A DNA stretch of 64,000 bases from positions 1,302,001-1,366,000 of the forward strand of contig NZ_FOYQ01000002.1 in assembly GCF_900115205.1 (NCBI RefSeq), given 5' to 3'. Below, piece by piece: positions 1 through 64,000 of the stretch (within the stretch, counting starts at the first letter, position 1; the number at the start of each line of letters is the position of its first letter). The position numbers were made by a program, and so were the translations under genes. This DNA comes from Robiginitalea myxolifaciens. GTDB taxonomy: Bacteria; Bacteroidota; Bacteroidia; Flavobacteriales; Flavobacteriaceae. The notes beneath the pieces are model-generated. The model ran no database searches. It was given only the letters and a program-made list of their open reading frames with translations, and was not told where the DNA came from.

Positions 1-208
1 CGAGCAATGCAATTACCAAACACCGCAAAAAGAGCAATAACCATTCGCTGGGCCTGAGCGCCCGCGACTTAACCGTAGAAGAGGCCTCCAGCAAGGAAAC
101 ACTTCCCACCTTAAGGGTACGCGCCTCCCTACGACTCCACAGATGGATGCTGATTGGAACCAAAACCCCCAGAAGGGTCCATAATAGGGTAGGATTCGCA
201 AAACTCAT
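1..208 (-). CDS. BatA N-terminal domain membrane protein (partial)
   Basis: The 5' part of a gene that runs off the left edge; 69 codons are visible, starting at the ATG at 208-206. The protein begins MSFANPTLLWTLLGVLVPIS, a first membrane helix (about residues 7-24) followed by a basic segment and a second hydrophobic helix from about residue 57. This is the double-transmembrane N-terminus of the BatA / aerotolerance-regulator family (PF07584-like). It lies 25 bases downstream of the DUF58 gene on the same strand, the usual place for this family in Bacteroidota MoxR-DUF58-Bat clusters, where such proteins often carry von Willebrand A domains. The rest of the protein is outside the window, so further domains cannot be stated. 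Confidence 0.8.
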   Translation of the reverse strand, partial: MSFANPTLLWTLLGVLVPISIHLWSRREARTLKVGSVSLLEASSTVKSRALRPSEWLLLFLRCLVIALL

Positions 209-233
209 TTTAATCTCATCACGGTTATACGGC

Positions 234-1139
234 TTAACTTGTGCCTTTTAGATCGCGCTCTTTTAAAAAACGTCTCAGGGTGTCTTCCAGCGGATCACCC
301 ATCCGGAATAAGTAATACCCTATCCCAAGATTTAAAAGAGTGGACCGCATTTGCTCCATATCGGAATGTATACGCTCCAAATAAGCTTTCCGCGCCTTTC
401 CCGGATCTACTTCAACCCGCATTCCGGTTTCTAAATCTTCGAACATGAGGGGCTGCTTATGTGAAAACTCGAGTTCTTCCTTACCCATGATACGACACAC
501 GACCACTTCGTTTCGAGGGGATTTCAAGCTGCGTATAAATTCCAATAGCTCTCCTTCTTCCTGATAAAAGTCTGTAAAAAATAAAATCAACTCCCGGCCA
601 TCTCCTCCCGACAATTGCCGGGCAACCCGATCGCGCTGCGGCCATGTTCCTCCAGGCTCCATTCCCACCAAAGTCGTGAGCAACCGGTTGAACTGGCGAC
701 CGCCAGTTCGCGGATACAAGGCAGCCTGCTGCTCCTTACCAATGGCATAAAGTCCAATTGAATCGCCTTGTTTCTGAACTGTGTACGCCAGGATGGCTAC
801 CAGGGCACGCACGTATTCCCACTTGGATAGTTTATTTTCCCGATGCAGCATGGAAGCACTGGCATCGAGTACAAATTTTACAGTAACCAGGCTCTCCCGT
901 TCACTTTCCTTGATAAAGTAGCGTTCGGAACGCGCCAACATTTTCCAGTCCAGCAAGCGCGGGTCGTCTCCGGGTTGGTAGGCTCGGTACTGACTGAACT
1001 CCATCCCCGGGGCAGGACGGACACTGCGAATTAATCCTGGGTTTATGGTATCTGAAATTACCCGCGCCAACAGTTGCAGGCCAGCTACGGACCCCAGTAA
1101 TTCTGGTGTAAGAAGCTCCTGTTGTGCGCTTGTTGCCAC
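234..1139 (-). CDS. DUF58 domain protein (vWA-like), Bat operon
   Basis: A 301-residue protein with the DUF58 signature: GDDPRLLDW at 57-65 followed by the AR..YFIKESE stretch, then a von Willebrand A-like MIDAS motif DASAS at 92-96. It has no signal peptide or membrane helix. Members of this family are encoded next to MoxR ATPases and are thought to act with them in envelope stress or protein maturation; the exact role is not established. The gene starts 3 bases after the MoxR stop and is followed by a BatA-type gene, so the three are almost certainly one transcript. Confidence 0.92.
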   Translation of the reverse strand: MATSAQQELLTPELLGSVAGLQLLARVISDTINPGLIRSVRPAPGMEFSQYRAYQPGDDPRLLDWKMLARSERYFIKESERESLVTVKFVLDASASMLHRENKLSKWEYVRALVAILAYTVQKQGDSIGLYAIGKEQQAALYPRTGGRQFNRLLTTLVGMEPGGTWPQRDRVARQLSGGDGRELILFFTDFYQEEGELLEFIRSLKSPRNEVVVCRIMGKEELEFSHKQPLMFEDLETGMRVEVDPGKARKAYLERIHSDMEQMRSTLLNLGIGYYLFRMGDPLEDTLRRFLKERDLKGTS

Positions 1140-1142
1140 TGC

Positions 1143-2147
1143 TTATCCCTTTTTTAGCGCTGTAGCAGCCAAAATTTCCCGGGTAACCGCATCAGCATCT
1201 ACCCCTTCCGCTTCGGCACGGAAATTTACCAGTACCCGGTGGCGGAATACCGGACCAGCTACCGCTTTGAGATCCTCGGGATGCACGGCCATGCGACCTT
1301 GCAACAGGGCATTGGCCTTAGCGGTAAGGATCATGGCCTGACCGGCACGCGGTCCCGCACCCCAGTCTACCCATTTCCGAACAAATTCCACGGAAGAGTC
1401 TGCCGGTCGGGTGGCGCGCACCAATTCACTCACATAAGAAACCAGGGCATCGCTAATGCTTACCTCTCGCACCAACTCCTGCAGGCGAAGAATATCGGCG
1501 GCGCTAATGACTTTCTTCAATTCGGTAGCCTTTGTACCTGTTGTAGCCTTGAGGATCGCAGTTTCTTCCCCAGCTGTGGGATAGCCGATCTTGATGTACA
1601 AGAGGAAGCGATCCTGCTGCGCTTCGGGTAGCACAAAGGTCCCCGATTGCTCGATAGGGTTCTGGGTAGCCAGGATAAAGAATGGCCGCTCCAGGGGATA
1701 GGTCTGATCTCCGTAGGTTACGGAGTATTCCTGCATCGCCTCGAGCAGGGCAGCCTGGGTCTTGGGTGGTGTCCGGTTTATCTCATCGGCCAGGACAATA
1801 TTGGCAAAAATCGGCCCCTTGTTAAACTTAAAAAACTTCTTACCCGTGCTGTGGTCTTCCTCCAGAATTTCCGTTCCCAGAATATCGGTAGGCATTAAAT
1901 CCGGAGTAAACTGAATCCTCTTGAATTTCAGGTCTACGGCTTCTGCAAGGGTTCGGATCATCAGGGTCTTGGCCAGTCCGGGCACCCCTTCCAGCAGGGC
2001 ATGTCCGCCGGCCAGAAAGGTAATGAGCAACTGATTGATTGTGGCTTCCTGCCCAACGATTACTTTACCAATCTCCGCTTTGAGGTCGGTAAGCTTGGCA
2101 CTCAGGGTTTCTACTTCACTGGCAATAGCCTCCAGGGATTCATTCAT
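1143..2147 (-). CDS. MoxR family AAA+ ATPase
   Basis: A 334-residue AAA+ ATPase. The Walker A motif GVPGLAKT is at 54-61, Walker B with the MoxR-type ADEINR at 120-125, and a sensor 1 ATQNP motif follows. Length and motifs are full for the MoxR/RavA class (AAA_3 domain plus C-terminal lid). MoxR proteins are chaperone-like ATPases that act with vWA-domain partners, and here the DUF58 partner follows after 3 bases. The upstream DUF4159 gene is 41 bases away on the same strand. Cytoplasmic. Which substrate is remodelled cannot be read from the sequence. Confidence 0.95.
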   Translation of the reverse strand: MNESLEAIASEVETLSAKLTDLKAEIGKVIVGQEATINQLLITFLAGGHALLEGVPGLAKTLMIRTLAEAVDLKFKRIQFTPDLMPTDILGTEILEEDHSTGKKFFKFNKGPIFANIVLADEINRTPPKTQAALLEAMQEYSVTYGDQTYPLERPFFILATQNPIEQSGTFVLPEAQQDRFLLYIKIGYPTAGEETAILKATTGTKATELKKVISAADILRLQELVREVSISDALVSYVSELVRATRPADSSVEFVRKWVDWGAGPRAGQAMILTAKANALLQGRMAVHPEDLKAVAGPVFRHRVLVNFRAEAEGVDADAVTREILAATALKKG

Positions 2148-2188
2148 TTTATTACTGTTTACTACGCAGACCGTAGTCGATTCATATT

Positions 2189-2809
2189 CTAAGCGGTAAG
2201 GGCGTACAAAACAATGTTGACCCCAAACCGTGTATTGTCAATTTTGTACCAGCGTTTATTGCGGAAATCATAGTCCCACTCGCAACCGTAATCCTTATTG
2301 CTGTACAACACCCCGATACGCCCGTCGATTTCTATAGCCTTCAGGTAGTCGTGAACCAAATCGTCTCCCCATCCATTCAGTTCCTGGGAGGTTGTAGGCG
2401 GACCATCCTCAAAGTCAAAAAACACCGTATAAAGCGGATGGTCATTGGGAATTTTTTTCAGGGCATCATTCCCGAATATTTCCGCCATCTGCCGCTCGAA
2501 AGACTTTGCAAACAGACCGTCGATATCGTGGTTGCAGTCATCGGCAAAAACGAAACCCCCGTTGCGCACATACTTTTCAAAATTCTCCTTTTCCCGGGGG
2601 GTAAATTCTACCAGCTTGTGGCCGGAGATATAACAGAACGGACTCTTAAAAAGCTCCTCACTACTCAGCGGAACAATGCGCTCGAGGGTATCTACCCTGA
2701 GGGTGGTGTACTCCACCAGGGAATTCAGCAGATTCGAAGGCATGCGCTGGTCCACATCCCAGTCCCCGGATTCGTATTGCAGGCGCGTAAAGAAGAATTC
2801 GTTATTCAT
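2189..2809 (-). CDS. DUF4159 domain protein
   Basis: A 206-residue protein that starts directly with the DUF4159 pattern: F.RLQYESGDWD, then NLLNSLVEYT and the later segment ending VFADDCNHD. The family has a glutamine-amidotransferase-like fold but no demonstrated function, and often sits near MoxR/DUF58 genes in Bacteroidota, as here (41 bases upstream of MoxR). It has no signal peptide, whereas many family members are exported, so this is a short single-domain version. A terminator hairpin separates it from the tldE-like gene upstream, so it is probably the first gene of the MoxR cluster. Confidence 0.85.
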   Translation of the reverse strand: MNNEFFFTRLQYESGDWDVDQRMPSNLLNSLVEYTTLRVDTLERIVPLSSEELFKSPFCYISGHKLVEFTPREKENFEKYVRNGGFVFADDCNHDIDGLFAKSFERQMAEIFGNDALKKIPNDHPLYTVFFDFEDGPPTTSQELNGWGDDLVHDYLKAIEIDGRIGVLYSNKDYGCEWDYDFRNKRWYKIDNTRFGVNIVLYALTA

Positions 2810-2810
2810 A

Positions 2811-2850
2811 AATTAAAAACTGGTTGCCCCGTCAAAAGGACAACCAGTTT
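2811..2850 (-). terminator. Rho-independent terminator after the TldD/TldE pair
   Basis: A perfect 10-base inverted repeat (arms 2817-2826 and 2841-2850, CTGGTTG core) with a 14-base loop is followed, on the minus strand, by a run of Ts. It lies 17 bases past the TldE-like stop codon and just before the DUF4159 start, so it should end the TldD-TldE transcript. Confidence 0.8.
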
Positions 2851-2867
2851 AAAAGCTTCAACCTTAA

Positions 2868-4184
2868 TTATACCGCATCGGAAAGACTGGTAAAGGTAAA
2901 GTCCCGAATTTTCATGTAGGGAATCAGGTTTCCGTTAATCCGCACCTGTTTCCCGAGCGTTTCGAGATTATTCAACATAATTATCGGGCTCTCATTGAAT
3001 CGGAAATTCTTGACCGGGTGTTTGATCTTTCCATTTTCTATGTAGAAAGTTCCGTCCCGGGTGAGTCCCGTATAGAGTAAGGTCTGTGGATCCACGCTTC
3101 GGATGTACCAGAAACGCGTCACCAGGATTCCTTTTTGGGTACTTGCAATCAGGTCCTCCAGACTGGCGTCTCCACCTTCCATGATTCCTCCTTGTGGGAA
3201 AGGAACCGGCTCAACACCTTTCTGTTCGGCCCAGTAGCGGTCATAGGCGAGATTCTTCACCACGCCATTTTCCAGCCACACCGTCTTTTTGAGGGGTTGG
3301 CCTGCACCGTTCCAGGTAGCCGTTGGCACTCTTGGATCCAGGGGATCCGAATAGAATGAAACGCGCTCATCGACGATCTTTTGCCCCAGCTTGTTTCCTC
3401 CATCCGGAGCAGACATAAAGCTACGACCTTCATCGGCCTGACGGGCGCTGAATGCCCCCACCATATTCTGCAACAGTCCTATGGAAGCTGCTGGCTCGAG
3501 GATAACTGTATACTTCCCGGGCTCAATTGCCTGGGCTTCTCTGGACATCACCGCTTTGTCGATCGCTGTGCGCGACGCTTCGGCAGCATCGAAATTATCG
3601 ACATCGTTGAAATCCCGGGTTACCCAGCCCGAACCAGTTCCGTCGTTACTGCGCATAGTAACCGTGAAATCCATGTTGGTGGAGCGGTTGTACGCGAATA
3701 ACCCCTTGGAATTGATCATGGCGCTAAAGCCTTCAGAATCGTTAAAGAATCCGGCAGCAGTCACATCCTCCGCCGCAGCGGGATCAATACTGCTCTGTGC
3801 AACTTTGGCCCGGTATTCCGGGGTAATGTTGGCGGTAGACTCCTTGTAAGTCAGGGAGTCGTCGTATTCCTGGGGCCCCAGGGGCTCCATGAATTCCGGG
3901 TTTTCCGGGGATAGTCTTGCCAGCTCTTCTGCACGGCGCACTACCTTTTCCAGGGAGGCATCGTCGAATTCGTTGATTGTAGCTGTACCCGATCTTTTCC
4001 CGAAACTGGATTGAACAACCAGGGTCTGGTTGGAATTGTATCCCGCCGTGGACACCGTATTCCGGGCATAGCGGATATTCCCTTCATTGCTTCCTCCCAG
4101 GTTGATCTCGCAGGTATCTGCCTGAGAAAAGCTAAGGGCTTTTTCAAGAATGCTTCTCGCTTCTTCTTTTGAATAAATAGCCAT
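2868..4184 (-). CDS. TldE/PmbA-like subunit of a TldD-type metalloprotease
   Basis: A 438-residue protein of the PmbA/TldD family. It has no HExxxH zinc site, as expected for the TldE (PmbA) partner, and no signal peptide; it begins MAIYSKEEARSILEKAL. In characterised pairs the TldD and TldE subunits form a heterodimer that degrades unfolded or modified peptides, with the zinc in TldD. The TldD homologue lies immediately upstream with a 23-base gap, so the two are co-transcribed. Which peptide is processed here is unknown; no RiPP precursor was seen nearby. Confidence 0.9.
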   Translation of the reverse strand: MAIYSKEEARSILEKALSFSQADTCEINLGGSNEGNIRYARNTVSTAGYNSNQTLVVQSSFGKRSGTATINEFDDASLEKVVRRAEELARLSPENPEFMEPLGPQEYDDSLTYKESTANITPEYRAKVAQSSIDPAAAEDVTAAGFFNDSEGFSAMINSKGLFAYNRSTNMDFTVTMRSNDGTGSGWVTRDFNDVDNFDAAEASRTAIDKAVMSREAQAIEPGKYTVILEPAASIGLLQNMVGAFSARQADEGRSFMSAPDGGNKLGQKIVDERVSFYSDPLDPRVPTATWNGAGQPLKKTVWLENGVVKNLAYDRYWAEQKGVEPVPFPQGGIMEGGDASLEDLIASTQKGILVTRFWYIRSVDPQTLLYTGLTRDGTFYIENGKIKHPVKNFRFNESPIIMLNNLETLGKQVRINGNLIPYMKIRDFTFTSLSDAV

Positions 4185-4207
4185 TGTTAAAATATTTTGA
4201 GAACCGA

Positions 4208-5848
4208 TTAAATGGTTCGTCCTGTATTGATCACATTTACGTCGTTGAATCGGGCAGTAGAACTCCCGTGGGAAACCGCGCTCACCTGTGAAGGCTGGCC
4301 TTTACCGTCAAAGAAGGACCCGAACATTCGGTAATCGTCCTTATCGCAAATCTTTACGCAGGAATTCCAGAATTCCTGAGTATTGGATTGGTAGGCGACA
4401 TCTTCCAACATACCGGCGATTTCTCCATCTTTGATTTCAAAGAAGACGGTTCCACCAAACTGGAAGTTGTAGCGCTGCTGGTCAATGGAATAAGATCCCC
4501 GACCGGCGATATAAATCCCCTTCTCAACGTCCTTGATCATATCGGCAACAGAATATTTTTCCGTTCCGGGTTCCAGGCTCACGTTAGGCATACGCTGGAA
4601 TTGTACATCGTTCCAACTCTGTGCATAGCAGCAACCGTGAGAAGCGTTCTGATCGATCATGTGCACCTGGTCGCGAATAGCCTGGTAATTCACCAGGACT
4701 CCGTTGCGCACCAGATCCCATTTCTTGGTTTTAACCCCTTCGTCGTCATAGCCTACAGCTCCGAGGGATCCAACCTGTGTTTTGTCAGCAACCAGGTTTA
4801 CGATATCACTACCGTATTTGAAGTCTCCTGATTTCCATTTGTCCAGGGTGGCAAAACTCGTTCCGGCATAGTTGGCCTCGTATCCGAGAACCCTGTCCAG
4901 TTCCAGCGGGTGCCCTACAGATTCGTGGATGGTGAGTCCTAAGTGATTCGGCTCAAGCACCAGGTCGTATTTACCGGCTTCAACTGACTTCGCAGTGAGT
5001 TTGGCCTTGGCCTGTTCCGCCGCCATCTTGGCATCTTCAATGATGTCGTAGCTGTTACGGTAGAGGTTCATTCCAGCTGGACCCGCTACTTTTTCTGAAT
5101 CCAAACCATCCATATACTCAAAGCCCATTCCTACCGGAGCACTGAGGCCCTGGCGACTTTTGAATTTTCCGGCAGCGCGATCCACTGCGGTTACGTTGAG
5201 GAATGGCCAGAGACGGTGTACATCCTGATCGATGTAGGATCCATCGGTCGAGGCGAAATACTTTTGTTCGTTCACCATGAAAAGCCCGCTGTTTACAAAG
5301 CTGGCTCCAGCTTCCATGGCAGCGGCATTTGCGCTGAGCAGCAAGTCGGCCTTCTCGGAAATCGGCACTTCTCGGAAGTCTTTTGTAATTGGTGTTTTCC
5401 AACTGACCTCCCCATGGGATTCCGTAGGGGCCAGGACTACTGGTTCTTTTTGCAGGATGGCATTGGCCTTGGCAATTCCAACGGCCTGGTTGGTCGCCTC
5501 CTGAATTCCTTTTTCCGTAACGGTACTGGTACTGGCAAAGCCCCAGGTCCCGTTGACAATTACGCGAATTCCCACCCCGAAAGATTCGGTATTAACGACG
5601 TTCTGAACCTTGTCTTCGCGCGTGATCACGAATTGATTCAGGTAACGTCCGATACGGGCATCGGCATAAGAAGCACCGAGGGATTTGGCGGTGTTAAGGG
5701 CAACATCCGCCAGTTGCTTTTTAAGTGCAACATCCATTCTAGGGGCAAGGAGGGCTTCCTGGGAAATCGGATTCCCCATAAGCAGTGAAGGCATCATAAG
5801 CGCCCCACTTCCCAACCCGGCATATTGCACGAAGTCTCTTCTTTTCAT
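4208..5848 (-). CDS. TldD family zinc metalloprotease with Tat-like signal
   Basis: A 546-residue TldD homologue. The zinc-binding HESVGH motif (HExxxH) is at residues 308-313, and the C-terminal glycine-rich TldD core is present. It is about 65 residues longer than E. coli TldD, partly because of an N-terminal segment MKRRDFVQYAGLGSGALM that looks like a twin-arginine signal (RR at 3-4 followed by a hydrophobic stretch). Export is therefore predicted, unlike the cytoplasmic E. coli enzyme. It is first in a two-gene operon with the TldE-like gene, which lacks such a signal. The family assignment is firm; the cellular location is an inference. Confidence 0.92.
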   Translation of the reverse strand: MKRRDFVQYAGLGSGALMMPSLLMGNPISQEALLAPRMDVALKKQLADVALNTAKSLGASYADARIGRYLNQFVITREDKVQNVVNTESFGVGIRVIVNGTWGFASTSTVTEKGIQEATNQAVGIAKANAILQKEPVVLAPTESHGEVSWKTPITKDFREVPISEKADLLLSANAAAMEAGASFVNSGLFMVNEQKYFASTDGSYIDQDVHRLWPFLNVTAVDRAAGKFKSRQGLSAPVGMGFEYMDGLDSEKVAGPAGMNLYRNSYDIIEDAKMAAEQAKAKLTAKSVEAGKYDLVLEPNHLGLTIHESVGHPLELDRVLGYEANYAGTSFATLDKWKSGDFKYGSDIVNLVADKTQVGSLGAVGYDDEGVKTKKWDLVRNGVLVNYQAIRDQVHMIDQNASHGCCYAQSWNDVQFQRMPNVSLEPGTEKYSVADMIKDVEKGIYIAGRGSYSIDQQRYNFQFGGTVFFEIKDGEIAGMLEDVAYQSNTQEFWNSCVKICDKDDYRMFGSFFDGKGQPSQVSAVSHGSSTARFNDVNVINTGRTI

Positions 5849-6069
5849 GTGTTCTCTATTGTTTGAAATTAGTCCGACTCGCGAATTCTCCGGAAAGAAA
5901 AATATTGGGCAAGCCTTTAAGGTACGTCCTATAGGACGTGCACTACCCCCAGAATGTTACAGGAAGCCCCTAAAAATAAAAACCAGACGGGAGGAATTCT
6001 GTTAAGTTTAACTTAAAGAAGTGGAAAAAATAAGCCTATATGGAAAACTGTTATCAAATCGACTCGAAT
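5849..6069. other. Intergenic region with a 16-bp perfect palindrome
   Basis: This gap lies between the macroglobulin stop and the TldD start. It contains ACGTCCTATAGGACGT (5924-5939), a perfect 16-base palindrome about 75 bases upstream of the TldD start codon, and a short AT palindrome at 6002-6016. The first could be an operator for the TldD-TldE operon; no known regulator site is recognised. No small gene was found. Confidence 0.4.
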
Positions 6070-9000
6070 TTAATCTTTCATTACAGCTATCCTACCTCCC
6101 GAACTCTTGGCACTGAATTCAGGGGCATACATGCTTTGAATTTGGGAAATACCACTGGCAAAATTCCCGGGATTATTAACTCTTAAATCGTATTCAAAAA
6201 TGAAAGTCCCTCTGGGTAGTCTATCGAAGAAAAAATGGGTCGCCACATCTCTTGTAGCCTGATAATAGCCCAGCCCATTACGCCAACGATATTCGGAAAG
6301 CACATCTACCGGTTCCAGGCCAGATCCCCGCAAATCCTTCAAATGAACAAATTCTAGATCCTCCTTGGCCCAAATTACCAGGCGAACTGTAACCAGATCT
6401 CCTACTTGCAATGTATTTTCCTGGTCAATCTTCTGTAGACGTTCTCCTTGCGTACTTCGGGTTTTCTGATAGATCTCCTTTTCGACTTGCAATGGTCCCT
6501 CTGAATCGGAAGTTACCTTATCGATTTCCTCGTAATACTGCCAATAGGCCCCTCCGAATCCAGAGACCGCTGATGTATTGTTAATCGTAATTTTTGCCAG
6601 GGATTCGTCTACTTCCTCATTATCCCATCTAAGCTGAAAATACCCCGTACCTGCTTCCTTAGTCACTTCCTTCAGCTTTGCCTGAGGTATCTGTCCGCTA
6701 TTCAGTTTAATTTCCATACCATCCCGTACAGACAGCCAATCTGTACCATTCATTACCAGGGCATATATTGCTTCCGAAGTAGCCTTAGTAGTAGACCATT
6801 TATGGGTCCTTTTATTTTTCAAAAGCCACAGTTTCATGCCATCAATCCAGGCATCGGATGCCCCAAATTCGGCAAATGTCTCAATCAGAAGTGCCTGGGT
6901 TTCCACTGGAGCTTCATACCAGGAAGTGCCAGCAACAACTTGTTTCCAATAAATCCCATTGGCTTCACTTTCTACTGCTTGTTGCTCCAGGCTTTCCACA
7001 ATGTTTCTTCCTATTTCTGCAAAACCATATCGTTTCATAACCAGGGCGGTTAATGCCTGGTCATACACAGACCGGGTAATCCAATCATTCTTCAGGGTAT
7101 CCAGATAAACATTTACCACGGCTTTTAAAGTTCCTGAAAGCGGTTGTTCCTCCAAATAAAAACTACGTGCGTACAAAAAGTGTATATCGGAATGATCAAT
7201 ACCATCCAAGACAATCGTGTCCTGAGTCTCCGGATCAATAATAGCATGCAAGCGCTTGTTTGAGTTCCCTACATTGTCTCCGGATAAAAGTCTGGCTTTT
7301 CGTTTTTGCGCTTTTTCAACAATGGAAGTATCGAGATAAGTAACGGCCTCTTCAATAACTCTCTCCAGCCGATAATCCTCCTCAGTTCTTATATCCAATT
7401 TCTTCAGGTGGCCATACCCTGCAACGATATGCCGGGTAACAAAATCATTCTCGTCACCTCCTGCAAACCAGGGAAAACCACCGCTTTTCAGTTGAAGTTC
7501 CTTGAGTTTACTAACCATTTCCTTTTGGACATCGCGGGTGTTGCCTTTCTTGAATAGCTGGCCTAAACGGGCCTGCTTCTCCTTCTCATCGAGGGCCTCT
7601 TGAACCCAGGGAGATTCTTCGAGTAAGATCGTTTTTAGACTTTCATTGCTTTCCAGGGGACGGGTGGAAATCTCCTGGTCTTCCCAACTGGCAAAAAGCG
7701 TCTCCATTTCAGGATTCTCATCACGAATATGAGAAGCTATGGCATTGGCATAGAACCTGGAAAAGGTCTGTTCAGCACACTCATGGGGAAATTCCATAAG
7801 GTAGGGAAGAGCCTTAACAGCCATCCAGGCCGGGTTCGATGTATATTCCAAGCGGAATCCAAGACTTTCCAGGGAAGGCTTTCCGTTTTGCTCAAGTTGT
7901 GGGAAAGCAAGGGTAGTTTTTTTTCCGGGTTGAATCCAGAATGGTTTGGATTCCGTGATCATCAATCGATTTGATAGTACTGGAATAACTTTCAATTCTC
8001 CGTCGCTTTTTTGCCCTGTTGTAGCCACAGTTTTGATCTCCAGAATCTCCAGGTACTCCGGCACCACCAACTCCCATTCCAGATTCTGACTGGCCCCTGG
8101 ATCGAGGGTAAACGATTGTTGTCTAAGATTGGAACTAACATTGGCATTGAGCACCTGTCCGGTAACATCTTCCAATGTCAGACCGTTCATTAATGTAAGT
8201 TGGGCAGTTCCTTGCTGAGGTAGTTCGGTGAGGTTGCTCACTTTAGCAGAATACACCAGGGTATCTCCTGATCGAAGGAATCTGGGATAATTAGGAACTA
8301 CTGAAATATCTTTTCGCGTGACTGCCTTATGTTCTAAGGCCCCAACATCGAGTTTACGGGTGTGCGCTAATAACATTAGACGCCAGCGGGTAAGCGCTTC
8401 AGGCGCATTGAATTCCAAACGTACTTCTCCTGATGCGTCTGTCCTGAGTTGAGGCATGAAAATTGCCGTTTCGCGCAAATCACTCCTTGGCCCTACGTTT
8501 TCTAATGCCCGAGCGCCTTGTTTGGTTGTAATCACGATTACCCCATTCGCCCCGCGTTCACCGTATAATGTTGCAGCACTTGAGCCTTTCAGCACGTTGA
8601 TATCGGAAATATCTCCGGGTTTCAGCAAAATCTCATACTGTAACTGAGTCATAGGAACACCATCTACTATGATCAAGGTGCGATCATTGACAGATACTGA
8701 ATTCATTCCTCGAATAACGACATTGGAGGCAGCTCCAGGTGCACCGCTAGTCGCCGAAATTGTAACTCCACTGACCGTTCCTGTTAATTGACGGTCAATA
8801 TCATTGACTACCTCCTCGGCCTCGTCATAAACTACAGTATAACCCAACGCATTCTTTCTGCGCTGAATTCCGTAGGCAGTAACGACAACTTCATCCAGTG
8901 CCTGGGCATCCTCGGAAAGGGAAACATTAACCGCTTGCGATTTCTTGACCGATATCGAAGTACTTGAGAATCCGAGGTAACTAAAGATCAGGACGGAACC

Positions 9001-12000
9001 CCTGGGGGCATTCAGGGTATAAAATCCATCAAAATCTGTCTGTGTTCCCAAGGTGGTGCCTTGCACTATAACATTCACCCCAGGCAAGGGCAAACCCATT
9101 TGATCGGTAACGATACCACTAATATTTCCTTCTTTGCGCGGTTGAGCGCGTAATTTTTCCCGCCTTAGCTTATGCAAATATCCGGAAGTCTCGTAGGTAC
9201 CCTTGCCAAAGTTCAAGCCAAACCATCCTATTTCAGGAAATACCGGTAAGGGTGGAAACTTGAATCGTCTTCTATCCCTGTTGAATATCCGGAAATAAGA
9301 AGTATTGAAAGAGCCATAGGTATCGACCCGAGGGGCGGAGTTATTGTCATAGTAATAGGAAGTGTTCAGGTCAGTTGGCCATGAATTCGCTTTGAACTGA
9401 TCTAATGAGGAATCGTATAGGGAAGCCAGCACCTCTGCGTTGGCCGCAGCCCCATTGGAATCGGTGATTCTAAAGGACCAGGATTCCGGGGTCCCTGGAA
9501 CAAGCTTGTCCCGGAAACTCAGGGTTTCAATATTCAGTTTTTTGGGAGCTTCCGGAAAATTAACGGTAACCTGATCCTGGAAAACCATATTATTCCATAC
9601 GTAGTAGAGATTGAATTCAATCCGATCCTTATACTCCGGTGATACCGGAATCCCTACCTGTTGTTTGCTGTCATTCAGCGTTCCACTGTAATTGAATACG
9701 AGCTTCTTCTCGTAGTAGGCATCGAGATGGAAAGTAAGTGCCCTGGCAGGGGAGGCAAATTCCATCAGTATGAATCCATCCTCCTTGAAATCAACATTTA
9801 ATAAGTTGTAATCAAAGCGTGTGTCCATAGTAACAGTACTACCATTTGGATCGAACAGATCGAACTGGCGCTTAAGGTTTACGGTATCCTGCCGAGAATC
9901 AGAAGCCATTAGCTCAATGCGATAGGTTCCCGTTTCCCAATCCAAAATTTCAGGTATATCTACTGTGGCTTCTCCATCAATAACAAGGTCTGCGGTATAG
10001 ACGATCTGGTCAACAGGCCAATTTTCTTTTAGGTCCAGACTATCGTAGGGCTCATAAGGAAAGGCGCTACGGTATTCTTCCCTGTTAAGAGTATGCACTT
10101 CTACTGTTTGCCAGGGTTTCTTTCGCAGTACATATTTCGGTTCACGCAACTTATGAATCTTAATGCTGGCATTGGCCTTGGCTTTGCCGCCATTTAAATT
10201 CCGGGCTTGCACGGCAAAGCCTTGGGTTTGTCCTTTGCGCCAGGTAGGTTTCAGCAGCAATTCGGCATTTAAGTTATGGTCGCCTGCTTGAACAAAAATT
10301 TCTCCTGTCCGCGTCTCGCCATTGATGTCCGTTACCTCGGCCAGGACCTTAAAGCTGTAAACTCCTCTGTCCTTCGGGACTAAGGAAGAATCTGGCAGGG
10401 CTCGGAATGATAGCTCAAAAATTCCCTCCCGATTGGTCGTAGTTTCGCCTTCCGCCACAATCGCTGTAGGGGTTTGCATATGGTAGAAGTTTGGCAATCG
10501 GGTAACCGAATACTTCACCAGAGCGCCATCGATACCAGCTCCCAGGAACGCCTTGGCTTGTCCACTTACCAGGATGTCGTCCCCAAGAAGTACATCGGCA
10601 GTTATACTATCCATCTGCACCTCAAAGCGGGGCCTTTTGTATTCTTCCACTGAAAATTCAGTCTCCGCCCAATCAAAATCATCTACCTTATACCAGTACG
10701 GATCGTCATCCCCATCTTCATTAAAGTCCTCGTCCAGTTCAATGCTGAACTCCCCGGTAGCAATTGTCCTGGGTAATTTATAAGAGCCGTGAACCGAACC
10801 ATAATCATTGGTTTTCAGCCGAAACTCCTTAAGCTCCTGGTTGTTTGAATCATAAATGACTATAGTCACCCAGGTTTTTGGAACGACCCGCGTTTTGCGC
10901 TTACGGGTTTCAATCAAAAGCCCTTTAAAAAAAAGCTCCTGGCCAGGACGGTAGATTGCCCGGTCCAGAAAGACATAGCCTTTAGCTCGGTGTTCTTCAT
11001 CTTCATCGTACCGACCATTGCGAACAGGTAAATTCTTATTTGAATGTAACAGACTGTCTCCTTCAAGGGCGATCAAAATATCCGGACGGTAACCTTTTCG
11101 TTTCCTACGCACAACATACCGTCCCTGCTTATCAGTTCGTCCGGCCTTAAGCGTTTCCCCCTTATTCAGGATCGCAATCTTTGCCCCTTCCACGGCAACG
11201 CCTGTCTCCCTGTCCAGCACCCGGAGTTCCAATTCTTTTTCCCTTAAGGTGCTCAGTAGCGACAATCGGGTTACCCGAAGTTCCTGGTAGGCCAGAACAT
11301 CTGCCAGATTCACTAATTTGTCCCTTTTACCTGCAATGACAATGTAATTTCCAATGGGCAGCGGAGGCAATCCTAATTCTGTGGAATAGCTGTAATAATC
11401 TGTTCTTTTTTGAACCTTATAGGACTTGACAATGCTAACCGAGCCGGATTGAATATATTCCAGGAGCAAACTATCATTGGACAAGGGAGTTGTATTGCGC
11501 GTTGGGATACCTCCCCTGAAAACGAAAAGATGAAGGGAATCCAAATTTTTGTATTCCACCCGGGTAAGGAATGGCTTATTAGGCAAGACCTGAGATTCCA
11601 TTTCTATACTCACATGGAGCTGCTCTATTTTATTCTTTAATAGCGTAGCGCGAAGCCCCCCATCACTATTGGGATACTGTTCGATTATATCAGTGCAAAT
11701 TTGATGGGCACGCACCCGATGCCCGGCAAGTGATGCTTGCATTTTAGCATTGTATCCTTCAGAAATCCGAAATAAATCCTCAGCCAGGCGAAAACCCAAG
11801 AACGAAGCCACCTCGCTTTTCTGAAGCCGCTTCCACGCTGATTCCAAACTAGCCTGGTATAGTTCAGCACGATTATCCAGCGTACTGTTATCGCGTACAT
11901 AGCCCAAACGTTCATTTAGTACGTAAACATAGGCCAGCGTATCTTTCTCCTTGTGGAATGCCTCGAGTTCCTGCATAATTTTAAGTGCCGGAATTTCAGA

Positions 12001-12753
12001 AAACAAGCTATCCGGAGTATTGAATTCCAAAGCACCAAAGCCCCCTTCACTATCAAAAAGTTCAGGAGATTTCATAAAGAATCGCTCCGCAGGTCTGTCC
12101 ACATACCAACGATCTACCTTAAAAAAATCAAGAGCTCTATGGGCTAGTACATCGAATAAGGTAGGACGCGTATCTAAATCGGCCTGCTTGTCTGCAAGGA
12201 GTTGACTGTAAAGAGCAATATCTATTTGTTTCAGGGAGTCGCTTTTAGAAAGTGACTTTTGGTAGGATTTACCAATTTGCAGGACTAAGGTCGTTGCATC
12301 CCATTGTTTGAAATCAGCATTCGATATGGTATCGGAAAGCGCTGTGCGATTACGGACCTGGTAAAGGTTTTCCAACAAGTATTGCTGAAGTATCCCGGCT
12401 TGGATCGAATAAAGAATATTTCGCTCTGGAAATTCGGCTTGGGCAATAGCCTCTTCCAATTCGCGAAACACAGTCTCCTGGGCATTTTCCTCCAGGTGGA
12501 GAATAAATTTGGATCGAAACAGGAAACTCTTCAGGTGATTCCCCGATAGCTCAGGGGAAATCGATGGATCCTGGTTAGAAAGCCTTTTTTGTTGGATTAC
12601 CTCAGCAATGGAATCTACCAGGCTGGCAGCACTTTTAAATTTACCTTCCAGTTCCAGTGAATCTACACGCTCCCATAATGCGTTAAAATCCTGTCCCTGG
12701 ATAGAAATGGTTGAGAAAAGGAAGACTACAGCTAAAAGCAGGACTCGGGTCAT
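6070..12753 (-). CDS. Alpha-2-macroglobulin-like protein with inserted carboxypeptidase-regulatory and TonB-plug domains
   Basis: A 2227-residue exported protein. A signal peptide (about 1-20) is followed by an alpha-helical Bacteroidota-type N-terminal region (20-380), MG2-type macroglobulin domains (about 380-1200), an inserted module at about 1210-1414, the A2M domain (from about 1420), the thioester domain with CAEQ (Cys1659, Gln1662) and a C-terminal MG domain containing the conserved YAPEFS segment. The insert starts NISGIVTDQMGLPLPGVN (carboxypeptidase-regulatory-like beta sandwich) and continues into a SusC/RagA-type TonB plug ending GVIVITTKQG at 1404-1413; no beta-barrel follows. 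Bacterial macroglobulins trap proteases through the thioester. The upstream DUF922 gene is on the same strand 130 bases away. The frame is open throughout, so this is a true fusion. Confidence 0.93.
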   Translation of the reverse strand: MTRVLLLAVVFLFSTISIQGQDFNALWERVDSLELEGKFKSAASLVDSIAEVIQQKRLSNQDPSISPELSGNHLKSFLFRSKFILHLEENAQETVFRELEEAIAQAEFPERNILYSIQAGILQQYLLENLYQVRNRTALSDTISNADFKQWDATTLVLQIGKSYQKSLSKSDSLKQIDIALYSQLLADKQADLDTRPTLFDVLAHRALDFFKVDRWYVDRPAERFFMKSPELFDSEGGFGALEFNTPDSLFSEIPALKIMQELEAFHKEKDTLAYVYVLNERLGYVRDNSTLDNRAELYQASLESAWKRLQKSEVASFLGFRLAEDLFRISEGYNAKMQASLAGHRVRAHQICTDIIEQYPNSDGGLRATLLKNKIEQLHVSIEMESQVLPNKPFLTRVEYKNLDSLHLFVFRGGIPTRNTTPLSNDSLLLEYIQSGSVSIVKSYKVQKRTDYYSYSTELGLPPLPIGNYIVIAGKRDKLVNLADVLAYQELRVTRLSLLSTLREKELELRVLDRETGVAVEGAKIAILNKGETLKAGRTDKQGRYVVRRKRKGYRPDILIALEGDSLLHSNKNLPVRNGRYDEDEEHRAKGYVFLDRAIYRPGQELFFKGLLIETRKRKTRVVPKTWVTIVIYDSNNQELKEFRLKTNDYGSVHGSYKLPRTIATGEFSIELDEDFNEDGDDDPYWYKVDDFDWAETEFSVEEYKRPRFEVQMDSITADVLLGDDILVSGQAKAFLGAGIDGALVKYSVTRLPNFYHMQTPTAIVAEGETTTNREGIFELSFRALPDSSLVPKDRGVYSFKVLAEVTDINGETRTGEIFVQAGDHNLNAELLLKPTWRKGQTQGFAVQARNLNGGKAKANASIKIHKLREPKYVLRKKPWQTVEVHTLNREEYRSAFPYEPYDSLDLKENWPVDQIVYTADLVIDGEATVDIPEILDWETGTYRIELMASDSRQDTVNLKRQFDLFDPNGSTVTMDTRFDYNLLNVDFKEDGFILMEFASPARALTFHLDAYYEKKLVFNYSGTLNDSKQQVGIPVSPEYKDRIEFNLYYVWNNMVFQDQVTVNFPEAPKKLNIETLSFRDKLVPGTPESWSFRITDSNGAAANAEVLASLYDSSLDQFKANSWPTDLNTSYYYDNNSAPRVDTYGSFNTSYFRIFNRDRRRFKFPPLPVFPEIGWFGLNFGKGTYETSGYLHKLRREKLRAQPRKEGNISGIVTDQMGLPLPGVNVIVQGTTLGTQTDFDGFYTLNAPRGSVLIFSYLGFSSTSISVKKSQAVNVSLSEDAQALDEVVVTAYGIQRRKNALGYTVVYDEAEEVVNDIDRQLTGTVSGVTISATSGAPGAASNVVIRGMNSVSVNDRTLIIVDGVPMTQLQYEILLKPGDISDINVLKGSSAATLYGERGANGVIVITTKQGARALENVGPRSDLRETAIFMPQLRTDASGEVRLEFNAPEALTRWRLMLLAHTRKLDVGALEHKAVTRKDISVVPNYPRFLRSGDTLVYSAKVSNLTELPQQGTAQLTLMNGLTLEDVTGQVLNANVSSNLRQQSFTLDPGASQNLEWELVVPEYLEILEIKTVATTGQKSDGELKVIPVLSNRLMITESKPFWIQPGKKTTLAFPQLEQNGKPSLESLGFRLEYTSNPAWMAVKALPYLMEFPHECAEQTFSRFYANAIASHIRDENPEMETLFASWEDQEISTRPLESNESLKTILLEESPWVQEALDEKEKQARLGQLFKKGNTRDVQKEMVSKLKELQLKSGGFPWFAGGDENDFVTRHIVAGYGHLKKLDIRTEEDYRLERVIEEAVTYLDTSIVEKAQKRKARLLSGDNVGNSNKRLHAIIDPETQDTIVLDGIDHSDIHFLYARSFYLEEQPLSGTLKAVVNVYLDTLKNDWITRSVYDQALTALVMKRYGFAEIGRNIVESLEQQAVESEANGIYWKQVVAGTSWYEAPVETQALLIETFAEFGASDAWIDGMKLWLLKNKRTHKWSTTKATSEAIYALVMNGTDWLSVRDGMEIKLNSGQIPQAKLKEVTKEAGTGYFQLRWDNEEVDESLAKITINNTSAVSGFGGAYWQYYEEIDKVTSDSEGPLQVEKEIYQKTRSTQGERLQKIDQENTLQVGDLVTVRLVIWAKEDLEFVHLKDLRGSGLEPVDVLSEYRWRNGLGYYQATRDVATHFFFDRLPRGTFIFEYDLRVNNPGNFASGISQIQSMYAPEFSAKSSGGRIAVMKD

Positions 12754-12883
12754 GGTGGTTATTTTCCTTCAAGTATTTAATTAATGGCCAAATTCCAAAA
12801 GGAAAATGAGCGAGCAATAGCGATCAATTCGGGAACGGGCTTACTGAAATAGTGTTGGTTTACGCTAGATACAGAAGGCCATT

Positions 12884-15877
12884 TTACTCTATAAACCGAT
12901 AATCATTATCCTCGAATACGACTTCCCCGGAGGAATTTAACTCCTCGTAGAGATAATACAGGCCATTCTGCGTCTCTGCATATTTGCTGATTGCCTTGCC
13001 TTCCCAATTATCGGCCAGCCTGCCGAACTCATTATATCGGCGGACCTCCAGGTCCATCCCAGAGGGCGCCAGGGTATATTCGTAAACCGCAGTGCCTTCA
13101 TTATCGCTGGTAGGATTCAGGGAGGTGTTGAAATAAGCGACTTTCACGATTTCCCCGACGGGGGCCCACTCGTAAACCAGTTTGTGATAACCCGATGGCC
13201 CACTTACCGGCTGGCTCCTCTCATCGTAATATGAAAGAGAAACCAAATGCCCCAATTCATTCAGCTGCCTTCGTTGTAAGGCATAACCCGAGTAATTATT
13301 CGTAATACGCCCACGGGAATCGATATTTACAACCCCGGTGGCATAGTCCCTCTTGTTCAATAAATAGCGTTGCCCGCTGATACCACTCGCATTGATGGTT
13401 CGCCGGCCACGGCCATCAAAATACAGTTCCTCGAACAAGGTACCGTAGGTATTGTAGCGATAGCGCGTTGTAGCAACCCCAGGAATCGGTTGATCTTCCA
13501 AATCATATTCATGCACGGCAGTGACTAAACCCGTTTCGTTGTACTCCATGGTTGTCTTGTGGGTTCCGTCTAATGCAACAGGTTTATCGTCGGTATCAAA
13601 ATATCGGGTGGCAACTACATTTCCCTCGGAATCGTATTCCCAACGGGTCAGCGCCACGTCTCCCTTATTTGCTAACGGGCTTCCCAGGGAATCCAGGGTA
13701 TGTTCACTCAGGGTGTTCCCCACGTCGTCATAGGTATATTGGTGGGCCACTACCCCATCGGGCTTGGCCATGGGTAATCCCAGGGTATCCAGGTAAATTT
13801 TTCTCGCAACCTGCCCTTCGGCATTCAGTACCTGCTTAATGGCGGCTACCTCATCATCATTAGACATGAGGTTCCCATAGGCGTCGTAGTTATATTGCAG
13901 GGTAATGCTGTCCCCTTCATACGCATAACGGGTGGCTCCCCAACGATCTTCGGTAAACTTCAGTACATAACCCGGGTAATAACTCGCTTCGAAAGCCAAC
14001 TTCCCATTGTCCCCATATTCGTAGACTTTCATGAAGTAGTCGTCATTGGCTACAATGGGGTCGCCAGCGGCATTTAAACGTTTAATACTGGTCTCGCGGC
14101 CCTTTAGGTCATAGGTATATTCGTAAATTGAAGCCCCGTTGTTATCATAGGTAGGGTTCCCTTCTTGGTCCAGGGAACTGACCCTGGAAATCTGACCGTA
14201 TTCATCGTAGTCGTAGGTAAGGTGATAATCGGATAGATACACCGCAGGAGCCCCGGATTTATCGAATTTACGATAACGGATTCTTTGGTTCTTTTTGTTG
14301 TATTCCCACTGCCTGCTCGCAATAAATTCGTCGTCCAACACCGGGCGTCCTGCCCGATCGAGGTAGCGGGAGTAAATGGTCCGGCCCCGTTTATCCAGGC
14401 GGCGTTCCTCAAAATATATCGGGCCCTCCTTGGGAACGATTTCTCCTTTTTGATTCCGGGAGACGGATCGATAGGTGGAATCGGGTTGTAACCTCCAGCT
14501 TATTTCATATACCCCATCCTGGGCTATCCGTTGGTCTTTATCATTAAAATACTGGGAGGTTATGCGACCGGTAGAATCTACCTGGGTCCGAATTATAGCA
14601 CTCATCAATTTCCGGGTATATACTTTGTCCTGATTTTTGTAGTGCACCTCTGTAATTCCTCCTTTTTTGCGGTAAAGTTCCACCACAGCGGTTCCGAAAT
14701 AACCGCCATTGGTCACCTCCCCGTTGCGATAAAAGGTAATGGTGCGATTCCCGCGACCTGAGTATTCCACTTCATAGGTTTCTCCATTGGGAAATTCAGC
14801 AGGCCCAACAGGCAGACTGGTCAGGAGTTCCTGATCCATTGTAAAATAGATGTGCTTGTAGTACTGGGCACTGCCCCCGGCAAACTGATGGTAGTTATAC
14901 ATGTTCTCTTCGGCAAAATTGGCAGTTTGCCGTAACCAGTCGTCTATTTGGGCTTCCCAGGCCTGCTGGCTATGGTATTTTACACTGTGATCAGTCTCGG
15001 TGTCATAGGCATCCTGCAGGCTGTCCAGCTTGCGGTAATAGCGCTGATGCATCTCCTTCAATTTCGGAGTAGACAAGCCGCCCAGGCCGGTTTCCAAAAC
15101 TTCCTTGCGCATTAAACGGGCGCAGTATTCGGTAATATTGAAGTGGTATTGCTCGTGTCGCAGCACGTCGTCATAGGCCTCCATTCCCTCCAATTTCTCG
15201 GAAAAATCGGGATCCATATAGGCATAAATACTCGGGTTGGAATCGGTAATGACATCCGGACTGGCAATTCCCGAATAGATGGAAGCGGAATAGCCACCTT
15301 CGATGCTGCCGACCTGGTAAAAATCCTCCCAATTCACCTCCCGTTCCGACCATCTGACGATACCTTTTTCCTCCTGCCTTGAATTGGTAAAAAAACCAAA
15401 AACGAACAGACTAACCAGCAGGAAACCTGAGACGGGAAGCGATTTCCAATTCCAGGGTTCGCGGGCAGGCTGCTTGCGCCAAATAAGATAATAGGATAGA
15501 AAGGAAAGGGTGGTGATGAAAAACGTTGCGATCAGCAGGCCAAAACCGGCCGCAGCAAAATAGAGTACGCCGCTTTCGGAGTCCCTGAAAAAGCCGGTAA
15601 AGAGGAGAAGGATTAAGGTTAGGCCGGCCGAATAGCCCAGGTTGCAAAGCAGAATGCGCCCGGATAAATGGCTCGTTTGCTCTCCCGTCCCCAATGCGAC
15701 TAAGGCGACCAGGTTAACCGCGTAGATCATAAAGACCACAAACAGAATCCTTAGAAAAACGCCATCCGTCCAAAACAAAAAGACCAGGGCTAGTAATAGA
15801 ATGGTCAGGATGGGATAGGGAAGCATGTCCCGCAAAATCCTGCGTGGCGAATAATCAAAGTCTTGGGAGTCCAGCAT
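12884..15877 (-). CDS. Membrane protein with DUF922-like zinc peptidase domain and YD-like repeats
   Basis: A 997-residue protein in three parts. Residues 15-165 hold about five membrane helices. Residues about 175-330 resemble DUF922, a family of predicted zinc-dependent proteases: SEREVNWEDF and then HEQYHFNITEYCARLMRKE, whose HEQYH is an HExxH motif (His241, Glu242, His245). From about 380 to the end there are some fifteen degenerate YD/RHS-like units of the form D..G.P......Y.YD..G. No toxin tip or other C-terminal domain follows. A Bacteroidota-type promoter is visible upstream. The zinc site and repeats are seen directly; peptidase activity and extracytoplasmic location are inferred. 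Confidence 0.75.
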   Translation of the reverse strand: MLDSQDFDYSPRRILRDMLPYPILTILLLALVFLFWTDGVFLRILFVVFMIYAVNLVALVALGTGEQTSHLSGRILLCNLGYSAGLTLILLLFTGFFRDSESGVLYFAAAGFGLLIATFFITTLSFLSYYLIWRKQPAREPWNWKSLPVSGFLLVSLFVFGFFTNSRQEEKGIVRWSEREVNWEDFYQVGSIEGGYSASIYSGIASPDVITDSNPSIYAYMDPDFSEKLEGMEAYDDVLRHEQYHFNITEYCARLMRKEVLETGLGGLSTPKLKEMHQRYYRKLDSLQDAYDTETDHSVKYHSQQAWEAQIDDWLRQTANFAEENMYNYHQFAGGSAQYYKHIYFTMDQELLTSLPVGPAEFPNGETYEVEYSGRGNRTITFYRNGEVTNGGYFGTAVVELYRKKGGITEVHYKNQDKVYTRKLMSAIIRTQVDSTGRITSQYFNDKDQRIAQDGVYEISWRLQPDSTYRSVSRNQKGEIVPKEGPIYFEERRLDKRGRTIYSRYLDRAGRPVLDDEFIASRQWEYNKKNQRIRYRKFDKSGAPAVYLSDYHLTYDYDEYGQISRVSSLDQEGNPTYDNNGASIYEYTYDLKGRETSIKRLNAAGDPIVANDDYFMKVYEYGDNGKLAFEASYYPGYVLKFTEDRWGATRYAYEGDSITLQYNYDAYGNLMSNDDEVAAIKQVLNAEGQVARKIYLDTLGLPMAKPDGVVAHQYTYDDVGNTLSEHTLDSLGSPLANKGDVALTRWEYDSEGNVVATRYFDTDDKPVALDGTHKTTMEYNETGLVTAVHEYDLEDQPIPGVATTRYRYNTYGTLFEELYFDGRGRRTINASGISGQRYLLNKRDYATGVVNIDSRGRITNNYSGYALQRRQLNELGHLVSLSYYDERSQPVSGPSGYHKLVYEWAPVGEIVKVAYFNTSLNPTSDNEGTAVYEYTLAPSGMDLEVRRYNEFGRLADNWEGKAISKYAETQNGLYYLYEELNSSGEVVFEDNDYRFIE

Positions 15878-15919
15878 TCAGGAAGTAATCTCAGGTATTT
15901 TCATAAAGATAGTATTCCC

Positions 15920-15947
15920 GAAAATTATAAGAAATTTCTTTCTGCAA
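15920..15947 (-). promoter_or_regulatory. Probable Bacteroidota-type promoter of the DUF922 gene
   Basis: On the minus strand TTG (15947-15945) is followed after 17 bases by TAATTTTC (15927-15920), one base off the TAnnTTTG consensus for the -7 element. The element ends about 40 bases before the start codon at 15877, which fits a normal leader. Confidence 0.45.
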
Positions 15948-16092
15948 GCTGGTCAAATAATAGGTGAATGGGCTGGTTTAATCCGGTTTTTAGGAAATCA
16001 GCCAAGATCAAAATCAAAAGAGTTAAGGAATTCGCTTTCACATTAGCATATTTCTTTAAAGCATTGTTTAACCCTAAAATCACAAAAACATA

Positions 16093-16422
16093 ATGAGTAA
16101 TAACACAAATACTGCACTGGGAATTTTAGCCGGAACCGCCATCGGAGCAACGCTGGGAATTCTGTTCGCCCCTGATAAAGGCTCGGTAACCCGACGTAAA
16201 ATTTCAGAAAAGGCGACAGAAACAACTGATGCAATCGGCGCCAAAGCCATGGAGGTAAAAGAGGCCATTGTAAGTAGTGCTCAAGACCACAAGGCATCTA
16301 TGGACGAACGAATTTCTGAGTTGGTCGAAGATGGCAGCTACAAAGCAGAGGATTTGATTACTGCCTTGGAAACCAAGTTGGAGGTACTCAAGAAAAAGAA
16401 TAAAAACCTTCGCTCTGCATAA
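16093..16422 (+). CDS. YtxH domain protein
   Basis: A 109-residue protein with one glycine-rich membrane segment (about 8-26, ILAGTAIGATLGILFAP) followed by DKGSVTRRKI and a charged amphipathic helix, the YtxH pattern. Such proteins are small envelope-stress or general-stress proteins of unknown biochemical role. It is the first gene of a tight three-gene operon with one-base gaps. The start ATG follows an A-rich leader, typical for this phylum. Confidence 0.85.
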   Translation: MSNNTNTALGILAGTAIGATLGILFAPDKGSVTRRKISEKATETTDAIGAKAMEVKEAIVSSAQDHKASMDERISELVEDGSYKAEDLITALETKLEVLKKKNKNLRSA

Positions 16423-16423
16423 T

Positions 16424-16768
16424 ATGTCTACAGAAGTTCAATCACATCATGAGCCCGGTACCCTGGAGCAAGGCAAACGCTATTTAAAAGCCAGCAGGAA
16501 ATATTATGATTTAAAAATATTCCAGCTACTGGCTACCCTCTCAACCTCCTTAGTTGAGGCGTTGATTGTTGGAAGTTTGCTGTTATTCGCAGCTGTTTTT
16601 GGCGCAATCGCCGGCGCCATTGCCCTGGGTGACCTCTTGCAAAATCCTGCATTGGGATGGATCCTCGTAGCACTGGTATTCATTGGCCTCGCAGGCCTTA
16701 CCCTTGCTTTGAGGAAGAAGTTGTACCGGCCAATAATTCAAAAATTGTCTAAAACCTATTTTAGTTAA
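16424..16768 (+). CDS. Phage-holin-family-like membrane protein
   Basis: A 114-residue protein with two membrane helices (about 43-72 and 86-105). The layout matches the 'phage holin family / Phage_holin_3_6' proteins of Bacteroidota chromosomes, which travel with YtxH genes and are not part of prophages. It starts one base after the YtxH stop and ends one base before the next gene. The role is probably in envelope stress; there is no sign of a lysis cassette here. Confidence 0.75.
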   Translation: MSTEVQSHHEPGTLEQGKRYLKASRKYYDLKIFQLLATLSTSLVEALIVGSLLLFAAVFGAIAGAIALGDLLQNPALGWILVALVFIGLAGLTLALRKKLYRPIIQKLSKTYFS

Positions 16769-16769
16769 G

Positions 16770-16970
16770 ATGCGCATATACGATTCCCTGGAAGAAATAG
16801 AACAAGACCTCAGAGTCTATGATCTGCAACGTCAAATAGCGGTAGAAGAAGCAAAGGCCGCTGGCCTGACATTTCAACAACGCTTTATACCCAATAACTT
16901 AACTAGTATGGTACTAAAGCTTGCCAGAAGGTGGGGAATGGTTTGGCTTATGAGGAAGATTGCTTCTTGA
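16770..16970 (+). CDS. Small conserved protein of the YtxH operon (DUF6327-like)
   Basis: A 66-residue protein beginning MRIYDSLEEIEQDLRVYDLQ, an acidic amphipathic helix, and ending in a short hydrophobic/basic helix. It resembles the small DUF6327-type proteins that follow YtxH and holin-like genes in Flavobacteriia; this name is given from memory of the pattern. Third gene of the operon, directly before a strong terminator. No function is known. Confidence 0.7.
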   Translation: MRIYDSLEEIEQDLRVYDLQRQIAVEEAKAAGLTFQQRFIPNNLTSMVLKLARRWGMVWLMRKIAS

Positions 16971-16990
16971 TAAAAAATAACCTTGAACCT

Positions 16991-17023
16991 AAAAAAGCCC
17001 ATCAGTTTTGATGGGCTTTTTTT
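16991..17023 (+). terminator. Strong rho-independent terminator of the YtxH operon
   Basis: A 14-base perfect stem (16991-17004 and 17009-17022), with GCCCATCA as the GC-containing part, a four-base GTTT loop, a run of As before and seven Ts after. It is symmetric, so it could also stop the minus-strand small gene at 17082-17252. Confidence 0.92.
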
Positions 17024-17081
17024 GATAATTACTCCGGCTTTGAGGCTTGCCGGTGCAATTATTTCGGGACAGAGAACAACC

Positions 17082-17252
17082 TTAATTATCTAAAAAACCA
17101 GATTCGTGTGCCTGTTTCTCTTCATTCCAGGAATGAAGTATCGCGTCTTCTCGCTCTTGCTGCCGGGCATCTTTCTCATTAATCCACAGCATGTAGACAA
17201 TGACGCCCAGCGCTAGCACTGATAGTATTCCGATAAAAATAGCAATTTCCAT
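17082..17252 (-). CDS. Small single-helix membrane protein (56 residues)
   Basis: An open frame of 56 codons running from the ATG at 17252 to the TAA at 17084-17082. The product starts MEIAIFIGILSVLALGVIVY, a clear membrane helix, and then has a highly charged tail rich in Glu, Gln and Lys ending SGFLDN. A TAAATTTG box (17264-17257), matching the -7 consensus, lies directly upstream of the start. The tail composition and codon pattern look like a real gene. It is not recognised as a known family; it is bitopic like CcoS but lacks that sequence. Confidence 0.6.
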   Translation of the reverse strand: MEIAIFIGILSVLALGVIVYMLWINEKDARQQEREDAILHSWNEEKQAHESGFLDN

Positions 17253-17380
17253 ATCTCAAATTTAATCGGAGATTGCCGAGAATCGGGTTGCTATTAGACG
17301 AATCATTGACTCGTTTATCACTTATTATCAGACACTTAAACTTAATAAAATGTTAAATCAAGTATTCTGGATTGAACAGT

Positions 17381-18028
17381 TTACACCTGAGATACGGCCA
17401 ATGGATCCGGAGTAAAGCGCAGGTAAGGTTTTACTTCCTCTACCCCCTTGGTAAATATTTCCCGGGCTTCCTCAGTAGGAATGGAAGGGCTCACCACTAC
17501 TTTCTCGCCGTTCTTCCAATTGGCAGGAGTGGCTACTTTGTGATAGGCAGTCAGCTGGAGCGAGTCCACTACCCTTAAGAGTTCATAAAAATTACGCCCG
17601 GTGGAAGCCGGATAGGTAAGGATGAGTTTTACGGTACGATCCGGGGCAATGATAAATACCGAACGCACGGTGAGCTTATCATTGGCTTTTGGGTGAATCA
17701 TGTCATACAACTCCGCCACCGTTCCGTCGTCGGCCACAATGGGAAAATTCACCACCGTATTCTGGGTTTCATTGATGTCTTTAATCCACTCGTGGTGGGA
17801 ATCGATCGGGTCTACGCTCAGGGCCATCATTTTTACGTTGCGCTTTTCGAATTCGTCTTTGAATTTGGCAGCGGTACCGAGTTCGGTAGTACAGACCGGT
17901 GTAAAATCGGCAGGGTGGGAAAACAGTATTCCCCATCCATCTCCCAGATAGTCGTAAAAGTCCAGGGTGCCTTGTGAAGTTTCAGCGGTAAAGTTCGGGG
18001 CAGTATCCCCTAATCGTAGTGTTGCCAT
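17381..18028 (-). CDS. 1-Cys peroxiredoxin (Prx6 class)
   Basis: A 215-residue peroxiredoxin of the AhpC/TSA superfamily. The active-site motif is PVCTTE with the peroxidatic Cys46; no other cysteine occurs in the protein, so this is a 1-Cys enzyme. The long C-terminal 1-cysPrx_C region (about 155-210) is present, and length matches the Prx6 class (about 210-220). It reduces hydrogen and organic peroxides in the cytoplasm; the resolving thiol must come from another molecule. It is monocistronic, with its own promoter-like box upstream. Confidence 0.95.
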   Translation of the reverse strand: MATLRLGDTAPNFTAETSQGTLDFYDYLGDGWGILFSHPADFTPVCTTELGTAAKFKDEFEKRNVKMMALSVDPIDSHHEWIKDINETQNTVVNFPIVADDGTVAELYDMIHPKANDKLTVRSVFIIAPDRTVKLILTYPASTGRNFYELLRVVDSLQLTAYHKVATPANWKNGEKVVVSPSIPTEEAREIFTKGVEEVKPYLRFTPDPLAVSQV

Positions 18029-18070
18029 GATATTTTATAGGATTTCTTGTTGCTAAATTTTATTACCCTA

Positions 18071-18078
18071 CAAAACTA
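18071..18078 (-). promoter_or_regulatory. Promoter -7 box of the peroxiredoxin gene
   Basis: TAGTTTTG on the minus strand matches TAnnTTTG exactly and lies about 43 bases upstream of the start codon. The -33 element is poor (T-rich, no clear TTG), so the promoter may be regulated or weak. Confidence 0.45.
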
Positions 18079-18238
18079 ATAGATTTAATATGTTTTGTAA
18101 AAACCACCAGGTTAAATGTGTATTAAAATTGTAGCGGATAAGCGGTTACCAACAAAGATTTCGGCAAAACCCGATTTACGTTTATTGAACAATTACTATT
18201 TTCATGTCCCTAACACAAAACCAGCTATTTACTGTCCT

Positions 18239-18877
18239 ATGAAACCAAAATTCACATTCCTGCTGATTCTTGCGATCTTGCTCACGCAAAGCTGTTCCAC
18301 CTACCTCACCCATTTCGAAAATGTCAGTAACACCAAAGAATCGTATAACAAGATTCTCGTGGTAGGTCGTTCTAAGGATAATACTGCCCGCGCGGCTTTC
18401 GAGAACGCTGTCGTGAATGAACTTGCTGCCCGGGGATATACGGGGGTAGCCTCTTTTAAAAACCCACAGGTGCTGGACATTACCCGGGAATATTCCGATA
18501 GTGAGCTGGCGACTATAAAAGCCAATCTGCTCTCCGCAGGTTACGACGGGGTCATCGTTACGCATTTAGTTTCGGCTGAAGATTATACCGAAGTACTACC
18601 GGGAAGCGTGAATACCACCTACATTCCCACGCGGGTCGGACGGTTTGGTCGCTACATCTCCTTTTACCCGTATACCACCTGGGAACCGGACGATTATGTA
18701 AGTGGAGTGCGCTATGTTTTTGAAAGCAGCCTCTTTCGTCTGGATGCCAATACCACAGAAAATATGCAATGGGTAGGTCGGTTTGAGTTCAAGGATCCGA
18801 TGGATATCAGGAAAACTGTAGATAAATACGCCAAAGAACTGGTAGGTTCCCTGGCCGAAAACAATATGACGCGATAA
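18239..18877 (+). CDS. Predicted lipoprotein of unknown function
   Basis: A 212-residue protein. The frame is open further upstream (18116), but the ATG at 18239 gives a proper lipoprotein signal, MKPKFTFLLILAILLTQSC, with lipid-accepting Cys19, so that start is chosen. The mature part (SNTKESYNKILVVGRS...) suggests a compact alpha/beta domain found in many Bacteroidota lipoproteins without a known role. It is monocistronic and convergent with the K+-channel gene; the stops are three bases apart. Confidence 0.75.
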   Translation: MKPKFTFLLILAILLTQSCSTYLTHFENVSNTKESYNKILVVGRSKDNTARAAFENAVVNELAARGYTGVASFKNPQVLDITREYSDSELATIKANLLSAGYDGVIVTHLVSAEDYTEVLPGSVNTTYIPTRVGRFGRYISFYPYTTWEPDDYVSGVRYVFESSLFRLDANTTENMQWVGRFEFKDPMDIRKTVDKYAKELVGSLAENNMTR

Positions 18878-18880
18878 GGA

Positions 18881-19558
18881 CTATTGCGCCTCGGTTCGCT
18901 GCTGCAAAAACTTGCCCACCACTACTGCGGTGATAATTACGAGATAAAACTGTCCTGCCAACCCAATAAACATAGCCGCTTTCTGGGCCAGTGCGGTGAT
19001 GGGCAGGATATCCCCATAGCCGATGGTCATCAGGGTTATGAAACTGAAATACATCAGTTGTTCGGTTAAAGCACCTGTAGAGGTCCCTGAATTTTCCGCC
19101 ACCAATCCCTGAAATGAACCCGGGTGTACCAGCTCAATGCTGAGGCAAATGAAAAAGCCGATCAGCCCTAGGCAGATATATCCACTGGTTAAGCCATAAA
19201 TAACATTGCGGCCTACTTTTTTTGCGCGCCACACCTGCTTAATAATTTCCACTGCGACTAAGAGATAGAAGGAAAAATATCCAGCCATACGGACCAAGCC
19301 AAGCCCTTCAGAATCGGGTTCCCCAGAAGCGGATAAAGCAAAAATCAGCGTGCTCAGGGCAAGCACGGCAATCCCAAACCACATCATAGGGGGTTTTCGG
19401 GACAGCAACAAAACTCCGGCCGCGAGATTCAACAGGAAAAGCACAGGCTCCAGGACCGTTTCGAAAAAAGCAGCCGGTACGACCAGGGATCCGAATAAGA
19501 TGGCTACCTGGGTGGCCAGGAATATTTCGAAACGTCTATGGTACCAACGGGCAATCAA
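18881..19558 (-). CDS. Two-pore-type K+ channel-like protein
   Basis: A 225-residue membrane protein. The C-terminal half is an Ion_trans_2 pore module with the selectivity-filter sequence TIGYGD at 178-183 between two helices (about 122-142 and 195-216); three further hydrophobic helices precede it. No RCK/TrkA nucleotide-binding domain is present, so gating is not apparent. It is the last gene of the efflux operon: its start overlaps the RND pump stop by four bases. It should conduct K+ in the inner membrane. A role in balancing charge for the antiporter or pump in the same operon is an inference. Confidence 0.88.
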   Translation of the reverse strand: MIARWYHRRFEIFLATQVAILFGSLVVPAAFFETVLEPVLFLLNLAAGVLLLSRKPPMMWFGIAVLALSTLIFALSASGEPDSEGLGLVRMAGYFSFYLLVAVEIIKQVWRAKKVGRNVIYGLTSGYICLGLIGFFICLSIELVHPGSFQGLVAENSGTSTGALTEQLMYFSFITLMTIGYGDILPITALAQKAAMFIGLAGQFYLVIITAVVVGKFLQQRTEAQ

Positions 19559-22500
19559 GATTCTGCCAGCAATGCAGGATCAAAGTCGTAATCCTTGTAG
19601 TTTACTTTGTATACTGCACTGTAAAAAGTCGGGATGAAAATCAGGGTAATTACCGTTCCGAAAAGCAAACCGATCATGATGCTTACGGCCATGCCTTCCC
19701 ACATCTCACCCCCGCTCAAATACAGCGGAATCAGACCGAGTACGGTGGTAAAAGTCGCCAGCAAAATTGGACGGAATCGCTGCAAACAGGCCATGATCAC
19801 CGCATCCTTCTCAGAGCGCTGCAGGACCTGCTGTTCCACCTCCATCCGGTCTATGAGTACAATAGCATTGTTGATCACTATCCCCGCCAGGGAGATTACC
19901 CCAAGGAATGGCATAAACCCGAACGGCTCCTGAAAAAGCAAAAGCCCAATAACTACCCCGATTATGGCCAGGGGAATGGTCAGGCAGACCATGGTCATTT
20001 TACGGAAGGAATTGAATTGAATGATTAGCAGCAATACAATGATAAAGCCCGATAGCGGCAGGTATTTGATTACCGCCCCCATATTCTCGGCGGTGTTTTC
20101 GGCATCTCCCCCGAACTTATAGGAATAATCCGAATCCCAGGAAGCACTTTGCTCGTCCAGCCAGGGAGTAAGTTCCTGGGTAATGGCGGAGGCATTGGCC
20201 CCTTCCCGCAATTCGCTGGACACAATCACGGTTCGGTTTATATCCAGGCGCTTGATCTTACTGTACTGCCATTCCGGGACAATAGAAGCAACCTGCAAAA
20301 GCGGAACGCTTTTCCCGGAATTCTGGGCGTAAACGTTCAGGGTTTCCAGGGCTTCCAGATTCAATTGCTGACTGGCATCACTGCGCATGACAATCGGGAT
20401 AGATTTATCCTCTTCCCGGTATTCCCCGGTCTGGAAACCATCGAGGACCGTTTGCAGGGAGGTGGCAATATCCTGGTTGGTCACCCCTGCCGACTGGGCC
20501 CGCGTTTGATTAATGTCAATTACGAATTTCTTACTCTTGGGGCCCCAGTCGTCCTTGATATTCTTGGTGCCGGCTATCTCGGTTAGGCGTGCTTTTATCG
20601 TAGTGGCGATATTCGCCAACTCATCGGGATCTGGCCCGGATACTTTAACTTCAATTGGGGTACCCCCACCTCCGGAGCCCAATAATCCTACCTTGATGTC
20701 GGCATCCGGGAATTCCCGGAAACAAAATGCATCCAGGCGAGCTACCATCTCATTGTTATAAATGAAATCCGAGGTATTTACCAGAACGTGGGCATAGCTG
20801 GAATTGGCTTCATCCGGGGAGTACCCAAGGTCATAGGATTCAGGTCCCTCTCCAATATAGGCCGACCAGTCTACAATACCATTGGGACGCTCCGCATTGA
20901 CCTGCAGGGAGTCTGTCATGAATTTTTCGATCCCCAGCACCACATCGGAAGTGGTTTCGATTTGTGTCCCCAGGGGGAGGTTAATATCCACAGTAATCAT
21001 GTTTCGATCACTGTCGGGAAAGAAGACAAAAGCCACCTTGGTAAAGCCGTAAATAGCCAAGAAAAATGCGACGAATATGGCGATCAGTACCGGCCACTTA
21101 TTCGCCAGGGCTTTAAGGATTAAGTTCTTGTAATAGCCCTTTAGTTTATTAATCGTACGATCAATGATACTCTCCTTTTGCTCAGCCTTCGGCGTCATTT
21201 TTAAGAAGAGGTAACAGAAAAGGGTGATTACGGTTAGTGCAATGATCCAGGAGGAAAGCAGGGCCAGGGAAATTACCACAAAGATGGGACCGACGATGTC
21301 GCCCATGGTAGACTCTGCCAGGTAAAAGGACAGGAAGGCGGCCGAGGTGGTCAGGGTGGAAATCAGCAGGGGCGTAAACAGTTCCGTACAGGCTTCAATA
21401 GCGGCCTGCTTTTTGGGAACGCCTTGTTCCAATTTAACCATTATCGTTTCGGCCACCACAATGGCATTATCCACCATCATTCCCAGCGCCATGATCAATG
21501 CGGCCAGCGTAACCTGGTTCAATCCCATATTGATAACCCCCATAAGCATCAGGGTCATGACTACCACAATCGGAATGAGGCTGGCGATTATGGTCCCGGA
21601 ACGCAAGCCCAGGAAAACCAGCATTACAAGAAGGACAATACCTATGGATTGCATGAGATTCACGACAAAGTCGCTGATCTTTACATCGATGTAAGTATCC
21701 AAAGACGAAAGCCTGCCTAATTCCAGGCCAACGGGTAATTTTTCCCGCCACCGATCCAGGACCCGATCGATATCTTCACCAAGGGCAATAACATTGGAAC
21801 CATCCTTCAGGCTTACGTGCATGGATATGGCATCGCGCCCATTGACCCGAACCTTTTGTTTCGGCGGATCGATATACCCCTGAGTAACTGTGGTAATATC
21901 GCCGAGGGGCAGCAACTGCGTGCCGTTGGCTCCAACCGGTATCAAGGTTTCCCGTATATCGTCTATGGAATTGAAATTCCCGGTAGGCTCGAGGATTATA
22001 CGCTCCTTGTCCAAATTGATTTGACCCCCACTACTCAAAATATTAGTGGTTGTAATGATGTTTTGCAGCTTGCTGGCCGAAAGGCCGTATTCCTTTAGTT
22101 TGGCATTGTCGAATTCCACAAAAACGCGTTCGTCCTGAACACCCCCCAATTCTACCTTGGCTGCATCGGGAAGCTTAATCAAGGCATCCTTGATGTCATC
22201 GGCATAGGATTTCATTTCGGCATAGGAGTAGCCATCAGATGTGAGGCCTACGACTATCCCATAGACATCACCGACCCCGTCGTCCTTTAGGTCCGGTTTC
22301 ACCCCATTGGGAAGGCCCTGAATGCTCGCCAGCTTCCTGCGCAAACGATCCCAGACAGCTTGCATATCTTCCGGTGCCACCTCATCTTTCAGGGTTACCT
22401 GAACCACCGAAAGTTCGGTCCGGGAGGTACTCCCTACTTCCTTGAGTTCGGGAAGTTCCTGAACCACCTTCTCAATCTTATCGGTAACCAGTAATTCCAC

Positions 22501-22674
22501 CCGCTCCGGACTCGCACCCGGGAAGAAGGAAACCACGGAAGCTACCCGCACTGTGTAGGGAGGCATAGAATCCCGTGGCAGGGATTGATACAGGACAATA
22601 CCGAGCAACATTATGGTTCCCAGTATCGTAAAGGTGATCCGGTTTTTTTCTATAGAAAATTGCGTAAGGTTCAT
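19555..22674 (-). CDS. RND-family efflux pump, inner-membrane subunit
   Basis: A 1039-residue AcrB/HAE-type transporter: N-terminal helix, large periplasmic loop, helices 2-6, second loop and helices 8-12. The TM4 region reads MMVDNAIVVAE, where AcrB has two aspartates; the second is Asn here, as in many distant RND proteins. Proton-driven export of drugs or other amphiphiles is the family function. Adaptor, TolC-type protein and antiporter genes lie directly upstream (22 bases from the adaptor), so the tripartite pump is complete. The substrate is unknown. Confidence 0.95.
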   Translation of the reverse strand: MNLTQFSIEKNRITFTILGTIMLLGIVLYQSLPRDSMPPYTVRVASVVSFFPGASPERVELLVTDKIEKVVQELPELKEVGSTSRTELSVVQVTLKDEVAPEDMQAVWDRLRRKLASIQGLPNGVKPDLKDDGVGDVYGIVVGLTSDGYSYAEMKSYADDIKDALIKLPDAAKVELGGVQDERVFVEFDNAKLKEYGLSASKLQNIITTTNILSSGGQINLDKERIILEPTGNFNSIDDIRETLIPVGANGTQLLPLGDITTVTQGYIDPPKQKVRVNGRDAISMHVSLKDGSNVIALGEDIDRVLDRWREKLPVGLELGRLSSLDTYIDVKISDFVVNLMQSIGIVLLVMLVFLGLRSGTIIASLIPIVVVMTLMLMGVINMGLNQVTLAALIMALGMMVDNAIVVAETIMVKLEQGVPKKQAAIEACTELFTPLLISTLTTSAAFLSFYLAESTMGDIVGPIFVVISLALLSSWIIALTVITLFCYLFLKMTPKAEQKESIIDRTINKLKGYYKNLILKALANKWPVLIAIFVAFFLAIYGFTKVAFVFFPDSDRNMITVDINLPLGTQIETTSDVVLGIEKFMTDSLQVNAERPNGIVDWSAYIGEGPESYDLGYSPDEANSSYAHVLVNTSDFIYNNEMVARLDAFCFREFPDADIKVGLLGSGGGGTPIEVKVSGPDPDELANIATTIKARLTEIAGTKNIKDDWGPKSKKFVIDINQTRAQSAGVTNQDIATSLQTVLDGFQTGEYREEDKSIPIVMRSDASQQLNLEALETLNVYAQNSGKSVPLLQVASIVPEWQYSKIKRLDINRTVIVSSELREGANASAITQELTPWLDEQSASWDSDYSYKFGGDAENTAENMGAVIKYLPLSGFIIVLLLIIQFNSFRKMTMVCLTIPLAIIGVVIGLLLFQEPFGFMPFLGVISLAGIVINNAIVLIDRMEVEQQVLQRSEKDAVIMACLQRFRPILLATFTTVLGLIPLYLSGGEMWEGMAVSIMIGLLFGTVITLIFIPTFYSAVYKVNYKDYDFDPALLAES

Positions 22675-22696
22675 ACCCCTGGCTGGTTTTATGGGT

Positions 22697-23794
22697 TTAC
22701 TGTAGGCTAACTTCCTGTCCGTCCAACAGGGTTTGCAAGCCCGCTGTGGCTATGAGCTGACCTTCCTGCAGGCCTTCTATTATTTCAAAGCCCGAGGAAT
22801 TCAGGTTGCCTACTTTTACCAGGTTTTTCTTTACCGTGGCTTTATCTCCTTCCTGTACCACCAAGAAAACAAAGCGGCCCGAACTATCTTCCCCTACCGA
22901 GTTGGCCGGTACCCGCAAAGCCCTTTGATGATTTTCGTCTTCGGCAAAGGCAAAGGTTACATTGGCAGCCATCCCTGTCTTTACATCTTCACTGGCTTTA
23001 TTGAGTTTTACCCGGGCCGGATAGGTAGCCGTATTAACATCGATTGCCGGGGACAGCTCGGTTACCGTTCCCTGGAATTCCTGCTCGGCCAGGGAGGAAA
23101 GGGTAATGGCCACGGGCATCCCTACTTCTACCTGATTGATAATACTTTCCGGCAATCCCAGGGCGATCTCCATTTCGGTACCTGCATTGAGCACAGCGAT
23201 GGTTTGGCCCGGACTGATGTTTTCGTCAACCTCAGCGGTAACGGAGGTAATGACGCCGTCTTCCGGCGCATAGAGAAATCCATAGTTGACCTGTTCCTGC
23301 CCTATGGAGACACTGCGTTTGGCCGATTCGTAACTCTGCTGGGCGTTGCGATAAGAGTTTTTGGCCGATTCAAAATCCGTTAGCGAAGCACTCCCCTTTT
23401 CATAAAGCACCCGTATCCGGTCCAGGGAGAGTTTTGCAGTATTCATTTGGGATTCCGCACTATTGAGGGAAGTCACGGATCGCTCGTAATTCAGGCGGGA
23501 CTCTACATTATCCAGCTTGCCTAATAATTGTCCTTTTTTAACCACCTGCCCCAGGCGGATATCGAGCTGAATCAGGATTCCGGAACTACGGAAACTCAGG
23601 TTAATGATCTTTTCAGTACGCGCCGTCCCACTAAAGGTGCGCTGCTCAGCGCCATTGGCGTAGGATACCTTTTGATATTCCACGGGGCGGACCAATTCCT
23701 TTTGCTCTTCTTTTTCGCCGGCACATCCCAGTGTAGCGAGTAAAAGGGCGGCGGACAGATTCCTTGCGAGTCGATTGAATTTCATAAGCTTCAT
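22697..23794 (-). CDS. RND efflux periplasmic adaptor (MFP), lipoprotein
   Basis: A 365-residue membrane-fusion protein. The signal ends in a lipobox TLGC (Cys24), so it is probably anchored to the inner membrane. The adaptor order is visible: a barrel-sandwich half with IQLDIRLGQVVKKGQLLGKL, a coiled-coil hairpin (about 105-155), the second lipoyl half with EDGVITSVTAEVDENISPGQ, then beta-barrel and membrane-proximal domains. It links the RND pump to the outer-membrane channel. It lies 16 bases after the TolC-fusion gene and 22 before the pump. Confidence 0.95.
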   Translation of the reverse strand: MKLMKFNRLARNLSAALLLATLGCAGEKEEQKELVRPVEYQKVSYANGAEQRTFSGTARTEKIINLSFRSSGILIQLDIRLGQVVKKGQLLGKLDNVESRLNYERSVTSLNSAESQMNTAKLSLDRIRVLYEKGSASLTDFESAKNSYRNAQQSYESAKRSVSIGQEQVNYGFLYAPEDGVITSVTAEVDENISPGQTIAVLNAGTEMEIALGLPESIINQVEVGMPVAITLSSLAEQEFQGTVTELSPAIDVNTATYPARVKLNKASEDVKTGMAANVTFAFAEDENHQRALRVPANSVGEDSSGRFVFLVVQEGDKATVKKNLVKVGNLNSSGFEIIEGLQEGQLIATAGLQTLLDGQEVSLQ

Positions 23795-23810
23795 TTTATA
23801 GCAGTCCGTT

Positions 23811-26165
23811 TTAGTTTTCAGCTAAGAATGTCACAAACCGTTGCCGGAATGCCGCATTCTCTTCCGGGGTATGCAACAGGAAATTATATCCCATAAACCG
23901 TTCGAGCTGGATGGTATTCAATAAAAAGTTATAGGTAGCACTGGCCTGCGCCAATTGGGCTTGCAGGTAGTTGTTCTGTGCATCGATTAGCTGGATAATA
24001 CTGACCGCCCCTTCGGCATAGGAAGTCTGTACCAGTTCCAGGGCTTCTTCGGCAGCTCTCACGGACACTTCGGAGAGGCGGATATTCGAAATTTGGTTGA
24101 TTACATTCAACACAGCCGTACTGATATTACTCTCAATGGCGAGCTCTGTGTTTTGCTTATTGAGTTCGAGTTGGTCGAGCTGAATGCGCGCCGTTTGCCG
24201 GTTGATATTCGTACGGAACTGATTCAGGATAGGTATGGATAAATTTACCCCGACATTGTAGTTGTTATCTGGATCGGGATCAATACTGGCTACGCCCCAC
24301 TGATTGAAATTTTGATTGTAATTGGCCTGTAGCGCAACAGTAGGCAGGAGACGGCCCAACGTATTAAAATTGAAATTCCGTTCTACAGCTTTGAGGTTAT
24401 AATACAGGGCGGCCAGTTCCGGGGAATTGTTCTTCGCTTCTTCGATAAGGAAGGCTACAAAGGGTTCCATGAGTTGCGGGTTATCCAGGAGATCCGCCAG
24501 CTCTTCATAATTGTAAGACTCAAAAACCCCTTCGCCCAGCCGGGCATCGATTATATCCAATTCATAATTAATCGGGTTATTCAGGAGTTGGTTAATGGCG
24601 ATGAAGGATTGCTCTAACTGGTTTACGGCTTCGATCATTGACTGGGTATTCTGCGCCATTTGGCTTTGGAATCGCAGCATGTCCGATTTGCCCGATTGGC
24701 CCGCTTCATAATTCTGGGTAGCAATCCTAAGGTTCTCTTTGGTCAGCTGCAGGTTCTGGCTTTGGATGCGCGCATTGACCTTGCTGACCAGGGCGTTAAA
24801 ATACAGGTTGGATGCCTGGAGGATGGCATCGAGCGCCGCTGCATTGTAAATCTCTTGTTCGGCCCGTTGCAGGTTCTTCTGAACGGAGATATTAGCGTTA
24901 GCCGCCTCCGAGAAGATCGTCTGGTTTAGCTGGATATTTCCATCTGTGGAGAACTCCGGGCTAATTCCCGGCATGGCGACCCGATCATCGATGTTGGTAA
25001 AGGTGGCATTGGCCGTAACACTGGGATAGTAGTTGCTTACCGCCGTTTTAACATCCTGACTACTGAGTTCCACATCCCTGAGTTGGGCTTGCAGGCCCAG
25101 GTTCCGCTCCAGGTTATCGTTGATCACATCGAGCAGGGAGTAGTTTTTTTGAGAAAGCTGATTTTGAAATTCCCCAACGAAATCCGTTCGTGCAATCAGG
25201 CTGTAGCGTATGGGAACCCCGAGCCTTTGCATGGTATTGAAATTGGCCGTGAGGCGCTGTTCAAAATCCACAAAAACCCGCTGGTCGGCCAAATTGGAGC
25301 CGGTTACATAGGCTTCGATAGTCAGCGCAATGCGACGAATAATTTGATCAATATTATTACTGTTACTGTTGGTAGCCATCATCCCCAGGGCCACATCGCC
25401 TGCACCTGTGGAAGTAAAAGAGGGTAGGCCTGTTTGCAGTAAGGCATCGCTCAATCGCTGGATCTGCGCATCTTCCAGCGAAAAACCACCGGCCAGATAG
25501 AGGGCATCGTATCCTTCTATCCCGGCAATAATATCTTCTACAGATTCAAAGGGAATAATACCGTAATCGGCTTCCAGACGGGCAAGTACCCTGTCGTAGG
25601 TTTGCTCCAGCGGCACCGATTCGGCAATCCCGCGCTCAATAGCAATTCCCACGCGCTCAAAGTCGGTGAGTTCCTTCAAAGTTGTCAGGTCCGCGTCAAA
25701 GGACTGTACCCCCATCAGGTAACTGAAGTTTTCAACCCCCGAGGTCTGTTGCTCCAGGTTCAGCTTGGACAAATCTGTGTTCAGGACACCGAATAAAACC
25801 GTGGGTTTAGGGAATTCCGCCTCCTCCTGAAATACGATGTCGCTGGCAGAGCCCAACGCCAGGATTATGTCTACTTCCCCTTCCAGCAACTGTTGGTAAT
25901 TGGCTTTGGCCTGAGCTACCCTGAAGTTATTACTCAGGATATATTCTGGTGGAAATTCAATAATCGCATCTTCACCCACCACGGCCTTAACCTCGGACTC
26001 CAGTTGGTTAAATAACACGCTGGTTTCTGCCGTTCGGGAATCTACCATCATCCCGATGCGGTAGGTCTGCTTTTCCTGAGCATTTCCCACAACAACTACG
26101 AATAACAACAAGAGTTGAATGATGCTTTTGATACCGGATTTTGGAACTTCCATTCGATTCATCAT
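23811..26165 (-). CDS. TolC-family outer-membrane efflux protein fused to a periplasmic-binding-protein-like domain
   Basis: A 784-residue exported protein; ordinary TolC proteins have about 430-490 residues. After a signal peptide (cleavage near residue 29) comes a domain of about 310 residues starting TYRIGMMVDSRTAETSVLFN, with DIILALGSASDIVFQE and YDALYLAGGFS; this resembles the ABC_sub_bind periplasmic-binding fold. From about residue 345 (YSLLDVINDNLERNLGLQAQ) to the end are the two TolC repeats with their long periplasmic helices. The gene sits four bases after the antiporter and 16 before the adaptor. The binding-protein part may sense or capture a ligand for the pump; that is an inference. 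Confidence 0.88.
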   Translation of the reverse strand: MMNRMEVPKSGIKSIIQLLLLFVVVVGNAQEKQTYRIGMMVDSRTAETSVLFNQLESEVKAVVGEDAIIEFPPEYILSNNFRVAQAKANYQQLLEGEVDIILALGSASDIVFQEEAEFPKPTVLFGVLNTDLSKLNLEQQTSGVENFSYLMGVQSFDADLTTLKELTDFERVGIAIERGIAESVPLEQTYDRVLARLEADYGIIPFESVEDIIAGIEGYDALYLAGGFSLEDAQIQRLSDALLQTGLPSFTSTGAGDVALGMMATNSNSNNIDQIIRRIALTIEAYVTGSNLADQRVFVDFEQRLTANFNTMQRLGVPIRYSLIARTDFVGEFQNQLSQKNYSLLDVINDNLERNLGLQAQLRDVELSSQDVKTAVSNYYPSVTANATFTNIDDRVAMPGISPEFSTDGNIQLNQTIFSEAANANISVQKNLQRAEQEIYNAAALDAILQASNLYFNALVSKVNARIQSQNLQLTKENLRIATQNYEAGQSGKSDMLRFQSQMAQNTQSMIEAVNQLEQSFIAINQLLNNPINYELDIIDARLGEGVFESYNYEELADLLDNPQLMEPFVAFLIEEAKNNSPELAALYYNLKAVERNFNFNTLGRLLPTVALQANYNQNFNQWGVASIDPDPDNNYNVGVNLSIPILNQFRTNINRQTARIQLDQLELNKQNTELAIESNISTAVLNVINQISNIRLSEVSVRAAEEALELVQTSYAEGAVSIIQLIDAQNNYLQAQLAQASATYNFLLNTIQLERFMGYNFLLHTPEENAAFRQRFVTFLAEN

Positions 26166-26169
26166 CGTA

Positions 26170-27411
26170 CTATTTCAGTTTTAATCTGGAAATTAACTTC
26201 TCCACCGTAAGGCCCTGAACCAGAATGGAGAATACCACAATTACATAGGTGATCACCAGAAAAAGGTCGCGCTCCATGGATTCGGTTAGCCCCAGGGCCA
26301 GGGCTATGGATATGGCCCCTCTCAGACCGCCCCAGGTCATGATCAGGGTAGTATTGGGCACAAAATCCAGGCGTTTCTTGAAGAGGTTCACGGGAACGAG
26401 CAGCGACAGGTATCTGCATAACAGGGCAACCGGGATCGCCAGTAATCCGGCGTAGATATAGGTTTGGTTAAATTCAAGCACCAGCATCTCCATTCCGATA
26501 AGCACAAAGAGGATGGTATTGAGCAGGATGTCCAATAGCTCCCAAAAGCGGTCGACATAGCTTTCCGTGCGTTCGGACATGGCTTTGGATCGGGCCTTTT
26601 CTCCGCCGATAAAAAGCCCGGCCACCACCATAGCCAATGGCGCCGAGACATGTAAGTGCGTTGCGATCAATGAGCCGGTCATTACGGTGGCCAGGGTTAT
26701 GATCACTTCGATATTATAATCGTCGATCCGCTTGAGGAAATAGAAGGTAAGCCAACCCAGGAGCAATCCGAGTAAAATTCCTCCGAATACCTCCACAAGG
26801 AACAATTCGGCTACGGATGCCAGGGAAAATTCCGCCCCGCTTCCACTTGCCAAACCGTAAATGGTCAGGAATATCACAACCCCTACCCCATCGTTGAAAA
26901 GGGATTCCCCCACAATCTTGATCTCGAGTTTCTTGGGTGCCCCGGCTTTTTTCAATATTCCCAGCACCGCAATGGGATCGGTGGGTGAGATTAGCGCGCC
27001 AAAAAGCAAACAGTAGATATAATCCACCGGCAACCCGATAAGCCCCAGCAGGTAGTACATCCCTGTCCCGATTAAAAAGGTGGAAACCAACACGCCAAAT
27101 GTCGCAAAGAACAATACCGGCCACCGCTGCTCCTTAAGCTTCTGCAAATCCGTATGCAGTGCGCCGGCAAAGAGCAGGAAACTCAACATAATATCAAGGA
27201 GGACCACCTTAAAGTCGATCCGGGAAATGATGAACCGCTCTGCCTTCAGGAGGGTGTCGTCAAAATAACTAAGCGCAAATACCACCAGGGTAAATAGGAT
27301 GGTGATAAAGGTGAGCCCAATGGTATTGGGTAATTTAAAGTAGCGTAGATTTAGATATCCAAAGGCGGCCGAGAGAAATACCAGCACGCTAATAATGTTG
27401 AAATACTCCAT
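26170..27411 (-). CDS. CPA1-family cation:proton antiporter
   Basis: A 413-residue membrane protein with about twelve helices. Signatures of the CPA1/NhaP class are clear: GALISPTDPIAVLGILKKAG and GESLFNDGVGVVIF, the latter containing the ion-binding Asn-Asp pair. No cytoplasmic regulatory domain follows the last helix. It exchanges Na+ or K+ for H+ across the inner membrane. It is the first gene of a five-gene operon with the efflux pump and the K+ channel, an unusual neighbourhood that links ion homeostasis to efflux. Confidence 0.92.
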   Translation of the reverse strand: MEYFNIISVLVFLSAAFGYLNLRYFKLPNTIGLTFITILFTLVVFALSYFDDTLLKAERFIISRIDFKVVLLDIMLSFLLFAGALHTDLQKLKEQRWPVLFFATFGVLVSTFLIGTGMYYLLGLIGLPVDYIYCLLFGALISPTDPIAVLGILKKAGAPKKLEIKIVGESLFNDGVGVVIFLTIYGLASGSGAEFSLASVAELFLVEVFGGILLGLLLGWLTFYFLKRIDDYNIEVIITLATVMTGSLIATHLHVSAPLAMVVAGLFIGGEKARSKAMSERTESYVDRFWELLDILLNTILFVLIGMEMLVLEFNQTYIYAGLLAIPVALLCRYLSLLVPVNLFKKRLDFVPNTTLIMTWGGLRGAISIALALGLTESMERDLFLVITYVIVVFSILVQGLTVEKLISRLKLK

Positions 27412-27454
27412 ACCCAGGTTAAAAACCCAAGATATTTGATTTGGTCATTACAAG

Positions 27455-27462
27455 CAAAATTA
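27455..27462 (-). promoter_or_regulatory. Promoter -7 box of the antiporter-efflux operon
   Basis: TAATTTTG on the minus strand fits TAnnTTTG and lies 43 bases before the antiporter start codon at 27411. No good TTG was found at the -33 position. The 161-base gap from 27412 to 27572 shows nothing else. Confidence 0.45.
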
Positions 27463-27572
27463 AATTCCTCCTACCCAGATTCTTAACGGGGAGGATACAT
27501 TGGAGAGACTTCGATCAGAGCTGCTGCCTGAAACGGGTTCTTACTATGCCAGGTTCAGTACTGCACTAAAGT

Positions 27573-28190
27573 TTAGAAGTCGCCACTTTCCTTAAGCCGG
27601 ATATTTATGGTAATGGTTTGGACGCCATTCTCTTTGTTGACCTGGGCAATCCAACCAAATCGTCCTGCTTTTTTAGATTCATTGCGTTGTGATGCCGAAA
27701 GGCTGGGATCATCGGAAAAGAAGACGGTTGGCGCCCATTGTCTACCATAGCTTTCAGAGACAACAGTGAAGTGGATATGCGGCCCCTCTCTCCCAATATG
27801 GTCGGGTGCTGGCCTGATCGTTTTGAACGTAAAAAATCCATCCTGATCGGTTTTTGCCCACCCTTGAAGTCTCCAGGTAGTTAGCTCCGAATCATTTTTT
27901 CCAAAATCAAATCCTTTGGAGTCCCTGTGATAGGCATGGATAAGCACGGCAGTCGCCGGAGTATTATCCGGCGTATAGATCCTCCCTCTGATAACAAGCG
28001 GCTCGCCCGGTTCATCCTTAGGGGCAATGCTGCCTGTAGCCGCTATTTCGGCTGGCTTCATTTTGATCGCCTCATTCCAACTGCGCAGCCATCGCTGGTC
28101 GACCTGGCTATAGACGCTACAACTAAAACCGAAAATGGTAATGAAAAAGATCGCCATGCCCTTACCCATTAATTTACTCTTAAATCCCAT
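27573..28190 (-). CDS. Intradiol-dioxygenase-like exported protein
   Basis: A 205-residue protein with a signal-type N-terminus (hydrophobic 11-27, then SCSVYSQ, possibly a lipobox). The body is the intradiol ring-cleavage dioxygenase beta sandwich: RGRIYTPDNTPATAVLIHAY, GWAKTDQDGFFTFKTIRPAP, GPHIHF. The two histidine iron ligands (HIH) are present, but the two tyrosines expected near the KND and PGPY segments appear as Asp or Phe. It may therefore bind metal differently or act as a binding domain. It is monocistronic. The fold assignment is firmer than the enzyme activity. Confidence 0.7.
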   Translation of the reverse strand: MGFKSKLMGKGMAIFFITIFGFSCSVYSQVDQRWLRSWNEAIKMKPAEIAATGSIAPKDEPGEPLVIRGRIYTPDNTPATAVLIHAYHRDSKGFDFGKNDSELTTWRLQGWAKTDQDGFFTFKTIRPAPDHIGREGPHIHFTVVSESYGRQWAPTVFFSDDPSLSASQRNESKKAGRFGWIAQVNKENGVQTITINIRLKESGDF

Positions 28191-28280
28191 CTCGCTACTT
28201 TTCGATGAAGCTAGTTAGTAAGGTTGGGTAATGCAGGGGTGCCAGCACCTAAAAAAGGCTAAGTGGAGTGAATTTTGGGC

Positions 28281-29093
28281 TTACTGGAGTAGTGTTTTCC
28301 AATTCCTTCGGTAATGCCTGCTCAATCGTATTGTTTTTTTGTTGCGTAGCACCGCATCATAGTCGCCATTCTTTCTTGATTTAAGTTCAAGCAAGCAGTT
28401 TTTATTGACTATGGTAGTGCGATTTACCCGAACAAATTCAGCGGGGTCAAGGATAGTTTGGAAAGCTTTCAAGGACCTGTTGTCGAGAAAATTATCGGCA
28501 GGAGTAGTTATAAAAGTGTAGGGCTTATCTGTTGATATAGTTTCAATTGTATTGGGATTCAGGACAATCGTTTTGAGGCCACTCCTTACCCTAATGGTCC
28601 GAGCATAACCTGCCCTTATTTCCGATTCCTGGATGGGTTTTGTATAGAACTTATAAAGTCTCGGCAAGAAAAAATAATAGAGCGCGAGAATACTGAATTC
28701 GCTCGACAGTGCCGAATCGAATATGCTTACAAAGCGATGCGACGGTGTCCACAGCAGGTAGCTAACCGAGACAAAAAAAGAAGTGAAGAGGGTTATGTGC
28801 AACAGCACAAGTAAACTACTCAATAGCAAAAGAAAAAGGAACCGCTTGATTGGGTTAGTATAGGCAAAGTAGGACAGTAACCGAAGCTCCAATAAAGTGA
28901 GGGGAACAACAAAAAGCCAGATATGATTGTAAAGTAAAGACTCGGAAATATAGAATCCTGTTCCTCGGATTTGACTGCTTATGTAGTCTTGCAAAACGAA
29001 GAAACCGATGATTAAAACATACAAACCAAATCGGAATGCGCTTTTTTTCGGTTTGAAAGACGCTGAACCAACTTTGTATACTAACTGTTCCAT
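28281..29093 (-). CDS. LytTR-type transcriptional regulator with membrane domain
   Basis: A 270-residue protein. Four membrane helices (about 22-40, 52-72, 80-110, 128-150) are followed by a LytTR DNA-binding domain (about 168-268) with the typical FVRVNRTTIVN and IRLSRHYRRNW motifs. Such membrane-bound LytTR proteins act as one-component regulators in Bacteroidota; the signal sensed is unknown. It marks the left side of the AT-rich accessory region. The target genes cannot be identified. Confidence 0.88.
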   Translation of the reverse strand: MEQLVYKVGSASFKPKKSAFRFGLYVLIIGFFVLQDYISSQIRGTGFYISESLLYNHIWLFVVPLTLLELRLLSYFAYTNPIKRFLFLLLLSSLLVLLHITLFTSFFVSVSYLLWTPSHRFVSIFDSALSSEFSILALYYFFLPRLYKFYTKPIQESEIRAGYARTIRVRSGLKTIVLNPNTIETISTDKPYTFITTPADNFLDNRSLKAFQTILDPAEFVRVNRTTIVNKNCLLELKSRKNGDYDAVLRNKKTIRLSRHYRRNWKTLLQ

Positions 29094-29187
29094 TGCTCCT
29101 TTAAGTTAGCAATTTTCAAATCACCAGGCTGTTTATAGTGACTGCTCTTTTTATTGCCAACTATTCAGTGTAGCATTCAGCAACAGC

Positions 29188-29946
29188 CTAATTCTTTTTT
29201 GCCATATACCAGTCACGAGCGTTTCTGTAAAATATGTTGGCCTGTTCTTCAAGCGTAAAATTTTCCTCAATTATCAGAACGTCCTTATCCGTAAAAGGAA
29301 CCTTTGCACGGGTCGATGGTAAGTCTGTTCCGAAGAGAAGTGCTCTAGGATTAATTTCATAGATCTGCTTCATAACTGCTAAAGGTTCAAAGTCTAAACG
29401 TCCGAACCCAGTTGCCTTTACCCTGACACCCTTTTCAACCCAGTAGTATAATTCTTCCAGGCCATTTCTAGACAATCCCAAATGGTCAATCGAAAATCGG
29501 GGAATATTCTCTAATACCGATTTGTATTCCGCCAATTCAGTACTATCAATGTATAATTCCGTATGCCAACCAAATTTTTCATAGAGGCGATTGGATAATT
29601 CTTCGGCCCTCTCAAACTCTTCAGAACCTCCTCTTTTAACGTTAAATCGAACGGCCACAACATTTACTTGATCTAGCCGCTCCAATGCATTATCAGTGAT
29701 GTCATATGGGATATTCGCCACTCCCACAAAATTGTCACCCAAGGTAGTGAGAGCATCTGCGAGATACTCCTGATCAAAGGCTTGAAAAGAGCCGGAAACT
29801 ACCGCTCCTCCTACCAGCTTATATTTAGAGGTAGCTTCAGCGTAGTTTTCTGTTGTGAAAGTAGGAGGAAGATATCCACTATTCTCCACCAGTGGAAATC
29901 GGGGATCGATAATGTGAAAATGTGAATCGAAAATCTCCATATCCAC
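29188..29946 (-). CDS. Amidohydrolase family metal-dependent hydrolase
   Basis: A 252-residue TIM-barrel protein of the Amidohydro_2 class. It starts with the metal-binding FDSHFHIID segment, has RFSIDHLGLS and ends with LLFGTDLPSTRA, where the Asp is the catalytic residue. Relatives hydrolyse or decarboxylate small ring compounds and lactones. It follows an SRPBCC gene by 17 bases on the same strand, so the DUF1801-SRPBCC-amidohydrolase genes probably form an operon. The substrate is unknown. Confidence 0.85.
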   Translation of the reverse strand: MDMEIFDSHFHIIDPRFPLVENSGYLPPTFTTENYAEATSKYKLVGGAVVSGSFQAFDQEYLADALTTLGDNFVGVANIPYDITDNALERLDQVNVVAVRFNVKRGGSEEFERAEELSNRLYEKFGWHTELYIDSTELAEYKSVLENIPRFSIDHLGLSRNGLEELYYWVEKGVRVKATGFGRLDFEPLAVMKQIYEINPRALLFGTDLPSTRAKVPFTDKDVLIIEENFTLEEQANIFYRNARDWYMAKKN

Positions 29947-29963
29947 TAGGCGGTACTAGTTAC

Positions 29964-30401
29964 TTACTTTCTCATAAAATCAAAAGCTCCCCTTCGAAGT
30001 TGAATCCCATATTCCAAATAGGCTTTCAGGCAAGCCAGAAAATTTGCCCATCCCCCTGAATTTTCCAAAGCCCATTTCAGATTGTCTTCACTGAATTCCT
30101 TCCCGCTTTCCCTTACGCGGACTACTGTGCTCTTATCTGATAACTCCTCCAATTTTATAGTAACAACCGTATCAGGATCCCAAACAAATGAAATGGATTC
30201 ATTTTCCTTAAGTTTAATAGCCGTTATCGGGAATCTCTCCGGGAACTCAGGAAATTTCCAAATCACTTCTTTCCCAGTCTCAAGGGGTCCGGTACTTTCC
30301 GAAATAAAGTATTTGACCATTTTCTCCGGGTTTACGATTCCGTCATAAACCTCGTTTATCGGCTTCTGAATTTGAATGGAGGCGTTAGATTCGAGGTTCA
30401 T
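29964..30401 (-). CDS. SRPBCC (AHSA1-like) protein
   Basis: A 145-residue protein with the START/SRPBCC helix-grip fold: an N-terminal strand ASIQIQKPINEVYDGIVNPE, the central strands, and a long C-terminal helix with W..FL.CLKAYLEYG. The family binds small hydrophobic ligands or assists Hsp90-like chaperones. Its start lies inside the end of the upstream DUF1801 gene (17-base overlap), suggesting translational coupling. Confidence 0.88.
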   Translation of the reverse strand: MNLESNASIQIQKPINEVYDGIVNPEKMVKYFISESTGPLETGKEVIWKFPEFPERFPITAIKLKENESISFVWDPDTVVTIKLEELSDKSTVVRVRESGKEFSEDNLKWALENSGGWANFLACLKAYLEYGIQLRRGAFDFMRK

Positions 30402-30834
30402 TTGCTTGTATCCCTAAGGTTGATAGTTTTTTCACTTTATGGTAGGACAACGTTGCTTTTATACACTTTTTAAGCGCATTCTTTGGAACCTGATCATCTA
30501 ACTGAAAAACAATTGCCCGATTTCCTTCGTAGTCAAAAGTATCCTTAAATACTACTTTGAAGGTTTCCACCAGCCGGCTTGTACATTTAAAGTACATCGC
30601 ATATTGGTTTGGTGATTTCTCCTTCCAATCCATCCTAAGGGTACTTCCATGCTTCGTCAGGTAGCTCGGCTCTCCCCATTTTAATGTCTCCTCCAAGGAT
30701 GTAACTTCCTCAAGTTCTTTAGCGGTCTCCAGCACCAATGCTCTTAGTCTAAGCATCTTTTCGCGAACAACCTCCGGATAATTAGTAAAAACTAATTCCA
30801 CTTCAGCATTTGATTTTAGTTCAAAGGGTTTCAT
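30385..30834 (-). CDS. DUF1801 domain protein
   Basis: A 149-residue protein with the DUF1801 pattern: LETLKWGEPSYL, then MYFKC and a late YHKVKKL tail. The family contains the proposed iron chaperone YdhG/Fra homologues and many unknowns. It overlaps the next SRPBCC gene by 17 bases. It is one of three DUF1801 genes in this window and is not closely alike to the others. Confidence 0.85.
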   Translation of the reverse strand: MKPFELKSNAEVELVFTNYPEVVREKMLRLRALVLETAKELEEVTSLEETLKWGEPSYLTKHGSTLRMDWKEKSPNQYAMYFKCTSRLVETFKVVFKDTFDYEGNRAIVFQLDDQVPKNALKKCIKATLSYHKVKKLSTLGIQANEPRI

Positions 30835-30870
30835 CAGAAAGTTATAAATTATTGCAGAAAGGGCTCTGAA

Positions 30871-31458
30871 TTAATACTTTACACTAGGTTTACCAGTTTC
30901 TAAATAAGAGATCAGGTTCAGATAGGACTGCTCGTTTCCCTGGATAAAAAATTTCATCAAAGACATATATTTTTCATTCCTTTTGTACCCAATACCAAAT
31001 GAAGTAACAGCTGTTTTTGAAGGAGCTAATTCTTCAAAAAGTATGGTATTGTATAGGTCTTTTGCATCGGCTTTCATAAATTCAGGAAAGTTAGTCGTTA
31101 ATTCCGCCTGCAGCGTTAACATTCGTTTTGGCACATAATTCAGGATGTGAATCGTGATAGTGGAATTATCCCCAATTTCTCCGGCTTTATTGTAATTGGT
31201 TTTGATCACACCATTAATCCTGAAATCAATTTGGGCAATGGCTGTCGCCCAACTTTCCCAACCCTCTTCTGTTGTGTATGCCTTCCATACTGAATCCACA
31301 GGTGCATTGACAATAAAGCTTTGCGTGAGAACTACATTATCTGCATGTGTCGAATCGATTACAGAAGTGATTCTACTTACTGTAATTTGTTCTTTGGTTT
31401 GACTTAGCCCAATTAGGGGAAGGCATAATAGTAAAATCTGAATAGCGGATCTTTTCAT
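30871..31458 (-). CDS. Exported SRPBCC-type protein
   Basis: The frame is open from 31482, but the ATG at 31458 gives a good signal peptide (MKRSAIQILLLCLPLIGLSQ), so that start is chosen; the protein then has 195 residues. The mature part has the SRPBCC features NAPVDSVWKAYTTEEGWESW and FNKI-like strands up to a C-terminal helix. Periplasmic SRPBCC proteins are poorly understood. It lies 36 bases upstream of the DUF1801 gene on the same strand. Confidence 0.78.
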   Translation of the reverse strand: MKRSAIQILLLCLPLIGLSQTKEQITVSRITSVIDSTHADNVVLTQSFIVNAPVDSVWKAYTTEEGWESWATAIAQIDFRINGVIKTNYNKAGEIGDNSTITIHILNYVPKRMLTLQAELTTNFPEFMKADAKDLYNTILFEELAPSKTAVTSFGIGYKRNEKYMSLMKFFIQGNEQSYLNLISYLETGKPSVKY

Positions 31459-31517
31459 TGAGACGATTTTTATTCTCCGCAAATTAAAAATTGTGATGCT
31501 GCTTTGATTGTAAAAAA

Positions 31518-32348
31518 TTAACCATGACGATCTAGCGGGAAGAAATTAGGCTCATCTCTATGGAAATCTGCTTTGATAAATTCTTGTGGATTGAACCCTG
31601 AAAATTCTTTGAATTCTCTTATAAAGTGGGATTGGTCCGAATATCCAAACTCATAGGCGATATCCGTCCATTTTAAAGGTTCCTTATTCTGAATCTGTGA
31701 TACTATTTGATTGAATCGAAAAACCCGGTGGAATACCTTGGGCGTCAATCCGAAGTACTTTTTGAACTCATGGATGAGGTGCTTTTGAGAATTCGTAAAA
31801 GACGCAACGATTTCTTTGCTTTCAGAGATAGGTTGGGATCGTAGTTGTTCCAGTATAGCTACGAGTTCAGATGGTGCGGACTTATGCCCTTCAAATCGAC
31901 ACAAAAGCCATTTTTCTACAAGACCAAACTTCATTGCGCTGCCCTTTGCCTTCAAGACCATTTTTCGAAGTTCCAGGATTTCATTACCAAAGACATCCTG
32001 AGCCGGAATTACTTTATCATTCAATTCGTGAATAGGAATTTTCAGAAAAGGATAGGCCCCTTTGGTCTTGAATTGAATCACGAGCATTTCAGCATCTTGA
32101 TGTGCAGAAATCGATAGATAATTCTTATGCATGCCTGAAACCCAAACATCGCAGTAGGTTCCATTGGGTTGCAAGGTTTCCTTATTAAAAGTGTGATAGG
32201 TAAACCCATCTAATGCCATTATGATAAAGAGGTGCCCTGTGGGCACTACCCGCTCAATGGAATGGTCTGGTTTGAAACCGCTATGATAGAAAATCGATTC
32301 GATATAATCGACCAGTGGTGTTTTTATGGTGTGGGTTTCAAATATCAT
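31518..32348 (-). CDS. AraC-family transcriptional regulator
   Basis: A 276-residue protein with an N-terminal cupin-like sensor part (about 1-150) and a C-terminal AraC-type double helix-turn-helix (about 170-262; the second motif is around WTDIAYEFGYSDQSHFIREF). Its ATG overlaps the stop of the DJ-1-like gene by four bases (ATGA), so the two are one transcriptional unit. It may regulate the neighbouring small-gene cluster. Confidence 0.9.
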   Translation of the reverse strand: MIFETHTIKTPLVDYIESIFYHSGFKPDHSIERVVPTGHLFIIMALDGFTYHTFNKETLQPNGTYCDVWVSGMHKNYLSISAHQDAEMLVIQFKTKGAYPFLKIPIHELNDKVIPAQDVFGNEILELRKMVLKAKGSAMKFGLVEKWLLCRFEGHKSAPSELVAILEQLRSQPISESKEIVASFTNSQKHLIHEFKKYFGLTPKVFHRVFRFNQIVSQIQNKEPLKWTDIAYEFGYSDQSHFIREFKEFSGFNPQEFIKADFHRDEPNFFPLDRHG

Positions 32349-32953
32349 ATGTCTTTATATTCTTTTTCGCTAAAACTGTCACAGTCCTTATCCTCAATCC
32401 AATGATATTCAATTTCCCATGCTACTTTTTTTGCGAGGTCTTCGCCATGTCTATCTGCTATAAAACCCAAGGTCATATCCATTCCTGCACTCACTCCGGA
32501 AGAGGTATAGTATTTACCATCAACTACCCATCTCGCTTTCTTATCCCAGTTTACATTGGTATTCTGTGAACAAACCCAGGTAAAAGCCCGTTTGTTAGAG
32601 GTCGCCAATTTTCCATCCAAAAGTCCAGATTTTGCAAGAAGCGCACTACCGGTGCATACGGTAAGAACATAGTTACTCTGTAGGGCCAGTTCCTTGATTT
32701 TATTGATAAGTTGTGGATTTTCCACCTCCAGTCTCGTTCCCAGACCACCAGGGATCAACAATATTTCAGGTTTATTTCTTAAGGATTCCAATTTTTCGGT
32801 TACAATGTGAACCCCGTGTCTGTTGGTGACAATTCCTCCTGCTAGTGAATAAAACTTAAGGGTATAGCGATCTACCAATCGACCAAAAATTTCCACAGGC
32901 CCGAAAACATCTAATGTTTCATAATCTTCGAACATGATGATAGTGATTTCCAT
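32345..32953 (-). CDS. DJ-1/PfpI family protein
   Basis: A 202-residue glutamine-amidotransferase-like protein. The nucleophile-elbow motif LTVCTGSALLAKSG puts the reactive cysteine at 100, and the acidic partner is probably Glu21 in GPVEIFG. It resembles the isonitrile-hydratase-like branch and the N-terminal part of GlxA-type regulators. A separate AraC gene overlaps its 3' end by four bases. Reaction unknown. Confidence 0.88.
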   Translation of the reverse strand: MEITIIMFEDYETLDVFGPVEIFGRLVDRYTLKFYSLAGGIVTNRHGVHIVTEKLESLRNKPEILLIPGGLGTRLEVENPQLINKIKELALQSNYVLTVCTGSALLAKSGLLDGKLATSNKRAFTWVCSQNTNVNWDKKARWVVDGKYYTSSGVSAGMDMTLGFIADRHGEDLAKKVAWEIEYHWIEDKDCDSFSEKEYKDI

Positions 32954-33030
32954 AGTAGGATTTATTCCATTTCGATTGCAGTGATGTCTCCGAATCTTAA
33001 AATCTCTGGCCTAAGTTGGCAAATATTGTA

Positions 33031-33468
33031 TTAGAAATAGTTGAAAAATAGCTCAACCACTATCCCAAGCACCAGGCTAAAAAGGGCTAGAATTCGCGAT
33101 AGGCGTTTTAATTCAAAAGGGTTTGCAAATGCCAGCCAAATAGAGAATAGCCCGCATATCGATAATACTATTGTTCCGTATAGTGGCATAATGCTGTCGA
33201 AAAGACCTACCAGGTTAAAGATAGGATCCAGCAAGGCGGTAAATCCAAAAAGGGCCAGGGCAAAATTCGTCTTCTCATGTGCTATAAGGAGATAGTAACT
33301 TGCGACTAAAAGTTCTACGCTTATGGCGAGAGGACCAAATTGATTATAATATTCCCTTTTAAAGTAGGCTTCGAATCCCTGAGGAAAATCAATCTTCAAA
33401 AGAAAGGCAACACTCAAAACCAGACCAATAGTTAAGAGTAGTATCGAAATTGATTTCCTTCTTTTCAT
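33031..33468 (-). CDS. Four-helix membrane protein of unknown function
   Basis: A 145-residue protein beginning MKRRKSISILLLTIGLVLSV and containing four membrane helices (about 5-24, 44-62, 66-110, 123-143). It is not recognised as a known family. It lies 77 bases upstream of the DJ-1-like gene on the same strand. The next gene upstream is divergent. Confidence 0.65.
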   Translation of the reverse strand: MKRRKSISILLLTIGLVLSVAFLLKIDFPQGFEAYFKREYYNQFGPLAISVELLVASYYLLIAHEKTNFALALFGFTALLDPIFNLVGLFDSIMPLYGTIVLSICGLFSIWLAFANPFELKRLSRILALFSLVLGIVVELFFNYF

Positions 33469-33654
33469 TTGACTATTGAGTATTAAGACGAATGATATGG
33501 GATTGATAACCGAATGAAGTTATGAATTTCTTGCAGATGAAAGGATTAAGTCTTTTTCCAAGCTACAATTGCTTGCCCCCTATATCCTTCCATTCGTATC
33601 TTACTGGACATTTTAGACGACCTTACCGCAATCCACATAATTAATTCAAATTCC

Positions 33655-36066
33655 ATGAGAATTACTACCCTATTGGCTGGCATACTCCTGCTGGGCCTGT
33701 CTTCTCCTGCAATTGCCCAAGACAAAGGCAATGGCAAAGACGACAAGAAAAAAGACAAGATTAAAAAGTACGAAGAGGTTATTACCGAGGAGGCGGTTTC
33801 CGATGAAGGTTTTATCACCTCCCACCAAGTAGATGGTAAGTATTTCTTTGAAATTCCAAGGGATCTTTTGGGGAAGGAAATCCTGATTGTAAGCCGGATG
33901 TCGGGCTATGTGAAGAACCTTTCCTTCGGTGGTGCCGGGATGAAGACGCGGCCGCAGCAAGTGATTCGTTTTGAGGAAAACGATAAAAAAGTACTCCTGC
34001 GGAGCGTGTCCTACAACAGCGTCGCCAGTGAGGAAGATCCGGTTTACCAAAGTGTTCGAAACAACAATTTTGAGCCCATCATTCATAGTTTTGACGTGAG
34101 CACCTACGGTCAGGACAGTACCGTGGTGGTGGATGTCACCGGGTTTTTCACCTCGGACATTCCAATGATTGGTGCCCTGTCCGAGCGCCAGCGAAAGAAT
34201 TTCAAGATCAAAAACCTGGACAAGAGCCGCTCCCTGATCAAATCGGTAAAGTCCTACCCTCAGAACATCGAAGTGCGCCAAATCCTGACGTATAACGGGG
34301 ACGAACTTCCGGACAATGGTCTTACCAAGACCCTTTCCGTGGAGATGAATCAAAGCTTTATCCTCCTGCCAGAAGATCCCTGGATGCCTCGCTTGCACGA
34401 CGAGCGCGTTGGTTTTTTCAGCGTGCGTCAGACCAATTACAGCCTGGATGAGCAACGGGCAGCCAACAAGCGTTACATCACCCGCTGGCGCCTGGAACCC
34501 AAAGACAAGGCAGCCTATATGCGAGGCGAGCTCGTAGAGCCGGTAAAACCTATTGTGTATTATGTAGATCCTGCGACCCCCGAGAAGTGGGCTCCGTACA
34601 TCAAGCAAGGGGTAGAGGATTGGCAAAAGGCTTTCGAAAAGGCCGGATTTAAGAATGCCATCCTGGCCAAGGATCCGCCGAGTAAGGAGGAAGACCCGGA
34701 ATGGAGTCCGGAAGACGTGCGTTACTCGGTAATCCGATATATCACCACGGATATCCAGAACGCCCAGGGCCCGCACGTGCACGATCCGCGTACCGGGGAA
34801 ATCCTGGAAAGCGACATCCTCTGGTACCATAACGTCATGAACCTGCTGCGGAACTGGTATTTCGTACAAACGGCAGCCATCAATCCCGAAGCTCAGAGTT
34901 ATAAGTTCAAGGATGAGGTGATGGGGGAACTCATCCGATTCGTATCTGCCCACGAGGTAGGGCATACGCTCGGCTTCCCGCATAATATGGGGTCTTCACC
35001 CGCTTATCCGGTAGATTCCCTGCGTTCCCGTACCTTTACCGATACCCACGGAACGGCACCAAGTATTATGGACTACGCCCGGTTCAACTATATTGCCCAA
35101 CCCGAAGACGGAGTACAGAACGTCCACCCGCAAATCGGGGAGTACGACGAGTGGGCCATTGAGTACGGATACAAGCTAAACCTCAACGCGGATACACCCG
35201 AAGCGGATAAGGCTATTCTGAACACTTGGATTGAGGAACGCGCTGGGGATCCGGCGCTGCGTTTTGGCCGCCTCAACGGGATCGATCCTTCCTCTCAAAC
35301 GGAGGACCTGGGAGATGATGCCGTTTACGCCAGCCAGCTGGGGGTAGCCAACCTGAAGCGCATTGTTCCGGCACTGCGTCGCTACACCACAGAAAATGAT
35401 AAGGATTACAAAGACCTGTCCGAAATGTACGGCCAGGTATATGGCCAGTTCCGCCGGTATATCGGCCATGTAGGTCGGAACGTTGGCGGGGTTTACGAGC
35501 AAACAAAATACTCCGACCAGGACGGAGCCGTTTATTCGCATGTTCCCCGCAGTAAGCAACAGGCCGCTGTGGGCTTTATGAACGAATACGTTTTTGCCAC
35601 ACCTACCTGGCTGCTTGACGATGCCATCTTAAACCGCATCGAAGACGAAGGAGTTACCAATCGGGTCCGTAGGTTGCAGGATATGGCGTTGAACATGCTA
35701 TTTGACGGCGACCGCCTGGTTCGTGTAATGGAAAATGAAGCCCTGAACGGCAGCTCGGCTTATACCATGGTGAACCTTTTCGAGGATACCCGACGTGGGA
35801 TTTTTGGGGAGTTAGCTGCCGGCCGGCAGATCGATCCCTATCGCAGAAACCTGCAACGGTCATTTATAGAAAAGATGGAAGCACTGATGGCCCTGGAAGG
35901 CGCCAAACTGAATCAATCGGATATCAAGGCCATAGCCCGTGGTACGCTCAGCAGCCTGCAGGACGACCTGAAGAAAGCAGCGTCCCGCTATCGCGACACC
36001 GCATCCAAATATCATGTAGAAGACCTGAAAGCTCGAATCGAAGCTATCCTGGATCCGGCAGATTAA
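33655..36066 (+). CDS. Exported zinc metalloprotease (DUF5117/DUF4953 class)
   Basis: An 803-residue protein with a signal peptide (about 1-22), a lysine-rich linker, a DUF5117-like N-terminal region and a metzincin-type domain. The zinc motif HEVGHTLGFPH (HExxHxxGxxH) covers 433-443, with a met-turn-like SIMDYARFN downstream. Length and order fit the Bacteroidota family of large zinc-dependent metalloproteases. It is monocistronic, on the plus strand and clearly more GC-rich than its neighbours, so it looks like a core gene inside an AT-rich region. Its stop codon interlocks with that of the convergent DUF5996 gene. Confidence 0.93.
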   Translation: MRITTLLAGILLLGLSSPAIAQDKGNGKDDKKKDKIKKYEEVITEEAVSDEGFITSHQVDGKYFFEIPRDLLGKEILIVSRMSGYVKNLSFGGAGMKTRPQQVIRFEENDKKVLLRSVSYNSVASEEDPVYQSVRNNNFEPIIHSFDVSTYGQDSTVVVDVTGFFTSDIPMIGALSERQRKNFKIKNLDKSRSLIKSVKSYPQNIEVRQILTYNGDELPDNGLTKTLSVEMNQSFILLPEDPWMPRLHDERVGFFSVRQTNYSLDEQRAANKRYITRWRLEPKDKAAYMRGELVEPVKPIVYYVDPATPEKWAPYIKQGVEDWQKAFEKAGFKNAILAKDPPSKEEDPEWSPEDVRYSVIRYITTDIQNAQGPHVHDPRTGEILESDILWYHNVMNLLRNWYFVQTAAINPEAQSYKFKDEVMGELIRFVSAHEVGHTLGFPHNMGSSPAYPVDSLRSRTFTDTHGTAPSIMDYARFNYIAQPEDGVQNVHPQIGEYDEWAIEYGYKLNLNADTPEADKAILNTWIEERAGDPALRFGRLNGIDPSSQTEDLGDDAVYASQLGVANLKRIVPALRRYTTENDKDYKDLSEMYGQVYGQFRRYIGHVGRNVGGVYEQTKYSDQDGAVYSHVPRSKQQAAVGFMNEYVFATPTWLLDDAILNRIEDEGVTNRVRRLQDMALNMLFDGDRLVRVMENEALNGSSAYTMVNLFEDTRRGIFGELAAGRQIDPYRRNLQRSFIEKMEALMALEGAKLNQSDIKAIARGTLSSLQDDLKKAASRYRDTASKYHVEDLKARIEAILDPAD

Positions 36067-36980
36067 TTTCGTTCCAGTTTAGCCCGATCCCATTGGGCAG
36101 TCTTGACGGATGCCTCATAGGTGCTTTGTAGAAAAGACATTAAGACTTCATCCGGGTTGGAAGCTTGTTGTACGTCTTCGTATTTCAGGAAAAATTCTCC
36201 CATTTCATCGCTCCAGAAGGCTTCGGCAGGTTGCACTTCCTGTTTTCCAAACGCCTCAGGACTCGGATAGGCATAGGCATAGAAGGCAGGAAAGGGGAAG
36301 TCCTTTGACCCCAGCCAGAATCCGGCACTACTGACTTCTTTGGAATACGCCTCTTGCATAACATCTGTAGGCATATTGGGCATTTCCCCCTGGTGTAATG
36401 GCGCATCCTCTCCAGAAAACCGGGTTACCGCTAAGTCAAATGCCCCCCAGAACAGATGTACCGGACTTACTTTGCCCACAAAATCACTTCTGAATTTATT
36501 GAACACCTCATTGGCCTTGAGCATGGATTTCCAAATAGCATGCGCAGCCTCCTTGTCATAGGCTTTATTGGTGGTGTTCTCTGAGAAAGGAATAGCAGGC
36601 TCCATTTCGTTGGGACGACCATGGATTTTTACGTCTATTCCGAGAACATCTAATTTCTCAAAAAGCTCGCGATAGAAGTCGGCCACCGTTCTCGGGTAGA
36701 GGTCCATTTCTTCCTTTCCGGCATTCGAACATTCCACATATAATTTGTGCTTTTTAAAATCGAAGTCTATTTGAAAAATTCGACCCTGATAGGGAATGGG
36801 ATTCGTAGTAAATCCTTTCGTACTTACGTATAAGGCAACATGCCAGGAATGGTTTTGCCAGGGCATTGTCCTCAATCTGATCTTTCCCACGATTTGTATC
36901 CATTGATGCACCGTTTCCAGAGTATCCTGGATTTCGGAAAAGCTCAGTTGTGGCCAATTTTGAGTTTGTTTAGAAGTCAT
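36063..36980 (-). CDS. DUF5996 family protein
   Basis: A 305-residue protein beginning with WPQLSFSEIQDTLETVHQW and containing MPWQNHSWH, FQIDFDFKKHKL and HLFWGAFDLAVTRFSG, the DUF5996 signature regions. No signal peptide or membrane helix. The family has no known function. It converges with the metalloprotease gene: the two stop codons share bases 36064-36065. Confidence 0.85.
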   Translation of the reverse strand: MTSKQTQNWPQLSFSEIQDTLETVHQWIQIVGKIRLRTMPWQNHSWHVALYVSTKGFTTNPIPYQGRIFQIDFDFKKHKLYVECSNAGKEEMDLYPRTVADFYRELFEKLDVLGIDVKIHGRPNEMEPAIPFSENTTNKAYDKEAAHAIWKSMLKANEVFNKFRSDFVGKVSPVHLFWGAFDLAVTRFSGEDAPLHQGEMPNMPTDVMQEAYSKEVSSAGFWLGSKDFPFPAFYAYAYPSPEAFGKQEVQPAEAFWSDEMGEFFLKYEDVQQASNPDEVLMSFLQSTYEASVKTAQWDRAKLERN

Positions 36981-37082
36981 CAGTTATTGCATATGATTCA
37001 ACATTTCTTGTAAGTGTGTCAAGACCCCGCTGCGTTTATTCATAAGTTAAGGTGTTGTTTAATTTATTGAAAAAGAAAGAAT

Positions 37083-37709
37083 ATGGAAAATATATTAGTG
37101 GCTGGCGCCACAGGTACTACTGGAAAAAAAGTGGTGAATCTCTTAAAATCATCACAGTATTTTAAACCCATTGCAATGGTTCGAAAGGAAGAGCAATTGG
37201 AGCAATTCAGTACCGAGAATGTAGCTACCGTTTTAGCAGACTTAACTGAAGATTTAACCGAAGCAATTAAAGGCGTAGATAAGGTGGTTTTCGCGGCTGG
37301 ATCCAATGGAAAGAACGTGGTGGAAGTAGATCAGGAAGGGGCCAAGCGATTAATGGCAATAGCTAAAATGGCGAAGGTCAAAAAGTTTGTGATGCTGAGT
37401 TCTATGGGAGCCGATAATCCTGAAGCCATAGACGGTATGGAAGACTATATGCGGGCGAAGCAAAATGCAGATGAGCACTTAAGAAATAGTGGTTTAACCT
37501 ACACTATTGTCAGACCAGGGACATTGAATGATGAAAATGAGAAGGGAAAAATTGTGCTTGCCGAAAAACTCAACAAGCATGGTGAAATACCCCGAGCAGA
37601 TGTAGCTCAGGTACTGGTGAGAGCACTACACGACGATGCGCCAAAAAACATAACTTTTGAAATACTGGAGGGTGAAACCTTGATTGGTAAAGCCATGGAG
37701 GCTATTTAA
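37083..37709 (+). CDS. NAD(P)-binding SDR-like protein (atypical SDR5 / YwnB type)
   Basis: A 208-residue Rossmann-fold protein. The dinucleotide motif GATGTTGKKV lies at 8-17, with the VVFAAGSNG and VKKFVMLSSMGADNP segments of the atypical SDR5 group. The canonical YxxxK becomes YMRAKQNAD. Such proteins act as flavin or NAD(P)H reductases or as regulators; the substrate is unknown. A purine-rich AAAGAAAG stretch precedes the start. A YceI fragment lies just after its stop. Confidence 0.85.
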   Translation: MENILVAGATGTTGKKVVNLLKSSQYFKPIAMVRKEEQLEQFSTENVATVLADLTEDLTEAIKGVDKVVFAAGSNGKNVVEVDQEGAKRLMAIAKMAKVKKFVMLSSMGADNPEAIDGMEDYMRAKQNADEHLRNSGLTYTIVRPGTLNDENEKGKIVLAEKLNKHGEIPRADVAQVLVRALHDDAPKNITFEILEGETLIGKAMEAI

Positions 37710-37712
37710 GGC

Positions 37713-37792
37713 TATCGAAGAAGTCAGCGGTGCGTAAATGTGCATCTCGATACGGTATGCCGGCATGAATACTTTGAACCTGTATCGTGGCC
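37713..37792 (-). pseudogene. Fragment of a second YceI gene
   Basis: These 80 bases match bases 48136-48215 inside the intact YceI gene at about 64 of 80 positions, without gaps. Translated on the minus strand the fragment reads ATIQVQSIHAGIPYRDAHL and then RTADFFD, against ATIQVASINTGIPDRDAHL and RTADFFD in the intact protein. No further YceI sequence follows on either side and an in-frame TAG stands just upstream. It is a relic of a deleted or failed gene copy. Confidence 0.75.
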
Positions 37793-37913
37793 AAAACCTA
37801 CAGGCTCCTATACAGTAATTCCTATGGCTTATCTTTGTTATTGACCGAAACTCAACTATCATCTGCCTTGCTTCCTCCTATAAAGTACCCACTTCTTTTT
37901 AAAGGACAACGGT

Positions 37914-37959
37914 AAAACGCAATTTCCGGGTGCACTAATAGCATATAAAATTGCGTTTT
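37914..37959. terminator. Inverted repeat, possible bidirectional terminator
   Basis: AAAACGCAATTT (37914-37925) and AAATTGCGTTTT (37948-37959) form a 12-base perfect stem with a 22-base loop, flanked by A and T tracts. It lies 33 bases before the next plus-strand gene, so it may end transcripts from the YceI-fragment side or the NAD(P)-binding gene. Confidence 0.5.
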
Positions 37960-37992
37960 CGAGGGCCATTAACTTGAACTAACTCCGCTTGC

Positions 37993-39360
37993 ATGAGATT
38001 ACTACGTCTTTTATTGATTCTGGCATTTCTTTCCTTCCTTCCCCCTGCCATGAGTCAAACAGTAATTGATAATAACGATCCGCCTCTCAAACTCGGAGTG
38101 TTCATCGATGGCTGTGAAAATTGGGATGGCGGATGTGATTTGGATTATATCAGAACGGAAATTACGGCCGTAGACTTCTACCGGGATAATCAAAGGGCCG
38201 ACGTGTTTCTGCTGATAAACCGAAACAGATCCGGCGGAGGAGGAAGACAGTATCAACTGATTTTTATAGGCCAAAGAAACATTCATGCAGGAAGGACAGA
38301 CACCCTCTATGTAAATAACAGACAGCTCGACACTGACTTTGAGGTGCGGGAAAAATTAACCCGGTATATAAAATTAGGGTTAGCTCCATATGTCGCAAAA
38401 ACCAAAGTCGGAGAGGAGATCGAAATCGATATGAAAATGGACTCCGCCATTCTTGAAGATTCTGTTGAAGTAACTGTTGATCCGTGGAATTACTGGGTTT
38501 TTAATATCGGTAGTGATGCCAATATTGAAATAGAAGAATTGAGCAGTGATGTCAATATCGGTGGAGACATCAATATTAATCGAATAACAGAGAAATGGAA
38601 AATATCCCTATCCGGAAGGGTAGATGAACGCTTAAGAAGGACAATACAAAAAGTACCCAGAGTCGATGACAATGGCGATCCGGTTCTCGATGAGGATGGG
38701 AACCAGATTATCGATGAAGTTGCGAATAATTTTGATGTTTCAGAATTTGGATTTAACCATCAGCTTGTGCGGTCTTTATCGCAACAATGGTCCTACGGTT
38801 ATGATATTGCCGGGCGTCAGAATACCCGGCTTAATTATAAGTTTCAGACCAGTATCCGACCAGCGGTAGAGTACAATTTTTTTCCAGAAGCTGTGCAAAA
38901 TACCCGGTTTCTACGCATGAATTATGGGGTTGAACTCAGAAATAACAGCTATGTCGAAGAAACCATCAGCGGTTTTCTAAACGAAACCCGGGTCCTTCAT
39001 AGTTTAAGAACCAGCCTGGGGCTCAATAGACGCTGGGGAACCCTTGAGGTGGGATATCGCCTGAGGAATTATCTGGATGATTTTAGCTCGTGGTCTACAG
39101 GTTTGAATATTCGGGCAGATGTCCGGGTCACCGGGAATTTTTCCTTCTTTGTCAGGGCAGAAGGCAACTATGTCCAGGATCAGATTTACCTGGCGGCCGG
39201 AGACTTCACCGAGCAGGATATTTTAAGTGGAAGGGTTACCCTGCCCTCCGCCTATATTATCGACACCCGGTTTGGATTTAATTATCGGTTTGGTTCCAAT
39301 CTCAACAACTTCATTAATCGAAGATTTTTCGGAAGAGCCAATTTTGTAGGGACCGATTAA
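37993..39360 (+). CDS. Exported protein, probably outer-membrane beta-barrel
   Basis: A 455-residue protein with a signal peptide (about 1-21, ending PPAMSQ). The N-terminal 150 residues contain an unusual GCENWDGGCDLDYIRTEI segment with two cysteines and form a soluble domain; residues about 165-450 alternate in a way typical of beta-barrel strands (WKISLSGRVDERL, WSYGYDIAGRQNTRLNYKF). The C-terminus NRRFFGRANFVGTD lacks the classic final aromatic. No family was recognised. Monocistronic. Confidence 0.65.
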   Translation: MRLLRLLLILAFLSFLPPAMSQTVIDNNDPPLKLGVFIDGCENWDGGCDLDYIRTEITAVDFYRDNQRADVFLLINRNRSGGGGRQYQLIFIGQRNIHAGRTDTLYVNNRQLDTDFEVREKLTRYIKLGLAPYVAKTKVGEEIEIDMKMDSAILEDSVEVTVDPWNYWVFNIGSDANIEIEELSSDVNIGGDININRITEKWKISLSGRVDERLRRTIQKVPRVDDNGDPVLDEDGNQIIDEVANNFDVSEFGFNHQLVRSLSQQWSYGYDIAGRQNTRLNYKFQTSIRPAVEYNFFPEAVQNTRFLRMNYGVELRNNSYVEETISGFLNETRVLHSLRTSLGLNRRWGTLEVGYRLRNYLDDFSSWSTGLNIRADVRVTGNFSFFVRAEGNYVQDQIYLAAGDFTEQDILSGRVTLPSAYIIDTRFGFNYRFGSNLNNFINRRFFGRANFVGTD

Positions 39361-39370
39361 GGTATTATTT

Positions 39371-39808
39371 CTATTTCCTGCAAGCACCACATTCATGATG
39401 CTCATTGAGATAATCAATGGATTCCTGGCAGATTTGTTCTAAAATGGAAATGTCTATATCGCTTAGTCTTTTAATGTAGATACAAGCCTTTCCCATTTTG
39501 AACTTCCCGAATTTTTTCAACAAGGCATCACTCTTGTCTGTTTTGGAATAGATATATAAGGAGAATTGGGCTTTTCTAGGAGAAAATCCCAGCATTGGAG
39601 CATCACCCTCATGGCCACTGGCATATTTATAGTGGTAACTCCCAAAACCAATGATGGTGGGCCCCCACATTTTTGGTTCAAAGCCAGACCAAGCGCTCAT
39701 TAGCTTTATTAATTCAAGACTATCGGCTTTCTTTTGCGTATTGTCTACATAGGAATCGATGAATTCAAATACATCGACTTCTGTTTCGGTGGTTTTGTTC
39801 TTTGCCAT
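39371..39808 (-). CDS. DUF1801 domain protein
   Basis: A 145-residue protein with the DUF1801 pattern: LIKLMSAWSGFEPKMWGPTI, GFGSYHYKYASGHEGD, then FSPRKAQFSLYIY and a C-terminal helix. The tail HHECGACRK adds two cysteines. It converges with the barrel-type gene (ten bases between the stops). A 53-codon remnant lies directly upstream and its stop codon is one base away from this start. Confidence 0.88.
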   Translation of the reverse strand: MAKNKTTETEVDVFEFIDSYVDNTQKKADSLELIKLMSAWSGFEPKMWGPTIIGFGSYHYKYASGHEGDAPMLGFSPRKAQFSLYIYSKTDKSDALLKKFGKFKMGKACIYIKRLSDIDISILEQICQESIDYLNEHHECGACRK

Positions 39809-39809
39809 A

Positions 39810-39971
39810 TCAGTCGTTTTTAAGAATCATTATAGCAGCATTCATTAGATCAAATCTTAACAAGTCATGGCAAACCTGGTATTGTATTGAAACATCACCA
39901 TTAAGCAACCATGCTATGATTTGTTCTTCGCCCACTTCTGAATTACAGCCAACTCTACAGGCATAACTCAT
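39810..39971 (-). pseudogene. Short ORF, remnant of a squalene-cyclase-like N-terminus
   Basis: A 53-codon frame from ATG (39971) to TGA (39812-39810). Its centre, EEQIIAWLLNGDVSIQYQVC followed by HDLL, resembles the start of squalene-cyclase/prenyltransferase-like proteins of Bacteroidota, where a WLL.GD.SIQYQ..RDLL motif opens a protein of about 300 residues. Here only some 30 residues of that type remain before an unrelated tail (LMNAAIMILKND) and the stop. It is read as an internal-deletion relic; a real small gene is possible. The similarity is from memory and not searched. Confidence 0.4.
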
Positions 39972-39998
39972 TTACAAGAGACTGGCGTTCGTGGTTGA

Positions 39999-40053
39999 TT
40001 AGTAAGTTAGTAAAAAGGGGTAAACGAGCAGCTATGAGTTTTGTCCGTTGTTG
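39999..40053. repeat. Intergenic repeat copy R1
   Basis: This stretch shares the core AAGTTAG(C/T)AAAAAGGG, then an AAACGAG block and a GAGTT.T....(G)TTGTT end with the repeats at 51281-51342 and 46923-46980. It lies immediately downstream (minus sense) of the gene ending at 40077. Confidence 0.6.
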
Positions 40054-40076
40054 GAAGGCATCTATTGTCGTTCGGA

Positions 40077-40625
40077 TTAAAACCGGTAACCTATACTTAG
40101 GGCACGACGATTCACACTGTTATGATCTGTTTTGTGGGAATTAAATAAATGCAATCCCAATCCAACCATGACTTCAAAAGTAATTCCACTTTTGGTCACC
40201 CATTTACTCCCGAAGCCAAAACCCAGGGAAAAGTCAAGCACATCCGGACCTTCATTCAACGTTAAATTGCCGTCCATGTCGGTAAGCTGTTTTCCATCGG
40301 TGGAACCAAAAGTTCCGAAGCCCTCAAGAAAAAAACCAGAAGCATATTTCTTTCCGAAATATCTTCTGTAAAAGGGTGAGATAAGAAAATTTGTGTCTTC
40401 ATCTCTGTTTTGATTGAAAACATATAATCCAGTAATACCAACGGAGGATTTCCGGTTCAAATTTCGCTCGTAGGTTGCCTCGAAAAGTCCTAAAGCCGTA
40501 AAGTAGACGTTGAGTTTTACCTCATTTTTCTTTTCATGTGGTTCGCCCAAAGTATCCTTCTGATTTTGAGCAACACCCGTGTTAAGGGCGAACAGTGTTG
40601 CGATTATGATCAGTTTTGCTTTCAT
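40077..40625 (-). CDS. Small outer-membrane beta-barrel-type protein
   Basis: A 182-residue exported protein (signal MKAKLIIIATLFALNTGVAQ). Its strands (VKLNVYFTALGLFEATYERN, SVGITGLYVF, FLISPFYRRYFG, ALSIGYRF) and final phenylalanine fit a small eight-stranded barrel of the DUF3575-like kind. Function unknown. Monocistronic. Confidence 0.75.
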   Translation of the reverse strand: MKAKLIIIATLFALNTGVAQNQKDTLGEPHEKKNEVKLNVYFTALGLFEATYERNLNRKSSVGITGLYVFNQNRDEDTNFLISPFYRRYFGKKYASGFFLEGFGTFGSTDGKQLTDMDGNLTLNEGPDVLDFSLGFGFGSKWVTKSGITFEVMVGLGLHLFNSHKTDHNSVNRRALSIGYRF

Positions 40626-40737
40626 AAGAAACCTGTGAGGAATAAGGGGTATGATTGACAGTATTGCTTCACCCTCAAACTTAAAGCGAAGGTTTTTAAT
40701 GTAAGTTCTGAAAGCTTAAATGATTACAAAACGGGAC

Positions 40738-41850
40738 TTATTTAAAGGACTTCTGATATTGACTTGGAGTCATTCCAGTAAATTTCTTGAAGACTTTGAA
40801 AAATGTTGTTTTCGAAGTAAAACCGGACTCCAGGCCCATCGCTAATAAACTATAATTCTGGAACTCGGAATTCAGTAACATTTGCTTTACAGCCTCTACA
40901 CGATACCGATTCAAATAGTTCGAAAAATTGCTCCCTGTTACTTGGTTTACCAATTGCGACAGGTATCCCGGGCTAATCCCTAATTCCCTGGCAACTTGTT
41001 CTCGATTCAACCCGCTATCGGTATAAATTTTGTTCTCCTTGAATAAAACTTCGAGCTTTTTAAAGTGCGCATTGTCGGCCTTAAGCTTTTCTTTTTCAGG
41101 AATGGAGGGATTGCTAATTTTTACGGATAAACCATCGAGGACGGCGCTTATTTCTTCTCTGTTATCGGATAACCTAAACTTATAAATACCGACATAGGTT
41201 GTCCAATGAATAAAAAGCGTAGCCGCTAGTGCAATGATCTTCATAGTCATTGAAACATCATAAACAATAAAGAGTCGGACAACTATAGCGCCTATCCACG
41301 AAAAGAAAATCAAAGAAACCAAAAGCCATAGTACTGTAATCCATGACTTATCCTTTTCTTGATTTATGTATTTCAAAAACCGATAGGCAGCAATTAACAC
41401 GCCAGGGAAAAATAGCACAGCCAAAAACACCTCTATTTTGTTGAGAATCTCAAGCACAGCTTGGATTGCATTGGGGAGCGTATATTGATTAGTAATGGTA
41501 TCAAATCCTTCAAGGATACTTATACCTGCTGAGAATCCGAAAGGCAGAAATAACCAACCTAAATTTCTAGAGTTTCTCAAAGGGTGGTTTCCCTTTTTCA
41601 AAATAAAGAGCGATAAGAACACTGGGGCCAGAAATGCTGTTTCCACGTCGTCAATAAATCGAAGAATCGGATATTGTTGAAACGCCCCCCAGAGTTCCAA
41701 GGCGAGATTTAATAACAGGAGCGAAAGAACAAACATCAAATATGCCAAATACCGGTTTGCTTTGGTATTGAACAACTTTGACTTCAGAATAATAATGCCA
41801 AGAACCACGCCCTGAAAAATGGCAATATGAAGTAGTGTTTGATAAATCAA
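40738..41850 (-). CDS. Membrane-bound AraC-family transcriptional regulator
   Basis: A 370-residue protein with seven predicted membrane helices (about 1-225) and a C-terminal AraC domain (about 268-368; REQVARELGISPGYLSQLVN and LAMGLESGFTSKTTFFKVF). This fused layout is common in Flavobacteriia. It should act as a one-component regulator sensing a membrane or external signal. The genes it controls are unknown. A 26-base gap separates it from the downstream DUF1801 gene's upstream end, but the direction places it after that gene. Confidence 0.88.
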   Translation of the reverse strand: MIYQTLLHIAIFQGVVLGIIILKSKLFNTKANRYLAYLMFVLSLLLLNLALELWGAFQQYPILRFIDDVETAFLAPVFLSLFILKKGNHPLRNSRNLGWLFLPFGFSAGISILEGFDTITNQYTLPNAIQAVLEILNKIEVFLAVLFFPGVLIAAYRFLKYINQEKDKSWITVLWLLVSLIFFSWIGAIVVRLFIVYDVSMTMKIIALAATLFIHWTTYVGIYKFRLSDNREEISAVLDGLSVKISNPSIPEKEKLKADNAHFKKLEVLFKENKIYTDSGLNREQVARELGISPGYLSQLVNQVTGSNFSNYLNRYRVEAVKQMLLNSEFQNYSLLAMGLESGFTSKTTFFKVFKKFTGMTPSQYQKSFK

Positions 41851-41876
41851 AATAGTCCTTTACGATATCGTTGAAT

Positions 41877-42257
41877 TCAGTGTGCTGAATCTTTTAGGAG
41901 TCCTGTTCGATATTTTACCATCCTGATTATCAGCTGTTTAGGTAATGTTTTGTCCAGCGGAAACTGAAGCGAGCCTTTCGCTCTTTTATATTCGCTCAAT
42001 TCAGCGTCAAATTTTTGCATGGTGGTCGGATGCGGATAAAATCCAACGTGGTTTTTATATCCTGCAATCATAATCTGCTGCTCTCTTTTACCATCTTTCA
42101 CCAAGGCATAAGCAGGGATGTTATAGTTCAGCAATTCCGTAGCATTCGGTTCCGCCTTCAGAATACATTCTTTCAATTCCAAAAGCATCTTTTGTACTTT
42201 TTTAGGTTGAGCGTCGAAGTATTCTTCAACATTTTTAAATTCCACTTTTCCGCTCAT
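41877..42257 (-). CDS. DUF1801 protein, iron-chaperone (YdhG) type
   Basis: A 126-residue protein with the YdhG/Fra-like pattern: VEEYFDAQPKKVQKMLLELK at the start, NYNIPAYAL, GYKNHVGFYPHPTTM and GSLQFPLDKTLPKQLI. It is the most typical of the three DUF1801 proteins here. Family members have been proposed to bind iron; no ligand residues can be assigned with confidence. Confidence 0.88.
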   Translation of the reverse strand: MSGKVEFKNVEEYFDAQPKKVQKMLLELKECILKAEPNATELLNYNIPAYALVKDGKREQQIMIAGYKNHVGFYPHPTTMQKFDAELSEYKRAKGSLQFPLDKTLPKQLIIRMVKYRTGLLKDSAH

Positions 42258-42305
42258 GATAATCCCCTGTTGTACGCACTGAATACCTTGTTGTTCTATC
42301 GTAAT

Positions 42306-43124
42306 TTACTTGATAAATTCCTTTACTAGCTCAAAAACTCTTGGGTTTAACGCTACTTCATGCCCTTGGTTTTCAAGTGTCAGGAAATTAACCGTCTTAT
42401 GATCTGATTCTAATGCTTTGCGATAACTATACGCAATACCTATCGGGACAATTTCATCCTTATCTCCATGTATTATTCCTATTTGTGTTGAATCATCAAT
42501 GCTGCTAATATTTTCTATTGGTGAAAGGCTGCTCACTTCCATATCCCAAATTCGGGCCTCAGGTTGCAATTTTTTCATGTGTGCTCGCCACTGATCAAGG
42601 TCACATGGACAGGAAATAAGTACTGCCTTAGAATATGTGCCGGGGTACGCAGCAATTAAGTTTGCTGATATAGCACCACCTCCTGAATGGCCAACTAATA
42701 CTACTTCAGAGGGATTATATTTTTCCTTAAGCGTTGTAGTCAGCGCATAAATTGACTCAAGGACTTGAATTGTGTAATTATCTCCTGTCGCATTACCGCG
42801 CTCTCCCTTCGATTGATTGCCTTCATTGTCTGTATATCCCGGCCTTAGTATTCCAACCGATACGACATTTGTATTTTCAATGGCAATTTTTTTAGCAATT
42901 CTATATTGATACGAAGGGTTATTAAATGGTGCATCCCCATGTAATACCAATACTAATGCAGGATTATTTAATTCCCCTGAACTGACATATGGGATATGAA
43001 ATAATTCAGTTGACCTTAATACACTAGCCGTTACATGACCTGGATCTTTACGCTTTGTTTCTTGGCAACTCAAACTAATTGAGATTAAGAGCGTAACGAG
43101 TCCAATACTTTTTTTAGAAATCAT
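42306..43124 (-). CDS. Alpha/beta hydrolase lipoprotein
   Basis: A 272-residue protein with a lipoprotein signal (MISKKSIGLVTLLISISLSC, Cys20). The alpha/beta-hydrolase nucleophile elbow is GHSGGG, the oxyanion region is LVLHGDAPFNNP, and the C-terminal GHEVALN gives the catalytic histidine, with an aspartate expected in IIHGDKDEIVPIG. Substrate unknown; probably a periplasmic esterase or peptidase. Monocistronic. Confidence 0.85.
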   Translation of the reverse strand: MISKKSIGLVTLLISISLSCQETKRKDPGHVTASVLRSTELFHIPYVSSGELNNPALVLVLHGDAPFNNPSYQYRIAKKIAIENTNVVSVGILRPGYTDNEGNQSKGERGNATGDNYTIQVLESIYALTTTLKEKYNPSEVVLVGHSGGGAISANLIAAYPGTYSKAVLISCPCDLDQWRAHMKKLQPEARIWDMEVSSLSPIENISSIDDSTQIGIIHGDKDEIVPIGIAYSYRKALESDHKTVNFLTLENQGHEVALNPRVFELVKEFIK

Positions 43125-43185
43125 TTTATCAAAATCGATTATGAAGCGTACATCGATCTACTCGTTTCGGTAAATTTCTTTGTAA

Positions 43186-44106
43186 TTATTCCAATATCTC
43201 AATTACTACATTACCCCTTTTTCTCCCTTTGTCGACATATTCATGGGCTTGTACTATTTCATCAAGTTTAAAGGACTTGTCTATAAATGGTGTAAGTATT
43301 CCATCCTGAGCCATATCTTTTATTAATCTGAGATGTTCATCCTTTTCTTTGGTTAGCATTTTAACTGAAACGAAAGCGCCTCCGGTTTGCAGCACTCTTT
43401 TTGCCTTTGATTTGGTTGTCTTTCCAACAGCATCGAAGACTATATCGAATTTTTCACTGCCTTCGGAATAGTCTTCTTTCTTATTATCTATCAGGCGTGA
43501 AGCACCTAATGATCTTACCATTTCAAAGTTTGAAGCACTACAAACACCTGTTACTGATGAAGCCTTTTGATTCGCAATTTGTACCGCATAGCTTCCAACA
43601 CTTCCAGATGCTCCATAGACTAAAACGCTTTGTCCTTGTTTCAAATTCGCTTTCTCCAAAAGGTACATGGCAGTCATAGCACCTACCGGCAATGCTGCGG
43701 CCGCGCGATAGTCTAAATTATTTGGTTTTAGTGCAACCACACCATTTTTCCATTTTTGCGGTAAGCAAATATATTCCGCATACGAACCTGTGCTTAGCAT
43801 TGTCGTGGTTCCAAATACGCTGTCTCCAACCTTAAATTTTGTGACGCTTTTCCCAATTTCTTCAACTGTTCCGGCCAATTCATGCCCCAAAGTCTTTTTC
43901 TTTGGTTTAAACAGTCCAAAAATTAATCTTGCAGGAAGCCAAAATAACGGTGGGAAATCAGAGCTTCGAAGTCTGACATCTCCGGAAGTGACAGTAGCCG
44001 CATGTATTTTTACGAGGATCTCGTCATCGTTGGGTATGGGTTTCTCTATATCCTTTAGTTTAAGGACTTCTGGTGCACCATACTTTTCATAAACTACTGC
44101 TTTCAT
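43186..44106 (-). CDS. Zinc-independent quinone-oxidoreductase-type alcohol dehydrogenase (MDR)
   Basis: The frame opens at 44136 but the family's usual N-terminus is MKAVVYEKYGAPEVLKLKDI, so the ATG at 44106 is preferred; the protein then has 306 residues. It has the GroES-like N-terminal domain and a Rossmann domain with GASGSVGSYAVQIA. No structural or catalytic zinc cysteines are seen, as in NADPH:quinone reductases. Cytoplasmic; substrate unknown. Confidence 0.88.
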   Translation of the reverse strand: MKAVVYEKYGAPEVLKLKDIEKPIPNDDEILVKIHAATVTSGDVRLRSSDFPPLFWLPARLIFGLFKPKKKTLGHELAGTVEEIGKSVTKFKVGDSVFGTTTMLSTGSYAEYICLPQKWKNGVVALKPNNLDYRAAAALPVGAMTAMYLLEKANLKQGQSVLVYGASGSVGSYAVQIANQKASSVTGVCSASNFEMVRSLGASRLIDNKKEDYSEGSEKFDIVFDAVGKTTKSKAKRVLQTGGAFVSVKMLTKEKDEHLRLIKDMAQDGILTPFIDKSFKLDEIVQAHEYVDKGRKRGNVVIEILE

Positions 44107-44195
44107 AAATGATGATAGAAATTTCGGTAATGGCACATAACTCCTGTCGGAGCGTAGGTATTAACCGTACTTGAGAATAGGGCCGTACTACCCTT

Positions 44196-44732
44196 TTAAT
44201 TCTTGAATTCTACTGTGGCTTCAAATTTTTCTTTGGGATGAGAGCCATCTTCTGAGTCGAAAAACCAGTTTTCATCAAGAACAGATTTATACCCTATCCT
44301 AACGCGTATCTTATCAAGGTTACTCTGAACAATTCTCGTTTCCTCATTATAGGGCAAACCAAACACAATACGCTTTTCACCGGACATTAACACCTGATTA
44401 CCAATCGTGCTGTTTCTAAGTATATCATAGCCAAATGTCCTATTCGGATTCAAGGAGTCCATGAGTATATCCATACTCTCAACGGGTTGTCCTTTATAAT
44501 CGACTTGTACCGAGGTGATAATGGCAGGTCCCGTTCCTTTATTTGATATTTCCACTGCAAAACCGTCACTGTTGTACTGCTGTGACATATCCAGATAGGG
44601 CCAGACCATCGAAGCTTGTTGAGATTTCATGATACTGGCTTCATATAAGGAAATAAACATTGCTGCCAAACTGATAATTATGGCCAACGCAGTGCCAATA
44701 GTCTGAAATCGTTCCGCTTTGGAATTACTCAT
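44196..44732 (-). CDS. Single-helix membrane protein of unknown function
   Basis: A 178-residue protein with one N-terminal membrane helix (about 11-30) and an extracytoplasmic or cytoplasmic beta-rich domain: DGFAVEISNKGTGPAIITSV and later MSGEKRIVFGLPY. The pattern resembles small Ig-like or gliding-type domains of unknown role. No family was recognised. Confidence 0.6.
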   Translation of the reverse strand: MSNSKAERFQTIGTALAIIISLAAMFISLYEASIMKSQQASMVWPYLDMSQQYNSDGFAVEISNKGTGPAIITSVQVDYKGQPVESMDILMDSLNPNRTFGYDILRNSTIGNQVLMSGEKRIVFGLPYNEETRIVQSNLDKIRVRIGYKSVLDENWFFDSEDGSHPKEKFEATVEFKN

Positions 44733-44815
44733 TTTTAAGTTCTTGATGTTATAATGCTCCTCAATATATGTCGCATAAGTTCCGCTTTGTTACGTTCAGG
44801 GTTAGGTTGTAGTTC

Positions 44816-45676
44816 TCAACCTTTATAAATCGTATGCTCACCGTTCTCGCTTATCCTCCTTACGCGAGTTCTATTCCTCTTGGAAAACTCCATTATCCAT
44901 AGCGTGCCATCAGGAGCAACGGCTCCTCCACATGGAGCCCAGAATATTCCAGATTCATAAATAGTTGTTGCTTTTCCTTTTGAATCGATCTTTTTTACTT
45001 CACCAGATCCATATACGGCTACAAAAACATTTCTTTTTTGATCGGTCCAAATGCCATAAACATAATGGCGGTCAGAAACATCAAAAATTGATTCTTTTTC
45101 TTTGAGTTTATCCGCTATAACAATCACTTCTCCCTCAGGAGTTACTTTTTTGATTTTCAGATTATCAACAACATATAGATTATTACTGTGTTTTGAAAAA
45201 TGCATCCAGCGTATATCGTCAAAATGATGGTTGGTCATTAGACTATTCTCCCCACCAACTGATTGTTTTCTCAGGAGTTGGTGGTCTCCTAATTTTTCTG
45301 ACCAATGGGAGTTTCCTTGAGGATCTCTAACCAAGGTGTTGTTGTCAAGAAATCCTTCTACATCAGGAATCACTTTCTCAAATACGCCATCACTGGTCAG
45401 GCACCAAACATAATTCCCCCACTTATCAGTAGCCTCTCCTTCATACCATTCATGTTCACCATAAAGATTGTCTTCAGAATCGATATATAATTCATGTGTA
45501 TGAATGTCCTTTACCGCAATAGATAGCTCTCCATCGGACGATATTTTCCAAACATGGGCTAAGTCTGTATAGAATACATTTCCCTTACTATCGATAACAA
45601 TTCCTATACCAGGATGAGCCTCAATAACTCCATGGCTCAGGCAAATACAGCAGAATATTATTTTCAGAGTTTTCAT
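44816..45676 (-). CDS. NHL/SMP-30-like beta-propeller exported protein
   Basis: A 286-residue protein with a signal peptide (about 1-20). Repeated units such as GIVIDSKGNVFYTDLAHVWK, DSEDNLYGEHEW and APDGTLWIMEFSKRNRTRV are typical blades of NHL or SMP-30-like propellers. Several cysteines occur. It may bind or hydrolyse a ligand outside the cytoplasm; no catalytic site could be assigned. Confidence 0.7.
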   Translation of the reverse strand: MKTLKIIFCCICLSHGVIEAHPGIGIVIDSKGNVFYTDLAHVWKISSDGELSIAVKDIHTHELYIDSEDNLYGEHEWYEGEATDKWGNYVWCLTSDGVFEKVIPDVEGFLDNNTLVRDPQGNSHWSEKLGDHQLLRKQSVGGENSLMTNHHFDDIRWMHFSKHSNNLYVVDNLKIKKVTPEGEVIVIADKLKEKESIFDVSDRHYVYGIWTDQKRNVFVAVYGSGEVKKIDSKGKATTIYESGIFWAPCGGAVAPDGTLWIMEFSKRNRTRVRRISENGEHTIYKG

Positions 45677-45738
45677 GACAAATTACTACCAACTAATAAG
45701 GAGAAGATGTAATGGCTGACGTTTGGAAGCTATGCATT

Positions 45739-46854
45739 TTACCCATTGCTATCCACTGGCATTCTTTCCAGGTTATAGTTAATTTGTTTAATCTTCAATT
45801 TTAACCAAGTCCATTTACCAGTCTCCAAATTCCAACTCGCTTCGCATTCTGTTGGTATTTTTATTCCATTTATCTCTTCTATCTTGATGGCGGTTACAAT
45901 CCATTCGATAGGATCAGCATCTTTTGAATCCTTGTAGCGCATTGCTACGAATTTTTCAAAATTTCCGTATTCATTAAAGTGAAATATGCCCGAACCTTTA
46001 GTTCCTTTATATTCCATCGTTGCTCTGGCAGAATAGGCGTCTATAGTCTCCCATTTTATGTGTCTATTCAAAGATGCTGATGGAAACCAAACGATTTCGG
46101 CCAAATAGCGTTGCAGCGTCGCCTGGTTTACTTTTTCGTCATTTTTTACATCGACGACAGGAATCAGTGAAAGCAATTTAATTTTCATTTCTCCTTTACC
46201 ATCTGCAAATTGGTCTCTGCCCACGACAGGTAATATCGAGTTCATTTGAGTATTAATATTCCAATTAAATGCAGGAGGTTGAACTGTAAAATATTGTTCA
46301 GCTAGCCCATTGTTCCATGCTGATTGTTCAGGCTTCATTTTTAGCCTTATTTCCTGTACTAAATGAACATTATAAATCTGACTTTTACCGACTGTTCCAC
46401 TATTTATGAGCCACTTTTGTATAACAGAAGGCAGTTCGGATATAGCCTCTCCAGTAATTACTTCTTCACCGACGGGCTCTGATTTTTCCAACAGTGATTT
46501 CCTTTCTGCTGCAACCTTATTTTGAAAATTAAAGCCGGCATAAGCTATTATTACAGAGGTGAGAATGATAAGGTTTGCTACAGTGCCGTATTTAGCATCA
46601 GACCAATAGTTGAAAATCAACACTTGAGATAAAATCACAGCCGAAAAACCGATTAACCACCAATAATTTGAATGAGTAAAAAATGAAATGGCGCAAATGA
46701 CAAATAGCAAAAACGCTACGAGCCATAATATTCCGAAGGTTTTCGAAATAGGTTGAGAAATCGCGTTGAATTCAGCTATTCCAAATGCTTTAAAAAATCC
46801 AAATAAATGGATAATCGCATGTATTCCTATTAGAATGATTAATGCTATTCGCAT
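45739..46854 (-). CDS. Membrane protein with DUF6544-like domain
   Basis: A 371-residue protein. Four membrane helices occupy about residues 1-112; the remaining soluble part (ELPSVIQKWLINSGTVGKSQ, FNWNINTQMNS, LQRYLAEIVWFPSASLNRHI) matches the DUF6544 (formerly DUF6920) type. The function is unknown. The order is the reverse of what is seen in fully soluble members, so it may anchor the domain to the membrane. Confidence 0.72.
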   Translation of the reverse strand: MRIALIILIGIHAIIHLFGFFKAFGIAEFNAISQPISKTFGILWLVAFLLFVICAISFFTHSNYWWLIGFSAVILSQVLIFNYWSDAKYGTVANLIILTSVIIAYAGFNFQNKVAAERKSLLEKSEPVGEEVITGEAISELPSVIQKWLINSGTVGKSQIYNVHLVQEIRLKMKPEQSAWNNGLAEQYFTVQPPAFNWNINTQMNSILPVVGRDQFADGKGEMKIKLLSLIPVVDVKNDEKVNQATLQRYLAEIVWFPSASLNRHIKWETIDAYSARATMEYKGTKGSGIFHFNEYGNFEKFVAMRYKDSKDADPIEWIVTAIKIEEINGIKIPTECEASWNLETGKWTWLKLKIKQINYNLERMPVDSNG

Positions 46855-46873
46855 TGTTTTTTCTACTAGTAGC

Positions 46874-46980
46874 TAACGGTTCTACAATAGCGCATGGCAA
46901 AGCGCCATGTGCTTTTAATATATTCTCAAGTTAGCAAAAAGGGCCCAACCGTTAAGCCATGAGTTATACCCGGAGTTGTT
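46874..46980. repeat. Structured intergenic repeat R3 with nested hairpin
   Basis: TAACGGTT (46874-46881) and AACCGTTA (46947-46954) form an 8-base inverted repeat around an inner hairpin (arms 46889-46898 and 46904-46913, one G-T pair). To the right lies the shared core AAGTTAGCAAAAAGGG and the GAGTTATACC...GTTGTT end found in R1 and R2. The architecture recalls folded recombination sites but lacks the canonical attC consensus. Confidence 0.6.
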
Positions 46981-46994
46981 TGTTTATCACAAAT

Positions 46995-47366
46995 CTATTT
47001 ATTCCTTAAGAGCCAAATAATCCGATCATAGGACAAAAGGTAGTGGAGTAAAACCGCGGCTCCCATGATTAGGCTCAGCCTATTCCGCCCGATGTCACTT
47101 AGAACCCAAATGGCGAATCCAAAAAAGCTGAGTTCAAGAATTAGTCGAGCAATACCAGGGGTAACTACGGGGGCTCTTCCTGAGCGACTTGGATCATTCG
47201 GAACGGCAAAAGTTCCCCAAATAATGGCAAGGGCTAAAGGAATGCCGATTGTGAAAAGTATGCGTAACCAACCATCGTACTGTTTCCAACCCCATAACCC
47301 AAAGGAAGCAAGAGCCATTAACTCCAATAAAAACCTGAAGACTAGATTTAGCGGATGGGATCCCAT
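46995..47366 (-). CDS. YrdB family (DUF2568) membrane protein
   Basis: A 123-residue protein with four membrane helices. LVFRFLLELMALASFGLWGW and GTFAVPNDPSRSGRAPV are characteristic of the YrdB/DUF2568 family, whose function is unknown. Its start codon overlaps the DinB stop by one base (TAATG), so the two genes are translationally coupled. Confidence 0.88.
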   Translation of the reverse strand: MGSHPLNLVFRFLLELMALASFGLWGWKQYDGWLRILFTIGIPLALAIIWGTFAVPNDPSRSGRAPVVTPGIARLILELSFFGFAIWVLSDIGRNRLSLIMGAAVLLHYLLSYDRIIWLLRNK

Positions 47367-47842
47367 TAGATTTTATTCCATTCCCAAATTCCATACTTCA
47401 ATTCGTTGTTAAGTTTAAAACCACACAGTTTTAAAGTCAACAGAATATTTCCTCTATGGTGTGCTTCATGATGAATGAAGTAACTCAATAATGGAACAAG
47501 TCCGCGCTTATTCCCCTTTACGATACCGTTGTTTTCAATTCCCCTTTTTAGCACTTCTGCTATCAAGTCTGCCGTAACGCTATGACAATCTCTAAGCATG
47601 TCGATAGTTTTGGTATCCTTTGCTTTGACGGTTGTCAAATCTTGAACCAGTTCCTTGTCTATTCTTTCGAGTTTCCAAAATCTGACATTGTACATATGAG
47701 CTATTTGATACCCAACGCTCCCGCCGCCACGTTTTGAAGTTGTCAGGGTTAAAGCCTCTTCGGTGAGATTATCCAGAAGCTTCAGGTTGGTTCTGTGATT
47801 AATAAACCAAGAATCCAGTATTTGTTGCTCAATGGTGTTCAT
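47366..47842 (-). CDS. DinB family protein
   Basis: A 158-residue four-helix bundle protein. The metal-binding histidines are visible in IAHMYNVRFW, in the central helix and in HHEAHHRGNI, the DinB/YfiT pattern. Members are metal-dependent thiol-transfer or damage-related proteins. Coupled by a one-base overlap to the YrdB gene and three bases downstream of YceI; the YceI-DinB-YrdB set is probably one operon. Confidence 0.88.
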   Translation of the reverse strand: MNTIEQQILDSWFINHRTNLKLLDNLTEEALTLTTSKRGGGSVGYQIAHMYNVRFWKLERIDKELVQDLTTVKAKDTKTIDMLRDCHSVTADLIAEVLKRGIENNGIVKGNKRGLVPLLSYFIHHEAHHRGNILLTLKLCGFKLNNELKYGIWEWNKI

Positions 47843-47845
47843 TAA

Positions 47846-48418
47846 CTACTCTTTCCTTTTCCTTGTCCAGAAGTCAATTTCTATGGCAATTGTATTTGAT
47901 AAAAAGTCGGGCATTGAAGTATGCACAAAGTCTTTCCCTACACCATAATCCATTCGGTTTAATGTAGTTCTGGAACTAATCCCTACCGTACTTTCTTCCA
48001 CCTTCACAATCTTAAAAGGCAGGATAAAGCCCTTGGTGACGCCGTGCATAGTTAGTTCTCCTTGCGCCTCAAAATTTGAGTAATCAATTTGCTTTATTGA
48101 GTCGCTTTGAAATTCGATAGTGGGATAGGTGTCTGCATCGAAGAAGTCTGCGGTGCGCAAATGTGCATCCCGATCTGGGATCCCAGTATTAATACTTGCT
48201 ACCTGTATGGTAGCCGAAATTGAACTGGAATCAATATGTTTTTCATTCCAGTCTAAGGCGATTTCATAATCTGTAAACTTTCCGGTTACCTTGGTAAATC
48301 CAGCTATGGAAATACTAAAACCAACGGTTGAATGATTAGGCTCAACTTTTAATTTTTTAGTCTGGGCCATACTGGAAATGGAACAGAATAATAAGGCAAG
48401 GGCTAAGCGACTTTTCAT
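47846..48418 (-). CDS. YceI family periplasmic protein
   Basis: A 190-residue exported protein (signal about 1-18). It has the YceI lipocalin-like pattern: HSTVGFSISIAGFTKVTGKF, DRDAHLRTADFFDADTYPTI and the C-terminal GVGKDFVH. YceI proteins bind polyisoprenoid-like ligands. An 80-base block of this gene (48136-48215) is repeated as a degenerate fragment at 37713-37792. First gene of a likely operon with DinB and YrdB. Confidence 0.93.
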   Translation of the reverse strand: MKSRLALALLFCSISSMAQTKKLKVEPNHSTVGFSISIAGFTKVTGKFTDYEIALDWNEKHIDSSSISATIQVASINTGIPDRDAHLRTADFFDADTYPTIEFQSDSIKQIDYSNFEAQGELTMHGVTKGFILPFKIVKVEESTVGISSRTTLNRMDYGVGKDFVHTSMPDFLSNTIAIEIDFWTRKRKE

Positions 48419-48459
48419 AATGACAACCTTTTATTCACCATGCGAGTGGTTTGCTATTT

Positions 48460-49725
48460 CTATTTAGCTATGACACCTAGTTTTTCGCCCATCAAGATAT
48501 GCTCATAAGAATTTCCATTTTCTTGCATGGGGGCTTCCAACCTAAAGGTGACACCTTCCTGAAAGATCATTATAAAATCCGATCCGCCGAAGGCAAAATG
48601 TCCGAGCATATCCCCTTTCTTTACCACGGTTCCAGGGGTAATGTTCTCTTCAAAATTTACTGAATTAACCACGGCCATTCCGATCGGCATTAGGGCAACA
48701 AGTCCATAATTTTCAGTTTCGAGAATCACGCATCCCCTGGTTTCAACCATTTGCCAGCCTGTTTTGGCGCCAGGATTAAAGCCATACCTTTTGTTTTCTT
48801 CGTCCCACCAAAGTTGTCCTCCTGTGGGATTGATGCCTTGAATTATTCTAGCCTCTTTTATGGTTCCGCCCAGAGGGAAATGATATCGGTGATAGTCATT
48901 GACATTGAGAAAAGAATGCGTAAATGTTCCACTAGCGAAAGAATCCTTATACTGACTGTCTTCTCCAATAAGATTTGCTATGGATTTAAGTGTAGCCGAC
49001 TTAACGGGCACGCCTCCTTTCGCTATGAGATTGGAACTACTATCAATAGCCCAAACGCCTTGTGGTTCAGAATCTGCAAAGGAGACCACTACAGAATCTG
49101 ATTCCGGATTTGCAATGGGCCGCATGTCGGGTGATTTGAGATATCTGGCAAAGAATTGATTGAAAGTCTTCCAATTAGATGGGTCTTCATACCAACCGTT
49201 TTGAAGACCAAAATTGGAATCATCGAATGCCATTTGATAATATGCTTCATTCCAGGATTCTTCAGTGTCGAGGTAAGATCCCCAGGATTGGCTAAAAGTG
49301 ACCAGCCACTTAGCAAATGGCTCATAATACTGAAGAGAATTATTCACCAACCCCTGACCCTCCAGCTCCGGAAGAGGCTGATCAATTAGGAAATAAAAGG
49401 CGCAAAGTCCCTGGAAGATATTATCAAATATTTCAGGATACTCCTCCTTTTTGACAATAGCCCAAGGCATTGTTGTTTCCGTCCAGGTAAGGAATTCAAG
49501 GTATTCCTCAAGGGTTTGAGCGGGATTGGTATTCCTGTCCGGATTTATTCCTTTAGCCTTCTCCAGTGAAGAAACAAGTAATGATTTGAGATCAGGGTCC
49601 TGCTCTAACAGGAGTACTAGCTCTTTCGTTGCCTTTCCGTATTCAACATCCTTTTTTGTGGAATCACAAGAGACAAAAGCGATAATCAGCAACAGTGTCA
49701 GTACTAGATTTCGATAATATTTCAT
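48460..49725 (-). CDS. Phosphatidylserine-decarboxylase-like lipoprotein
   Basis: A 421-residue protein with a lipoprotein signal (MKYYRNLVLTLLLIIAFVSC, Cys20). It carries the PSD hallmarks: NQFFARYL and PDMRPI in the middle, DYHRYHFPLGG with the catalytic histidine, and near the C-terminus the self-cleavage motif GGS (Ser382), leaving an alpha chain of about 40 residues as in PSD, where the serine becomes the pyruvoyl group. An N-terminal extension of about 150 residues precedes the core. Exported PSD-like enzymes are unusual; the substrate may not be phosphatidylserine. Monocistronic. Confidence 0.85.
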   Translation of the reverse strand: MKYYRNLVLTLLLIIAFVSCDSTKKDVEYGKATKELVLLLEQDPDLKSLLVSSLEKAKGINPDRNTNPAQTLEEYLEFLTWTETTMPWAIVKKEEYPEIFDNIFQGLCAFYFLIDQPLPELEGQGLVNNSLQYYEPFAKWLVTFSQSWGSYLDTEESWNEAYYQMAFDDSNFGLQNGWYEDPSNWKTFNQFFARYLKSPDMRPIANPESDSVVVSFADSEPQGVWAIDSSSNLIAKGGVPVKSATLKSIANLIGEDSQYKDSFASGTFTHSFLNVNDYHRYHFPLGGTIKEARIIQGINPTGGQLWWDEENKRYGFNPGAKTGWQMVETRGCVILETENYGLVALMPIGMAVVNSVNFEENITPGTVVKKGDMLGHFAFGGSDFIMIFQEGVTFRLEAPMQENGNSYEHILMGEKLGVIAK

Positions 49726-49830
49726 TTGAGTGGGGTATTGCGGGATGTGGTGCTTTCAGGTAAATTATACCTGTAAGTTAGGGATTTCTTGCGGATGGAA
49801 TGCAGCCTGAAGAGGACATACCCACCGCCA

Positions 49831-50325
49831 TCAATAGTGCACTTTAATACGGGTTGTATTTATTCTTCCTGTTAGGAAAGCGGTTATGACAAGCGTGATT
49901 AGAAGTAATATTTGAGTTATCAATAATCCCCAGTAAACATCATTCCAGCTATTTCCTTCAATAAGTGAAGTTCCACCACTCGGTGGCGGATATTCTGCAC
50001 TGCTTTGCGTTTTTAGAATTAAACCAACATGTGAAAGTGTTCTGGTTAGAATATAGATTAATGCGCAGTTGGCTATAATAAGAATAAGATTATTGAATCT
50101 TTTTTTGAATTTTTGGACTACCGCACGAATGGCATAAATGGCAAATAATATAGGAACTCCAATTATGGATACTAAGTAAGTATTACTGATAACAAAGTAG
50201 GTGTCCCCAATATTGATATCCGTAGTTTCTGATAGCCTCCAGAATTCAATGCCAATAATGAAATAGAGTAAGATCAGGATAGCTGAAATACTACCAAAAA
50301 GCCAATACGCCTCAGTTTTACTCAT
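49831..50325 (-). CDS. Four-helix membrane protein of unknown function
   Basis: A 164-residue protein with four hydrophobic helices (about 8-26, 48-70, 82-104, 130-152) and the loop segment GDTYFVISNTYL between the first two. No family was recognised. Its promoter and role are unclear; the upstream TraB/GumN-type gene ends 19 bases away. Confidence 0.65.
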   Translation of the reverse strand: MSKTEAYWLFGSISAILILLYFIIGIEFWRLSETTDINIGDTYFVISNTYLVSIIGVPILFAIYAIRAVVQKFKKRFNNLILIIANCALIYILTRTLSHVGLILKTQSSAEYPPPSGGTSLIEGNSWNDVYWGLLITQILLLITLVITAFLTGRINTTRIKVHY

Positions 50326-50344
50326 AAATGTTGTATTGCGTTCG

Positions 50345-51220
50345 TTAAAATTCAGCCGTATGTAGATTTTCGAATATTATGGGCTCAATAACGAATCCTT
50401 CCTCTTTAAGACTTTGAATAAGACCACAATTGTATTTCAAATGCTCATACCCAACAACTAAAAAACAGTTTTTATCTTTAAGTAAGCCGGGGATTATTTT
50501 CATCCAATCTTCATTTCTTTTTTTAATCAAAATATCATTCGGACAATCGATGTCAAAAGAATAATCCAAATCCATTTTTCTAAAATTATTCTCCGCGTCG
50601 CAGTCTACCGATTCTGTGTTTTTGGTTTGAAGCCCGAGCAGTTTATTTAGTAGTTGTTCTTTTAATTCCCGTTTTTTGATATGCCCGAATGCCTTCTGAA
50701 TAATTTCGGTTTGTTCTGCAAATGTTTCAAGTCCGATAATTTCTTTTTCTAATTTGATTGCCATGGAAGTCAGGTAATTATCCATATTTGACCATTTATC
50801 ACTGGATTTTTTGGTTTTACAAACCAGAGTGGAATAGTCTCTTTCCAACAAAATGATTGTTTCAATCATTGTTAATTTATCTAGTGGATATTTCCATTGT
50901 TCAGCATAGTTTTTCAGTTGTTGTAAATCCTTTTTGTTCAAGTTTTTCCACCAACTGTTTTTTGACTCCCTTTTTTCAAAGAACTGTATTCTATCATTTT
51001 CGGACGCAATGTTCTCAAATATTGCCAAGTCCGATTTTTCGAGCGCTTTTTTTATTTGGGGAATTGAGTCCACAAAAGAATTCCCATACGCATGAAATGT
51101 TCCGACTAGATATGACTGATTTCCAGATATGCTGTCACTAACGCTCCAAAGAATGGTGTTTTGTCCTAAACACTCGTTCAGGAAAAGAATTTGAAGAATT
51201 ATGAGGAATATGATTTTCAT
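50345..51220 (-). CDS. TraB/GumN family protein
   Basis: A 291-residue exported protein (signal about 1-19). The first TraB/GumN motif is YLVGTFHAYG and the last is LVVGYEHLKYNCG, with the usual acidic and LLIE-type segments between. Family members are predicted metallopeptidase-like proteins related to erythromycin esterase and Tiki; the motif histidine and glutamates are present. Substrate unknown. It probably shares a transcript with the membrane gene that follows. Confidence 0.87.
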   Translation of the reverse strand: MKIIFLIILQILFLNECLGQNTILWSVSDSISGNQSYLVGTFHAYGNSFVDSIPQIKKALEKSDLAIFENIASENDRIQFFEKRESKNSWWKNLNKKDLQQLKNYAEQWKYPLDKLTMIETIILLERDYSTLVCKTKKSSDKWSNMDNYLTSMAIKLEKEIIGLETFAEQTEIIQKAFGHIKKRELKEQLLNKLLGLQTKNTESVDCDAENNFRKMDLDYSFDIDCPNDILIKKRNEDWMKIIPGLLKDKNCFLVVGYEHLKYNCGLIQSLKEEGFVIEPIIFENLHTAEF

Positions 51221-51280
51221 TCTTCTGCTCGTAGTCTGCGCTCCAGCTATTACTCGTGGCCGAGCGCTGGGCGGTTTTGG

Positions 51281-51342
51281 TTAGTCAGTAAGTTAGCAAA
51301 AAGGGACAAACGAGGGACTAGGACTTATACACGCTGTTGCCC
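51281..51342. repeat. Intergenic repeat copy R2
   Basis: AAGTTAGCAAAAAGGG, then ACAAACGAGGGA, then a GACTTATACACGCTGTTG end, aligned with R1 (39999) and R3 (46923). It starts ten bases after the SDR stop (minus sense). Confidence 0.6.
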
Positions 51343-51351
51343 TTAGGCGTA

Positions 51352-52065
51352 TTACAATCTTTTGTAGATCGAATTTGGAAGCACTTTCAAGATAAGAGAG
51401 ATTAACCGCCATCTCCTGGTCACGTAGCCAACATCTTTTTTGCGTTTGATCAAATCATAGATTTGACGCGCTGCTTTTTCTCTTGAGGCAACCCAGAACT
51501 GACCCTCTCCCTTAGCCATATCAGTATCTACAAAGCCCGGTCGTATATCGGTAACAAATATTGGCTTTTTTGAACTTTTGGCTTTTTGCCGTAATCCTTC
51601 CAGGTAATTGATTTGATAAGCTTTTGAAGCGTTATACGCAGGAGCAACTTTGCTCCCCCTTAAACCCGCAATTGAGCTGATTACAACCAGGTGGCCCAAC
51701 CCTTGATTTTGGAAATAGTTGAAGGCCCAGGAAGCAATTTGGGTAAACGCAATAACATTTAGCTGATTGGTATTATTTTCAATTCCATACACTAAATCCT
51801 CGTTTAAGTCACCTGTCCCTGAACTCAGAACCAAAAGATCCAAGCCACCAATTGCGTCTTTTAGGGCATCTAATTTTTGAGAATTATTTTCTTTTGTGCA
51901 ATCGAATGCACTAATAGCGAAATTTTGAGGATTGGTAATCTTTAAATCTTCAAGCAGATTTCTTCTTCTACCAGTTATTCCAACCATGTATCCATTGCTA
52001 GCAAGAATTTGAGCGAGTTCATTTCCAATGCCGGACGTTGCTCCAATAACAATGGCTTTTTTCAT
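51352..52065 (-). CDS. Short-chain dehydrogenase/reductase
   Basis: A 237-residue classical SDR. The cofactor motif is GATSGIG (TGxxxGxG type) at 8-14, the catalytic motif is YNASK with a serine in VVISSIAGLRG, and the NNxG-like position reads VLSSGTG. Cytoplasmic NAD(P)-dependent oxidoreductase; substrate unknown. Monocistronic, followed by repeat R2. Confidence 0.92.
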   Translation of the reverse strand: MKKAIVIGATSGIGNELAQILASNGYMVGITGRRRNLLEDLKITNPQNFAISAFDCTKENNSQKLDALKDAIGGLDLLVLSSGTGDLNEDLVYGIENNTNQLNVIAFTQIASWAFNYFQNQGLGHLVVISSIAGLRGSKVAPAYNASKAYQINYLEGLRQKAKSSKKPIFVTDIRPGFVDTDMAKGEGQFWVASREKAARQIYDLIKRKKDVGYVTRRWRLISLILKVLPNSIYKRL

Positions 52066-52215
52066 TCAGATTTATGGTTGTGGCCAACTGTTCAGGTGAG
52101 GCCCATGGTGCCTTACGATTACGAGTAAGTTACCGAAAAATTTATATGATTTAAGTGGAAATAAATTTGGAGCTAGTGATAGGATGAACAATACCGAGTG
52201 TTTAGTCCCGATGTT

Positions 52216-52851
52216 CTAAAATCCTGCATATTCGGAAAGAGCACATTCAAACAGCACCTTCATAAATGATTGGTCCCTAATCGAGCCCTCTGATGACTTT
52301 TTAAGGTATGCTTTAGAAGTTAATATGACCTTACCTCTTACAATAGAACCTAATCTAAAAACCGGTTTTTCGTAAAGCTTTAATGATTGCTTCATACTTT
52401 CAAGATAAATCTCCTTGGCATATTTATTTGAATCGCTCTTCTTGTATATTTTAGAATTGGATGCAATAATAATCTTACCGTCAAAGTCTTTCTTGGTCAG
52501 TTTTATTTCGTAACCTATTCCACCGCCGTAGAATATGCCTCCGCGGACGAATATTGTATCATTTTTAAGTTGACAATGACACACATTTCTCATTAAGGTG
52601 GATGTAGTATCAAGAAGCGTTTCTATTTCTGGACTGTCCGGAAAATCCGGAGAGGTAAATCTCTTTATTTCGTTATTAAAAAAAATAAAATAACTCAGAC
52701 CATCTGAAGAAAACTGAGCCATATCATCTTTCTGTTTATTGATCTCAAGGTCATTTAATATTGAATCATCAAGATCATAGTATTTAGAAGAGGCTTGGGA
52801 AAAAGCTACACTTGAGCTAAACAAAACCAAGAAGAATAATCGAATCATCAA
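52216..52851 (-). CDS. Exported protein of unknown function
   Basis: A 211-residue protein with a signal peptide (about 1-18). The mature part contains a VCHCQLKNDTIFVRGGIFYG segment with two cysteines and several strands; no family was recognised. A motif-free lipocalin-like fold is possible. The 150 bases downstream hold a degenerate repeat copy. Confidence 0.6.
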   Translation of the reverse strand: MMIRLFFLVLFSSSVAFSQASSKYYDLDDSILNDLEINKQKDDMAQFSSDGLSYFIFFNNEIKRFTSPDFPDSPEIETLLDTTSTLMRNVCHCQLKNDTIFVRGGIFYGGGIGYEIKLTKKDFDGKIIIASNSKIYKKSDSNKYAKEIYLESMKQSLKLYEKPVFRLGSIVRGKVILTSKAYLKKSSEGSIRDQSFMKVLFECALSEYAGF

Positions 52852-52928
52852 TTTAAAGTTTGCACGTTACTTATTTGCTATTTACGGTTTCCCGAAAGAT
52901 TGCGTATAGGTGTTGTTGTGGGTAGCCT

Positions 52929-53984
52929 TTATTCCAATAAAAATTCTTTAATCCTATTCAGATAGTCTTCTTTCTGTTCCCACCATATTTCATGACCCGC
53001 ATTCTCAATGAATTGATATTTTGCATTAGGATAAACGTGAACATATTCATAGGCAGCTGAAAACGGTATGTAGTCGCACTGACCTTGAATTACCAATACA
53101 GGAGAGTCTACCTTTTTCAAATCATCTCTAACTTTTGGAACGACACCGTTATTTGTTGCCAGGAAGGCGTAGAGTCCACCTCCTCCTTCTTCTGGTAATA
53201 CGTTTTTTTGATCACACACCATTCCCTTTGTAAATTTAGTAGCGAGTGTGTTGAGGATTCTATCCATTTGTTTATCCGAGATTAGTCTTTTATCGAATAG
53301 TAGAGCTCCAGTGGTAGCCACGATAGCTTTAGGTTTGAATGCTGTTCTATCAACATCTTCAACAAACCGATAAGGAGCAATAAACTCTAAAGAGTCGGGT
53401 TTTGGATAAAGCGAGTCTAAGTCGAGATAAACATTTCCATTTATTCGTTTGGGAAGTAGTTTACCGGGGGAACTAAAAATAATTTTTTCGACTAATTCGG
53501 GGTGTTTCGCAGAAAAGTGTGAAACAATGGCACTACCGAATGATTGGCCTATAAGGATGACCTTGTTTGTCTTAATTCGTTCTGAAATGATCTCCTTCAG
53601 ATCGTTTACGTGCTTCTCGAAACTAACATCTGAAAATTTAGGAAGTCTATCCGAAAGTCCTGAACCTCTCTGATCATACAGATATATATCATGACCGAGG
53701 TGAGTTAATTCGGATAGTGTTTCAATAATACTCGTGTGAACGTAGCCGCCTGGACCTCCATGCAGGAAAATGACAGGTGAGTTATCCGTTTCTGAATCTG
53801 ATTTGAGATGAGTAAATGCAATGGAAAAACCCTCATTCATTTCCCAGTATGAAGTGTTTTCTCTAGGCTCTATTGCTTTTACCGTTTCTTTTTCGGGAAT
53901 AAGCAGTAGTATGACAAAGACCAATAGCAAGACTCCCAGTAGAATTCCTAACCACTTGAATATCTTTAGTATTACTTTCATCAT
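52929..53984 (-). CDS. Alpha/beta hydrolase, proline-iminopeptidase-like
   Basis: A 351-residue protein with a membrane anchor at the N-terminus (about 8-30). The oxyanion motif HGGPGGYVH, the nucleophile elbow GQSFGSAIVSHF and the catalytic histidine in NAGHEIWW match the proline-iminopeptidase/peptidase S33 group. The N-terminal anchor suggests it works on the outer face of the inner membrane. Monocistronic. Confidence 0.88.
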   Translation of the reverse strand: MMKVILKIFKWLGILLGVLLLVFVILLLIPEKETVKAIEPRENTSYWEMNEGFSIAFTHLKSDSETDNSPVIFLHGGPGGYVHTSIIETLSELTHLGHDIYLYDQRGSGLSDRLPKFSDVSFEKHVNDLKEIISERIKTNKVILIGQSFGSAIVSHFSAKHPELVEKIIFSSPGKLLPKRINGNVYLDLDSLYPKPDSLEFIAPYRFVEDVDRTAFKPKAIVATTGALLFDKRLISDKQMDRILNTLATKFTKGMVCDQKNVLPEEGGGGLYAFLATNNGVVPKVRDDLKKVDSPVLVIQGQCDYIPFSAAYEYVHVYPNAKYQFIENAGHEIWWEQKEDYLNRIKEFLLE

Positions 53985-54041
53985 TTTCTGCCATTTCTAC
54001 TTTAGACCTTTATTATTGAATATCGGTTACACTTCCTTTGA

Positions 54042-55133
54042 TTATACAGTATATAGCATCACTGATTCCTGTTTTCCACGCAGTTGCATTTCGCCCAGTG
54101 CAATTGATTTGAATGCCTTTGGCAAAGGCTCCAGTTTTTCCAGCAGATATTTTGAGAGTATTATGTCCTTACCGAGCTCATTACACTTTGACTGAATTCG
54201 AGCTGCTGTATTAAGCACATCACCTGAATATACAATATCTCGCTTCACAAGGCCTATTTCGCCCACCATAACGGCTCCGAAGTGAAGCCCTGCTTTGAAT
54301 TTGGGAACTATCTCATGGTAGTTTTTCTGATAATAGGCGGACTTCTCCATCAGGGCTTTCTCAATATCAAAAAAGCAATGTATGCAGTTGGCATTCTGTG
54401 TTCCAGAATCGGTCTTCCAACTGATCACGATTTCATCACCTACATATTGATAGATCTGCCCTTGCGAATTCAGAATGGCCGGCGTGACGTCTTTGAAGAT
54501 GTCTTTCAGGAAATTGAAATATTTCGCTTCTCCCAGTTTTTCGGCTATAGTAGTTGATCCTCGTAGGTCCAGGAACATGAAGATTCGCTCCTCCCGCTTT
54601 GGATGGAAGTATTTACCAAGGATAAAAGACTTGAAAACTCCTGGACCATATTTATCATTTACAGACAAGGCGATCAGCGTGATGATCACGACGGAGAGCC
54701 AGAACAAGTAAATAAAGAACTGTTCAATGGTAAGAAAATGAGTCCAAAGTGCTTGCCATACCTCCATACTGAACGCAGATGCTCCCAGTTGGCTAGAATT
54801 AAAGAACAGACCGCTTATTACAGCTACAGCCAAGAAGATCAATGTATATGACCATGCCATATTCAGCAGGGCTCTGCCATAGGGTTTGGTCCGCAACCAG
54901 TTCTCCCAAAAAAAGACGATACTGCTTCCACCGATTAGCCCGGCAACTAAACCTGTGATCAGGCTACCCGTCAAATAAACCATGGTGTTCATGTCTTCAA
55001 TCGCACAATTGAATTGGATCAAAATGTTATAACCCTGGATAAATTGTGATAAGGAGACCAGAATCCAGAAGAACGTAATCCAAGCTACCTTCTCGGCCTG
55101 GCTTTTGAGTTTATTGTAAACGGATGATTTCAC
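54042..55133 (-). CDS. Class III adenylate/guanylate cyclase with membrane domain
   Basis: A 363-residue protein with about five membrane helices (1-160) and a C-terminal class III cyclase domain. The two metal-binding aspartates are Asp189 (FLDLRGST) and Asp233 (YQYVGDEIVIS), and the transition-state Asn308 and Arg312 are in NTAAR. All catalytic residues look intact. It converts a nucleoside triphosphate to a cyclic nucleotide; ATP is likelier from the family, GTP cannot be excluded. No cyclic-nucleotide receptor is nearby. Confidence 0.88.
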   Translation of the reverse strand: MKSSVYNKLKSQAEKVAWITFFWILVSLSQFIQGYNILIQFNCAIEDMNTMVYLTGSLITGLVAGLIGGSSIVFFWENWLRTKPYGRALLNMAWSYTLIFLAVAVISGLFFNSSQLGASAFSMEVWQALWTHFLTIEQFFIYLFWLSVVIITLIALSVNDKYGPGVFKSFILGKYFHPKREERIFMFLDLRGSTTIAEKLGEAKYFNFLKDIFKDVTPAILNSQGQIYQYVGDEIVISWKTDSGTQNANCIHCFFDIEKALMEKSAYYQKNYHEIVPKFKAGLHFGAVMVGEIGLVKRDIVYSGDVLNTAARIQSKCNELGKDIILSKYLLEKLEPLPKAFKSIALGEMQLRGKQESVMLYTV

Positions 55134-55347
55134 GTTTAAAGAGTTGAAGCAATCGAATGATATGCATTATCGCTGGAGTTATGCATAACACACGTGCACA
55201 GTGCATTGGCACTTTACTTGTTTAATTTCTAAGATAACAAATCATCAATATCCTTGAAGGACGAAGTAGACTTGGGAGGAGGATTACGCCTTTGGCGTGA
55301 TCCAGAGTGGACCCACGCCTGCAAATAGAAAACTCATAAGAGAAGTT

Positions 55348-55383
55348 AAAAACCCCGATTCGCTGGCACGAATCTTTGGTTTT
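55348..55383 (-). terminator. Second terminator-like hairpin after tRNA-Val
   Basis: Arms 55353-55362 and 55369-55379 pair (GATTCG/CGAATC core extended by CCCC/GG with a small bulge), followed on the minus strand by TTTTT. It is the second of two tandem terminators behind the tRNA. Confidence 0.55.
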
Positions 55384-55432
55384 GCATTCCATCCGTAAAG
55401 CTCAAGCGAGCTTGGCTTTCCGATTGAAATGC

Positions 55433-55462
55433 AAAACCCCGCAACTTGCGTTGCGGGGTTTT
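55433..55462 (-). terminator. Terminator of the tRNA-Val gene
   Basis: A 12-base perfect stem AAAACCCCGCAA / TTGCGGGGTTTT with a six-base loop, 11 bases past the tRNA 3' end. It is symmetric and could work in both directions. Confidence 0.85.
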
Positions 55463-55472
55463 CTGCTTGATG

Positions 55473-55547
55473 TGGGCCCTACTGGATTCGAACCAGTGAC
55501 CCCCTGCTTGTAAGGCAGGTGCTCTAAACCAACTGAGCTAAGAGCCC
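55473..55547 (-). tRNA. tRNA-Val (anticodon TAC)
   Basis: A 75-nucleotide cloverleaf on the minus strand. The acceptor stem GGGCTCT pairs with AGGGCCC (one T-G pair), the anticodon stem CCTGC/GCAGG encloses CTTACAA with anticodon TAC, and the T loop is TTCGAAT within GGTTCGAATCC. The discriminator is A and CCA is not encoded. A TATATTTG promoter box lies 12 bases upstream. It stands at the border between the AT-rich accessory region and the GC-richer core. Confidence 0.97.
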
Positions 55548-55558
55548 GAATGGGAGTG

Positions 55559-55566
55559 CAAATATA
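55559..55566 (-). promoter_or_regulatory. Promoter -7 box of tRNA-Val
   Basis: TATATTTG on the minus strand is an exact match to TAnnTTTG, 12 bases before the tRNA 5' end, so transcription would begin a few bases ahead of the mature tRNA. The -33 region is only T-rich. Confidence 0.65.
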
Positions 55567-55674
55567 AATCGTTTTTTAATTCCGGAAAGGAATTGAGTTG
55601 AAAAAATTAGACTAGCGCAAAGTATCCTAGAGGATACACCTAATTTTCAAAAAGAGTTCTGCCGGAGGAACGTT

Positions 55675-56895
55675 CTATATTACCTCAGCCACCGTAAAGG
55701 TGCTGCCGCCTACGTAGATCAGGTCGTCTGGCTGAGCACTGGCAATAGCCTTTTCCAGAGCCTCTGGAATGGAATCATAGGGAGTAAACGAAAAACCTTG
55801 AGCTTCCATACCTGCTACCAATTCCTCCAGCGGCATCCCCCGTTCGATTTGCAAGGGGGCTATGTAGAATTGCGCGGTTGAAGGAAAGAGCGGCAGAAGC
55901 TGCTCTAAGGGTTTCCCTTTTACAAAACTCAGCACAACATGCAACTGTTCAAAAGGTTCCTGAACGAGCTGTTCCAGTACAATCGCCAGGCCTTCGCGGT
56001 TGTGGGCTGTGTCGCAAAGGACACGAGGGTTCTCTTGCAATACTTGCCACCGGCCCAGCAGTCCGGTATTCTCAGCTACACTGGCCAGGCCACGCGTAAC
56101 CTCATCAGTGCTAACTTTAAATTTCTCTTGCTCTGAGAGTTTGTCAAGAACCGCCAATACCCCACGCAGGTTTTTCTGCTGATAGCTCCCCAACAACGAA
56201 ATCGGGTACACTGGCCATTGCCGCTGGTCTGCAAAGACAATCGGGGCGTTTCGGCCATTAGCGATTTCCTCAAATACGGGTGCGGTTTCCGGCTGAGTTT
56301 CGCTGATCACGACAGGTACGCTCTCTTTGATGATCCCGGCTTTTTCCCCGGCAATTTCGGGCAGAGTGTCCCCCAAAAATTCGGTATGATCCAGGCCAAT
56401 ATTCGTAATCAGGCTTACCTCAGGAGATATGATGTTGGTGGCATCCAGCCTTCCGCCCAGGCCCACCTCAACTACGGCAATATCTACTTCCTCCTGGGCA
56501 AAATAGGTAAAGGCCATGCCCACCGTCAATTCAAAAAAGGATAGACCCGCTTCCTCGATGTAGGTGCGGTGGTCTGCCACAAAATCCACCACGAAGTCTT
56601 CTGAAGCCATAGTGCCATTAACACGGATACGCTCCCGAAAATCTTTTAAGTGGGGGGAAGTATAAAGGCCAACCTTGTAGCCTGCCTCCTGCAGGACGGA
56701 AGCCAGCATATGGCTGCTGGAACCTTTCCCATTGGTTCCGGCTACATGAATGCTTTTAAAGCTATGGTGGGGATTTCCCAGGTAGTCCGCAAAGTTTCGG
56801 ACGGGTTCCAACTTTCCGCTATAGGCCGAAGCGCCTCGCTGTTGGTACATGGGAAGTCGGGCAAAGAGCCACTCCAGGGTGCCCCTATAGTCCAT
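55675..56895 (-). CDS. folC: Bifunctional folylpolyglutamate / dihydrofolate synthase
   Basis: A 406-residue Mur-ligase-type enzyme. The P-loop GTNGKGS is at 53-59, followed by the folate-binding YTSPHLKDFRERI and the omega-loop region with LDHTEFLGDT. It adds glutamate to dihydropteroate or folates in the cytoplasm. Its start follows the TonB stop without a gap, so it is the last gene of the exbB-exbD-tonB operon, an arrangement found in other Flavobacteriia. Confidence 0.93.
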   Translation of the reverse strand: MDYRGTLEWLFARLPMYQQRGASAYSGKLEPVRNFADYLGNPHHSFKSIHVAGTNGKGSSSHMLASVLQEAGYKVGLYTSPHLKDFRERIRVNGTMASEDFVVDFVADHRTYIEEAGLSFFELTVGMAFTYFAQEEVDIAVVEVGLGGRLDATNIISPEVSLITNIGLDHTEFLGDTLPEIAGEKAGIIKESVPVVISETQPETAPVFEEIANGRNAPIVFADQRQWPVYPISLLGSYQQKNLRGVLAVLDKLSEQEKFKVSTDEVTRGLASVAENTGLLGRWQVLQENPRVLCDTAHNREGLAIVLEQLVQEPFEQLHVVLSFVKGKPLEQLLPLFPSTAQFYIAPLQIERGMPLEELVAGMEAQGFSFTPYDSIPEALEKAIASAQPDDLIYVGGSTFTVAEVI

Positions 56896-57801
56896 TTATT
56901 GCCCCAATTTAAAGTTGACCACAACAAAGCCAACTTGTTGGGCCGGCGCCTTAGAATCAGGGTTCCAGCGGTGCATAAAGGCGGTCTTCTTGGCGGGTTC
57001 CAGTAAACAAGGATCGTTGTTCGTGGTTCCGCGCACCCCGGGCGTTGCATCGATAACGCGGCCGTTGCGATCTACCACAATACGTACCACAACCCTTCCG
57101 GCCTGGTTGCAGTCCTGGGCTACTTTTCCATTGCTGGCGAGGGAACGTCCCCCCAGGCCATAGCCTCCGGTACCGGAGCCACTTCCCGGGCCGCCATAAT
57201 AGGTGGCTGCGTAGGGATCTCCTCCGGGTTGTCCTTTATCCCCGGCGCGGTTGTCGTTTCCTTCGCTCCCGGTAGCTGTTCCGTCTGAGGTATTTAATCC
57301 GCCCATCATGGCATCGAGCTCCCGCTTCTTGGCTTCCTGCTCCTGCCGGGCCTTTTCTTCGGCAGCCTTGCGCTCCCGCTCCTTGCGTTCTGCCTCTTCC
57401 CGGGCACGCCGGGCAGCCTCCTCGGCTTTGCGCTGGGCTTCCCGCTGCTGGGCAAGTTTTATGGATTCCTCATTGTCCTGAGTCAGTACTTCTTCAGATG
57501 GGGCTTCCTGCACTACCTCCTCGGGTACTGGATCCGGATCGGTCTCGGGCTCGGCCACCTGGACCTCCTCTACTTCCTCGATTTCCTCAACAGGTTCGGG
57601 TTGCTGACGGCGCAGCGGTTCCAGGGGTTGGTCGTTGCCCATACCAAAATCCATGGTCCCCAGGTTCACGGTAATACCATCTTCCTCAGGTGGGTCCATA
57701 TAGGTAAGCCCGATATAAAAAAGCAACAGGACGAGCACGCTCAACAGGATCGTTGTAAGCGTGAAGGATTTTTTCTTGTGTCTCGTATCTAACAGCGCCA
57801 T
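56896..57801 (-). CDS. tonB: TonB energy-transducer protein
   Basis: A 301-residue protein with one N-terminal membrane helix (about 13-34), an acidic/proline-rich linker rich in Glu, Pro and Val (65-115), a Glu/Lys/Arg coiled coil (118-168), a Gly-rich stretch and a C-terminal TonB-like domain (about 225-300) with VVVRIVVDRNGRVIDATPG. It transmits proton-motive force to outer-membrane receptors. The start overlaps the ExbD stop by one base (TGATG). Confidence 0.9.
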   Translation of the reverse strand: MALLDTRHKKKSFTLTTILLSVLVLLLFYIGLTYMDPPEEDGITVNLGTMDFGMGNDQPLEPLRRQQPEPVEEIEEVEEVQVAEPETDPDPVPEEVVQEAPSEEVLTQDNEESIKLAQQREAQRKAEEAARRAREEAERKERERKAAEEKARQEQEAKKRELDAMMGGLNTSDGTATGSEGNDNRAGDKGQPGGDPYAATYYGGPGSGSGTGGYGLGGRSLASNGKVAQDCNQAGRVVVRIVVDRNGRVIDATPGVRGTTNNDPCLLEPAKKTAFMHRWNPDSKAPAQQVGFVVVNFKLGQ

Positions 57802-58187
57802 CAGTTGGGGCGCACCGCAAGGATCACTTTGTAATTATTCCGGTTGGCAATGTCCATTACATTCACGGCTTCCTTAATCGCCACGCTCTCTTCGGCGCGC
57901 AGGATAATGGTAGGCGTGTCCTGACCCTCTAGTGCCTTTTTTAGTTCAATTTCAATGTACTCTCCGTTGATCTGCTGGTTGTTAACAAAATACTCCAGGT
58001 TCTTGTTAATGGTCACCGAAACATTCTGCGTGTTGGTAGATTTCCCTCTGGCCTTGGGCAGCAGTAAATCCAGGGCGTTGGGCGAGTTGGCGGTTAGCAT
58101 AAAGAAAATCAGCAGGAGGAATACGATGTCCGTCATAGACGACATGCTAAATTCCGGGCTGATCTTATTTCTTCCTTTCAGTTTCAT
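57801..58187 (-). CDS. exbD: ExbD/TolR biopolymer transport protein
   Basis: A 128-residue protein with one membrane helix (about 16-34) that contains the essential aspartate in MTDIVFLLLIFFML, and a periplasmic domain. It forms the proton channel with ExbB. It lies 12 bases after ExbB and overlaps TonB by one base, a complete TonB motor operon. Confidence 0.93.
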   Translation of the reverse strand: MKLKGRNKISPEFSMSSMTDIVFLLLIFFMLTANSPNALDLLLPKARGKSTNTQNVSVTINKNLEYFVNNQQINGEYIEIELKKALEGQDTPTIILRAEESVAIKEAVNVMDIANRNNYKVILAVRPN

Positions 58188-58199
58188 ATGCAGGACGGC

Positions 58200-58895
58200 T
58201 TATACCGGTTCGCTTAACAGGTCCAGGAACTCCACAGCGTTGGCTTCCATTTTGTGGACCACTTTATCGGTTCGGTTTACCAGGTGGTTATACCCGATGT
58301 AGGCAATAATACCAACCACCAATCCGGCTACGGTAGTGGTCATGGCCGTATAAATTCCTGATGCCAGGGCTCCCATCTCGGCTTGTCCGCCGCTGGTTGC
58401 CATCTGGTGGAAGGCAAGGATCATACCAATTACCGTTCCCAGGAACCCGATCATAGGTGCTGCACCTGCTACAGTGGCCAGGATGCTAACGTTTTTCTCC
58501 AGTTTGTAGACTTCCAGGGTCCCGGCATTCTCAATAGCCGTGTTGATATCATCCAGGGGTTTCCCGATGCGCGATATCCCTTTTTCCGTAAGACGGGCTA
58601 CCGGGCTGTCGGTCTGGGCGCAAAGGATCTTTGCCGCTTCCAACTTTCCGCCCATAACGTGATCGCGGATCTGATTCATGAAATTCTTGTCGATTTTCGA
58701 GGCTGCCTTGATCGCCAGCAGGCGTTCAAAATAGATGTACATGGCCACGGCCAGCATCACAAACAAGACGGAAATTATAACGATACTTCCGGTTCCCCCG
58801 TTGAAGATCAGGTCTATGACCGAGAGGGTCTTTTCCTCTGAGGCCAGTTCGCCTGCCTGGGATGCATCCCCAACAACATCCTGGAATAAAAACAT
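58200..58895 (-). CDS. exbB: ExbB/TolQ/MotA-type proton channel protein
   Basis: A 231-residue protein from the ATG at 58895. A longer frame (from 59036) exists, but the promoter box at 58965-58958 lies inside it, so the shorter start MFLFQDVVGD is preferred. Three membrane helices (about 37-58, 133-155, 177-200) and the MotA_ExbB signature region with GFLGTVIGMILAFHQM are present. It builds the motor with ExbD and TonB. First gene of the operon exbB-exbD-tonB-folC. Confidence 0.92.
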   Translation of the reverse strand: MFLFQDVVGDASQAGELASEEKTLSVIDLIFNGGTGSIVIISVLFVMLAVAMYIYFERLLAIKAASKIDKNFMNQIRDHVMGGKLEAAKILCAQTDSPVARLTEKGISRIGKPLDDINTAIENAGTLEVYKLEKNVSILATVAGAAPMIGFLGTVIGMILAFHQMATSGGQAEMGALASGIYTAMTTTVAGLVVGIIAYIGYNHLVNRTDKVVHKMEANAVEFLDLLSEPV

Positions 58896-58957
58896 ATGTG
58901 CGGTTGTTAAATTTGCTTTTAATAACGGCGTTTCACCGATTAAAGTATGCACTTGGT

Positions 58958-58965
58958 CAAAATTA
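58958..58965 (-). promoter_or_regulatory. Promoter -7 box of the exbB operon
   Basis: TAATTTTG on the minus strand fits TAnnTTTG, 63 bases upstream of the exbB start. A T-rich TTTTC sits about 21 bases further upstream as a possible -33. This position decides the exbB start. Confidence 0.55.
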
Positions 58966-59034
58966 CACCTTTGCACGGAAACCGCCGAAAACTCGCTTAC
59001 TAAAGCAAGATTCACCATGCTGGAAACCGGGTCC

Positions 59035-59080
59035 AAAAAAGCCCGCTTCCTCCGGATGAGATAGCGGGCCTGAGTTTTTT
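59035..59080 (-). terminator. Terminator of the glutamate-dehydrogenase/NhaD operon
   Basis: Stem GCCCGCT (59041-59047) / AGCGGGC (59063-59069) with a 15-base loop, flanked by an A-run (59035-59040) that becomes a T-run on the minus strand. It lies 37 bases after the NhaD stop. Confidence 0.75.
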
Positions 59081-59116
59081 AATTTACGTTGTGATTAACT
59101 CCTGCTTATGCGTGGA

Positions 59117-60466
59117 TTAATGTACGTTTAATACGTAGTCCCGAAGCAGCATAAAGGTAATAGCACCGGCAACAAATCCGACCAGGGCTAACCAGGCAAT
59201 TTTCTTTAAGTACCAGAAGAAGTCGATCTTCTCCATTCCCATGGCCACTACCCCTGCGGCGGAGCCAATGATCAGCATACTTCCTCCTGTACCGGCGGAG
59301 TAAGCGATAAAGTGCCAGAGCGGATCGTCCATAGCTGCCGAGAACATTCCCATACTGGCCGCAACCAGAGGTACATTATCGATTACCGCCGAGCCGGCAC
59401 CCAGCAACATCACTACGATATCGGTATTGGGGATAGCCTCGTTCATACTTTCCGCATAGGTAAACAGTAAACCGAGCGACTCCAGGGCGGCAACCGCAAG
59501 GAGGATACCCAGGAAGAAAAGGATACTCGGCAACTCAATCTTGGAAAGCGAAGCATGCACCGGACTGTGCAGAGCGTGCTCGGCATGCTCTTCGTGTTGG
59601 GTCTGATCGGCAGAAGACAGACTAAACTTGGTCTTACTGTAGATCTCCGCAAAGGTCGCTACTACTGCCAGGGAAAGCATCATGCCCACATAAGGAGGCA
59701 GGTGGGTAAAGGTCTTGAAGAAGGGAACAAAAACGATCATCCCAAGGCCTAGGTACAACATGGTAGGGCCATACTTGCTCTTAGTTGTATTTTCTGCACT
59801 CAAATCCGCATCGATATTCCCCTGGAATACCTTAGCGCGGCTGGCGATAAAGGTAGGTACCACAGTACACATGATCGACGGCAAAAGCACGTGAATCACC
59901 AGCTGCGAGGCGGACACCTTATTGGCAATCCAGAGCATGGTTGTTGTCACGTCCCCGATCGGCGACCAGGCACCACCGGCGTTGGCATTGATAATGATCA
60001 TCCCCGCGAACCACAGTCGTGTATTGCGATCCTTGATCACCTTTTGCAGGATTGTGATCAGCACAATAGTAGCCGTAAGGTTATCGATTATTGCAGATAG
60101 GATAAAGGCCAGGATTGAGAACAACCAAAGCAATTTCCGCTTACTGCGGGTCCGGATGTACCCCTTAATCGTAGCAAAACCATCGAAGTAATCGATGATT
60201 TCCACAATGGTCATTGCACCCAGGAGGAATACCAGTATTTCTGCCGTTTTCCCCAGGTGATGCAATAATATCTCATCGATATGGGTGGGTTCCAGCTCCT
60301 TGAGTTCGGCATTTACCTCGAAAACCGGCATGTGGGCCAGGGCAATGATCGCCCATAGGATCGCCATCATGGCCAGGGCCGGGATCAGCTTATCGATTTT
60401 CAGATTGTGTTCAAGGGTAATGGCAAGGTATCCAAGTAGGAATACTACGATGATCAAGGTTTCCAT
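59117..60466 (-). CDS. nhaD: NhaD-type sodium:proton antiporter
   Basis: A 449-residue membrane protein with about twelve helices. The NhaD motif NANAGGAWSPIGDVTTTMLW is clear, as is the C-terminal AYSAGTGGSMLIIGSAAG segment. A histidine/glutamate-rich loop (QHEEHAEHALH) lies between helices near residue 270. It exports Na+ in exchange for H+ and is common in marine Flavobacteriia. It follows glutamate dehydrogenase by 16 bases, so the two share a transcript. Confidence 0.93.
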   Translation of the reverse strand: METLIIVVFLLGYLAITLEHNLKIDKLIPALAMMAILWAIIALAHMPVFEVNAELKELEPTHIDEILLHHLGKTAEILVFLLGAMTIVEIIDYFDGFATIKGYIRTRSKRKLLWLFSILAFILSAIIDNLTATIVLITILQKVIKDRNTRLWFAGMIIINANAGGAWSPIGDVTTTMLWIANKVSASQLVIHVLLPSIMCTVVPTFIASRAKVFQGNIDADLSAENTTKSKYGPTMLYLGLGMIVFVPFFKTFTHLPPYVGMMLSLAVVATFAEIYSKTKFSLSSADQTQHEEHAEHALHSPVHASLSKIELPSILFFLGILLAVAALESLGLLFTYAESMNEAIPNTDIVVMLLGAGSAVIDNVPLVAASMGMFSAAMDDPLWHFIAYSAGTGGSMLIIGSAAGVVAMGMEKIDFFWYLKKIAWLALVGFVAGAITFMLLRDYVLNVH

Positions 60467-60482
60467 ACCGGTTGGTTTAGGT

Positions 60483-61715
60483 TTAGATTAGTTGCTTTAA
60501 GGCAATCTCGAACGCGGTTCGGCTAAAATTCTTCCGCGTCGGATTCTGCTTAAATATATTCAAAATTGCCTTTCTAATCGTTTCCGAAGTGTCATTAAAT
60601 ATATCCTGGTCGTCCAGTGAGACCCTTCTTTCCATAAAATAAGCAAAAACACGGGCCATTCCACAATTCGAAATGAAGTCCGGGATCAGGCTTACCTGCC
60701 CATCCGTATACTCCATTATAGGGCCAAAAAAGATCTCCTTATCGGCAAAAGGCACATTGGCCCCACAGGAAATTACCTCGAGTCCGGTGTCCATGAGTTC
60801 GGTGATCTGGTCGCGGGTAACTAAGCGGGAAGCGGCACAGGGAGCAAAAATCTCCGCGGGCAGGTTCCAGATGCGCCGGTTCATTTCTTCAAAGGGAATC
60901 ATGTCCTCGGCAATCAGGGCATTTCCTTTCTTCTTGCGAAATAACTCCACAATTTCGTCATAGCTGAAGCCTTCCTCTTTGATAACTCCACCAGCCCGGT
61001 CAATGATCCCGACCACCCTGGCGCCCATTTTGGACAGAAAGAAAGCCGCGGCGCTCCCGACATTTCCAAATCCCTGCACAATAGCTCGTTTGCCTTCGAC
61101 GCTGGCGCCATGGACGTCGTAGTAGTGCTTGACAGCTTCGGCCACCCCAAAGCCGGTGATCATATCGGCAACGGTATATTTCCGCGCCAAATCCGGGGAA
61201 TAGTCGGCATTTTCAAGGACCTTGATCACTCCCAAGCGCAACTGCCCGATGCGGTTGATTTTATCGGCTTCGTTCGGCTTGAAGTGTCCGTTAAACACGC
61301 CTTCCTGTGGATGCCAAACCCCGGCTTCCTCTGTAATTGGAATTACCTCGTGGATTTCATCGACATTCAGGTCGCCGCCCGTGCCGTAATACGATTTGAG
61401 TAGGGGCGAAACCGCATTGTACCAGCGTTCCAGGACTCCCTTTTTGCGCGGGTCGTCCGGGTTGAAATTGATTCCGGATTTGGCCCCACCAATCGGTGGG
61501 CCGCTTACGGTAAACTTCACTTCCATGGTTTTGGCCAAAGAGAGTACCTCGTTCATATCCAATCCTTCCCGCATTCGGGTCCCTCCTCCGGCAGCACCAC
61601 CTCGCAGGGAATTGATAACCGTCCACCCTTCGGCTTCGGTCTCGGGATCCTTCCAGTGGAATACAATTTCAGGAGCTTTGTTCTCATACAGCTCCAGCAA
61701 TTCTCTCATTTCCAT
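60483..61715 (-). CDS. Glu/Leu/Phe/Val dehydrogenase (glutamate dehydrogenase type)
   Basis: A 410-residue enzyme of the GDH superfamily. The glycine-rich GGAAGGGTRM region, the catalytic-lysine segment GPPIGGAKSGINF and the dinucleotide-binding QGFGNVGSAAAFFL motif are intact. Oxidative deamination of an amino acid (most likely glutamate) is the expected reaction; Leu or Phe dehydrogenase activity cannot be excluded from the sequence. First gene of an operon with nhaD; divergent from the acyl-CoA dehydrogenase gene. Confidence 0.9.
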   Translation of the reverse strand: MEMRELLELYENKAPEIVFHWKDPETEAEGWTVINSLRGGAAGGGTRMREGLDMNEVLSLAKTMEVKFTVSGPPIGGAKSGINFNPDDPRKKGVLERWYNAVSPLLKSYYGTGGDLNVDEIHEVIPITEEAGVWHPQEGVFNGHFKPNEADKINRIGQLRLGVIKVLENADYSPDLARKYTVADMITGFGVAEAVKHYYDVHGASVEGKRAIVQGFGNVGSAAAFFLSKMGARVVGIIDRAGGVIKEEGFSYDEIVELFRKKKGNALIAEDMIPFEEMNRRIWNLPAEIFAPCAASRLVTRDQITELMDTGLEVISCGANVPFADKEIFFGPIMEYTDGQVSLIPDFISNCGMARVFAYFMERRVSLDDQDIFNDTSETIRKAILNIFKQNPTRKNFSRTAFEIALKQLI

Positions 61716-61737
61716 ATCAAAAATTTACAAAGGCCCA

Positions 61738-61745
61738 CAAATATA
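61738..61745 (-). promoter_or_regulatory. Promoter -7 box of the glutamate dehydrogenase gene
   Basis: TATATTTG on the minus strand fits TAnnTTTG, about 23 bases before the ATG at 61715; TTG stands 16 bases further upstream. It shares a short intergenic region with the divergent acyl-CoA dehydrogenase promoter. Confidence 0.55.
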
Positions 61746-61780
61746 AGATTTATCGAATCCGCAATGAATGTGCTTTTCTG

Positions 61781-61811
61781 TTGAATTCCGTCTAATTTGA
61801 AATTATATTTG
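61781..61811 (+). promoter_or_regulatory. Promoter of the acyl-CoA dehydrogenase gene
   Basis: TTG (61781-61783), 20 bases, then TATATTTG (61804-61811): a textbook Bacteroidota promoter. Transcription should begin near 61818, which excludes the upstream in-frame ATG at 61797 and supports the start at 61842. Confidence 0.8.
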
Positions 61812-61841
61812 TACCGCTTCATTGAAACAAGCGCAATAACT

Positions 61842-62984
61842 ATGGATTTTAGCCTCACGGAAGAGCAACGGATGGTGCGGGATGCAGCCCGCGATTTTGC
61901 ACGCACGGAATTACTGCCCGGCGTGATCGAAAGAGACGAAAAACAGGAGTTCCCCAAAGCGGAAGTAGCCAAGATGGGTGAGCTCGGCTTTATGGGGATG
62001 ATGGTCGATCCCAAGTACGGTGGAAGCGGTCTGGACACCCTTTCCTATGTACTGGTCATGGAAGAGCTTTCCAAGATCGACGCCTCGGCATCTGTGGTGG
62101 TCTCCGTGAATAATTCCCTGGTTTGCTGGGGGTTGGAAACCTTTGGAAATGAAGCGCAGAAGGAAAAGTACCTGAAACGCCTGGCTACAGGTGAGATCAT
62201 CGGTGCTTTCTGCCTGTCCGAGCCGGAAGCCGGGAGCGATGCCACGTCCCAGAAAACCACCGCCATTGATAAGGGCGACCACTATATCCTCAACGGTACC
62301 AAGAACTGGATTACCAATGGGAACAGTGCCGACGTTTATCTGGTAATTGCCCATACCCACCCCGAGAAAGGCCACAAAGGGATCAATGCCCTCATCGTGG
62401 AAAAAGGCATGGAAGGATTTGAAATCGGTATCAAGGAACAAAAAATGGGGATTCGTGGGAGCGACACGCATTCCCTGATGTTCACCGATGTAAAGGTGCC
62501 CAAGGAAAACCGCATCGGCGAAGATGGCTTCGGTTTTAAGTTTGCCATGAAAACCCTGGCAGGGGGAAGGATTGGGATCGCGGCCCAGGCCCTGGGTATT
62601 GCGGCCGGTGCTTACGAACTGGCACTGAAATACTCCAAGGAACGCAAGGCCTTTGGTACGGAAATCGCCAATCACCAGGCCATTGCCTTTAAGCTGGCCG
62701 ATATGCATACCCAGATTCAGGCTGCCCGAATGCTGGTTTACCAGGCCGCTGTAGACAAGGATAATGGAGACAACTACGACCTCTCCGGGGCAATGGCCAA
62801 ACTCTATGCCTCTCAGGTAGCGATGGAGGTAACAGTAGAAGCGGTACAGGTCCATGGCGGAAATGGATACGTTAAAGAGTACCATGTAGAGCGCCTGATG
62901 CGCGATGCCAAGATCACCCAGATCTATGAGGGCACCTCAGAAATCCAGAAAATTGTGATTTCAAGGAGCATTCTGCGAGATTAA
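61842..62984 (+). CDS. Acyl-CoA dehydrogenase
   Basis: A 380-residue flavoenzyme from the ATG at 61842 (start MDFSLTEEQRMVRDAARDFA, typical of the family). The N-terminal helical domain, the middle beta domain with FCLSEPEAGSDAT and WITNG, and the C-terminal helical domain with QVHGGNGYVKEY are complete. The catalytic glutamate is in IYEGTSEIQ. Oxidises acyl-CoA esters of a short or medium chain in beta-oxidation or amino-acid breakdown; the exact chain length cannot be told. Monocistronic. Confidence 0.95.
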   Translation: MDFSLTEEQRMVRDAARDFARTELLPGVIERDEKQEFPKAEVAKMGELGFMGMMVDPKYGGSGLDTLSYVLVMEELSKIDASASVVVSVNNSLVCWGLETFGNEAQKEKYLKRLATGEIIGAFCLSEPEAGSDATSQKTTAIDKGDHYILNGTKNWITNGNSADVYLVIAHTHPEKGHKGINALIVEKGMEGFEIGIKEQKMGIRGSDTHSLMFTDVKVPKENRIGEDGFGFKFAMKTLAGGRIGIAAQALGIAAGAYELALKYSKERKAFGTEIANHQAIAFKLADMHTQIQAARMLVYQAAVDKDNGDNYDLSGAMAKLYASQVAMEVTVEAVQVHGGNGYVKEYHVERLMRDAKITQIYEGTSEIQKIVISRSILRD

Positions 62985-62993
62985 GTGACAGCA

Positions 62994-63013
62994 CCCCCTC
63001 TTTCTATAGGGGG
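62994..63013. terminator. Short hairpin after the acyl-CoA dehydrogenase gene
   Basis: CCCCCT (62994-62999) and AGGGGG (63008-63013) with an eight-base loop, ten bases after the stop codon. There is no clear T-run after it, so termination is uncertain. Confidence 0.4.
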
Positions 63014-63134
63014 CTATCTTCAAATAGCAATAATTTCCTCAGAATAACCCCTGTTTTTGACGGGCAGGGAAAAATTTGCCCTTAGCTATTGGCAATTCTT
63101 CAATTTCACCCCTTTGGATTTTACAGATTATGAA

Positions 63135-63170
63135 AAATTCAAAGGTTTTTTGTGAACCTTGAATTTCTTT
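63135..63170 (+). promoter_or_regulatory. Hairpin in the gltB upstream region
   Basis: AAATTCAAAGGTT (63135-63147) and AACCTTGAATTT (63155-63166) form a stem with one bulged A and a seven-base loop, followed by CTTT. It may be a terminator for upstream transcription. A TATTTTTG box (63214-63221) fits the -7 consensus just upstream of gltB. Confidence 0.4.
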
Positions 63171-63244
63171 AGGATTATCACAAAATGCACTGAATATTTG
63201 CTAACTGTTATGCTATTTTTGGTCGAATCCCTCAATAAAATAGC

Positions 63245-64000
63245 ATGGAAGCACAAGGCCTATACCTCCCGGAATTTGAACACGACAACTGTGGTGCGGG
63301 GTTTATCTGCAGCCTCAAGGGAATTAAGTCCAACGACGTTATTCACAAGGCGCTGGACATCCTGGAGAAACTGGAACACCGCGGGGCGGTAAGTGCCGAT
63401 GGAAAAACCGGAGACGGAGCGGGAATCCTAATCGATATTCCACACGAATTTTTTCAGGAAGTCTGCGACTTTGAGTTACCGGCTCCCGGTTCCTATGCCG
63501 TAGCCAATGTTTTCCTGCCGCAGCGAGAGAACCAACGCAACTACTGCACAGAACTCTTTGAAGCCGAGTTGGCCAAACAGGGATTGCCCTTATTGGGGTG
63601 GAGGGATGTGCCTGTAAATCGAAGGGTCCCGGGCCGTATCGCCGCAGAAACAGAGCCTTTTGTAAAACAGATTTTTATCGGCAAACCGGAAGCCTTGGAA
63701 GATGCCGCATTTGAGCGTTCCTTATTTATCGCCCGAAAAGTAACCGAGCATGCTGTCGCCGATTCCAAACTCTCGGAACGTGGCTACTTTTATCTCCCCA
63801 GCCTTTCCACCCGAATTATCATATTCAAAGGGCTGCTGATGCCCCTGGACATCAAGCGCTATTACCAGGACCTGATGGACCCCCGTGTAGTTACCCGTTT
63901 GGCCCTGGTGCACCAACGCTTTTCGACCAACACCTTCCCTACCTGGGATCTCGCCCAACCGTTTCGCTACATGTGCCACAACGGGGAGATCAATACCCTG
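63245..64000 (+). CDS. gltB: Glutamate synthase large subunit (partial)
   Basis: The first 252 codons of a long gene that runs off the right edge. The start ATG (63245) gives MEAQGLYLPEFEHDNCGAGF; after removal of a 15-residue propeptide Cys16 becomes the N-terminal nucleophile of the class II glutamine amidotransferase domain. HRGAVSADGKTGDGAGIL, LVHQRFSTNTFPTWDLAQPF and RYMCHNGEINTL are classic GltB sequence. It transfers the amide nitrogen of glutamine to 2-oxoglutarate. The small subunit is outside the window. Confidence 0.96.
   Translation, partial: MEAQGLYLPEFEHDNCGAGFICSLKGIKSNDVIHKALDILEKLEHRGAVSADGKTGDGAGILIDIPHEFFQEVCDFELPAPGSYAVANVFLPQRENQRNYCTELFEAELAKQGLPLLGWRDVPVNRRVPGRIAAETEPFVKQIFIGKPEALEDAAFERSLFIARKVTEHAVADSKLSERGYFYLPSLSTRIIIFKGLLMPLDIKRYYQDLMDPRVVTRLALVHQRFSTNTFPTWDLAQPFRYMCHNGEINTL

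Follow-up and report, generated by a model that had tools for sequence, protein, structure and literature searches.

A SusC-derived module occupies the bait position of a thioester macroglobulin of Robiginitalea myxolifaciens

Results and Discussion

Anatomy of the macroglobulin

The window (the whole analyzed stretch, 64,000 nucleotides of contig NZ_FOYQ01000002.1 of R. myxolifaciens) contains, between genes for a DUF922-like protein and TldD, a long-type thioester macroglobulin gene with a SusC-derived bait (Table 1). MG2, A2M (55.6 bits, Pfam cut-off 21) and bMG10 all scored above their curated Pfam cut-offs, which makes the product a bacterial alpha-2-macroglobulin by domain content, while bMG3 (31.3 vs 34.9 bits) and TED_complement (18.4 vs 22 bits) remained below theirs. 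The first-pass annotation had described one unbroken frame with an intact CAEQ thioester (Cys1659, Gln1662). Both statements were confirmed: the gene is a single uninterrupted frame of 2227 codons, and in an alignment of 27 sequences (A3, beginning at residue 1056) Cys1659, Glu1661 and Gln1662 are invariant columns. The thioester Cys has been lost in some other long-type relatives (L027 and L028), whose baits bear a TonB box.

Table 1. Features of the macroglobulin gene (positions within the window)
Feature	Position	Strand	Basis
Long-type macroglobulin gene, 2227 aa, SusC-derived bait	6070..12753	-	ORF; Pfam/NCBIfam
Signal peptide without lipobox, residues 1-21	12691..12753	-	by-eye reading; lipobox pattern scan
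MG2 domain, residues 591-677	10723..10983	-	Pfam
SusC N-terminal module in bait position, residues 1207-1416	8506..9135	-	module HMM; TIGR04056 match 1210-1415
CarboxypepD_reg-like domain (PF13715), residues 1211-1291	8881..9123	-	Pfam
TonB box LDEVVV, residues 1286-1291	8881..8898	-	sequence; alignment with SusC modules
TonB-dependent receptor Plug domain (PF07715), residues 1317-1405	8539..8805	-	Pfam
A2M domain (PF00207), residues 1429-1515	8209..8469	-	Pfam
Thioester motif CAEQ, residues 1659-1662	7768..7779	-	sequence; alignment
bMG10 domain, residues 2088-2212	6118..6492	-	Pfam

The top structure matches of both structure models of the protein were E. coli YfhM/ECAM (5a42, 4ziq and 4rtd) and Salmonella A2M (4u48). 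These proteins share with it the MG2, A2M and bMG10 domains, the CxEQ thioester and an insert in the interval between the bait-region and A2M domains. Their bait, however, is a short disordered stretch, whereas here it is a SusC module of about 210 residues. The protein also differs from the E. coli A2M type (a lipoprotein encoded beside pbpC) in that it lacks a lipobox and its gene does not lie beside pbpC. That arrangement does not define the macroglobulin family as a whole; a pattern scan found the lipobox in one of 86 long-type proteins and not in the other 85. Short-type macroglobulins of the same family and genomes (L036-L040, about 1830-1860 aa) likewise carry CxEQ but, unlike the window protein, have a lipobox by pattern in 4/5 cases. 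Inspection by eye of seven short-type loci revealed no SusC piece in their baits, which are short and mutually alike.

The SusC module and its place in the protein

Residues 1207-1416 comprise, in this order, a CarboxypepD_reg-like domain (CarbopepD_reg_2, 77.2 bits, cut-off 32.2), the TonB box and a Plug domain (49.9 bits, cut-off 23.9), with no barrel. The SusC model TIGR04056 matched with an E-value of 1.5e-67 over model positions 2-208 of 981; the module therefore represents the N-terminal part of SusC without the barrel. Since the full-length match fails (228.8 bits vs a cut-off of 368.25) and a beta-barrel is absent, the protein is not a SusC/RagA transporter. The SusC signature TIGR04057 exceeded its cut-off (47.5 vs 46.2 bits). 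The three elements constitute the N-terminal feature set of SusC/RagA TonB-dependent transporters and follow one another in the identical order; the difference is that the module is embedded in a macroglobulin and lacks the barrel. Its nearest solved structures are SusC homologues, e.g. 8aa4 and 5t3r. The plug-like, barrel-less segment placed by the first-pass annotation at residues of about 1210-1414 is thus borne out by Pfam, with both domains above cut-off. The TonB box is a feature that this annotation lacked; according to PMC7782687, VDEVVV is the TonB box of the SusC protein Bt1763 and is required for its function. We consider the anatomy of the window protein and the SusC origin of its module, taken alone, to be practically certain.

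Pfam places the end of the bait-region domain of E. coli A2M at residue 905 and the start of its A2M domain at 976; the bait residues given in PMC4498604 (923-942 and 947-963) sit between the two. The module occupies the same interval in the relatives L065 and L091. The Pfam bait-region model had no match in the window protein, though it did match L065 and L091. A profile alignment for mapping onto E. coli A2M covered only the MG2/MG3 part, and the Pfam borders were used instead. Both structure models place the module at the bait-region site, as an insert between strands 1107-1114 and 1430/1431-1437. The proposal that the plug replaces or extends the bait region therefore held: the module takes up the whole bait position.

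The linker joining the two module domains had a pLDDT below 50 in both models, and the plug was poorly modelled (about 35-69), values that may reflect a thin alignment of 27 sequences. As such a very low-confidence chain is expected of an exposed flexible linker, the protease-cleavable role proposed earlier is plausible. If the bait has a partner, this is more likely to be TonB, on the periplasmic side, than the outer-membrane partner suggested in the first-pass annotation, because the bait segment carries an intact TonB box.

Bait states among relatives

The SusC-type bait is no single oddity. Among 82 related macroglobulins we found a full module in 33, the CarboxypepD_reg part in 18, a plug in 8, a box-like match only in 6 and none of these in 17, so that 59 bear at least one module domain. 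An independent survey gave at least one module domain in the bait of 17 of 23 long-type macroglobulins of the same family. Counts of the recurrence survey, in which at most five first-look candidates were scored per genome, are lower bounds, and one locus with a split frame (L085) was excluded from all counts. The module recurs at the same site in many relatives, which makes assembly error or chance an unlikely source of it.

On the body tree of the 82 relatives we counted 27 changes of bait state, also between close species; this is a quick tree of the C-terminal half, with some long branches joining one another and with less than half of the columns filled for L079, L083 and L097. Natural replicates are available as related species whose baits are complete, partial or minimal, in some cases in adjacent gene copies. 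None of nine congeners encodes an A2M, and the macroglobulin is therefore dispensable.

Repeated capture of SusC modules

The module tree rejects a single clade of macroglobulin modules. For five of these modules the sister sequence is a SusC from the same genome (44 to 78.5% identity), a result biased towards modules like that of L034, which served as the query when SusC was sampled in 12 genomes. By these sequence comparisons, SusC genes have supplied bait modules to macroglobulins of the family on more than one occasion. In all five pairs the longer branch is that of the macroglobulin module, and by this measure macroglobulin modules evolve faster than their SusC sisters. The module was less alike than the C-terminal half in 7/10 pairs and not less alike than the body in the other three, including both pairs of the window protein. 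Several plug residues are relaxed in macroglobulin modules.

The window module is common to a clade of six macroglobulins and shows no recent tie to a SusC of its own genome. Recent copying from L154, the nearest own-genome SusC in the first tree, was rejected: with more rows the module groups with five macroglobulin modules, and same-residue codons agree with L154 at only 42 of 119 positions.

Retention of the TonB box

A strict TonB box is kept in 27/35 macroglobulin modules vs 56/78 SusC modules; among plug-only baits the pattern found it in 2/8. In the first sample, module-less short baits contained TonB-box-like strings above the level of shuffled sequences, with patterns written after that sample had been seen and with L073a and L096, among its 23 bait slices, cut too long. 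A second sample was scored with these patterns unchanged. Matches occurred in 3/6 baits of the same family (0.10 in shuffles) and in 4/7 of the f5 group (0.12 in shuffles), where one of the four (L338) looks spurious. They were not above shuffles in the rest of the class (2/24 vs 0.49) or outside it (1/27 vs 0.47). A stricter box gave 4/24 vs 0.01 in the rest of the class, by a pattern written after the second sample had been seen. Taken together, the two samples show an excess of such strings inside the class and none beyond it. Judged from these strings, the box often remains where the module domains are gone.

Possible functions of the bait

We tentatively favor a reading, to whose entire mechanism we assign somewhat less than an even chance, in which the protein is a soluble periplasmic protease trap baited with a decoy. 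The bait would copy the N-terminal portion of a SusC receptor, and the flexible TonB-box linker between its two domains would act as the trigger. A protease attacking the periplasmic face of the cell's own SusC receptors would also cut the decoy; the cut would spring the trap, upon which the thioester would attach to that protease in the manner of E. coli A2M. In this way the bait would resemble what the trap guards. The kept box is explained equally well by docking to TonB, some box-bearing long-type relatives (L027, L028) lack the thioester Cys, the gene is dispensable in congeners, and in three of ten pairs, both pairs of the window protein included, the module is no less alike than the body; all of these points speak against a decoy trap.

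The main rival, which we judge somewhat improbable, is that the bait box binds the C-terminal domain of TonB and so positions the trap beneath active receptors, or that TonB pulls the bait and changes the state of the trap; SusC-likeness would then be kept for TonB and not for proteases. Retention of the strict box at 27/35 vs 56/78 despite relaxed plug residues, box-like strings in the shortest baits, boxes on other barrel-less proteins of the genome, and the need of Bt1763 for its box in SusC function (PMC7782687) all fit such docking. Recent capture alone would, however, leave the box in place, most plug-only baits are without it (2/8 have it by pattern), and in the wider class the first-sample pattern was not above shuffles (2/24 vs 0.49), although the stricter later one was (4/24 vs 0.01). 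The 27 changes of bait state, the relaxed plug residues and the abundance of SusC genes (22 to 43 model matches per genome in seven genomes, several of these counts being lower bounds), on the premise that these are the commonest long repeats of such genomes, would suit a tolerant loop that picks up SusC pieces, which then degenerate and serve no purpose themselves. This is unlikely, given that the captured piece is the same N-terminal part every time and in frame, that full modules keep the box at the SusC frequency, and that short baits still contain box-like strings. A role in structure or quality control instead of trapping, with the body as a scaffold and the module as a binding domain for a periplasmic partner, appears very improbable: it agrees with the loss of the thioester Cys in L027 and L028 and with the essential isolated NTE of Bt1763 (PMC7782687), but CxEQ does not vary across the 27 A3 sequences and structure searches put the body closest to the E. 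coli and Salmonella A2M.

The decoy trap could be extended to one whose bait is reloaded from the cell's own SusC repertoire by capture or gene conversion and whose TonB box also links it to the TonB motor, allowing it to be positioned or cocked by proton-motive force; we regard this combination as quite unlikely.

These baits bear on what determines the sequence of a macroglobulin's bait and on the threats that bacterial macroglobulins counter. The present bait can be traced to a recognizable source, the receptors that serve these bacteria in feeding, and the family has exchanged it more than once. This points to a trap that either imitates the structures under its protection or is connected to the machinery by which SusC receptors are driven. 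A literature search, judged on titles and the openings of abstracts in a collection with few subscription papers, gave no paper on a plug in a macroglobulin, and no paper or experiment that tests the decoy or TonB-docking reading.

Neighboring genes and other SusC-type pieces

TldD/TldE, encoded just downstream, were considered as partners and rejected: in three of nine congeners TldD precedes TldE and the 1.5 kb before TldD contain no macroglobulin, and at the loci of 12 relatives (which extend no more than about 10 kb from the gene) no open frame matched TldD or TldE of the window.

The SusC N-terminal module is a part used outside transporters. The same genome encodes four further proteins that have SusC-type pieces but no barrel, in these cases outside a protease bait, namely an M56 peptidase with a C-terminal Plug, a VWA-YfbK protein with a CarboxypepD_reg domain and box, and two further non-transporters, a 757-aa protein with an internal Plug and a 139-aa Plug protein.

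Anatomy of the macroglobulin and position of the module

The window gene (6070-12753, minus strand) encodes a product of 2227 residues, in which MG2, A2M and bMG10 all scored above the Pfam cut-offs. The first-pass annotation had described a barrel-less SusC-type plug and an intact thioester in this protein. Both were recovered: the plug-like segment scores to the Plug family next to a CarbopepD_reg_2 domain, the SusC model TIGR04056 matched residues 1210-1415 (E 1.5e-67) through its positions 2-208 of 981 only, and the thioester motif is present (see table). Missing from that annotation was the TonB box. In Bt1763, according to PMC7782687, the box reads VDEVVV and is flexibly unstructured in the NTE solution structure, and its deletion or alanine substitution led to levan growth defects resembling those of SusD loss.

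Features of the window protein and of barrel-less proteins with SusC pieces at other loci (L301, L302, L304, L305) of the same genome
Feature	Location	Context	Basis or score
CarbopepD_reg_2	residues 1211-1291	window protein, mid-protein	Pfam
TonB box LDEVVV	residues 1286-1291	window protein, between the two module domains	sequence
Plug	residues 1317-1405	window protein, mid-protein	Pfam
Thioester motif CAEQ	residues 1659-1662	window protein	
757-aa protein P0002	L304:3979-6249	internal Plug, preceded by TonB-box-like LDEVTV	Plug 39.2 bits
M56 peptidase with C-terminal Plug	L302:586-2529		
139-aa lipoprotein-like protein	L305:2001-2417	scarcely more than Plug	24.1 bits (cut-off 23.9)
593-aa protein	L301:1288-3066	box and plug-like motifs	by eye; CarboxypepD_reg below cut-off

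For E. coli A2M, Pfam sets the end of the bait-region domain at 905 and the start of the A2M domain at 976; the bait residues treated in PMC4498604 fall within this interval. Judged by Pfam borders, the modules of two relatives (L065 and L091) sit, as the E. coli bait does, between the bait-region and A2M domains. Two AlphaFold2 models of the window protein (27 aligned sequences each; residues 481-1530, mean pLDDT 74.7, and 1056-2227, mean 69.3) had E. coli and Salmonella A2M as best structure matches, and both placed the module as an insert between strands 1107-1114 and 1430/1431-1437, which agrees with the annotated bait-region site. Block-mean pLDDT was approx. 67-81 in the CarboxypepD_reg domain, 35-69 in the plug and below 50 in the TonB box and the linker after it; with pTM of about 0.5, the models do not fix the packing site of the module.

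SusC origin of the modules

With 35 macroglobulin and 78 SusC modules in the tree, a single macroglobulin clade was rejected (AU p 0.00025); a careful tree built from a selection of 19 and 28 rows, respectively, agreed (p 8.5e-60). An own-genome SusC was sister of the module in 5 of the 16 full-module macroglobulins with any own-genome SusC in the larger tree: L062 (bootstrap/SH-aLRT 100/100; 78.5% identity), L098 (100/99; 66%), L034 (94/95; 57%), L086 (92/92; 44%) and L073b (89/83; 54%), the last three groupings not being starred. In all five pairs the macroglobulin branch is the longer one and homology ends near the plug end; it starts just past the apparent SusC signal peptide in four, and inside it in L086. 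The topology of L062 and L098, ((A2M, SusC), (A2M, SusC)), fits either repeated capture or gene conversion. The window module clusters with five macroglobulin modules and has no recent own-genome SusC tie (nearest own SusC, 53.6% identical).

Turnover of the bait

Scanning named genomes yielded 79 loci, which come from the top 80 of 574 confirmed stretches and are biased to full-length query matches. From these loci, ten additional long-type genes and the window protein, 90 macroglobulins were taken (L085, with a split frame, omitted). Left out of the body tree were a duplicate (L048), partial sequences (L087, L094, L105) and proteins where no anchor could be located (L049, L060, L077, L118). 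Hits of our module HMM above 13 bits in full-length proteins fall in the bait interval, with only 5-6 bits elsewhere. Among 82 baits, 33 hold the full module, 18 the CarboxypepD_reg part, 8 the plug and 6 a box-like hit only; 17 hold none. These states change 27 times on the C-half tree (mean after shuffling 42.5; minimum possible 4) and vary between close species (full, plug or none in Lutibacter; full, CarboxypepD_reg or none in Tenacibaculum). The clade of the window protein comprises six macroglobulins, all with the full module (SH-aLRT 100).

At L073, L063, L098 and L100 a second macroglobulin (or its end) lies upstream of the plug-bearing one on the same strand; the adjoining copy at L073 has no module in its bait. 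The long-type L027 and L028 have baits with a box and lack the thioester Cys. L045, from a record titled Marinifilum sp. D737, clusters in macroglobulin and module with Flavobacteriaceae, which could mean transfer or mislabelling of the record.

In the phylum, 176 of 392 genomes gave an A2M match. A fusion model applied to 392 genomes detected module plus A2M from position 1-3 to 314 in at least ten, the window genome among them; at least one further genome had this pair from 3 to 310, and at least four more had plug plus A2M. A second sample of 90 A2M loci (30 + 60) was taken from the best-scoring matches listed in the phylum survey, not at random. The same family (n=23) yielded 9 full, 5 CarboxypepD_reg, 3 plug and 6 none; order f5 (n=7), 2 box hits and 5 none; the rest of the class (n=28), 2 CarboxypepD_reg (one weak, 24.9 bits), 2 plug and 24 none; and loci outside the class (n=32), 4 weak CarboxypepD_reg (17-29 bits), 1 weak hit and 27 none.

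Of the 23 first-set baits with no module or a box hit only, 11 contain a box plus GYG pattern (shuffles: mean 0.57, max 3) and 9 a plug-like scrap (mean 0.04, max 1). Both patterns were carried over unchanged to second-sample baits without a module domain. The box pattern occurred in 3/6 of the family and 4/7 of f5, with no excess in the rest of the class (2/24; shuffles 0.49) and 1/27 outside it (shuffles 0.47); the scrap counts were 1, 1, 6 and 0, respectively. A stricter box pattern, devised after this sample had been viewed, gave 4, 4, 4 and 0 (shuffles 0.01 each). The SusC order is reversed in several short baits, L113, L119 and L120 among them, where the plug-like scrap comes ahead of the box.

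Possible role of the module

With the anatomy, bait placement, SusC origin and turnover of the module established, its role may be considered. Because it has a signal peptide and no lipobox, the window protein is probably periplasmic; by pattern, a lipobox occurs in 1 of 86 long-type macroglobulins vs 4 of 5 short-type ones (L036-L040). The linker in the module would be the trigger of a decoy trap, sprung by bait cleavage as in E. coli A2M, and the attackers would be proteases capable of cutting SusC.

A strict TonB box is kept in 27/35 macroglobulin modules vs 56/78 SusC modules, and docking to TonB would account for its retention equally well. Several near-fixed SusC residues (e.g. 1337, 1339, 1390, 1391) are relaxed in macroglobulin modules; in seven of ten chosen macroglobulin pairs the similarity of the module is below that of the C-half, and in three (L047/L074 and the window protein with L044 or L042) it roughly matches or exceeds it. 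A passive, tolerant loop at the bait position would explain bait turnover, but accounts less well for the recurrence of the same SusC piece and the kept box. Literature searches, in a collection with few subscription papers, found no paper on a SusC-derived module in a macroglobulin bait.

Genomic context and other SusC pieces

The window gene is the sole A2M match in its genome, and none of nine congeners (one genome 74% complete) gave a match. The gene directly upstream (12884-15877, also minus strand) encodes a 997-aa membrane protein with an HEQYH motif and a DUF922-like stretch that scores under the cut-off of Pfam; a relative (45% identity) also directly precedes the Muricauda macroglobulin L044. 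TldD/TldE, encoded downstream, occur without a macroglobulin in 3/9 congeners.

The genome encodes further barrel-less proteins with SusC pieces (see table). P0002, without a barrel family match, has by eye a VWA-like start and a repeat-like C-part; it comes after a VWA-YfbK protein that itself carries a box and a CarboxypepD_reg domain. The proteins at L301, L302 and L305 represent SusC pieces outside transporters.
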